DNA of 28,654 bases, from IMG/VR virus record IMGVR_UViG_3300028377_000042, positions 1 through 28,654 of that record. One strand, 5' to 3'. Source of the DNA: a virus. How positions within the stretch are numbered: position 1 is the stretch's first letter; the number at the start of each line of letters is the position of its first letter. Below the pieces are notes generated by a model that worked only from the letters and a program-made list of their open reading frames with translations, was not told the origin of the DNA and ran no database searches. A program made the position numbers and the translations under genes. Shown piece after piece: positions 1-28,654 of the stretch.

Positions 1-15
1 AGTCTTGCTTTTTGC

Positions 16-44
16 TTGACTATTATAGTATAATATGATATGTA
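16..44 (+). promoter_or_regulatory. possible plus-strand promoter
   Basis: TTGACT (16-21) is followed after 17 bases by TATGTA (39-44). The upstream context (a TTGC, a T-run, then TTGAC) resembles two better plus-strand promoters at 2983 and 4591. It points into a gene-free stretch that contains the hairpin at 118-147. The -10 is poor, so this is weak on its own and rests mainly on the similarity to the other two. Confidence 0.3.
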
Positions 45-117
45 AAATTTTTAGTACGCTCTGGAGTTTTGGGTTTGAAACCTGAAAATGGCTTACCTAA
101 GCGCTTGACTTTTGAAA

Positions 118-147
118 CGTGTCGTGTAGAAGCACTTCCACGACACG
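118..147. repeat. inverted repeat of the GTGTCGTG motif
   Basis: CGTGTCGTG (118-126) and CACGACACG (139-147) are inverted copies that can form a hairpin of about 12 base pairs. The same 30-nt element recurs at 1807-1836, 3040-3069 and 4177-4206, always between genes. No T-run follows on either strand, so it is not a typical terminator. It may be a protein-binding site or a structured RNA element. Confidence 0.7.
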
Positions 148-202
148 CCTGTAACAAAAAGCAAAATAAATTAATATCTTGCTTTGATTTTGTATGCGCT
201 AT

Positions 203-496
203 CTATTTTAAACAAAACTCATTTAAAAATTTAAGATAAGCCTCTCTTCGGTATGTTTCCTCTATTGTCTCCCAATAGGCGTCGATAATAATTTCCTGTA
301 AATTATGAGGTAGGCCCTCAAAATGTTCTCGCGCCCGTGCAATGGGTAGAATGTACGCTCTACCGGTTGTATGAGGTAGGACGTCCATGTACGCATTCAT
401 ATAAATTACACGGAATACATCCTTATCTTCCACTTCAAAATCATAATCTACTTCTCCGCTTTTACCTGAATAAAAAATGTACTTAATTGTTCGCAT
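203..496 (-). CDS. hypothetical protein, 97 aa
   Basis: Function not recognised. The ATG at 496 has a purine-rich AAGGAAGGG ribosome site about 6 bases upstream, and the gene ends in TAG. The product is a small mixed-charge protein without membrane segments or cysteine motifs; its middle contains an ARAREHFEGLP stretch and its C-terminal half looks helical (AYWETIEETYRREAYLKFL). Its single Trp is TGG. It is read from its own consensus promoter at 527-555, like its neighbours in this cassette region. A small early or host-takeover protein is a guess from context only. Confidence 0.75.
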   Translation of the reverse strand: MRTIKYIFYSGKSGEVDYDFEVEDKDVFRVIYMNAYMDVLPHTTGRAYILPIARAREHFEGLPHNLQEIIIDAYWETIEETYRREAYLKFLNEFCLK

Positions 497-526
497 TATG
501 TACCCTTCCTTTATCTTTCTATACTA

Positions 527-555
527 ATTATAACACATCTTTAAGGTTTTTTCAA
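527..555 (-). promoter_or_regulatory. promoter of the 97-aa gene
   Basis: On the minus strand TTGAAA (555-550), 17 bases, then TATAAT (532-527). The transcribed leader starts TAGTATAGAAAGATAAA, a leader that recurs at other promoters in the first 4.5 kb. Confidence 0.85.
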
Positions 556-578
556 CCCTTTTGAGTAAAAGATTTTAA

Positions 579-806
579 CGTGTCGTGGAAAAGTTTTGAT
601 TTTGCCATTAAATTGATTAAAACCTTGATATTGCCATTAAATTGATTAAAACCTTGATATTGCCATTAAATTGAATAAAACCTTGATATTGCCATTAAAT
701 TGATTAAAACCTTGATATTGCCATCGTATCGTGGAAAAGTTTTGATTTTGCCATTAAATTGAATAAACTTTGATTTTGCCATAAATTAAAACCTCTCCAC
801 GACACG
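579..806. repeat. 29-bp tandem repeats bounded by inverted GTGTCGTG motifs
   Basis: This fills most of the 329-base gap between the genes ending at 496 and 826. A 29-bp unit (TTGATATTGCCATTAAATTG followed by ATTAAAACC, with small variants) repeats head to tail at 596, 625, 654 and 683. Degenerate copies follow to about 793, interrupted by CGTATCGTGGAA (725-736). The block is bounded by CGTGTCGTGGAA (579-590) and TCCACGACACG (796-806). There are no spacers, so it is not CRISPR. Iteron-like repeats of a replication origin or a regulator-binding block are possible; neither is shown. Confidence 0.85.
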
Positions 807-818
807 CTTACTATAAAG

Positions 819-841
819 AAAAAACTTAGTTTAAAACTAAG
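819..841 (-). terminator. rho-independent terminator of the exonuclease gene
   Basis: On the minus strand CTTAGTTTTAAACTAAG (841-825) forms a short hairpin and runs straight into six T (824-819). The stop codon of the exonuclease (828-826) lies inside it. The stem is AT-rich, so efficiency is uncertain. Confidence 0.6.
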
Positions 842-1578
842 CCGTTCCTTGTGTTTTTCATAGAGTGATATTTGAAAGTATAGGTTTTGCCTTTTGCTGT
901 AATTTTAAAACTATTATCAAGTTCAGAAGTAAGGAATAATTTTTTTAATGGTTTGGTTTCATTATAGCCTAACTTTATACACTCATTTAAAATATCAAGT
1001 TCAATGCGGCAATCTTGCAGGCCCATGTGTTGCTCTTTAAACTCCGTTTTGCCTGTAATTGCTTGATAAGTGCACTCCGCGTTAGTTCGCATGTAGCCCT
1101 TTGGTGTTACTTTTTTATGTTTATTTGCAAAGTCTTTATATTGTCTTGTCTTGTGTATGTAGTGAGACGCAATACTTTGAATGTCAATCCAATTTTTAAT
1201 AGGGTTTGCTTTTTTAAAATAATCGCTATTGAAACGCATAACACTTTTATCAAAAGGTGAATTGTAAGCAAAAACAAAATCAATTTTATGCTTTTTTATT
1301 TGAGTCTTAATACGCTGAAAAATGCGCCCTATGTGCTTCCTTTTCATTTTGTGCGCTTTAAGGCTCTGAACGTATAAAGGACGCTTATTTGCATAGTATG
1401 CTGTTTCAAAGAGCATTTTATTATCGTATACTTGTTTAACCGCATAATGCTCACTATCAATTTCTACATATCGCCCGCTTTTTAGTTCCGCAATAATAAA
1501 ACCTATATCGTATGCGTAACGCTTTTCAAGTCCAATTGTTTCAGTATCAAGTACCATGATTTTTTTAGGTAGTAACAT
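826..1578 (-). CDS. DEDDh 3'-5' exonuclease (DnaQ/RNase T-like)
   Basis: A 250-aa exonuclease-fold protein expected to remove 3' nucleotides from DNA or RNA in the cytoplasm. Visible motifs: ExoI VLDTET (D11, E13), ExoII FAYNSPFD (D110), and ExoIII HMGLQD (H184 and D189, the HxxxxD spacing of the DEDDh type). This matches the DnaQ/PolC-epsilon/RNase T superfamily; the length fits a stand-alone nuclease, with about 55 extra residues after ExoIII of unknown role. The ATG at 1578 has AAGGATG about 9 bases upstream. Two promoters lie upstream (1629 and 1716), and a terminator overlaps the stop. Its Trp is TGG. A role in proofreading, nucleotide salvage from host DNA or RNA turnover cannot be told apart from sequence alone. 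Confidence 0.88.
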   Translation of the reverse strand: MLLPKKIMVLDTETIGLEKRYAYDIGFIIAELKSGRYVEIDSEHYAVKQVYDNKMLFETAYYANKRPLYVQSLKAHKMKRKHIGRIFQRIKTQIKKHKIDFVFAYNSPFDKSVMRFNSDYFKKANPIKNWIDIQSIASHYIHKTRQYKDFANKHKKVTPKGYMRTNAECTYQAITGKTEFKEQHMGLQDCRIELDILNECIKLGYNETKPLKKLFLTSELDNSFKITAKGKTYTFKYHSMKNTRNGLVLN

Positions 1579-1628
1579 TAAATATCATCCTTTTAAATTT
1601 TTATGGTTTTGTTTATCTTTCTATACTA

Positions 1629-1657
1629 ATTATAACATGCTCCTGTTTCTTTGTCAA
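1629..1657 (-). promoter_or_regulatory. proximal promoter of the exonuclease gene
   Basis: Minus strand TTGACA (1657-1652), 17 bases, TATAAT (1634-1629): a perfect sigma-70/sigma-A consensus, followed by the leader TAGTATAGAAAGATAAAC. Confidence 0.9.
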
Positions 1658-1715
1658 GCCTTTAAACAATTAATTTTAATTTCTTTTGAGCGCCTTTCTC
1701 TCAACCTCTATACTA

Positions 1716-1762
1716 ATTATAGCATGATATAAGACTTTTTACAATAGGTGAAAACGCTTTCA
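1716..1762 (-). promoter_or_regulatory. distal promoter with an upstream cre-like operator
   Basis: Minus strand TTGTAA (1744-1739), 17 bases, TATAAT (1721-1716). Immediately upstream, TGAAAACGCTTTCA (1749-1762) fits the 14-bp cre consensus TGWNANCGNTNWCA of CcpA, a LacI-family regulator. Near-identical promoter and operator modules recur at 2889-2935 and 4116-4162. A cre upstream of a weak -35 is the arrangement seen where CcpA activates; that it does so here is inference. Confidence 0.7.
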
Positions 1763-1777
1763 TTTTAGGAATAAAAG

Positions 1778-1836
1778 CGTGTCGTGGAGAAGGGTTCACA
1801 TTTAGGCGTGTCGTGGAGAAGCATTTCCACGACACG
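1778..1836. repeat. GTGTCGTG repeat and 30-nt inverted repeat
   Basis: A single CGTGTCGTGGA at 1778-1788 is followed by a complete hairpin at 1807-1836 (CGTGTCGTGG paired with CCACGACACG). It lies between the exonuclease promoters and the next gene's terminator. Confidence 0.75.
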
Positions 1837-1847
1837 GGTAACACGAT

Positions 1848-1870
1848 AAAAAAAAGGGCTTTCGCCCTTT
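1848..1870 (-). terminator. rho-independent terminator of the 101-aa gene
   Basis: On the minus strand AAAGGGC (1870-1864), loop GAAA, GCCCTTT (1859-1853), then a continued T-run to 1848. Classic form, directly after the stop codon at 1876. Confidence 0.9.
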
Positions 1871-1875
1871 AATTA

Positions 1876-2181
1876 TTAATCAAACAATTTGATTTCTTGT
1901 TCTGGTTCCTTATGTTTCATACTTGATTTGGTGCTTTTGTATTCAGGTGCGAGAGTGGTTACACTACCACTGATTTCAAAGTAGATGGGGTCCTCTGTTT
2001 GCTCATCATTTGCGATTTGAATAGCAAGCGTTTTTCTTGCAGTTTCTACAACCTCAAGTCCGGTTGCATTTTCTACGGCGGTTTTTGCCATTTTCATGCT
2101 TTGCTCTTTCATTTTGTTTCTTACGCTCACTTTTGGGTTCCCTTTGACATTTGTAAAATCTACTAGTTTCAAAATAATCAC
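1876..2181 (-). CDS. hypothetical protein, about 100 aa
   Basis: Not recognised. The product is a small soluble protein. Its middle (EQSMKMAKTAVENATGLEVVETARKTLAIQIA, in part) looks helical, and the C-terminus is charged and ends EQEIKLFD. The start is uncertain: GTG at 2181 lies only 2 bases after AAGGA, while an in-frame TTG at 2172 has an 11-base spacing and would start MKLVDFTNVKG. There is no Trp. It has its own promoter (2219-2247) and a strong terminator, one complete cassette of this region. Confidence 0.72.
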   Translation of the reverse strand: MIILKLVDFTNVKGNPKVSVRNKMKEQSMKMAKTAVENATGLEVVETARKTLAIQIANDEQTEDPIYFEISGSVTTLAPEYKSTKSSMKHKEPEQEIKLFD

Positions 2182-2218
2182 TTTCCTTTTCTATATTTTT
2201 TATTTTTGATTATACTTA

Positions 2219-2247
2219 ATTATAACATGCTTTTTGTTACTTGTCAA
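2219..2247 (-). promoter_or_regulatory. promoter of the 101-aa gene
   Basis: Minus strand TTGACA (2247-2242), 17 bases, TATAAT (2224-2219). The TGA inside TTGACA is in frame with the end of the upstream gene, and the TAA in TTATAAT is its next stop, so promoter and gene end overlap. Confidence 0.9.
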
Positions 2248-2678
2248 GAGTTTTTACGATTTTTCCTTCTCAGTCGCATATGTAAATAATCATCCTGTTC
2301 TTTTTCTTTAACTTTTCTTGATTGATTGTAGGCCGATTTGGCGTGTTTTTTACGTTGTTTACGATTTTTCATTTTAAGTTCTTGTTCCTTTGCGTACGCT
2401 TCAGTTTCATGCACTGTATCAAAATCAAATGATTTGATTTTAATATCAATAGTTGCAGGTATAGAGCCCTCATGTGAGTTAGGTAATTCAAGCACGATGC
2501 CTTCCTTGTTCATGCCTACCGCAATCTTCATGTCTTTAAAATCAGCGAGTAAAGCGTTCATGATATCAGTTTTCAATTTACGGTGTTCAGTTTGCTTGAT
2601 TTTTTCGCCTTTTTTAGTTGTAGTAATAGTAAACTTTTTACTCTCTACCTTTTTTAAAATAGTCTTAAAATGCTCCAT
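2220..2678 (-). CDS. hypothetical basic protein, 144 or 152 aa
   Basis: Not recognised. ATG at 2678 follows a strong AAAGGAGG site. The first 100 residues look like a small alpha/beta domain; the tail (about 100-144) is highly basic, rich in Lys and Arg (KMKNRKQRKKHAKSAYNQSR, then MRLRRKNRKNS), suggesting nucleic-acid binding. With the standard code it stops at TGA 2246-2244 inside the next promoter's -35; with TGA as Trp it continues WQVTKSML to TAA at 2222-2220 inside the -10. Both endings are given because the code in use for this region is not settled. Three tandem promoters lie upstream. Confidence 0.75.
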
Positions 2679-2712
2679 TTGTTTTACCTCCTTTTTCTCA
2701 ACCTCTATACTA

Positions 2713-2741
2713 ATTATAACACGATATTAACAATTTGTCAA
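2713..2741 (-). promoter_or_regulatory. promoter 1 of 3 for the basic-protein gene
   Basis: Minus strand TTGACA (2741-2736), 17 bases, TATAAT (2718-2713), followed by the shared leader TAGTATAGAGGTTGAGA. It is the promoter closest to the gene. Confidence 0.88.
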
Positions 2742-2800
2742 TGGTTTTAGTGAATTAATTTTAATTTCTTTTGAGCGCCTTTCTCTCAACCTCTATACTA

Positions 2801-2829
2801 ATTATAACACGATATTAACAAGTTGTCAA
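2801..2829 (-). promoter_or_regulatory. promoter 2 of 3 for the basic-protein gene
   Basis: Minus strand TTGACA (2829-2824), 17 bases, TATAAT (2806-2801). It is an 88-bp tandem duplicate of the promoter at 2713, including leader and downstream spacer. No gene lies between the two copies. Confidence 0.85.
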
Positions 2830-2888
2830 CGGTTTTAGTGAATTAATTTCAATCTCTTTTGAACGCCTTTCTCTCAACCTCTATACTA

Positions 2889-2935
2889 ATTATAGCACGA
2901 TATAAGACTTTTTACAATAGGTGAAAACGCTTTCA
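2889..2935 (-). promoter_or_regulatory. promoter 3 of 3, with cre-like operator
   Basis: Minus strand TTGTAA (2917-2912), 17 bases, TATAAT (2894-2889), with TGAAAACGCTTTCA at 2922-2935 upstream. It is a copy of the 1716-1762 module. A GTGTCGTGGA motif (2951-2960) follows 15 bases further upstream. Confidence 0.7.
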
Positions 2936-2982
2936 TTTAGGAATAAAAGCGTGTCGTGGAACGATTTTTTGTTGCTTTTTTC

Positions 2983-3011
2983 TTGACATTATGATTTGCG
3001 TCTGGTATTTT
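2983..3011 (+). promoter_or_regulatory. plus-strand promoter into a non-coding stretch
   Basis: TTGACA (2983-2988), 17 bases ending in TGG, TATTTT (3006-3011; extended -10). It faces the opposite way to all nearby genes and reads into the GTGTCGTG hairpins at 3040-3097. No plausible gene follows, so a short non-coding transcript is the likely product if the promoter is active. Confidence 0.45.
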
Positions 3012-3039
3012 TTATAAAGATTATAACAAGGCATATAAC

Positions 3040-3097
3040 CGTGTCGTGGAAATGCCCCTCCACGACACACTTAAATATAAACCCTCTCCACGACACG
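3040..3097. repeat. GTGTCGTG inverted repeats
   Basis: CGTGTCGTGGA (3040-3050) pairs with TCCACGACAC (3059-3068). A second inverted copy, TCCACGACACG, sits at 3087-3097. This lies in the long gene-poor stretch 2679-3273, which otherwise holds only promoters and one possible small RNA. Confidence 0.75.
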
Positions 3098-3106
3098 CCT
3101 ATAAAA

Positions 3107-3253
3107 TAAAAAAAAGAGCGGTGGAGGCTCGCATATTCCACGCTTTAAGTTTAATTAAGTCCTTGAACACTCCTTTTAATATAAATGATAGGCGCCTTTG
3201 TACGCATAGGTAGCGCCCTTGAGAGACCTTATAGCGTCTTAGTCTCAACCTTA
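3107..3253 (-). ncRNA. possible short RNA or leader-peptide transcript
   Basis: A perfect promoter at 3260-3288 reads minus into about 145 bases that end in an imperfect hairpin (GTGGA paired with TCCAC, plus a bulged lower stem) and a T-run at 3114-3107. The interval contains only tiny ORFs (18 aa from an ATG without a good ribosome site; about 22 aa from a GTG fused to AGGAGTG). Either a small RNA, a mini-protein or a decayed cassette fits. Confidence 0.35.
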
Positions 3254-3259
3254 CAACTA

Positions 3260-3288
3260 ATTATAACATGCTCCTACTTCTTTGTCAA
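3260..3288 (-). promoter_or_regulatory. promoter of the 3107-3253 transcript
   Basis: Minus strand TTGACA (3288-3283), 17 bases, TATAAT (3265-3260). The -35 overlaps the end of the 26-aa mini-gene. Confidence 0.85.
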
Positions 3289-3354
3289 GCCTTTAAGCAA
3301 TTCTTTTTGTAATTCTTTTGTTACTTTTTGCTTTTTGGCTCTCTTGTCTTTCAA
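3274..3354 (-). CDS. basic mini-protein, 26 aa
   Basis: Too short for usual gene calling. A TTG start at 3354 has AGAGGTG about 6 bases upstream and a consensus promoter at 3411-3439. The product is almost entirely Lys, Glu, Gln and Leu (begins MKDKRAKKQK, ends LKGLTKK) and would form one amphipathic, basic helix. It ends in TAG inside the next promoter. Function unknown. Support is the promoter and ribosome-site arrangement shared with neighbouring cassettes, not homology. Confidence 0.5.
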   Translation of the reverse strand: MKDKRAKKQKVTKELQKELLKGLTKK

Positions 3355-3379
3355 GAAAAACACCTCTTTTTGAATATTA

Positions 3380-3403
3380 AGGTGGCCTACCACAACCACC
3401 TTA
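3380..3403 (-). promoter_or_regulatory. 5' leader hairpin of the mini-gene
   Basis: On the minus strand AAGGTGG and CCACCTT form a 7-bp stem with a 10-nt loop, just after the predicted start of transcription and upstream of the ribosome site. It may stabilise the RNA or affect its translation. Confidence 0.45.
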
Positions 3404-3410
3404 CATATAT

Positions 3411-3439
3411 ATTATAACACAATTATTATTGTTTGTCAA
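3411..3439 (-). promoter_or_regulatory. promoter of the 26-aa mini-gene
   Basis: Minus strand TTGACA (3439-3434), 17 bases, TATAAT (3416-3411): perfect consensus. Confidence 0.88.
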
Positions 3440-3491
3440 ATCTTTTTTTACCGCGTTATAAAGACTATTAGTACTCACATTCTCAAAGTGT

Positions 3492-3707
3492 TTAGATAAA
3501 TATTACCGCCATCGCGATTTGATACATATTACCGCCACCGCGATTTGCTACGATAGTTTGTTCTATGCATTCCCCGCTTTTTTCCGTAACAATAAAAACG
3601 TCGCTGTGCCTTATTGCTCTAATGTAGTCATAGGCGCTTTTAAAATCTTTAAATTCTATTCCAAATTCCGTGGAGCCTTGCTCACTTATTCTGTGTGCTG
3701 TTACCAT
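3492..3707 (-). CDS. hypothetical protein, 71 aa (duplicated gene, copy A)
   Basis: Not recognised. ATG at 3707 is chosen because AAAGGAG lies 9 bases upstream; the ATG at 3716 touches the ribosome site. The sequence begins MVTAHRISEQGSTEFGIEFK and includes an FKSAYDYIRAIRHSDVFIVTEK segment typical of a small alpha/beta fold. It is nearly identical to the neighbouring copy B, and the two differ mainly at their C-termini and in one N-terminal repeat. It has its own perfect promoter at 3739-3767. It ends in TAA. Confidence 0.72.
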   Translation of the reverse strand: MVTAHRISEQGSTEFGIEFKDFKSAYDYIRAIRHSDVFIVTEKSGECIEQTIVANRGGGNMYQIAMAVIFI

Positions 3708-3738
3708 ATCTAACATCTCCTTTTATCTTTCTATACTA

Positions 3739-3767
3739 ATTATAACATGTTCCTGTTTCTTTGTCAA
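3739..3767 (-). promoter_or_regulatory. promoter of copy A
   Basis: Minus strand TTGACA (3767-3762), 17 bases, TATAAT (3744-3739), leader TAGTATAGAAAGATAAAAGG. It overlaps the 3' end of copy B. Confidence 0.9.
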
Positions 3768-3997
3768 ATGTTTTTTATCGCCACCACGATTTGATACATA
3801 TTACCGCCACCGCGATTTGCTACGATAGTTTGTTCTATGCATTTCTCGCTTTTTTCCGTAACAATAAAAATGTCCCTGTGCCTTATTGCTCTAATGTAGT
3901 CATAGGCGCTTTTAAAATCTTTAAATTCTATTCCAAATTCCGTGGAGCCTTGCTCACTTATTCTGTGTGCTGTTACCATACTGTGTGCTGTTACCAT
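3740..3997 (-). CDS. hypothetical protein, 77 or 85 aa (duplicated gene, copy B)
   Basis: A near-copy of the 3492-3707 gene. It starts at ATG 3997 (AAAGGAG 9 bases upstream) and carries a duplicated N-terminus, MVTAHSMVTAH, from an 18-base internal duplication. It differs from copy A by a few residues (for example GECIEQ to EKCIEQ) and at the C-terminus (VVAIKNI). With the standard code it stops at TGA 3766-3764 inside the promoter of copy A; with TGA as Trp it runs WQRNRNML to TAA at 3742-3740. Function unknown. Its promoter is 4029-4057. Confidence 0.7.
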
Positions 3998-4028
3998 ATC
4001 TAACATCTCCTTTTATCTTTCTATACTA

Positions 4029-4057
4029 ATTATAACATGCTCCTGTTTCTTTGTCAA
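4029..4057 (-). promoter_or_regulatory. promoter of copy B
   Basis: Minus strand TTGACA (4057-4052), 17 bases, TATAAT (4034-4029), with the same leader as copy A. Confidence 0.9.
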
Positions 4058-4115
4058 GCCTTTAAACAATTAATTTTAATTTCTTTTGTACCGCTTTCTC
4101 TCAACCTCTATACTA

Positions 4116-4162
4116 ATTATAACACGATATAAGACTTTTTACAATAGGCGAAAACGCTTTCA
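4116..4162 (-). promoter_or_regulatory. second promoter of copy B with degenerate cre-like site
   Basis: Minus strand TTGTAA (4144-4139), 17 bases, TATAAT (4121-4116). Upstream CGAAAACGCTTTCA (4149-4162) differs from the cre consensus only at the first base. Third copy of the 1716-1762 module. Confidence 0.65.
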
Positions 4163-4176
4163 TTTTGAGGAATAAG

Positions 4177-4228
4177 CGTGTCGTGGAAATGCTCCTCCAC
4201 GATACGATAACACAAAGCGTGTCGTGGA
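4177..4228. repeat. GTGTCGTG repeats
   Basis: CGTGTCGTGGA (4177-4187) is inverted-repeated as TCCACGATACG (4196-4206), and another CGTGTCGTGGA lies at 4218-4228, just before the terminator of the next gene. Confidence 0.75.
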
Positions 4229-4234
4229 GCAAAC

Positions 4235-4264
4235 AAAAAAAGACACTTGGCTATACCAAGTGTC
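4235..4264 (-). terminator. rho-independent terminator of the 50-aa gene
   Basis: On the minus strand GACACTTGG (4264-4256), loop TATAG, CCAAGTGTC (4250-4242), then seven T (4241-4235). The stop codon (4253-4251) sits in the loop. Confidence 0.93.
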
Positions 4265-4403
4265 CGTATTTTTCTTCGAGTTTTTCAAGAGCTTTGCGGT
4301 GTCTATCAGCCCTAATACAGTCGCGCCCTTTGGCGTTTTCGTACGCGTTTTTCCTGAGCCTAATAATTACTTTCCAGTTTTCTTTAGTTCTTTTCATTTC
4401 CAT
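4251..4403 (-). CDS. hypothetical basic protein, 50 aa
   Basis: A short gene with full expression signals: promoters at 4452-4480 and 4527-4555, AGGAG 10 bases before ATG 4403, and a strong terminator overlapping its TAG stop. The product starts MEMKRTKENWKVIIRLRKNA and ends KALEKLEEKYGHLV. It is basic and probably all helical, with one TGG Trp. No family recognised. Small size and basic charge fit an early phage protein that binds a host factor or nucleic acid, but this is only a suggestion. Confidence 0.75.
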   Translation of the reverse strand: MEMKRTKENWKVIIRLRKNAYENAKGRDCIRADRHRKALEKLEEKYGHLV

Positions 4404-4451
4404 GTGTAAATCACTCCTATAGATTTTTTGGTTTCTTTATCTTATATACAT

Positions 4452-4480
4452 ATTATAACACGCAATCAATGGTATGTCAA
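4452..4480 (-). promoter_or_regulatory. promoter of the 50-aa gene
   Basis: Minus strand TTGACA (4480-4475), 17 bases, TATAAT (4457-4452): perfect consensus. Confidence 0.9.
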
Positions 4481-4526
4481 CACTTAAATTAATTTAATTT
4501 TTTGGCTCCTTTATCTTTCTAACTTA

Positions 4527-4555
4527 ATTATAACACGTAATCAATGGTATGTCAA
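4527..4555 (-). promoter_or_regulatory. upstream duplicate promoter of the 50-aa gene
   Basis: Minus strand TTGACA (4555-4550), 17 bases, TATAAT (4532-4527). It is a 75-bp tandem copy of the 4452 promoter. Its leader keeps an AAAGGAG that is followed by no gene, so this looks like a cassette promoter duplicated without its gene. Confidence 0.85.
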
Positions 4556-4590
4556 CACTTAAATTAATTTAATTTTTCTTTGCTTTTTCC

Positions 4591-4619
4591 TTGACAAAGT
4601 ATATAATCTGTGGTATAAC
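4591..4619 (+). promoter_or_regulatory. plus-strand promoter facing the operator array
   Basis: TTGACA (4591-4596), 17 bases ending in TGG, TATAAC (4614-4619; extended -10). It points straight into the array that begins 34 bases downstream. No gene follows for about 5 kb on this strand, so it would make an untranslated RNA across the array, or keep the array open. The upstream TTTGCTTTTTCC context resembles the promoter at 2983. Confidence 0.6.
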
Positions 4620-4652
4620 GATACCTCTATAACACAGGTTACACATTATATA

Positions 4653-5318
4653 TGTAAACGCTTACATACCCTGCTCATGTAAACGCTTACATACCTGCAC
4701 GACACACTATAATGTAAACGCTTACATACCCTGCTCATGTAAACGCTTACATACCTGCACGACACATCATAATGTAAACGCTTACACGGCACACATCATA
4801 ATGTAAACGCTTACATACCTGCACGACACACTATAATGTAACCGCTTACATAACATACTATAATGTAACCGCTTACATAACATACTATAATGTAAACGCT
4901 TACATAACATACTATAATGTAAACGCTTACATAACACACTATAATGTAACCGCTTACATACCTGCACGACACTATAATGTAACCGCTTACACGGCACACA
5001 TCATAATGTAACCGCTTACATACCTGCACGACACACTATAATGTAAACGCTTACATACCCTGCTCATGTAAACGCTTACATACCTGCACGACACATCATA
5101 ATGTAAACGCTTACACGGCACACATCATAATGTAACCGCTTACATACCTGCACGACACACTACAATGTAACCGCTTACACGGCACACATTATAATGTGAG
5201 CGCTTACATAACACACTATAATGTAACCGCTTACACGGCACACATTATAATGTAACCGCTTACATAACACACTACAATGTAACCGCTTACATAACACACT
5301 ATAATGTAACCGCTTACA
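4653..5318. repeat. array of 23 cre/LacI-type operator palindromes
   Basis: Twenty-three copies of a 14-bp pseudo-palindrome start at 4653, 4678, 4713, 4738, 4773, 4802, 4837, 4864, 4891, 4918, 4945, 4978, 5007, 5042, 5067, 5102, 5131, 5166, 5195, 5222, 5251, 5278 and 5305. Twenty-two read TGTAANCGCTTACA (11 with A, 11 with C at position 6); one (5195) reads TGTGAGCGCTTACA. All fit the cre consensus TGWNANCGNTNWCA. Spacings are 25, 27, 29, 33 or 35 bp. Linkers fall into four types, one carrying GCACGACACA, which shares the core of the dispersed GTGTCGTG motif. Blocks of the array are themselves duplicated (offset 329). It is not coding and not CRISPR (repeats too short, linkers repeated). Candidate roles: regulator sponge, iteron origin or centromere-like site. 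Confidence 0.93.
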
Positions 5319-5451
5319 TACCTACACGACTAAATAAAAAATGTTGTCTTTCAGTCTCCTGAAGCACACACGCATTAGATACCCGCATAAGCGCATACAA
5401 AGCACCTGATGATACTATGTACTGTATGCACTACATAAGCGCACACAAGGC
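5319..5451. other. non-coding spacer between array and terminator
   Basis: No gene is seen. It contains two related stretches (CATAAGCGCATACAAAGC near 5390 and CATAAGCGCACACAAGGC near 5434) and a short inverted repeat near 5348 (TTCAG/CTGAA). With 4404-5318 it makes a gene-free interval of about 1 kb. Confidence 0.6.
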
Positions 5452-5478
5452 AAAAAAAATAAGGCTTACGCCTTATTT
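5452..5478 (-). terminator. rho-independent terminator of the 188-aa gene
   Basis: On the minus strand AAATAAGGC (5478-5470), loop GTAA, GCCTTATTT (5465-5457), with the T-run continuing to 5452. The TAA stop lies in the loop. Confidence 0.93.
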
Positions 5479-6032
5479 AGTTTTTTAGTGATATAGTGAG
5501 GCTTTAAATTATTTTCCACAATCAATTTTTTAACAAGTCCCAATGTCAATTGCATTCCGTTGCGTCTACTCTTTTTCATCCGGCCAACGCTATCAATTAC
5601 AATTTGTTTTTTCAAGTAATAAACTTTTTTATCCGGTAGTGCTATAAGAACACCGCTAATTTTGCTTATATCATGCCAACCGTTAGGGTATGAGTTATAA
5701 CATGTAAATGCTTTGATTTCGTTGTAACTCATCTTATCGAGGTCTTTTTCAAAAGGGCTTGAGTAGTCTACTACTTTACCACCGTTTAATTGAGATTTTA
5801 TAACGCACTCAACTAAGTCACCGACGTTTTTTGAACCGTTGCGGGTTAGGCGGATGCCCAATCGGTTAATTCTTGGTAGTGTTCTAAGATAAGCAAGTGC
5901 GGTGTTTACTCTCATGATAGCGTTACGGTTCCGTGGTTTGCGTTGTTTTTGTTGTTCAAGTTCGGTAATAAAGTCAATCTCTAATTTTGCAATAGTACCA
6001 TACTCAACTTGTTTCGTGGTAGTGTGTTTCAT
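5466..6032 (-). CDS. hypothetical protein, 188 aa
   Basis: The largest unknown gene of the cassette region. ATG 6032 is preceded by AAAGGGATGAT with suitable spacing; promoter 6090-6117. The product is basic (many Lys and Arg), with an N-terminal helical part (ELEQQKQRKPRNRNAIMRVN), a central segment containing NGSKNVGDLVECVIKSQLNGG and a Tyr- and Lys-rich C-terminal half (NGWHDISKISGVLIALPDKK). No family is recognised with confidence; a nucleic-acid-related role is plausible from charge. It sits alone beside the operator array, so a link to it (for example an array-binding protein) is worth considering, though no helix-turn-helix can be named. Trp is TGG. Confidence 0.8.
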   Translation of the reverse strand: MKHTTTKQVEYGTIAKLEIDFITELEQQKQRKPRNRNAIMRVNTALAYLRTLPRINRLGIRLTRNGSKNVGDLVECVIKSQLNGGKVVDYSSPFEKDLDKMSYNEIKAFTCYNSYPNGWHDISKISGVLIALPDKKVYYLKKQIVIDSVGRMKKSRRNGMQLTLGLVKKLIVENNLKPHYITKKLNKA

Positions 6033-6089
6033 AAGATATCATCCCTTTAAAGTTTTTCAAGTAAGTCAATAACTTAACTTGATAATACC

Positions 6090-6117
6090 ATTATAGCACA
6101 CTGAAAAATAGTGTCAA
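6090..6117 (-). promoter_or_regulatory. promoter of the 188-aa gene
   Basis: Minus strand TTGACA (6117-6112), 16 bases ending TGC, TATAAT (6095-6090; extended -10). Confidence 0.88.
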
Positions 6118-6229
6118 CAATTTTATGCAAAAAAAAGAAATCTCTTTTTTGTAACTCTAATAACGGCTTTGGTAAGGCTCCTGAAAGATAAAGATTTTTA
6201 TAATATTCTTTGTGTATCGTTTAAGCATA

Positions 6230-6285
6230 CGCATGCATGCGGATACCCTCCCGCATGCCTGAATCTCCACGCAAGCGGGAGGGTA
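6230..6285. repeat. palindrome and long hairpin in the gene-free gap
   Basis: CGCATGCATGCG (6230-6241) is a perfect 12-bp palindrome. Three bases on, TACCCTCCCGC (6244-6254) pairs exactly with GCGGGAGGGTA (6275-6285), an 11-bp GC-rich stem with a 20-nt loop. No T-run follows, so it is not a simple terminator. It is unusually GC-rich for this genome. The rest of the gap 6033-6393 shows nothing else except the promoter at 6090. Confidence 0.75.
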
Positions 6286-6393
6286 CAAATCTGAAAAGGC
6301 TCATTAATTTTCTTCTTATGGCTCTGTGTGGTCGAAAAATAGTTTATGTCGAAAATTGAAAATGACACGCTCAGCTAAAAACCCCATATATAT

Positions 6394-6416
6394 AAAAAAA
6401 GGGATCCAAAGACCCC
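6394..6416 (-). terminator. terminator of the 6.45-9.44 kb operon
   Basis: On the minus strand GGGGTC (6416-6411), loop TTTG, GATCCC (6406-6401), then seven T (6400-6394). It lies about 40 bases after the last, broken gene of the operon. Confidence 0.85.
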
Positions 6417-6454
6417 AAATCAACCTCATTATACCCACTTTCAAAAAACTACTG

Positions 6455-6790
6455 CTATATTTCTAGATTATCACCCAATACCTCATTATAAAGCTGAACA
6501 CTATTTTCACTAACAAACTGCCTTCTAACAAAAATGCCATCATTATATCTTATAAACAATATTTTCTGGTCTTTAATTCCCCATTCTAAAGCCATATTGT
6601 ATTATCAGGAGCAATATATTCTAATTCAAGTTTAAGTCTATTTACTCCAATAAAGTAAACAACTTCCATTTTTCAAAGTTAACACTTACTTCCTTATACT
6701 TATTACTACTTCTTGAGTTTGAACAATTTACACCATTCCTATACTTAATATAAGTATCATAAATAAATAACTCACTATAACCTTCTTCAT
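6455..6790 (-). pseudogene. broken small membrane- or lipoprotein-like gene (three frameshifts)
   Basis: ATG 6790 has AAGGAG 8 bases upstream and overlaps the previous TAA (TAATG), so translation should be coupled. It starts with a signal-like segment MKKVIVSYLFMILILSIGMV, then hits TAA. Coding continues in the next frame (NCSNSRSSNKYKEVSVNFEK), then another (MEVVYFIGVNRLKLELEYIA), then back to the first (MALEWGIKDQKILFIRYNDG through LGDNLEI, TAG at 6457-6455). Each step is the same shift, consistent with three single-base losses. Rejoined, it would be about 110 aa, possibly an exported lipoprotein (a Cys follows the hydrophobic stretch). Either recent decay or assembly errors. Confidence 0.55.
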
Positions 6791-6972
6791 TATTTTGTCT
6801 CCTTAATATTTCTTATTCGTATCATTGTTCCACATGCACTACATGTTTGTATTCTTGGTTCACTTGTTAATGAGCTCGCAGGTTGGCCGCAATAAGGGCA
6901 AGCATATCGAAGCATATTACCTTTCTTATTAGCAGAAACCATTCGTATTAAGAATTTGTTGAATTTACCCAT
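6790..6972 (-). CDS. zinc-ribbon small protein, 60 aa
   Basis: ATG 6972 is chosen because GAGG lies 8-9 bases upstream; the in-frame GTG at 6981 is part of the ribosome site. Two CxxC knuckles (CPYC, residues 25-28; CSAC, 44-47) make a small zinc ribbon, preceded by a basic N-terminus (MGKFNKFLIR, NKKGNMLR). Such ribbons bind nucleic acid or protein partners; the specific role is unknown. It overlaps the preceding membrane-protein gene by 8 bases and is followed by the frameshifted gene with a TAATG junction, so all are one operon. Confidence 0.78.
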   Translation of the reverse strand: MGKFNKFLIRMVSANKKGNMLRYACPYCGQPASSLTSEPRIQTCSACGTMIRIRNIKETK

Positions 6973-7147
6973 TTTTATCACCTCGGTTTGAAAGATACAT
7001 TAGAAATGATGTTCCTAATAGGTAACCCGTCATTACGAAAAAATTGTGCGCGCCACTTGTTCCGGCATAGTACATAAGATATGATATAAATGAGGCCACT
7101 AAAAATAGCCAAGCTACCAATAGTAAGATTAATTTAAATTTATAAAT
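6965..7147 (-). CDS. small membrane protein, about 60 aa, probable ATT start
   Basis: The product has two hydrophobic segments (FKLILLLVAWLFLVASFISY and FFVMTGYLLGTSFLMYL) joined by a short loop, and a polar end NRGDKNG. The only ATG in frame (7168) has no ribosome site. A perfect GGAGGTG (7161-7155) lies 7 bases before ATT 7147, inside the end of the upstream gene, so ATT initiation (as in infC) is the best reading; the ATG would add MQWRCSK. Overlaps both neighbours. Function unknown; with the next small membrane protein, holin-like or accessory membrane roles are possible but unproven. Trp is TGG. Confidence 0.65.
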   Translation of the reverse strand: MYKFKLILLLVAWLFLVASFISYLMYYAGTSGAHNFFVMTGYLLGTSFLMYLSNRGDKNG

Positions 7148-7292
7148 TTTCGAGCACCTCCATTGCATAACTTATAAGAGATGCAACAATTATTATTAGC
7201 AATATAAACATCACGACAGGTACATGCAGTCCAATCATTATGGTAAAAAATATAATTATAAATGCTAAAATAAATTTTGTAAAATAGTCCAT
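7140..7292 (-). CDS. small membrane protein, 50 aa
   Basis: A short gene: ATG 7292 with AGGTGATC upstream. It begins MDYFTKFILAFIIIFFTIM and has two hydrophobic helices (about residues 5-22 and 25-44) ending SYAMEVLENL, TAA. The codons for MEV encode the ribosome site of the next gene, so the two are coupled. No family recognised. Confidence 0.65.
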   Translation of the reverse strand: MDYFTKFILAFIIIFFTIMIGLHVPVVMFILLIIIVASLISYAMEVLENL

Positions 7293-7301
7293 AATGATCA
7301 C

Positions 7302-7565
7302 CTATATATTTAGATTTTTTATTACCCTATCTTCTTTGTAGCTATAATTTGTAAAATCTTTGATAATTTCTTTTTTGTAGGAATACTTGTCTATTTTAGT
7401 TACTACGTTTAGTTCTGTGTGTGGTGTGGTTATTAAGATAGGACGTTTTGCCTCATTTATTTTTCTAAACTCAGAATTGAGTTTTTCAATTATTTTTTTG
7501 TTTAGAGTATTTACGATGTAGTAATATCTAGATTTTGTTTTTGTTAGTTGTAGTCGTTCATTCAT
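7302..7565 (-). CDS. hypothetical protein, 87 aa
   Basis: ATG 7565 follows AGGTGATAAT directly after the nuclease gene, and it ends in TAG 10 bases before the next gene. A small basic protein beginning MNERLQLTKTKSRYYYIVNT, with a Lys-, Tyr- and Ile-rich second half (KIDKYSYKKEIIKDFTNYSY). No domain is recognised. Its place inside the operon, between a membrane-anchored nuclease and two membrane proteins, is the only functional hint. Confidence 0.72.
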   Translation of the reverse strand: MNERLQLTKTKSRYYYIVNTLNKKIIEKLNSEFRKINEAKRPILITTPHTELNVVTKIDKYSYKKEIIKDFTNYSYKEDRVIKNLNI

Positions 7566-7573
7566 ATTATCAC

Positions 7574-8584
7574 CTAATTGGTGCTATAACCATAAATTTT
7601 TGCACCAAAGTATTTCATTCAATAGTTTTCTCGTTCTTTTAATTTTGTGCGGTCGACTTCTTCAATCATTTCATATTTAAAGTTTTCTATTCCCTCTTGA
7701 AGCATTTCAGTATATAATTTTTTCTTTGTAGTGTTTGATGCGCCTAACCCCGCTTTGGTGTGTTGTTTGATGCGGTTAGCTATATCAACCGTCTTACCAA
7801 CGTAACACTTTCCAGAAGGCATATGAGTTATTTTATAAATGCCACTTATTTTGCGGCCGTTCGTTAGGCGATTGGTCAAATCTTTAACTGGCTCGCGATA
7901 GTACATGTCATATATTGCTTTTCTTAAAGGTAACTCATTTTTAATTTTTGGTAAAACTTTTTTAAGTTCCTCAATTTCTGATATATCTTCAGAAGATATT
8001 TGAATTTTATAAAAATCTTCTTTATTTTGCTCTTCATATTCTCTAATGCGGGCGTTTATTGCGGCCTGCTCTTTACTTCGTAGGTCTTTTAACTGATTCT
8101 CAATTGATTCTTTTTCTTCTGAAAGAGAATTTCGCTTTTCTTCTAAATCTTTTTGAATTGTATTAACTTGGTTTTCATAAGTTTTCTTTAGTTTATCAAC
8201 ATTATCATTAACAATTTGTTTTGCTTCTGCAGTTCTTTGTTCTTTATATTTTTGTGTCTCTTCTTCAATATCTTGATTTAATCTATTTCTAAGTTTATTG
8301 GTTTCTTCAATTGCCTCATTCATTCACTGTTTTTCTAATTGATTAACTTTTCTTTCTTGCTCTTGAAGTTCTTTTTGAAACTCTTGTTTTTGATTATTAA
8401 ATTCTTTCTTCTGTTGCTCTTTCTTGTTACGAAAATTTTCATCTAGTTTGCGATTGAGTTCTTTAGATTTATATTTAGTAATAATATCGACTATTTTGTT
8501 ACTACGCCATAAGCTTAATAATAATATTGTAAAAAGGAGAAATATAATAATAGTCGATATTACTACAGAAATAATTATTTTCAT
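7574..8584 (-). CDS. membrane-anchored coiled-coil GIY-YIG nuclease (DUF4041-like), 336 aa
   Basis: Reading TGA as Trp joins three pieces (TGA at 8326-8324 and 7621-7619). Residues 3-28 are one hydrophobic helix (MKIIISVVISTIIIFLLFTI). Residues 40-200 are a long Glu-, Lys- and Gln-rich coiled coil. A conserved-looking segment (LRKAIYDMYYREPVKDL) precedes a GIY-YIG domain: GIY 248-250, CYVG near 260-263, ANRIKQH with Arg 271 and His 275, and the family's typical ERENYWMKYF end, in which W is the second TGA. The order transmembrane/coiled coil/GIY-YIG is that of phage DUF4041/T5orf172-type proteins. It would cut nucleic acid at the membrane; the target is unknown. Standard-code ribosomes would make only an 86-aa anchor, with an ATG directly after that TGA. 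Confidence 0.85.
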
Positions 8585-8587
8585 TTA

Positions 8588-9043
8588 CTATTCTTTTGTT
8601 TGTGTTTGAGCTTTTTCATCGCTTTCTGATTCAGAATTTTCATCTTCTGTGTTTTGTTTCACAAATTGTTCCACTACTTGCATAATTACATTAATTACTT
8701 GAATAGATATTTCTGCTCGCACTGTTTTTAGAGTAGTTGTCTCTGTTGTTTGATTGTATCCTTGTGTGTGTGCTAGTGTTTTTAGTATATAGTTTGGCTG
8801 CACATTACCTTCTTCATCAGTTTTAGTATTACGAACAATTACAAATTTTTGATTCGTTACTTCTTCTTGATTTACGGTATGATTTGTTAAAGTGACCATA
8901 ATTTCTTCGTTTAAATCAACATCAGTAACAGTTGCTTGAATTTGGTAAAAATTTTGTTCTCCAAATATTCGATCTACATATCCTTTTAATTCTTGATTTA
9001 ACCTATTTTTTTCGTTTGTGATTTGTTCTTTTAACTTGTTCAT
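8588..9043 (-). CDS. hypothetical protein, 151 aa
   Basis: ATG 9043 is preceded by AGGAG at a 9-base spacing; an in-frame TTG at 9052 touches the ribosome site and is not favoured. The product starts with a helix (MNKLKEQITNEKNRLNQELK), has a beta-rich middle (YQIQATVTDVDLNEEIMVTL) and ends in an acidic Glu- and Ser-rich tail (TEDENSESESDEKAQTQTKE). No family recognised. It lies 1 base after the SLOG gene and 3 bases before the nuclease, so it is probably a partner in the same operon. Confidence 0.75.
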   Translation of the reverse strand: MNKLKEQITNEKNRLNQELKGYVDRIFGEQNFYQIQATVTDVDLNEEIMVTLTNHTVNQEEVTNQKFVIVRNTKTDEEGNVQPNYILKTLAHTQGYNQTTETTTLKTVRAEISIQVINVIMQVVEQFVKQNTEDENSESESDEKAQTQTKE

Positions 9044-9044
9044 G

Positions 9045-9440
9045 TTATTCAACTCCTATTTTTTTTATTTTTTCTTCTATATAATTATAGATGATTACTA
9101 CTTTTTGCGGGTACTGTTTTGCTATATTAATTGCATTTTTAGTTCCAGCAGACTCTCCATCTCAGAAGGCAATTATTATATCGCTGGAAATTACTATATT
9201 TTCATTGCGAATTATTGGTGCGGCCCTTCGACTAGCTGAATAGTTTGGATAATATATTGTTATTGGATAACCTTCATTTTTAGCAAAGTTATGGCCCAGT
9301 GTATCCGCACCTTTTTCTCCGCCTGAAACAAAATGAGGTTCTTCTATAAAATATTTGTTTAAAACCGCTTCAACTAATTCTTTTAATGTTTTATAATCTT
9401 TGAATGTTTTTGAACCAATTAATGCAATGTATTTATTCAA
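9045..9440 (-). CDS. SLOG/DUF2493-family protein, 131 aa
   Basis: Start TTG 9440, with AGGAG 8 bases upstream. Reading TGA at 9164-9162 as Trp completes the family signature: ALIGSKTF (Rossmann-like start), VSGGEKGADTLGH, RNENIVISSD and AFWDGESAGTKNAI. These are the motifs of the SLOG (SMF/DprA-LOG) DUF2493 group, which binds nucleotide-like ligands; such proteins occur in phages and in nucleotide-signal defence systems. The ligand here is unknown. It is first in the operon, read from the promoter at 9528. Under the standard code the conserved WDG loop would be lost, which is good evidence for Trp. Confidence 0.85.
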
Positions 9441-9457
9441 ATTTTCAGCTCCTAAAA

Positions 9458-9500
9458 TTTATTTGTTTATTTGTTTATTTGTTTATTTGTTTATTTGTTT
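9458..9500. repeat. (TTTATTTG)5 simple repeat in the operon leader
   Basis: Five exact 8-bp units plus TTT. On the minus strand it forms an A-rich CAAATAAA leader between the promoter (9528) and the SLOG ribosome site. Such repeats can change length by slippage and so alter leader length or mRNA stability. Confidence 0.85.
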
Positions 9501-9527
9501 TTCTTTTCTTCCTCAACCTCTATAATA

Positions 9528-9556
9528 ATTATATCAAATTTTTTGCAAGAAGTCAA
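9528..9556 (-). promoter_or_regulatory. promoter of the SLOG/nuclease operon
   Basis: Minus strand TTGACT (9556-9551), 17 bases ending TGA, TATAAT (9533-9528; extended -10). It is divergent from the late promoter about 80 bases away. Confidence 0.85.
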
Positions 9557-9637
9557 TTTTTAATTAGACCCGTTTATTTTGGTATTAACTACTGTGTACG
9601 TAGTTGCATTCCCGAATTAGGAGATTATGAGAATGTA

Positions 9638-9646
9638 TGATATAAT
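9638..9646 (+). promoter_or_regulatory. late (virion) operon promoter, extended -10
   Basis: TGATATAAT is an extended -10 with no recognisable -35 at the right distance (TTAGGA-like at 9618). The missing -35 suggests dependence on an activator or a phage factor, in contrast to the perfect promoters of the left region. The leader then carries AAGGGGGAG before ATG 9685. Confidence 0.6.
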
Positions 9647-9684
9647 ATATATAGGATGAGAAATATAATTAAGGGGGAGTATAT

Positions 9685-10650
9685 ATGAGTAAAAAATGCC
9701 CTGTTTGTAATCAGCAGTCAGAGCTAGTCTATTCAAACAATCCTTTAGCCCAACCTATTTGTTATGATTGTGCTGAAGATATGATAGATTCTAACAATCT
9801 AGAACATGCTGATTTTTTCTGTAGAACGTATAATATACCTTTTAATCCAGATAAATGAATAAAAATGATAGAAAAAGATGAAGACAATGTTATTAGAAGT
9901 TATATAAAATACTATGTAGAAATAGATGAAAACCCTAAATATACAACTTCAACTAGAGATGTTTGAAAGAAAGCAAATAAAGAATGAGAAAGAACTATTA
10001 CGCATTCTCAACTGTTAGAAAATATGGAAGCAGTTAAGAAAGACTTTGTAAAACGCGGAGAAGTTAAGTGAGGACCTGATTATACTTTTGAAGAATTAAT
10101 TCAATTAGAGAATTTATTTTCGACAACTATTGCGGCCTTTGATATTAACAATCCGATGCAAATCGACTCAATTAAAAAAGTTTGTAAGCTTTCAGTAATG
10201 ATTGACAAATCTGTGCAAGAGAAAAATATTAAAAAAATTAAAGACCTTTCTGAGTCTTATAATAAATTTATTAAAACAGCTAAAATCGATGAAATGATTG
10301 AGTCTTCACAAGGAGATGTTTTAAGAACTGTTGCTGATTTGGCAAACTATATAGAAAAAGAAGGTTTTGAATTTGAATATTATGATAATTACGAAAGAGA
10401 TGTAGTTGATACTACAATTAATGATATTAAAGAGTATTTAAGAACATTGGTGTTAGAGTCAACTGGTCTTGAACAAACTCTTGAAACAATTAAAAGAGGT
10501 TACGAGAAAAAGAAGCACGATGACGCAAATGAAAAGGCTACTGAGGAATTTTCTCTTGAGGATGCTTATTCACAAGCTAAAGAAGATTTTAATGAGGAAA
10601 TAGACAACGAGTTAGACAGTGAAGGCATCACTGATGAAGACCTTGAGTAA
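9685..10650 (+). CDS. zinc-ribbon protein in small-terminase position, 321 aa
   Basis: Four in-frame TGA codons (9856, 9964, 9985, 10069) are read as Trp, giving KWIKMIEK, DVWKKANKEWERTI and KWGPDYTFEEL. A ribosome site GGGGGAG precedes ATG 9685. The N-terminus holds a zinc ribbon (C5, C8, C26, C29). The middle is helical, with a WGxDYTxEELxxLE segment, and the C-terminus is acidic (DNELDSEGITDEDLE). It is the first gene of the virion operon, directly before the large terminase and overlapping it by 8 bases. By position it may be the DNA-recognising small terminase, but no classical small-terminase helix-turn-helix is evident, so this is tentative. Under the standard code it would be cut to 57 aa. 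Confidence 0.75.
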
Positions 10651-12457
10651 AAGTATATCAGAAGTAAATGAAATGCCTATTGAAATTAATGATTATATTG
10701 AGTTCTTAAATGATACGGATGAAACTAGAGATAAAATGGTAACTAAAAACCGTATTGATAAAAATATGGACAAATGAGTTGAAACAATTAATATGTTTCT
10801 AGTCTATCCAGATAAATTAGTTGATATGATGGTTGCTGAAGAATCTACTTTTAATTTATTCTTTGCACAAAGAATAACATTAAGAGCAATGGCAAGACAT
10901 AGACAGTCTTTTCACACTTATTCACGTGGTTTTTCAAAATCATTCCTCGCTTTTTTATCAAGATATATATTTACAATGTTAACACCAAGACATAGATCGT
11001 TTATTGTTGCAGGCAGTAAAAAACAGGCCGCACAGATTGCTAAAGAAAAAGTTGAAGGTGATTTATGGGTTAAGTTCCCGCTATTGGAAAATGAAATGCA
11101 AAAAACACGTAGAGGCGGACAAGTTAAAAACGCTTATGTGCTAGGCGGTGACTATGCTGAATTTAGATTTACGCATGGTGGGGTATTCGACGTTGTAGGT
11201 TCAGGATCTGGTGTTCGTGGTGGACGTAGACACTCAGGTATTTTTGAAGAGGTTATTGACCACGATCCAAGAGAAATTAATGAGCGTATTATTCCGCTAA
11301 TGAATAAAGAAAGAGAAACTCATTTCGGAAAAATTAATCCAAATGAGCCCCATAGTAGTAAAATATTCGTCACAACTGCTGGTTATCAAGGAACATTCGC
11401 TTATGAAAAATTATTGGAAACTGTATGTTATTCGGTTATTGATCCCGATAAATATATGGTATTAGGCGGCTCTTATGAAATACCACTAAGACATGGCCTG
11501 CTTGATGCTCAACAAATGAGAGAAAATATATCATCTCCAAGTTTTGATGATGACTCAATTGATAGAGAGTATCGTTCTAAATGAAGTGGTTCACCAGTAG
11601 GGGCAGCATTTACAACTAATAGAATTGAAGATTTAAGAAAAGTTATTAGAGCTGAAAGAAGAGCCAGAAGCAGAGATGACGGTTCATTTTATGTGGTTAG
11701 CGCCGATATGGCGAAAGATGGTTCAGCAAATACAGCTGTAGTAGTATATAGGGTTTTACCAAAAGACTATTCATTTGTTTACACAACCGTAAACATGTTT
11801 GAAGTAAAAAGTACAAATTATGAGCAAGTATCATTAGAATTGAAAAAAGCAATTGAAGATTATAATGTTAGAATTTTCATTTATGATGCTAACGGTATTG
11901 GCGCCGCACTTAGGGATTGGCTTAATAAAGACCAATTTGACGAAACTTCAAATCAAGTTATTCCGGCTTTAGGAATTATAAACCCTCCTGAAAGTTCTAA
12001 AAGTGATATTAAGAAAACCAAGAAAGATAGAGAGTTATGTTATGAAATTAAAGCAAGCGGGCAAACTGCTGGTAATATTCATAAAATATTCTTTTCTAAA
12101 ATTGGTTCAGGCAGTGTAAGGTTTTTAATTAAAAGCGCAGCTGCAGTTGAAAAATATCAACAATACAAAAATTTCTTATCTGCTTCTTCTGCTAAGAAGA
12201 AACAGAAGTTAAAACCATACTTTGTTATGGATAAATTACAAGAAGAAATGAGAAACTTAGATGTAGTTGATGTTAGCGATAATGTAAATCCAAACCAGTT
12301 AAAAGTAAAAAGAAGAAGTAGTAAAATACAAAAAGACTTCTTTTCCGCAGCTGAATATGGAATTTATGCAGTTCATAATTATATAGAAGTACCTTATTAT
12401 ACTAAAAAACAAAGAAAGAAACGAAATGTAGCAGATTACATAATGCATTCTAACTAG
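10643..12457 (+). CDS. terL: terminase large subunit (TerL), 604 aa
   Basis: The ATP-driven motor and nuclease that packages DNA into proheads through the portal. Reading TGA (10775, 11582) as Trp joins the ATPase and nuclease halves. Visible: a Walker A-like loop SRGFSKSF (94-101), a Walker B/catalytic stretch SGIFEEVID (about 199-206), and the RNase H-like nuclease acids SADMAKDG (D355), FIYDANGIG (D415) and DFFSAAEYG (D565). TTG 10643 is the favoured start because TTGAGTAA overlaps the previous stop exactly as ATGAGTAA does at 18002; ATG 10673 is the alternative. It ends in TAG, followed at 7 bases by AGGAGGTGA of the portal gene. Length is normal for TerL. Confidence 0.92.
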
Positions 12458-12468
12458 GAGGTGAAGTA

Positions 12469-14013
12469 ATGGCAGATGAAATTAAAAATGAAACTTCACA
12501 TCACATAGAGAGAAAAGTTGGAAGTTTTAGAAATTATTCTAAGAAAATGAATAAAGTTTATTCCGGAGAAAGAAGATTAGGGAATAAAATGGAACATACA
12601 ACAATTAGTAGAAGATATTTTAATATAAATACTAAAAATGATTTAGAAAAACTCCTGGAAAGGGCATATACAAATTCTGTAGATGCGGCTGATGTATCAT
12701 CTACACTTGCTAGTTTAGACGCAAACTATAGTAAGATTATCTCATATTTTGCGGATATGTTTTATACTAGATATACTGTTTTACCAATTTTACTAGACAA
12801 GACGAAAGATGTGCAAAGTGAAGAATATATGGAAAAATATAATAATATGATAGAGTCAGTTGATGGAATGAATTTAGAAAGTTTAGTCCCTGAGATTTTA
12901 AAGGAATTATTTATTAAAGGTTCTGTTTATTTTTACGGACAGAAAACCACTTCTAGCAACACAGTTTCAGTATTGATTTTACCAAATGAATATTGTAGAA
13001 CCATTTATAAAACAAATCAAGGTACAAAAGCTATTGAATTTGATACATCATATTTTGATCAATTTATGAAAGAAGATAGAGAAAAAGTCTTTGGAATATT
13101 TCCAAAAGAATTTAAAAAAATATTCGATGAAAATGTGGCAGATAGAGCAACAAATAGGTGAATGCCTTTAGAACCTCGCCATGCAAGTTCTTTATATGTA
13201 AATGACGCAGAAATGCCGCCATTTTTAAAAGCATTAGAGGGAATACTTGAATATGAAGGTTTTAGAGCAAATGAATTAAAACACAGTGATAATAAATTGA
13301 AAAGCATTTTAATTCATAGAATCCCAATTTATGAAGATATGCCAATATTTGAAGTTGAAGAGGTAGCGTCTATTCAAGGGGCTATTAACAAAATCACCAA
13401 GAGACATGATGGCTTAGAAACAATTACAACATTTGGCGAGTCTGAGCTAATAAGATTACAGGAAGAAAGCTCTGTAGAAAACAAACAAATAGGACAATCG
13501 TATAATACTTTATTTAATTCAGCTGGTTTAAACTCAACAATTTTTACAGGTGAAAGTGATAAAGCGTTAGATATAAATCAATCAGCTGATCAAGCTTTTG
13601 TTTGAAAGTACTTGACAGAAATAAATACATATATGAATGTTTTGGTTAATAACTTGTATAAAAGCAAGTTCAAACCGTTCCAAGCCGAAATAAGATTGCT
13701 TCCAATCACAATTGCTAAAGAAGCAGACCAAGTTAAAACTTATCGTGAAAACGCTAGTTTTGGACTAGGAAGAATGGAAGCAGTAGTATCAACAGGTATT
13801 AAGCAAAAACATTTAAGTGACAGAGGCAAATTAGAACATGAACTTGATCTAGATAGTCTATTAAAACCTCTTGCTTCATCGCATACACAAAATGCGGCGA
13901 ACGAAGGAGACCATGACGATGATAGTGGTCGTAATAATGATATAGATGGTCAAGCTGATGATGACTCAGGAACGGGAGACAATAAAGACAGAGGTGAGGA
14001 TAATGCAAATTAA
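12469..14013 (+). CDS. portal protein, 514 aa
   Basis: The dodecameric channel at the capsid vertex through which DNA enters and leaves. Strong AGGAGGTGA before ATG 12469. TGA at 13159 (NRWMPLEPRHASS) and 13603 (FVWKYLTEI) read as Trp, restoring one protein. Portal-like hallmarks are the N-terminal YFADMFYTRYTVLP segment, LPNEYCRTIYK, PRHASSLYV, SILIHRIPIYED and the NSAGLNSTIFTGE loop, followed by a clip/crown C-terminus and an acidic Asp-, Asn- and Gly-rich tail (about residues 470-514). The order TerL-portal-protease supports this. It overlaps the protease gene by 11 bases. Confidence 0.88.
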
Positions 14014-15418
14014 CACAAGCATTCCCGCAGAGATTCAAAAAATTCCTCACAGTTCTTTCAATGAACAAGCAATAAATGAATTTGTAACGCATTGCAAATT
14101 AAAGGTGTTTTATATAGGGGAGACAGCAGATAAAAGAATGTTTACAGAAGACTTTTCAAATAAGTTAATTAAAACATTACCACAAACCCCTGTTGTCGCT
14201 CATTATAGTAAAGAGGACGATGACTTTAAAGCCCATCATGCGGAGCAGTCAATTTATGGATATGTTCCAGAATCTTCTGATATTGAATTTAAAGAAGAGG
14301 ATGGGAATACTTGAGCGTTTACAGATATTGTGTTGTTTACAGGAAGAGAAGATAATATAGGTGAGGTTGCTAATAAAATTATTGGCAAACAACAATCACT
14401 TGAATTAGACCCTAATACGATTGATTACAAATTACACAAAGATGGCAAAGGAAGAATTGAAAAAATTGAATTCTTAGATGGGTCATTAAGTGGAATTAGT
14501 GTCGTTGGAGATAGTGAAAATCCTGCATTTACTGGTTCTGAATTCTTTACTAATAAAGATGATGAATTTAAAGAAATGTTTAAGAATTTTACTAGTAAAA
14601 TTGACGACATGTTTAGGAATTCAAGTAAAAATGGAGGTGTAGAAATGAAATTTTTAGAAAATTTCTCTAAGAAGATCACGCCTAAAATGCATAAGTATCT
14701 TCAAGACACTTATGATGAACTTCAGGCAGAAGTTATTGAAGAGCTATTTAGTCAAAATGAAAATGCAATGTCAGTCCAAGTTGGAACTGATTTTGTAGTT
14801 TATTTAGATTTTAGCGACTATAGCTTTTATAGAGTTAACTACTCAAGAAATGAAGGCGAAGGCGAAGAACCAGACACTATTCAGTTCGATGAACCGGTTT
14901 TAGTTAAACCAAGATATCTTACTGAAAGTGAAATTGATGCGGCAGACTCTATTCGCAGTCAAATGTCATTAAAACAAGATGGAGACGGAAAAACACCAGG
15001 AGCTGAAGAAGATGACAAAACCACACTTACTGAAAGTGAGTTGGAACAAATTGAAGAAGATCGACAAAAACTCGAAGAATACAAAGCAAAAATCGAAGAG
15101 CTAAATACTAGTATTGAAGAAAAAGATACAGTTTTAGACAAGTATAAACTAGAGGAAAAAAGAGAGCTTCTTAAAGAATCAAAAGAATTAGTTAGTGAAG
15201 AAGACTTCAAGTCTATTGAAGAAAAAATCGCTGATTATACAACTGAAGATCTTGAGGTAAAACTAGATGTTGCTATTGCTAAAAAAGTAAGAGCAGAAAG
15301 AAAGAAAGAAAATAGTGATAACTTTACTCCAAGAAACTTTACAAACAGTACAAAAACTAAAAAAGACAGTTTTGATAAATTCGACAATTTTGTCGAAACA
15401 TTCAAAGACAAAGAATAA
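14003..15418 (+). CDS. prohead protease fused to scaffold, 471 aa
   Basis: ATG 14003 has GAGGTGAGG upstream inside the portal gene. TGA 14312 is Trp (NTWAFTDIVLFTG). Residues 1-200 look like a capsid maturation protease domain of the XkdF/prohead-protease kind: FYIGETADKRMFTEDFSNKL, TPVVAHYS, then GSLSGISVVGDSENPAFTG. Catalytic residues are not certain, but a His in the VVAHYS or FKAHHAE region and Ser in the SGISVV region are candidates. Residues 215-471 are acidic and strongly coiled coil (about 330-430), as expected for scaffold. A strong internal start at 14645 would make the scaffold alone. Such protease-scaffold fusions are cut out during head maturation. Confidence 0.8.
14645..15418 (+). 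CDS. nested scaffold protein from an internal start, 257 aa
   Basis: In frame with the protease gene, GGAGGTG (14633-14639) stands 5 bases before ATG 14645, as good a ribosome site as any in this operon. The product MKFLENFSKKITPKMHKYLQ... is the coiled-coil scaffold half. The arrangement matches the lambda C/Nu3 pair, in which a protease gene contains an in-frame scaffold gene. Support is the ribosome site and its exact placement at the domain border. Confidence 0.7.
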   Translation: MKFLENFSKKITPKMHKYLQDTYDELQAEVIEELFSQNENAMSVQVGTDFVVYLDFSDYSFYRVNYSRNEGEGEEPDTIQFDEPVLVKPRYLTESEIDAADSIRSQMSLKQDGDGKTPGAEEDDKTTLTESELEQIEEDRQKLEEYKAKIEELNTSIEEKDTVLDKYKLEEKRELLKESKELVSEEDFKSIEEKIADYTTEDLEVKLDVAIAKKVRAERKKENSDNFTPRNFTNSTKTKKDSFDKFDNFVETFKDKE

Positions 15419-15438
15419 AAAAATAGAGGTGAGAATTA

Positions 15439-15966
15439 ATGAATATTTATGACCTATTACCAGAGTTTAAGGTATTAGAAATAAACAAAATGGTAGCTCT
15501 ACACAATGCGCATAATATCGCACAAGTACCTACTAAAACACAAACAAAAACAGTCGGTGAAACTAAATTCGTTGAAAACGGATATGTATATTTCCTAGAA
15601 GTAGGAGCAGTTAGTGGTGAGCTAGAACTAGTAACACCAACAGACGCGACTTCAAAAGCAACCCCATTCTTAATTTATACAGAGGAACTTTTTGATGGCT
15701 ATAGTGACGAACTTAGACATTATGCAACTGAGTTTGATGCAGATGATGTTGCCTATGTTAGAGGATTAGCAATATATGTAGGTGATGTATTTACAACAAA
15801 TAATATAGACGCTATAGCAACAGGGCTTTATTACCTAGCATCTGACGGATCATTTACAAGCACAGAGCCAGACGTATATACTGGTCCCGTTTTTCACGGA
15901 TTAGCTAGTACACTACCAGACGGAGAAACTGACGCAGTTGAACTAACACTCGTCCGTTTCCAATAA
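15439..15966 (+). CDS. probable head decoration protein, 175 aa
   Basis: ATG 15439 with GAGGTGAG upstream; ends in TAA, 17 bases before the capsid gene. After a short helical start (MNIYDLLPEFKVLEINKMVA) it is beta-rich and acidic (YVYFLEVGAVSGELELVTP, TGLYYLASDGSFTSTEPDVY). Position between scaffold and capsid genes, size and acidity are typical of capsid decoration/stabilisation proteins or capsid accessory proteins. No Trp, no Cys. Family not named with confidence. Confidence 0.65.
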   Translation: MNIYDLLPEFKVLEINKMVALHNAHNIAQVPTKTQTKTVGETKFVENGYVYFLEVGAVSGELELVTPTDATSKATPFLIYTEELFDGYSDELRHYATEFDADDVAYVRGLAIYVGDVFTTNNIDAIATGLYYLASDGSFTSTEPDVYTGPVFHGLASTLPDGETDAVELTLVRFQ

Positions 15967-15983
15967 TAAGAGGTGAATAATAT

Positions 15984-16985
15984 ATGGAATTAAAAACATT
16001 AAAACAACACATTAAAAAAGCTGCATCTATGCAACCAAGTGTAGCAAATTTCAGTGATGCGCAAAGTGCTGCTAAAAACGCCCTTATTAAACATTTTGGC
16101 TTAGAAGATGCTAGCCTTCGTGATATCAGAGAACACAAATATCAAATTTTTAGAATTATTGAAGAAACTATAGATGAAGCTGTTCCTCAAAACATTAAAA
16201 ATAGAACAGGTGATTTTTCAGAAATTAGACAATTCGCTAGAGACGAAAGTGTAACTTTCGACATTAAAACCTCTCATAACTCAAAACGTAGAATGTATAA
16301 AGCAATTCAACGTGGAGCTAGAGGAGGCTCTTATAGAGCATACAAAGTAGATGGATATAACTTACATATGAAAACTCAAACAGAGTCAGTTGGTTATATG
16401 ATTACTCTAGAAGATATCCTAACAGGAAATAGAACTATTCAAGAGCTAGTAACAATTCTTGCAGACGCATGAGTTGAGAAAATCTATGTTGAAGTGTTCC
16501 AAGCACTTTCTACAGCTGCTGCAGCTGCTCCAGATGTAAATCAAATGACTGATTTATCATTAACTGGTGCGTATAACGAATTAGACAAAATCATTAGCAT
16601 TATTAAAGCATATGGACAACCAAGAATTTTAGGTTTTTCTAAGCATATTTCACAACTTGATAATTCAGTTGCAAGTGGAAGTATTTACGCAGAAGATGAC
16701 TTAAATGACATTCGTAATCAAGGGCATGTTGGAAAATACAAAGGAACACCTATTGTAGAGCTTCCTAATTATCTTATTGATGCTACAAATGAAAACTGGT
16801 TATTCAGTGAAGATGTTATGTTTATTCTTCCTGCTAATGAAAAACCTGTTAAAGTAGCTTTCCAAGGAGACAGTTATACAAAAGATACAGAACATACTCA
16901 TGGGGGAGTTCAGTATGATAACCACAGAATGATGGGCGTAACAGTACTGTTTAACAACTCTATTGGTAGCGTAAACTTTTCATAA
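15984..16985 (+). CDS. major capsid protein (HK97-fold), 333 aa
   Basis: The shell protein of the head. ATG 15984 with AGAGGTGA upstream. TGA 16470 is Trp (ILADAWVEKIYVEVFQAL), so the main virion protein cannot be made whole unless UGA is read; a TGG Trp also occurs (ENWLFSED). Visible HK97-like order: N-arm, E-loop-like segment with basic GARGGSYRAYKVDG, spine helix region RTIQELVTILADAWVEKIYV, A-domain with QPRILGFSKHISQLD and GTPIVELPNY, and a C-terminal HGGVQYDNHRMMGVTVLFNN strand typical of this fold. Followed by a hairpin at 17002. Confidence 0.88.
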
Positions 16986-17001
16986 ATAGAAAAATAATAG
17001 C

Positions 17002-17026
17002 CTAGGAGACTTTGCCGGTCTCCTAG
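17002..17026 (+). terminator. hairpin after the capsid gene
   Basis: CTAGGAGAC (17002-17010), 7-nt loop, GTCTCCTAG (17018-17026): a perfect 9-bp stem followed by AATTAT rather than a T-run. It probably acts as a partial terminator or as an mRNA 3'-end stabiliser that raises capsid mRNA over downstream genes. Confidence 0.6.
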
Positions 17027-17053
17027 AATTATAACTACTTAAGGAGTGGTAAA

Positions 17054-17554
17054 ATGGCAAATTTAAAACAACAAATAAAAATTTATAAAAAAGTACCAGG
17101 AACTCTTGCTATGACTTTTAAAGATATTGAGAATTTTCAAAATGAATTAACTTTCTCAATTCCAGCAAAACAAGAATTTAGAAGAATACCAATGAGATAT
17201 GTGGTAACAATGTTTGAGGTTCCTAATACTCTAGAAGGGTATAAAAAAGGACTTTGGAGCATGGACGAAAATGATAAGGAGCAAGTTTTAGAATACGCAA
17301 AAAATGAAGGTCTCTACTTTGAAGAAGATGGGGAACTTGATGAAGCTAGCCAAGAAACAACTTATAGTGCTAAGAAAATTGCGGAATTCCTAAGACTTGG
17401 AAGAATGTTTCAAATCAATGAGATTATTGAAAAAAGCAATCGATCACAAAAGTCTCTGCTTGTAACAGTTGCAAGAGAAAACGTTGATAACTTAACAACT
17501 AAAATCGTAGATACAATAGAGGAAGGTCTACAGGTCTCAATTAAAGGTGATTAA
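17054..17554 (+). CDS. hypothetical structural protein, 166 aa
   Basis: ATG 17054 with AAGGAGTGG upstream. It begins MANLKQQIKIYKKVPGTLAM, has a mixed middle (FRRIPMRYVVTMFEVPNTLE) and a helical C-terminus (KIAEFLRLGRMFQINEIIEK). One TGG Trp. No family recognised. It lies between the capsid and a neck-like gene, so a head-completion or capsid-associated role is inferred from order only. It ends 2 bases before the next ATG. Confidence 0.7.
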   Translation: MANLKQQIKIYKKVPGTLAMTFKDIENFQNELTFSIPAKQEFRRIPMRYVVTMFEVPNTLEGYKKGLWSMDENDKEQVLEYAKNEGLYFEEDGELDEASQETTYSAKKIAEFLRLGRMFQINEIIEKSNRSQKSLLVTVARENVDNLTTKIVDTIEEGLQVSIKGD

Positions 17555-17556
17555 TT

Positions 17557-18009
17557 ATGAAACAATTTGGCTCTTTATATAGTCAAGCGCTAAGTACTTT
17601 AAAAAGCAACACTTTAGCAAATATGACAGATGAGGACATCGAATCTTATCTTTTCAATTTGGCTATAAGAGCTATTGCCTCATTTAAATTTCCTAGAGTT
17701 TCTTTAGATTTTGAAGATACCGTGGAAGGATACGCCTTTACAGAAGAAGTATCTCAAAAGGAAATAAATGTTTTACTTGCTTACATGAAGATGTATTGAT
17801 TAGAACAACAAATTGACGATGAGGAGAGGTTTGAAAACCTATATTACGATAAAGATGTTAAAACATTTTCTAGGGGGAATATGTTAAAAGCATTAAAAGA
17901 TCGCTATGAACTCGCGCAAAAACAAGTAAAAAAAGTAGAATATGATTATTCTAGAACAAGAGATAAAAACGGGATTATTGGATTAGGAAGGATTTACTCT
18001 AATGAGTAA
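17557..18009 (+). CDS. probable head-tail connector (neck) protein, 150 aa
   Basis: TGA 17797 as Trp joins the halves (LLAYMKMYWLEQQIDDEERF). Mostly helical, with an N-terminal segment (ESYLFNLAIRAIASFKFPRV), an EEVSQKEINVLLAYMKMYWL stretch and a DKDVKTFSRGNMLKALKDRY segment. This layout (small helical protein, SxxEIxILAxxMKxYW, then KxFSxxNxLK) is what I associate with neck proteins of Firmicute siphophages just after the capsid; the assignment is from pattern and position, not a search. Ends TAA, overlapping the next ATG by 8 bases (ATGAGTAA). Confidence 0.65.
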
Positions 18010-18850
18010 GTATTCAGTTTTTAAAAACCGTACCGAGGCAGAAAAAGACTCAAACAAAACCCAAAGATCTTTATTTATCTCAGAATCAGCCTCCTCTACT
18101 GAAATTTACCATATAACAGAAGACACATATAAAACAGCAGCATTTGTAAAAGAGCATCGTGAGGGTATGGACCAATCGTTGCTCTTCACATACGCTGATG
18201 AAGAGTTGCCCGTTGAAGCAGGGCACTATATAGAAATAAAAGAAAAAACTTATCTCGTATTTATGGAATACAGACATTCAGCTGAAGAATTTTACAAAAA
18301 ATTTAAGTTAGTTGAGTGTAATGGTGTGATAAAACAAGAAGGAAAAGATGATTTGCCGGCCGCATATTTTGGTAGCTTAAGGTCGTTTATGTCCTTAACG
18401 GGCTCAGATACAAATGGAATAAATTTTTCAGAGTCTACTGAAAAGCCTATTTTACTTACTTCTGATAAAGATTTTTTAAGAAAAGATTATAGATTTATGT
18501 TTATGGATGATATCTATAAAATTTTAACATCAGATTATAAAAGTAATCCAGGTATAGCTTATTTATCAATTAAAGAAGTGCCTTATAATGAGGTCGTTGA
18601 TAACGTTGATAGCGCTGGTAATATTCCAAAACCTTCTCAAAACTATTCTTCTGATTCAGTATACGCAGGTGATGAACTAACCGTTAATACAAATAATGGT
18701 TATTTCGATACTGACGTTAGAGTGGATATAATTAATAGAACATCAGACCAGGTAACCTTCAAGGTACCGTATGGTGTAGATAATTTAATTGTAGGAACTA
18801 AAAATGAATTAGATGAGCTAGCTACAACAGGATATAAGGTTGTGATGTAA
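18002..18850 (+). CDS. hypothetical head-closure or neck structural protein, 282 aa
   Basis: Starts in the 8-base overlap ATGAGTAA with the neck gene, so it is translationally coupled. The N-terminal 110 residues are mixed (including a YIEIKEKTYLVFMEYRH strand pair like small SH3/OB head-closure proteins). The C-terminal 80 residues (VYAGDELTVNTNNGYFDTDV, then NRTSDQVTFKVPYG) look like a beta-sandwich or Ig-like add-on. No Trp. Position between connector and tail terminator suggests head closure. Its stop and the next ATG share an A (TAATG). Confidence 0.6.
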   Translation: MSKYSVFKNRTEAEKDSNKTQRSLFISESASSTEIYHITEDTYKTAAFVKEHREGMDQSLLFTYADEELPVEAGHYIEIKEKTYLVFMEYRHSAEEFYKKFKLVECNGVIKQEGKDDLPAAYFGSLRSFMSLTGSDTNGINFSESTEKPILLTSDKDFLRKDYRFMFMDDIYKILTSDYKSNPGIAYLSIKEVPYNEVVDNVDSAGNIPKPSQNYSSDSVYAGDELTVNTNNGYFDTDVRVDIINRTSDQVTFKVPYGVDNLIVGTKNELDELATTGYKVVM

Positions 18851-19338
18851 TGAAAATATTTTTGAAAATAGAAAGAATGATGTCTCAAATAAAAAGGCAA
18901 ATATTGAAAGATGAAGAAATTAGAAAACTACTGTATTATGGGACTCCAGACGCATTAGAACAAAGCTCTGTTCCCACTCAGGAAGAAATTATTGATTTTA
19001 TTCATTTAAGCAATTATGTTGATAGAAAACAAAATGAAAATCAAAATGCCTTTATAGTTATATACGTAACTGGTGTTGATATTGCTGATGAAATAGCTGA
19101 GACGCAATTCCAAATAGCAGCTTATGCTTGAGAAAACACATCAGTTTTGAATAATGATAAAATTAGAACTTTAAGGTTAATATATAGAATAACAGAAATT
19201 CTAGAAGGAAAAAATCTTAATTTCACTGGTAAAATACATTGTTATGGTGCTACGATAGAGGGCTTTGATAATGGGAATATTGTAGGTTATACTAGTACCT
19301 GAGGAGTTACAGACGATGATGGATTTAACGAATTATAA
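18850..19338 (+). CDS. probable tail terminator/completion protein, 162 aa
   Basis: TGA 19129 (AAYAWENTSVLNN) and 19300 (YTSTWGVTDDDG) read as Trp give a full-length alpha/beta protein of the usual size for tail terminators. N-terminal helix with KRQILKDEEIRKLLYYGTPD, central strand AFIVIYVTGVDIADE, then KIRTLRLIYRITEILEG and a closing strand pair. The layout (RKLLYY near the N-terminus, mid-protein strand, a helix in an IRxLRxIxxI context) resembles tail-completion proteins that cap the tube before head joining. The C-terminus overlaps the next gene by 23 bases. Confidence 0.65.
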
Positions 19339-20086
19339 CCATAATTTGACAGAAGAGGCGCTACTTGTCAATTTACCAATTTTTATAGAGTCTCAAGAAA
19401 GAGACATAAAAATAAGAATACCTACCTATAGAGATACATTAGAGCATTATAACTTTAATATATTTTTGTCAATACTTAGCGTAGAGTATAAAAAATTAGC
19501 GCAATATAAAAAAGAGCTTCCCTTTGCATTTAAAAATAGAGCAGAGCTAATACGTGGACTTGCACTTTGGTCATCGTATAAGGAAATTATCCAACACTAT
19601 ATGGAAAAATATATTGAAGGAATACAATTTCACAAATTAAAAGCTGAAATAGATGAAGTCAAATTGACTTCTGAAGAATTTGAGCTTATTGCTGACATCT
19701 TGCTTATTGGATTAGCTGTAAGAAGCTATGATTTTGGAGATAATGGCTCCGATAAAGAAGATAATTTTGAACAAGAAACAAAGAATGAAAAGATTAGGCA
19801 AATGCTTCAAAAAGAAAAAGAGGCAAAACAAAAAGTGCTAGCCGCTAAACAGAAAGAAGCCAAAAATAGCGGCAACAAGGTAACAATGGAAAAATACATT
19901 ATGAGTACTATATATACATTTGGAGTTAGTTTGCAAGAGCTTTATAATTCTAACCCTTATACTATTTTCTGGTATTTTAGAAACGTACAATTAATAGATA
20001 TTCATAAAGTAAATCAAATTGCTGCTGGAAATGGTTTATTATCTGATAAGAAAGGTAGTAAATATAAAGGCATATTACAATATTAG
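19316..20086 (+). CDS. hypothetical tail-region protein, 256 aa
   Basis: ATG 19316 with GAGGAG 9 bases upstream, inside the end of the terminator gene; TAG stop. Mostly helical and charged, with a Lys- and Glu-rich coiled-coil stretch (about 150-185, NEKIRQMLQKEKEAKQKVLA) and a C-terminal part with LYNSNPYTIFWYFRNVQLID, KVNQIAAGNGLL. Both Trp are TGG. It is not recognised; its place just before the tail tube and its helical nature would allow an assembly-chaperone or neck role. Confidence 0.65.
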   Translation: MMDLTNYNHNLTEEALLVNLPIFIESQERDIKIRIPTYRDTLEHYNFNIFLSILSVEYKKLAQYKKELPFAFKNRAELIRGLALWSSYKEIIQHYMEKYIEGIQFHKLKAEIDEVKLTSEEFELIADILLIGLAVRSYDFGDNGSDKEDNFEQETKNEKIRQMLQKEKEAKQKVLAAKQKEAKNSGNKVTMEKYIMSTIYTFGVSLQELYNSNPYTIFWYFRNVQLIDIHKVNQIAAGNGLLSDKKGSKYKGILQY

Positions 20087-20099
20087 AGGTGATTAATAT

Positions 20100-20921
20100 A
20101 TGGCAAGTTTAGTAGATCATTTTAATGATAAGTTTGGTATTGTTACGGTTTTAGACGCAACATTCTATAATACTGATGACGATACTCCACTCATTGAATT
20201 CGATACCCTTACTGTTTCAAATATTTCAGCAGAAGGGGAACAAAAAGAAATTAGAGGTGGCCAAGGTGCGGACCTATTAATGCAATATGATTACGGTCGT
20301 AAAGCAGAGATAGAGATTACAGACGCATTACTATCAATGGATTCTTTACAAAAACTATGAGGTTCAGATGACCCCATTAATGAATTTCAGTATTACGGTA
20401 AAGAAAAATTTGAAGCCGAGTTAATAGATTCAGACGGAATAGTTACTGTAAATGGTGTACCTACAGATAAAGACTCTTCAACTTTAACAGTTAATAAGGC
20501 AATTATTATGAAAGAAGACGAGACAGGGATGGACCAAGAACTAACAATAACTACTGGTGATGATTTTTCTGGAGTAGAAGAAGCACTTGAAAGTGGAGGC
20601 TTTTCAGTAACAAACTCAACTGTTAAAAGAAATGTTATTGTATACTTCAAAGAAGCTTCTGGGGAAGATAGTAAACAATTAACATTAACAACAGATAACT
20701 TCCCAGACACTGTTCACTTTGTCGGTACAACATTTGTTATCGACCAAAGAACAGGTAAAAGAAAAATGATGAACATTGAAATCCCTAAGTTAAAACTTGG
20801 GTCTGGCTTTGAATTCACATTAGAGGCTGAAGGAGATGCTTCAACATTTGACTTCTCTGGAGTTGCATTATCAAACGACGGTGACTTAATTAAAATGCAA
20901 TATCTTGGAGACGTTGACTAA
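20100..20921 (+). CDS. major tail tube protein, 273 aa
   Basis: AGAGGTGA before ATG 20100. TGA 20358 is Trp (LQKLWGSDDPINEF). The N-terminal half has the pattern seen in tail-tube proteins of related Firmicute phages: LTVSNISAEGEQKEIRGGQG, ADLLMQYDYGRKAEIEITDA, LLSMDSLQKLWG. The rest is beta-rich, with a probable inserted Ig-like segment (about 130-190), ending MQYLGDVD. It would polymerise into the tail tube. It is followed by a strong terminator and a fresh promoter, so it ends the first late transcript, which gives high expression. No sheath gene is next to it. Confidence 0.82.
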
Positions 20922-20935
20922 GTTAACAATTGATC

Positions 20936-20966
20936 AAAGACCTATTTAATTATAGGTCTTTTTTTT
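20936..20966 (+). terminator. strong rho-independent terminator after the tube gene
   Basis: AAAGACCTAT (20936-20945), 6-nt loop, ATAGGTCTTT (20952-20961), T-run to 20966. A 10-bp stem and about eight T. Confidence 0.93.
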
Positions 20967-20978
20967 ATAACTTAAAAA

Positions 20979-21007
20979 TTGACTATTAATACATTTTATG
21001 TTATAAT
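20979..21007 (+). promoter_or_regulatory. promoter of the tail/tape-measure transcript
   Basis: TTGACT (20979-20984), 17 bases, TATAAT (21002-21007). It is the only near-consensus plus-strand promoter in the virion region and restarts transcription after the terminator. Confidence 0.88.
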
Positions 21008-21031
21008 TATATTATAGTGGAGGTGTTGCAA

Positions 21032-21721
21032 ATGTTTGATACATATAGTAGCTCAGGTGGAACCGCAACAGTTTACATTCGATATGCGGCTGACCACATT
21101 AGCAATAAAAAAGGAGATTTAGTAGCAGTTTTTACTAAATGCAACTTCTCATTAATTTTTGAGAATGATGGGAAGGAAATAACAAGAAATAAGTATTTAG
21201 CTTCAAATTTTCAATTAAATTTAAAGAAAGTTATAGTAGACCCAAGAAGTTTTTCAGAAAGTATTTATAATCTTTTAGCTCATAAAAGTGATACAGATAA
21301 CATCGACATTCCTAATGTAGAAAAGATTATGACTGACAGTCAAGGAGTCGCTATTTTAAATTATACACCTTCAGGCGATATTAAAATTTTTAAAAACAAA
21401 GAACAGATAGAGAATTTTACTATTAATAATGATGTGCAAATTTCTAATTTAGATCCTGATGCCGAATACATTATTGACTATACTTATAATGTTAATACAG
21501 TTAGTTCTTTTGATATAAAGGAGAAAACTTTACCTTATTTTAATATAGAAATAGTTAATAGTGTTAGCATGGAAAACAATTCAAATAAAAAAATGTATTT
21601 AAATATAAATAGAGCTGCTTTAAGCTTAAATCCTACACTTAATTATGCTCAGAATGAAGTTACTAGGACAACTTTAGAGTTTAATATAATTAATGCGGAA
21701 GCAAAAGCGGTGTTTTATTAA
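21032..21721 (+). CDS. tail-associated beta-rich protein, 229 aa
   Basis: ATG 21032 with GGAGGTG 6 bases upstream (an in-frame upstream GTG/ATG is disfavoured because it covers the ribosome site). First gene of the second tail transcript. Beta-rich: TATVYIRYAADHISNKKGDL, and a C-terminal part with an Ig/FN3-like layout (FTINNDVQISNLDPDAEYII, DYTYNVNTV). The end, RTTLEFNIINAEAKAVFY, overlaps the next ATG by one base. Perhaps a minor tail or tube-like protein. No family is recognised; no Trp. Confidence 0.65.
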   Translation: MFDTYSSSGGTATVYIRYAADHISNKKGDLVAVFTKCNFSLIFENDGKEITRNKYLASNFQLNLKKVIVDPRSFSESIYNLLAHKSDTDNIDIPNVEKIMTDSQGVAILNYTPSGDIKIFKNKEQIENFTINNDVQISNLDPDAEYIIDYTYNVNTVSSFDIKEKTLPYFNIEIVNSVSMENNSNKKMYLNINRAALSLNPTLNYAQNEVTRTTLEFNIINAEAKAVFY

Positions 21722-23103
21722 TGTCTAAGATACTAACTTTACCAGGTGAACTTATTGATAATAGAAGCACTTACTTACATACTTCTGTACATAATTTTAA
21801 TAAAACAGTTCAAGATGCAAGTTTAATTTCTGTATTAGAGAAAAAAGCAGATCAAGCTGAGAGAGCCGCAATTAAAGAAATAAAAAGATTAATGGCTAGA
21901 GCAGAAGAATCAGAAGCAAGTTTTGTTAGTACCATGGTTTCAGAGGGTATATATGAAGGAGAAAACGGAAATAAGCGGACAGTTCTGGCTTTTTTCCAAA
22001 AGATTGTAAGTGAAGAATATCATAGTCCTAAAATAGTAGGCGCAATTGATAGAACTAAAGGGCAATACAAAAGAACATCTTCTGACGATAGATTAAAACA
22101 GATGAATTATAAAGACTTGGTAAAAGAAATAGATAATCTTTTAAATGAGCTTAATAAAGGAGTGAAATATGAAAAAAGATTTTCTCAGTCATTGGCACAA
22201 TCTCAATACCAAAAATCTATTCAGATGTTAAAAAAATTTAGACAAGATTATGCTTCTAAAGCATATAATCAAAAAATATATGATAAACAAGGTGTTGCCG
22301 CTATTGAGATGGGCAGACTTTTAGAACCCGCTTTAGTAGCGTTAGTAGATGAAAAAATAAAGAAAACTTCGGAAAATATTAATGCTATTAATATCGGTAA
22401 AAAGAAAGCAGGAAAAACTTTAGCTGATATGCAAATTCAAAAGAGCGGTGGAAAAATCCCAAACTTTGGTGTAGATATAAAAAGTAACCCTTATTTGTAT
22501 AAAAATTATAGAACTTATAAATTAGAGGACATATTTGATAAGTCAACAGCAAAAAGTGACCTTAATATATTAAGATACATATCTTATAATTTCTTTAATT
22601 TTCAAGGAAGCTTTGGTAATACAGGTGTTTTTACTAAAATATATAGACTATTAAGAAGAATATACTTTTTTTATCTTGTTGCTTTCAATTTATCTCCTTC
22701 AGGCGCTGGAGCGGATATAGCAAAAGATACAAAAGAGGCTATAATAATGACGCCTCAAAGAGCTTTCTATTATACAGATTTTTTTGAAGAATTGATTAGA
22801 CAAATAAAAGCAGGAATGCCTTTAAGTAAAATTGGCAAAATATCTTTTGAAACTCCTAGGCATAGCGCTTATACTGGAAAACAAAAAGGTTCAAAAATAG
22901 CCAATTATAGTAGTACAAGAAATAAGCATTATAAGGCAAAATTAAAAGCTATTGGTAAACAAAATACTAACAGTATTGCTGCAGGTTATAGAACAATAAG
23001 CAATAGCTCTGAAGTTAAATCATTAAAAGAAGATATTCTAAACGGAATAAAAGATAAAAGTAAAGTAAGATTAGCAACTCAAATAAATGTAAGAAAACTA
23101 TAG
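21721..23103 (+). CDS. hypothetical tail-region protein, 460 aa
   Basis: TAATG overlap with the previous gene; ends in TAG, 9 bases before a strong AGGAGG-type site for the next. A large basic protein without Trp. The N-terminal 250 residues are helical (KKADQAERAAIKEIKRLMAR, LLNELNKGVKYEKRFSQSLA). It contains a hydrophobic aromatic patch (about 320-335, RRIYFFYLVAFNLSPSGAGA) and ends in a Lys-rich part. No family is recognised. Between a tail protein and the chaperone and tape measure genes it is probably a virion or tail-assembly protein; a membrane-contacting or DNA-delivery role for the hydrophobic patch is speculation. Confidence 0.65.
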   Translation: MSKILTLPGELIDNRSTYLHTSVHNFNKTVQDASLISVLEKKADQAERAAIKEIKRLMARAEESEASFVSTMVSEGIYEGENGNKRTVLAFFQKIVSEEYHSPKIVGAIDRTKGQYKRTSSDDRLKQMNYKDLVKEIDNLLNELNKGVKYEKRFSQSLAQSQYQKSIQMLKKFRQDYASKAYNQKIYDKQGVAAIEMGRLLEPALVALVDEKIKKTSENINAINIGKKKAGKTLADMQIQKSGGKIPNFGVDIKSNPYLYKNYRTYKLEDIFDKSTAKSDLNILRYISYNFFNFQGSFGNTGVFTKIYRLLRRIYFFYLVAFNLSPSGAGADIAKDTKEAIIMTPQRAFYYTDFFEELIRQIKAGMPLSKIGKISFETPRHSAYTGKQKGSKIANYSSTRNKHYKAKLKAIGKQNTNSIAAGYRTISNSSEVKSLKEDILNGIKDKSKVRLATQINVRKL

Positions 23104-23115
23104 GAGGAAATAATA

Positions 23116-23652
23116 ATGAATTTAGAAGAGTTAAGTAAAAAAGAAAATGTATCTGAAGAAGAGGTTTTTGATTATTTTGAGGTAAAAAATAAAAACGAAC
23201 TTAAAAACCTTATAATGAATAAATGTGTTAGTACTGATATTAATGAAAATATGAATGGAGATATGTTATATGTAGGTCTCGATCAGATATATGAAAGATT
23301 TGAAGAAAGTGAATACAATACAATACAAGAAAGAGTAATGTTTTTTGCAGTAGTTTTAAATGCTTTTGATATTTTAAGCATTAGTGAATTTATGCTAATG
23401 GTGAATTCTATAAGTCCTTTTGAAATATTAATAGTTTTAGAAAGAGAATTAGGCGAAAAAGAAGAAGTTCGCTACTACAAAGAGCTTTATAATGAATATA
23501 AAGAAAATCAAGAAAAAATGAGTTTAGTAGTTAAGAATGCACTTGAACATTTTAATACTACTTTAGAAGAAAATATACAAAACTTTGACCCTGAACAACT
23601 TGATAGTTTAATTGGGCAAGCGAAAAAAGATTTAGATAAATTAAAAAAGTAA
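23116..23652 (+). CDS. probable tail assembly chaperone, 178 aa
   Basis: AGGAGGAAATAATA before ATG 23116. An acidic, all-helical protein (MNLEELSKKENVSEEEVFDY, QERVMFFAVVLNAFDILSIS, FEILIVLERELGEKEEVRYY). Size, acidity, helicity and placement just before the tape measure are those of tail assembly chaperones (gpG/gpGT-like). No obvious slippery site for a frameshifted longer form was found at its 3' end, where the sequence is AAATTAAAAAAGTAAG; the A-run could be checked. Confidence 0.6.
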   Translation: MNLEELSKKENVSEEEVFDYFEVKNKNELKNLIMNKCVSTDINENMNGDMLYVGLDQIYERFEESEYNTIQERVMFFAVVLNAFDILSISEFMLMVNSISPFEILIVLERELGEKEEVRYYKELYNEYKENQEKMSLVVKNALEHFNTTLEENIQNFDPEQLDSLIGQAKKDLDKLKK

Positions 23653-23680
23653 GCTGTTAATATAGCGGTGGTGTTTATAT

Positions 23681-26600
23681 ATGGCAAAAAGTAAAATAAG
23701 TTATAGCGCTAAATTAAATTTAGAGCTAAAAGGCTTAGATAAATTAAAAAAATTACAAAATAAAATAAAAAACACCCCCAATATGGGCAAAGGTGTTAAA
23801 AAAGAGTTTGATCAAGCCGGAAACAATTTCAATAACACGATGAAAGAAGTAGAGAGAAGAATTAAATCTGGTAATTTTAAATTCTCAGATTTAGGCATCG
23901 AAGATCAAATTAAAAAATTAGAAAAAATTACAAATAAGAGAATAGGTACAATAAAAGGTGGGATTACTAAAAAAGATACTGATGTTGGTGCTCAACAAAA
24001 AACAATAAAAAAGCTTAAAGATCAGTATAAAAATCTTGACGATACTATAGAAAAGGCTAGAATTGAAGTTACTAAATTTGAAAATGAAGGTCAGAAATTA
24101 AAGAAAAAATTTAATATAGACACTACTGATATCGAAACTATTAATAGAAAAATAAAGGAGCAACATAAATTAATAGCAAATGAGCCTAAAAGTAGTAAAG
24201 CAAAACAGAGTGCTATTAAAGAAGCAGCTAGGCTTAAAAAAGCTAGAGAAGCTGCAAAAGGATATAATCAAGAATTAGGAAAGAAAAACGCAATAGTTGA
24301 TGGCTATATTTCTAAAAGAGATGAGGTCTTTCAATCCTATAAAAAAGAGCAGCAAATTAAAGACAAAATGAATCAAGAAAAAATGAAAGGTATTGATGAT
24401 CCAGCTATAAATAGCGCAGAGCAGATGAGGAGTAAACTAAGGAATATAAAGCTTGGTGGCACAGAGATAAAACAAGAAAAAGAAAAGAAAGCGGCTAAAG
24501 CTAAAACTGCAAAAACTACGAAACAGTTAGAAACTGCTGAAAAAAGTCATAATGATACAATAGGTGATAAGGTTGTTAGTGGTATTAAATATTATGTAGT
24601 TTTAAACCAGTTAAAAAAACTTTATAGCTCTTTAGCAAAAATAGTTAGTGAATTTGATGAAGCAATGACTACCGTTGCGATGGTTTCTTCTATGAATCGT
24701 GACGAGGTTTGAGATTTATCAGAAGCCTATAAAGAACTTGGTGATCAAGTAGGAATGGCAGCTACTGAAGTAGCTGAGCTATCTATTTATTTCTTCAGGC
24801 AAGGTAGAAGTGCACAAGATGCTTTAGAAATGACACGTGTAGCAGCTGAGTCTGCTAGAGTTGCATCTATTGATGCCACTGAGTCTGCGAACTATTTAAC
24901 ATCTGCAATTAATGGTTTTGAACTTGCTGCATCAGATGCGGAAAATGTAGCCGATAGATTTGCGAAACTAGGTGCGGCTTCGGCCTCATCTTATGATGAG
25001 TTAGCTAGAGCAATGAGTAAAGTTGCACCATCAGCTAAATCTTCTGGTGTTGACATAGACCACATGATGGGTTTCCTTGCTAAAGGTATAGAAACAACTC
25101 GTGAAGCACCACAAAATATTGGTACAGCGTTTAAAACGATTTTCGCTCGTATGCAAGAACTTAGTGATTTTAGTAAGACATTAGAAGATGGTGTTAATGT
25201 AAACAGAGTTGAAAAGGCGCTAGGCACTGTTGGTGTTGAACTTAGAAATACAATGGGCATATTCCGTCCAGCACAAGAAATTATTATGGATTTAGGTGAA
25301 AAATGGGATGGATTAGATAGGAATATGCAATCTTATCTAGCAACTATTATGGCTGGTATTAGACAGCAACCAAGATTATTAGCACTTATGAATAACTTTA
25401 CCAGAACACAAGAACTTGTTACGAAGTCACAGAGTGCGGCTGGTGAAATGGCTATTCAACATGCCTCTTATCTTGAAGGATTAGAAGGTAGCGTTCAAAG
25501 ATTAACAAATGCTTGAACAGGTTTCATTGATAGCATTAGTAGTTCAGAACAAATTATTACATTCGTCGATCTTTTAAGAAAAGGCTTAAACGGTTTAACG
25601 TCAGTAATACAATGATTTGGAGAAGGCGGGACTGTAATGGTGACGGCTATCACAGCAATGACTGTTGCAATTGTTTTATCCCAAGTTCAATTAGTCAAAA
25701 ATACCCTTTCTACAATTAAAAATATACTAGCTAAACAAAAACAACTAATGATTGAAAGAAAGTTGATAGTAGTAAACAAGATTAAAGCAAGACAAATGAA
25801 GTTAAGACTTTTATATTTAAATAAAGAAAGTACTGCTTTATCTAATAATCTTAAGCTTAGAAGGACCACTTCAAAAGCTGCCAGTCTACAATATAAAAGT
25901 GTGATAGTTGGAGCTAAAGGTGCTGCATTCGCAACGCGAATGCTGACAATGGCAACAAAAGGTTTAGTAAAAGCATTTTTACCTTTATTAGCTTTGACAG
26001 TAGCATTAAAAGTTGTGTCATGGGTTTGAGAAAAAATAGCTCCAATAGTAGGCAAGGTTATTGATTATTTTAAAGATGCAACACAAACAACAGAAGAATT
26101 AGGCAAAAACATAGAAGAATTACAGGTACAAATACATAATTTAGATAAGGAGAAAGAACAAGTATCTGATTTAGTTGAAGAATTTGATACTCTTAATTCT
26201 AAAGTTAGCCTAACACAAGATGAGATGAAAAAATTAGATGTTATTTTAAGTAATCTCTCTAAAGCAGAGCTTGGTGACTATCAAGATTTTACTGAAACAA
26301 CAGCCTCTGGAAGGATTACTTTTGATAGAGAAAAATATAAAGAAGCTCTTGAGTCTGTTAACGAAGAAAAACAAGGATTAGAACAATACCAAATTGACAC
26401 ATATAATAAAGCTATAGAAGAGCACGGTATTAGTGAAGCAATGCAGAATTCTGGAATAGAAATTATACATAAAAGGATTTTATTTAGAGACATGGCTATT
26501 GAATTTGAGAATTTAGATGACAAAGTGAAGACTCAACTTACTAATCAATTAGACAAGGCAATAACTGATATGGATTTTGCTACATATTTTAAAAAAGCCC

Positions 26601-28654
26601 CATTAGAAATACCAATATCCGTAGCTAATGTTAAAGCAACAGATTGAAAGAGCTTTGTTGTTGAAAATACCGACTTACCAATGGATAGAATTCAAGATAT
26701 ATTAGAAAATCAGGGGTATAATGATGATTGGTATAAAACCGATGAGCAACTAAAAGGCCTTTTCTATAATCGAATAAATGATGGTGAAATAACAGAAAAA
26801 GAAATAATGGAACAATATAGAGAAGAATTAAAGGAATGACTTCCTGAAGCACTTAAAGAGCAGTATAAGGTACAATCTAGTGAATACGATGAAGCTATAA
26901 ACGCTATTGATGGCACTGCAACAAAAGAAGAGGAAATTGCAGCAGAAATTAATTCTATTTCTGCTGGAAGAGAAGTTGCTGCAAAGATAATAGAAGAAAG
27001 TTCTGCTAGTGAAGTGATTAAGGATATGGCAGAAATTGCACTAGATAACGCAAATTTAGAAGCTGTTGCTATTAAAAAATTAAAAGATAAATACCAAATG
27101 GACATTGAAGCAATTGTTTCTTGAAAAAGTGATGGTGTTGGTTATAATAAAATGCAGAATTTATTTGATAAGGTTGAAAATAATATTGAAATTAGCCCTC
27201 AAGATAGTTTTAAACACTTTCAAGATAGATCAGCTATAATGGGTTCAGACTACTTCGATTTTTCCGGATCATCTAGAATAGGCCCAGTAATTCCTGGCAT
27301 GGAAGAAATTGAAGGTTTAATGGAGAAGTTCACATCAGCAAAAACAAATCTTGAAAGAATAAATATAATAGACGAATTGGATTTAAAAAATACAGGAGAA
27401 ATTATAAGTGAATTATTTGGAATGACCCATAAAGGTATTGAAGAAATCTCAAGAGGCATGGACCAAGCTTCTGAAGAAGCGCATAGATTACAGGATTTAC
27501 GTGAAAGCTTTTCAAAAGGAGACGCTTCTGCCAAAGATTTAGGGCAATTCGCTCTAGAGTATGGGCAAGATGGAATAAACGCCCTTGAAACAGGCGAAGG
27601 ACTTAATGATCTTATTATAGAAAGAAATAGATTGCGTAAAATTGAATTAGGAAATAATGTAGAAGAATATGAATTAGCTTTAAAAAATAGTGATTTATCA
27701 GATGAAGAGGAAGCTTCTATGAAGAAGACTCTTTTATGACAAGAACTTCTATTAGCCAACTATGAGGACATTACCAAATTAGATATGCAAAGAGCAAATT
27801 CTTTAAAAGATATAAATGGATATCTTGAAGATGCAGAAAATATGCACAATAGAGCGTCTTCACTAAGAGATATGGGCCTTGAAGAAGTTGCAGAATTATT
27901 TGACTCTTTGGGTGATAAAACATTAGATTTAGGTTTTGAATCATCTAAAGAATTAATAGAACAAGACATAGAGAGTTTAACAACATTAGGTGATGAGTTG
28001 GCTAGTATGGATGGTGCTGTTAAAGAAGACGGCATTTGAAAATATAACGGTGATGATGAGGACGTTGACGATAGAGTAAAAGAGTATAATAGTAAAGTGG
28101 ATGAAGCCAAAGGTTCTATTGACCAGTATATAGAGCTTTATGAATATGAAGAAGAACAACTTGAAGATCAACTCAAAGAAACAAATAAAGCAATTGAAGA
28201 GCAGTATAGTGAGAGAATTGACACTATCAAAGAAGCTCATGACCAAAGATGAAATGATATAGAGTACGAAAGTGATTTAAAAGAGTCTAATCAAGACATA
28301 CTTAATATTCGCCGCAGAATTTCTGCGTTATCTAGACAAGACTCTAGGGCTTCTAAAGCGAAATTACAAGAAGAAGAAAAAACTATGAAAGACGCCCAAA
28401 AAGAGAGACAAAAAATGATTGAGAAAGAAATTATGGAGCAAGAAATTAAAATACAAGAAGATGCTCAGGAAGAGAAGCTTAGACAAGCGGAAGTTAAAAA
28501 TACAGAGGCAATGAACAATCTTACAGGATCTGTTGATGGCCTTGCAGGAGCTATTGATAGATTTATTGGTTCTATCACATCAGGTAGTGGAGAAACAGAT
28601 GGGCCTGATGGTGGGGCAAATACAAACACAGATAGCGGGACTGATAATGGCCGA
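23681..28654 (+). CDS. tape measure protein, partial (at least 1658 aa)
   Basis: Sets tail length and is ejected with the DNA. ATG 23681 with GGTGGTG upstream; still open at the window end. Ten in-frame TGA (24710, 25514, 25613, 26027, 26645, 26837, 27122, 27737, 28037, 28250) plus three TGG encode Trp. Residues 1-320 are a Lys-rich coiled coil. Residues 325-610 carry the TP901-type core: FDEAMTTVAMVSSMNRDEVW, MAATEVAELSIYFFRQGRSA, LTSAINGFELAASDAENVAD, FRPAQEIIMDLGEKWDGL, IAGIRQQP-like AGIRQQPRLLALMNNF. A hydrophobic segment follows at about 650-690 and again near 765-785. The remainder is helical and acidic, ending in a Gly-, Asp- and Thr-rich part. Length implies a tail well over 200 nm if 1.5 Angstrom per residue holds. 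Confidence 0.93.

What the first reader, a model, noticed from the sequence alone, without database searches (positions are those of the whole stretch)
4653..5318. Array of 23 CcpA/LacI-type operators: a candidate regulator sponge
Every copy fits the 14-bp cre consensus TGWNANCGNTNWCA, which is expected about once per 250 kb per strand by chance. No gene overlaps the array. Twenty-three high-affinity sites on a multicopy phage genome could titrate a host LacI-family regulator such as CcpA and disturb catabolite control, or recruit a phage factor for replication or partition. I know of no described phage array of this kind.
Basis: partly seen in the sequence, partly recalled or inferred. Interest (0 to 1): 0.88.

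Follow-up and report, generated by a model that had tools for sequence, protein, structure and literature searches.

The report
Phage array of host-regulator operators
A phage carries 23 tandem copies of a DNA switch that a host metabolic regulator should bind, and related phages carry clusters of switches for other host regulators at the same place, which suggests, without yet proving, that these phages soak up or recruit host regulators with DNA alone.

Summary
In detail: 23 tandem LacI/CcpA-type operators at 4653-5318 (about 0.1 expected), in noncoding DNA. A near-identical strain has 12; all 35 units keep the operator while spacers vary. Relatives L010, L008 and L041 have 4, 6 and at least 2 identical operators with unrelated spacers, 3-6 kb upstream of the terminase. 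Of 12 virus records picked for clustered operators, 10 carry a terminase of this clade of large Firmicutes siphophages (two nearly identical); none of 24 records tested has a LacI-domain match over cut-off. Single operators often lie upstream of early promoters. Other clade members carry Rex-type or LexA-type operators there: 48 virus stretches with tandem Rex sites (reversed control 1), one a 24-bp-period array; in the 16 where terminase is visible, all 78 Rex sites lie upstream of it. Rex and LexA sites avoid core promoters. Best reading: a decoy or recruitment array for a host LacI-family regulator, probably CcpA, within a clade-wide but not universal use of interchangeable host-regulator operators. 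Sponge action is inferred; upstream activation and an unknown phage reader remain open. The host is unknown and no binding was tested.

The parts
4653..5318 (.). tandem array of 23 LacI/CcpA-type 14-bp operators (TGTAANCGCTTACA, one TGTGAGCGCTTACA), spacings 25-35 bp, not helically phased
1749..1762 (-). promoter-proximal cre-type operator, centre about -46 of a leftward TTGTAA-17-TATAAT promoter
2922..2935 (-). promoter-proximal cre-type operator, centre about -46 of a leftward TTGTAA-17-TATAAT promoter
4149..4162 (-). third copy of that element with one mismatch to the consensus (CGAAAACGCTTTCA), upstream of a leftward TTGTAA/TATAAT promoter
   Evidence: read in the sequence, promoter
4527..4555 (-). 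leftward consensus promoter TTGACA-17-TATAAT next to the array; nearest operator centre about -139
4452..4480 (-). second leftward consensus promoter in tandem (75-bp repeat)
4591..4619 (+). rightward promoter-like TTGACA-17-TATAAC that would transcribe into the array; also in L011, none seen by eye upstream of the array in L010
   Evidence: read in the sequence; not listed by the scan
5457..5478 (.). terminator-like hairpin between the array and the gene at 5466-6032, listed on both strands
5466..6032 (-). gene next to the array, 188 aa, unknown family; homologues next to the arrays of L010 and L008, weaker matches in G012 and G013, none in the 16 other records searched, fragments included

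Best explanation
The array is a cluster of binding sites for a host LacI/GalR-family global regulator, most probably CcpA (active with HPr-Ser-P). It lies in the early control region of a large Firmicutes siphophage whose late genes read TGA as Trp. The array itself most likely works as a decoy: it holds many regulator dimers away from any core promoter, and once the phage genome has multiplied it lowers free regulator and loosens host carbon control. Single cre sites upstream of early promoters in the same phages may also let the regulator activate them. In other members of the clade the same region carries Rex-type or LexA-type operators, so the general rule would be host-regulator decoys or recruiters of interchangeable specificity. 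Shown here: the array, its recurrence and position, the operator type, absence of a LacI-domain match, avoidance of core promoters by Rex- and LexA-type sites. Inferred: that host CcpA binds, that titration happens, and that it helps the phage.
For: 23 sites against 0.11 expected. Strain L011 has 12 in the same place; 35 of 35 units keep the consensus, with changes only at positions 3, 4 and 6, which the cre consensus leaves free. L010 (TerL 56% identical), L008 and L041 carry 4, 6 and 2 full operators (a further one in L041 is cut by the contig start) with unrelated spacers and periods of 27, 24 and 91 bp, 4.9, 5.8 and 3.0 kb upstream of TerL. 10 of 12 records found through cre pairs have a clade TerL (L028 and L030 share the same sites). 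No PF00356 match over cut-off in 24 records, several of 118-165 kb, others fragments. The array is not helically phased (R 0.06-0.20), as expected of independent binding. Tandem Rex-type operators: 48 virus stretches against 1 for the reversed pattern; all 78 Rex sites upstream of TerL in the 16 stretches that show it; L070 has a 24-bp-period Rex array, 8 exact sites. GAACN4GTTC 129 against 8 for the control in 66 stretches. Rex and LexA are repressors in hosts (established knowledge), yet 2 of 228 and 0 of 99 sites overlap a core promoter (shifted means 17.8 and 9.6).
Against: Host and regulator are unknown and no binding was tested. Many single cre sites lie at activating positions (29 of 95 site-promoter pairs at -70..-42), which suits recruitment better than a sponge. 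Before replication 23 sites are few against the CcpA pool (recalled: thousands of molecules per cell). The feature is not universal in the clade: by TGWAANCGNTTWCA, E3, Sundance, phiL47, PMBT69, FADO, phAss-1, G018 and the 12-kb MT836163 have no site, and KKP_3916, vB_BcoS-136, G019, G020, G021 and G022 have one each. For cre the depletion at core promoters is weak (2 against 7.1, some shifts reach 0) and downstream sites are not depleted (22 against 15.3). Counted as site-promoter pairs over 48 Rex stretches, upstream excess was within the range of the shifts (60, shifted mean 42.0, maximum 64). A tentative winged-helix-like phage protein occurs in 7 of 29 records, six of them with cre clusters. 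Array units are recent duplicates, so their uniformity overstates selection.
Confidence: 0.5

Rival explanations
1. Upstream activation: the host LacI-family regulator (CcpA) is recruited to activate early phage promoters and the array raises its local concentration; titration is a by-product.
For: cre centres at -54 (11 times), -64 (4), -46 (4), -67 (2); 29 of 95 pairs at -70..-42 against 7 in the mirror window and a shifted mean of 9.05, maximum 23 in 2000 shifts. The three window copies sit next to weak TTGTAA -35 boxes while eleven other leftward promoters are 12/12 consensus. cre upstream of -35 activates ackA, pta and ilvB in B. subtilis (PMC3463425, passages read).
Against: The array starts at -139 from a promoter that is already perfect consensus and is not phased. 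15 of the 29 pairs come from one contig with paralogous cassettes (G005). In E. faecium phage H1 the sites lie at other distances, such as -77, -92, -136 and -167. Rex- and LexA-type sites lie upstream too, and those proteins are repressors.
Confidence: 0.22
2. A phage-encoded protein that is not of the LacI family, such as the small winged-helix-like protein seen in several relatives, binds the sites as an early or late switch.
For: That family (alignment A4; winged-helix only by Pfam matches below cut-off) is in 7 of 29 records: G004, G005, G010, G012, G013, G001 and G022, the first six with cre clusters; in G005 and G010 its genes lie among the cre sites. L033 (G015, 60 kb, no TerL match) has 16 identical TGAAAACGTTTTCA spread over its contig, as a phage repressor system might.
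Against: No match in E. faecium phage H1 (138 kb, 5 cre), G008 or G014. In the two strain arrays variation falls only at positions the CcpA consensus leaves free. Other clade members carry operators that match Rex and LexA, which one phage protein family would not explain.
Confidence: 0.17
3. The array is a replication origin or partition site (iterons) read by a phage Rep or ParB-like protein.
For: Tandem repeats at a conserved place; a gene of unknown family lies beside the array in 3 phages.
Against: Skew minimum at about 9-9.5 kb, not at the array; sites dispersed over 6-9 kb in G005, G012 and H1; the neighbour gene is found in 5 of 21 records and not in H1.
Confidence: 0.07
4. The array acts as RNA: a noncoding transcript from the 4591-4619 promoter carries 23 small hairpins.
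For: Promoter-like site upstream (read by eye) and a terminator-like hairpin downstream; every window unit can form a 5-bp stem, one with a G-U pair.
Against: L011 units TGAAAGCGCTTACA and TGAGAACGCTTACA break the stem but keep the DNA operator; the promoter is not seen at L010; Rfam gives no match up to E = 1.
Confidence: 0.04

Closest known systems
CcpA catabolite responsive elements (cre), Bacillus subtilis
   Same: 14-bp consensus, central CpG, degeneracy at the same positions; single sites upstream of -35 as at ackA and pta (PMC3463425, passages read)
   Different: here on a phage, up to 23 in tandem, more palindromic than host sites, most units far from a promoter; binding not shown
Stoperators of Cluster A mycobacteriophages (L5, TipsytheTRex)
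   Same: more than twenty copies of one regulator site on a phage genome, many in short intergenic spaces (PMC9283540, passages read)
   Different: those are asymmetric 13-mers bound by a phage-encoded monomeric repressor and spread over the genome; here palindromes in a tandem array, no LacI-domain match found
DNA titration loci such as E. coli datA (DnaA) or P1 incA (RepA) (recalled, not searched)
   Same: clustered binding sites that lower a free regulator
   Different: those serve replication control; here the likely target is a host metabolic regulator and the carrier a phage
Phage promoters under host LexA, e.g. CTXphi, GIL01 (recalled)
   Same: a phage uses operators of a host global regulator
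   Different: those operators repress a promoter; here sites are many and lie mostly off the core promoters

Membership tests
CcpA cre element | sequence fits TGWNANCGNTNWCA | tested here: met
   23 of 23 in the array, 12 of 12 in L011
CcpA cre element | bound by CcpA with HPr-Ser-P | not testable with these tools
   host unknown, no binding data
CcpA cre element | placed to regulate a promoter | tested here: inconclusive
   three single sites at about -46 in the window; array nearest -139
Phage repressor/stoperator system | phage encodes the cognate repressor | tested here: inconclusive
   no LacI-family gene: no PF00356 over cut-off in 24 records; a repressor of another family is not excluded
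Phage repressor/stoperator system | asymmetric sites oriented with transcription | tested here: not met
   near-perfect palindromes
Iteron origin | initiator gene beside the repeats and an origin signature | tested here: inconclusive
   no skew inflection at the array; neighbour gene of unknown fold, model pLDDT 49.6
Regulator sponge (titration locus) | many consensus sites per genome | tested here: met
   recurrence in relatives
Regulator sponge (titration locus) | lowers free regulator and changes its regulon | not testable with these tools
   needs an experiment
CRISPR array | constant repeats with unique spacers of similar length | tested here: not met
   14-bp repeats, 11-21 bp recurring spacers

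The most novel reading that the evidence does not exclude
A clade of large Firmicutes siphophages carries, just upstream of its packaging genes, DNA decoy arrays of interchangeable specificity for host global regulators (CcpA for carbon, Rex for NADH/NAD+, LexA for DNA damage). They reprogramme host metabolism and stress responses by titration, without encoding any protein for it; the window's 23-unit array is the longest tandem array found here.
Probability: 0.38. Interest if true: 0.95.

Novelty: categorically new. Interest (0 to 1): 0.85.

Why it matters
Phages are known to rewire hosts with proteins and RNAs. A DNA-only device that binds host carbon, redox and SOS regulators, kept at one genomic place while its specificity changes, would be a new layer of host takeover and would tie infection to host physiology. 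It is directly testable in B. subtilis with plasmids. It would also mean that the strong early promoters of these phages are read together with host regulators.

Tried and rejected
Origin of replication at the array: skew minimum lies near 9-9.5 kb. Noncoding RNA: Rfam none; unit variants break the stem. CRISPR: repeat and spacer lengths do not fit. The neighbour gene as reader: matched in 5 of 21 records only; its AlphaFold model is too poor (pLDDT 49.6), so no fold search was made; PHROGs and Pfam give nothing over threshold. DNA relatives in the phage collection: none for window bases 1-25000 or for the array; protein search with the neighbour gene: none. Literature: ten searches of the PMC library; among the rows listed, which for searches are only part of the hits, no title or abstract start describes cre or Rex operator arrays in phages. 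I judged by those listings and read passages of four papers and of a fifth for the Rex motif. Subscription papers and preprints are not covered.

Rows dropped before counts: one search used 11 stretches, left out the 23 array sites, added the one-mismatch site at 4149 by hand, and did not include L011, L033, L005, L012 or the duplicates L028 and L039. The phased windows in that call were chosen, so I rely on the -70..-42 against mirror comparison. One search left out the window, L011, L033 and L107, L100 and L098, taken as near-duplicates from their site spacings; other near-duplicates may remain. Its LexA set of 10 stretches was chosen for having many boxes and omits L092 (9 boxes), L034 and L005 (2 each) and stretches with fewer than two; one search used 11 (L098 included). 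The 16 stretches with TerL include the similar pairs L090/L107 and L084/L100. In one search L033 sites show no promoter preference. L006/L007 were not searched for TerL. L046, L048 and L017 have over 5 kb upstream of TerL and no cre or Rex site in the stretch.

Full report
What is there. The window is a 28,654-base virus record. The likely genes at 0.2-9.4 kb run leftward; packaging and structural genes at 9.7-28.6 kb run rightward and carry in-frame TGA read as Trp, as do leftward genes at 7.6-9.4 kb, while early gene 2244-2678 ends in TGA at a promoter. In the leftward region there are ten promoters with 12 of 12 consensus positions and 17-bp spacing, and one more with a 16-bp spacer. Between two leftward transcription units lie 23 TGTAANCGCTTACA-like operators at 4653-5318; chance gives 0.11.

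Selection on the units. L011 is a near-identical strain (TerL 100% identical) with 12 units. Over both arrays, 35 of 35 units keep the consensus and no gap in the spacing (25-35 bp) suggests a decayed unit; only positions 3, 4 and 6 vary, and spacers vary in length and sequence. Recent duplication explains part of this. Two L011 units would break an RNA stem but keep the DNA operator, so DNA is the likely active form. Spacings are not multiples of the helical turn (R 0.06-0.20, p 0.38-0.92).

Recurrence. A scan of the viral collection for two such operators 5-35 bp apart gave 8 stretches; a scan for the wider cre type gave 10, two of them already found and two from one contig. Of 12 records from these scans searched for terminase, 10 have a relative of the window's (L028 and L030 share the same sites and are not independent); the two without are L033 and L034. 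L006 and L007 were not in that search, and L011 was known to have it. In the 10 records the operator clusters lie upstream of TerL, about 3-10 kb. Strays: one wider-consensus site in G004 about 45 kb away, one in G014 about 19 kb upstream that directly abuts a Rex-type site, and one at the far end of G008. For G013 the sites are at 115-116 kb and TerL at 4.8 kb of 118,402, so the position holds if the genome is circular, which I infer. L010 (TerL 56% identical), L008 and L041 have tandem TGTAAGCGCTTACA with different spacers; in L041 two are complete and one is cut by the contig start. Sampling by TerL instead of operator gave 20 loci; cre clusters are seen in L010, L011, L039, L045 and L041; L043 and L044, a near-identical pair, have one cre site each and four Rex-type sites; L046, L048 and L017 show neither. 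Most of the others are short upstream of TerL. By protein comparison the best-matching phages in the annotated collection include Geobacillus E3, Alicyclobacillus KKP_3916, Brevibacillus Sundance, Enterococcus VRE9_4 and H1, Bacillus FADO, Lactococcus phiL47 and human-gut phAss-1, all below 60% identity. E. faecium phage H1 has 5 cre sites (TGWAANCGNTTWCA), all within 9.4 kb of its early region, 6.5-15.9 kb upstream of TerL, and none elsewhere in 138 kb. E3, Sundance, phiL47, PMBT69, FADO, phAss-1, G018 and the 12-kb MT836163 have none; KKP_3916, vB_BcoS-136, G019, G020, G021 and G022 have one each. So the feature is recurrent, not universal. VRE9_4 was not scanned for cre.

Who binds. PF00356 (LacI helix-turn-helix) has no match over cut-off in 24 distinct records (10, 7, 7); the same search rings in 9 of 14 control genomes. 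One half-domain match below cut-off is in G008. Several of these records are 118-165 kb long, so absence there means more than in fragments. The cultured relatives infect Firmicutes, where CcpA is the usual LacI-family global regulator (established knowledge). Two phage-encoded candidates were checked: the gene beside the array (5 of 21 records) and a small winged-helix-like protein, named so only on sub-threshold Pfam matches (7 of 29). Neither is found in phage H1. Such readers are not excluded for the window, which is a fragment.

Where the sites sit. Against promoters of at least 10 of 12 matches in 11 stretches, 29 of 95 site-promoter pairs within 130 bp lie at -70..-42, 7 in the mirror window; shifting the sites gives mean 9.05, maximum 23. 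Exact centres pile up at -54 (11), -64 (4), -46 (4) and -67 (2). 15 of the 29 come from one contig, G005, and 3 from repeated cassettes of the window. B. subtilis genes with cre upstream of -35 (ackA, pta, ilvB) are activated by CcpA (PMC3463425, passages). So single sites may activate. Phage H1 does not show these positions. The array is farther away (-139 and beyond) from a promoter that needs no help.

The wider pattern. In H1 and L012 I noticed Rex-type operators among the cre sites. TTGTTAANNNNTTAACAA is given as the typical Rex motif of Clostridiaceae (PMC9600882, passages). Of 27 records, 6 hold TTGTKAAN4TTMACAA and none the reversed control. None of 16 records has a match to the Rex DNA-binding domain PF06971. 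A scan for tandem pairs gave 48 virus stretches, the reversed pattern 1. In the 16 of 50 stretches searched (48 Rex plus 2 cre) in which a clade terminase is visible, all 78 Rex sites are 2.6-12.2 kb upstream of it; two pairs of these stretches look alike. L070 has a 24-bp-period array of TTGTTAATTTATTAACAA-type sites, 8 exact, the Rex counterpart of the window's array. The SOS-type box GAACN4GTTC (LexA/DinR consensus recalled) occurs 129 times against 8 for its control in 66 stretches. L068 packs 9 Rex and 5 SOS-type boxes into about 0.65 kb where the longest ATG-started frames are under 75 aa. Against promoters of at least 11 of 12 matches, sites that overlap the core (-40..+20) are 2 of 99 (cre), 2 of 228 (Rex) and 0 of 99 (LexA), with shifted means 7.1, 17.8 and 9.6; upstream (-160..-40) they are 39, 58 and 43 against 13.5, 33.3 and 18.2; downstream 22, 24 and 10 against 15.3, 38.7 and 21.3; within mechanical ORFs 36, 51 and 40 against 65.6, 164.1 and 68.2. 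For cre the core depletion is weak, since some shifts reach 0. Counted as site-promoter pairs over all 48 Rex stretches, no site lies at -30..+10 (shifted mean 13.7), but the upstream excess (60) stays inside the range of the shifts (mean 42.0, maximum 64). Rex and LexA are repressors in hosts (established knowledge), so operators that are many, near consensus and clear of the core promoter look like decoys, or like a recruitment that is new for these proteins.

Judgement. The array is most likely bound by a host LacI-family regulator, probably CcpA (about 0.7), and its main effect is most likely titration or holding of that regulator on the phage genome (0.5 for the full reading). Activation of early promoters is the main rival (0.22) and the two can both be true. 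The host, the binding and the effect are open.

Noticed in passing
L070 944-1153; L068 384-954; 48 stretches: Tandem and clustered Rex-type operators (TTGTKAAN4TTMACAA) in virus stretches, 16 of them with a clade terminase, including one 24-bp-period array.
   Followed up: partly
L063, L065, L073, L074, L079, L088, L091, L092, L097-L099: 7-16 SOS/LexA-type boxes (GAACN4GTTC, often CGAACATATGTTCG) per stretch, a number of them about 30-40 bp from a Rex-type site.
   Followed up: partly
window 119-5158: GTGTCGTGGA and its inverse recur (22 within one mismatch, 0.32 expected), in places as inverted pairs between early genes; seven one-mismatch copies lie in the array spacers.
   Followed up: no
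window 7574-28654: Late genes need TGA=Trp (10 in-frame TGA in the tape-measure frame), as do leftward genes at 7.6-9.4 kb, while early genes below 6 kb do not: a stop-codon-recoded phage.
   Followed up: partly
window 596-787: AT-rich tandem repeat of 29 bp, 6.7 copies.
   Followed up: no
window 3492-3716 and 3764-4006: Two very similar small early genes in tandem, each with its own consensus promoter.
   Followed up: no
L005, L012, L062: Other repeated palindromes of unknown reader: ACTTTAATGNATTAAAGT-like (6 in L005), TTAGTTTGACAAACTAA-like (4 in L012), ATAACANNTGTTAT (4 in phage H1).
   Followed up: no
L033 (G015, 60 kb): 16 identical TGAAAACGTTTTCA spread every 3-4 kb on average over the contig, like a phage repressor system.
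   Followed up: no
L019-L026: Runs of 3-7 LacI-type operators in bacterial contigs: 21-bp period on three contigs of one Cytophagia MAG, others in two Bacillus-type genomes and three Asticcacaulis.
   Followed up: no
L009 715-2500, L031 406-663, L027 6212-8045, L008 6913-7173: Family of about 82-aa winged-helix-like proteins, several paralogues per phage, lying among cre sites in G005 and G010.
   Followed up: partly

Follow-up and report, generated by a model that had tools for sequence, protein, structure and literature searches.

The nuclease gene in the window (the whole stretch of viral DNA that was analysed, 28,654 nucleotides) is best explained as encoding a single-chain, tethered nuclease that acts on DNA at the membrane. 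The protein would be built of an N-terminal membrane helix, a coiled-coil stalk and a C-terminal, cytoplasmic GIY-YIG domain of the I-TevI type, and to this architecture and the tethered role taken together an even chance is given. Its sequence, build and conservation, and the surplus of reassigned stops in TAG-recoded relatives, are shown by the data; we infer membrane insertion, topology, nuclease activity and DNA target of the protein. The features of the gene and other elements referred to below are collected in Table 1.

Table 1. Positions of the nuclease gene, its parts and other features (window coordinates unless a locus is named).
Feature	Positions	Strand	Basis or remark
Complete gene for the 336-aa GIY-YIG nuclease with membrane anchor and coiled coil, TGA=Trp (predicted)	7574..8584	minus	ORF, domain matches, AF2
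N-terminal transmembrane helix, residues 1-25 (predicted)	8510..8584	minus	hydrophobic stretch, start of AF2 helix 2-124
Long coiled-coil stalk, residues 26-187 (predicted)	8024..8509	minus	AF2 helices 2-124, 130-187
TGA codon 87, read as Trp, ATG next	8324..8326	minus	column unconserved in homologues
Small helical domain, residues 188-245, IWKxYYEKPxTDLxGRV motif	7850..8023	minus	family alignments
GIY-YIG catalytic domain, I-TevI type, residues 246-335	7580..7849	minus	PF01541, structure match
TGA codon 322, Trp within nuclease domain	7619..7621	minus	aromatic in 60/60 members
SLOG-family (YspA/DprA-like) gene	9045..9440	minus	
Near-palindromic repeats, about 20	4641..5330		
Promoter-like stretches; hairpin copies	1600..4580		
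Phass-1 homologue, L003	4488..5468		
TAG-rich RuvC-like/RecJ-like gene, L134	10562..11035		
TAG-rich RuvC-like/RecJ-like gene, L135	2516..4255		
TAG-rich RuvC-like/RecJ-like gene, L162	5877..6398		
TAG-rich RuvC-like/RecJ-like gene, L176	12885..13427		
TAG-rich RuvC-like/RecJ-like gene, L187	8093..9811		

The open reading frame of 336 codons, described in the initial annotation with UGA read as Trp, was confirmed under code 4; it is terminated by TAG, and the standard code would cut it at codons 87 and 322. Code 4 applies throughout the window, where 29 in-frame TGA and 15 TGG codons are spread over 29 genes and the 28 complete genes end with TAA (21) or TAG (7) and never with TGA. Thirteen of the window TGA codons could be aligned to the relative L045, in which Trp is present at 6/13 and Phe or Tyr at three more, and at codon 322 every one of the 60 family members, among which the window protein is counted, has W, Y or F. 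It follows that UGA is Trp in the window and that code 4 is real, so that one chain is made, with no split product, once the phage code is in force. No suppressor tRNA was found in the window, the record of which is a fragment, or in the nine loci scanned. Elsewhere in the window there is an array of repeats of the ATGTAAACGCTTACAT type, spaced by 25-64 nt, that are possibly iterons or operator sites, and in a further region a promoter-like stretch (reverse complement of TTGACA...TATAAT) and a hairpin whose arms read CGTGTCGTGGA each recur several times in similar form.

The window protein matches GIY-YIG families in profile searches (PF01541, E 4e-9; TIGR01453, E 2e-16) and has the GIY and YIG motifs, the conserved Arg and Glu and the predicted alpha/beta fold that define the GIY-YIG superfamily. 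In its AlphaFold model (mean pLDDT 91) two long helices, 2-124 and 130-187, are followed by the small helical domain and then by the GIY-YIG domain. Conservation is low along the stalk; the small helical domain is conserved throughout the family and was modelled with pLDDT of about 97, and the Pfam search returned no match for it. Structures of I-TevI were the only PDB entries matched with E < 0.001 in the structure search, the nuclease domain being aligned to 1mk0 and 1ln0 at E 1e-5 with a TM-score by target of 0.79-0.85. Among family members the mean net charge is +1.3 after the transmembrane helix and about 0 before it, which is consistent with a nuclease on the cytoplasmic side; the positive-inside topology is only moderate, as it is found in 43/60 members, and the window protein has +1 on each side.

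Homologues were found far beyond the window. The TAG-recoded gut phage Phass-1, detected by tblastn, encodes a protein of the same build, 326 aa long when its eight TAG codons are read as Gln; because of its in-frame TAG codons the deposited annotation splits this protein into two hypothetical proteins. Profile scans of IMG/VR gave 134 loci, of which 80 were kept, and in such scans four of seven GTDB contigs have more than the nuclease domain. The proposal of a membrane-anchored GIY-YIG nuclease, made from the window alone, is supported and can be generalised, as hydropathy predicts an N-terminal transmembrane helix in 74/74 complete family genes, under three codes, and all 56 aligned members match the GIY-YIG family. 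Invariant in 60/60 members are G248, I249, Y250, Y261, G263, R271, H275, F302, E305, E319 and G332. The code labels of these 60 non-redundant members (29 standard, 27 TAG=Gln and 4 TGA=Trp) were checked for 24 records on whole or sampled contigs. In the tree the window gene has a long branch and sits with members most of which are TAG-recoded; the TGA members, four in all, do not form one group. The family seems to be large and widespread in gut phages, with a SNIPE-like build and another nuclease subtype; a literature search, which had most subscription journals outside its reach, retrieved neither a description of it nor experiments on its members. Two other matches were set aside: a similarity to the spanin family phrog_1403 (E 5e-5) spans the transmembrane helix and coil only and was read as compositional, and the match in a crAss-like phage (H77) comes from a GIY-YIG gene of 244 aa that stands by itself beside a gene for a transmembrane protein and is not a fusion.

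It was proposed in the initial annotation that the code in force could decide where the nuclease acts: termination at UGA would give an anchor of 86 aa and perhaps, by reinitiation, a soluble nuclease, and reading UGA as Trp would give the membrane form. The ATG that follows TGA87 at once (TGAATG) is present in the sequence as described, and the gene's own ATG stands directly after upstream stops (TAGTAAATG) with no clear Shine-Dalgarno, which leaves room for translational coupling at such starts; ATG88 has no clear Shine-Dalgarno ahead of it either. Nevertheless, such a localisation switch is unlikely, and to our judgement very improbable, because codon 87 is unconserved and falls within a single unbroken helix of the model (2-124), and because a product running from Met88 to codon 322 would lose the end of the nuclease. 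In none of the 59 non-redundant relatives is this position a stop codon, neither TGA nor TAG being found in the column of the family alignment; relatives that carry a normal codon there without a following ATG, the sequence half of the refuting observation named in the initial annotation, were looked for and found. At other places in the family, reassigned stops show no fixed position, and the standard-code group, which makes up 29/60 members, has a single uninterrupted chain; a code-dependent split at TGA87 was rejected as a conserved device, as there are homologues without it. The predicted reinitiation product would be short of the last 15 residues, which hold the always-aromatic position and the invariant Gly332. 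The TGA-ATG arrangement occurs also at sites where it cannot matter: an ATG comes straight after TGA322 of the window gene, where a restart would yield a short tail only, and one comes straight after TGA231 in the gene for the portal. In total 3 of the 29 in-frame TGA in the window are followed by ATG versus about 0.8 expected (P about 0.045); across the family TGA or TAG is followed by ATG at 6 of 177 reassigned stops versus 4.9 expected.

The number of reassigned stops in the family gene points to a different influence of the code. A first count was made on short loci whose code had been assigned from the nuclease gene itself, and with this ascertainment bias TAG constituted 28% of Gln codons in the family gene versus 7% in its neighbours. 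When seven large contigs were read whole, with the code set from total coding coverage, TAG was found at 40/142 Gln codons in the family gene, 100/1317 in the 16 nearest genes and 1869/11230 in the rest of the genome. Sampling of 12 further contigs labelled as standard-code added one probable TAG phage (L085) and one probable TGA phage (L095), both of which entered the final counts. In the sampled contig G313, which was added, TAG is confined to ORFs close to one end and is missing from the family gene. The data suggest that L085 is a further TAG-recoded member, and L095 is probably a further TGA-recoded one, with reassigned stops absent from the family gene in both. The final count over eight TAG phages, two of them with little excess and one with none, was 40/163 (25%) in the family gene versus 100/1357 (7%) in the genes on either side (Mantel-Haenszel OR 4.6, p 5e-13). 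Expressed as TGA per Trp codons, the family gene and its flanks gave 5/5 versus 8/72 and 2/2 versus 10/28 in two TGA phages, 0/1 versus 0/17 in L095 and 2/3 versus 3/8 in the window; the pooled values, 9/11 versus 21/125 (p 2e-5), rest on few codons and represent a trend only, and the share of 2/3 in the window gene is no different from that in the rest of the contig (27/41).

Given this excess over adjacent genes in TAG-recoded phages, with a trend the same way in TGA-recoded ones, the code might govern whether any nuclease is produced. The enrichment fits on/off gating by a switch of code better than it fits a switch of location. Synthesis of the nuclease would then be delayed until the phage code is established; in the Phass-1 paper suppressed stop codons were reported to mark mainly late phage genes (PMC10607447). 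In a stronger version, which is regarded as rather doubtful, the whole family would be time-locked by the reassignment of stops: in recoded phages the coil between anchor and nuclease would carry so many of them that only an anchor fragment is made until the phage code takes over, after which the nuclease would stand guard at the membrane. The gating alone has a competing explanation, to which we give somewhat less than an even chance, namely that reassigned codons build up in the fast-evolving coil without any regulatory meaning. This would agree with the little or absent excess in three of the eight TAG phages and with the higher frequency of TAG in the coil (137/424 Gln codons) than in the nuclease part (14/121) in the ascertainment-biased count, and some of the excess may come from relaxed constraint in the coil. 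However, the nuclease part alone, at 12% in that same biased count, is still above the flanking 7%, the TGA-recoded phages follow the same trend, and among genes in TAG-poor blocks no increase of the TAG share with K/E/Q content was seen (rho -0.10), so that this content does not explain the TAG excess. Genes for RuvC-like and RecJ-like nucleases are also TAG-rich in TAG-poor blocks of TAG-recoded relatives (Table 1). If the code switch does gate the gene, it would offer a concrete test of why phages reassign stops, namely the holding back of a dangerous enzyme.

In relatives the gene is usually preceded by that of a DNA ligase and, immediately upstream, of a small winged-helix-like protein, and it is followed by a phrog_6721-like protein and, in some, by a Sak4-like annealing protein; the Phass-1 neighbourhood includes also ribonucleotide reductase and ThyX. 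The window gene is located outside this neighbourhood and is preceded by genes for a SLOG-domain protein and for a protein of 154 aa, with which the membrane nuclease forms an apparent operon. Exactly one full-length copy was found in 13 of the 14 records searched, several of which also contain free GIY-YIG paralogues. No copy was found in the related L045, a 15-kb fragment, and this absence suggests that the gene is accessory in the window lineage.

The tether would probably restrict cleavage to DNA lying against the inner side of the membrane and would spare the phage's own replicating DNA. The target would most likely be DNA entering from competing phages, or possibly membrane-associated host DNA; a nuclease attack on incoming rival DNA is plausible by analogy, and superinfection exclusion would be the first guess for the role, held at slightly less than even confidence, with host-DNA degradation as the second. 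T4 EndoII (DenA), also a phage GIY-YIG nuclease, is a smaller, soluble protein with a role in host DNA breakdown, and a nuclease of this manner would cut the chromosome near the membrane and feed the phage nucleotide pools. We consider that unlikely for the window family: the usual ligase and recombination neighbourhood, the ribonucleotide reductase and ThyX of Phass-1 and the single full-length copy per record would suit it, but the richness in reassigned stops suggests a non-early protein, and EndoII, besides being soluble, is a poor structural match (E 0.84). Matches of the GIY-YIG domain to homing-endonuclease families and the free paralogues in the same phages could also indicate a homing-endonuclease derivative, retained as a selfish or neutral gene. 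Such an origin seems quite improbable in view of the order of transmembrane helix, coil and nuclease kept across deep divergence, the one full-length copy per record in a conserved usual neighbourhood, and the absence of a DNA-binding region after the GIY-YIG domain. The tethered nuclease at the membrane is considered most likely because of the analogy with SNIPE, which is anchored, cuts at injection and is toxic when unanchored.

With I-TevI-type homing endonucleases the family shares a catalytic domain alike in sequence, fold and invariant residues. Unlike in those enzymes, this domain is C-terminal and is preceded by the membrane helix and coil; the alignment, too, contains no DNA-binding region C-terminal to the nuclease, the window protein ending one residue past the domain, and the gene looks free-standing. 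UzuA of the Uzume system has a C-terminal GIY-YIG domain in common with the family, and 50/56 members match its PADLOC model. Uzume was rejected: inspection of five members showed a match that does not extend beyond the GIY-YIG domain or its edge, and the UzuA N-terminal region was not found in them. A close comparison is also provided by SNIPE of E. coli (TM - DUF4041 - GIY-YIG), which is anchored by one transmembrane helix; it cleaves the DNA of phages as this is injected, and loss of the anchor makes it toxic (PMC13190303). The likeness consists in a single N-terminal transmembrane helix (predicted here), an elongated helical middle and a C-terminal GIY-YIG domain, the cytoplasmic location of which was shown for SNIPE and is predicted for the window protein. 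The window family differs in being phage-encoded and often rich in reassigned stops, and in its I-TevI-type nuclease, that of SNIPE being of the GYVYxISN...YKIGMTRR type. DUF4041 (PF13250) is absent from the window and from the 25 families listed for the 56 members, and a profile comparison with six DUF4041 proteins reached an hhalign probability of 12%. Membership in SNIPE was therefore rejected on the missing DUF4041 and the different GIY-YIG subtype; a SNIPE-like architecture seems also to exist in phages, there combined with another nuclease subtype and no DUF4041, and to be common in those of the gut.
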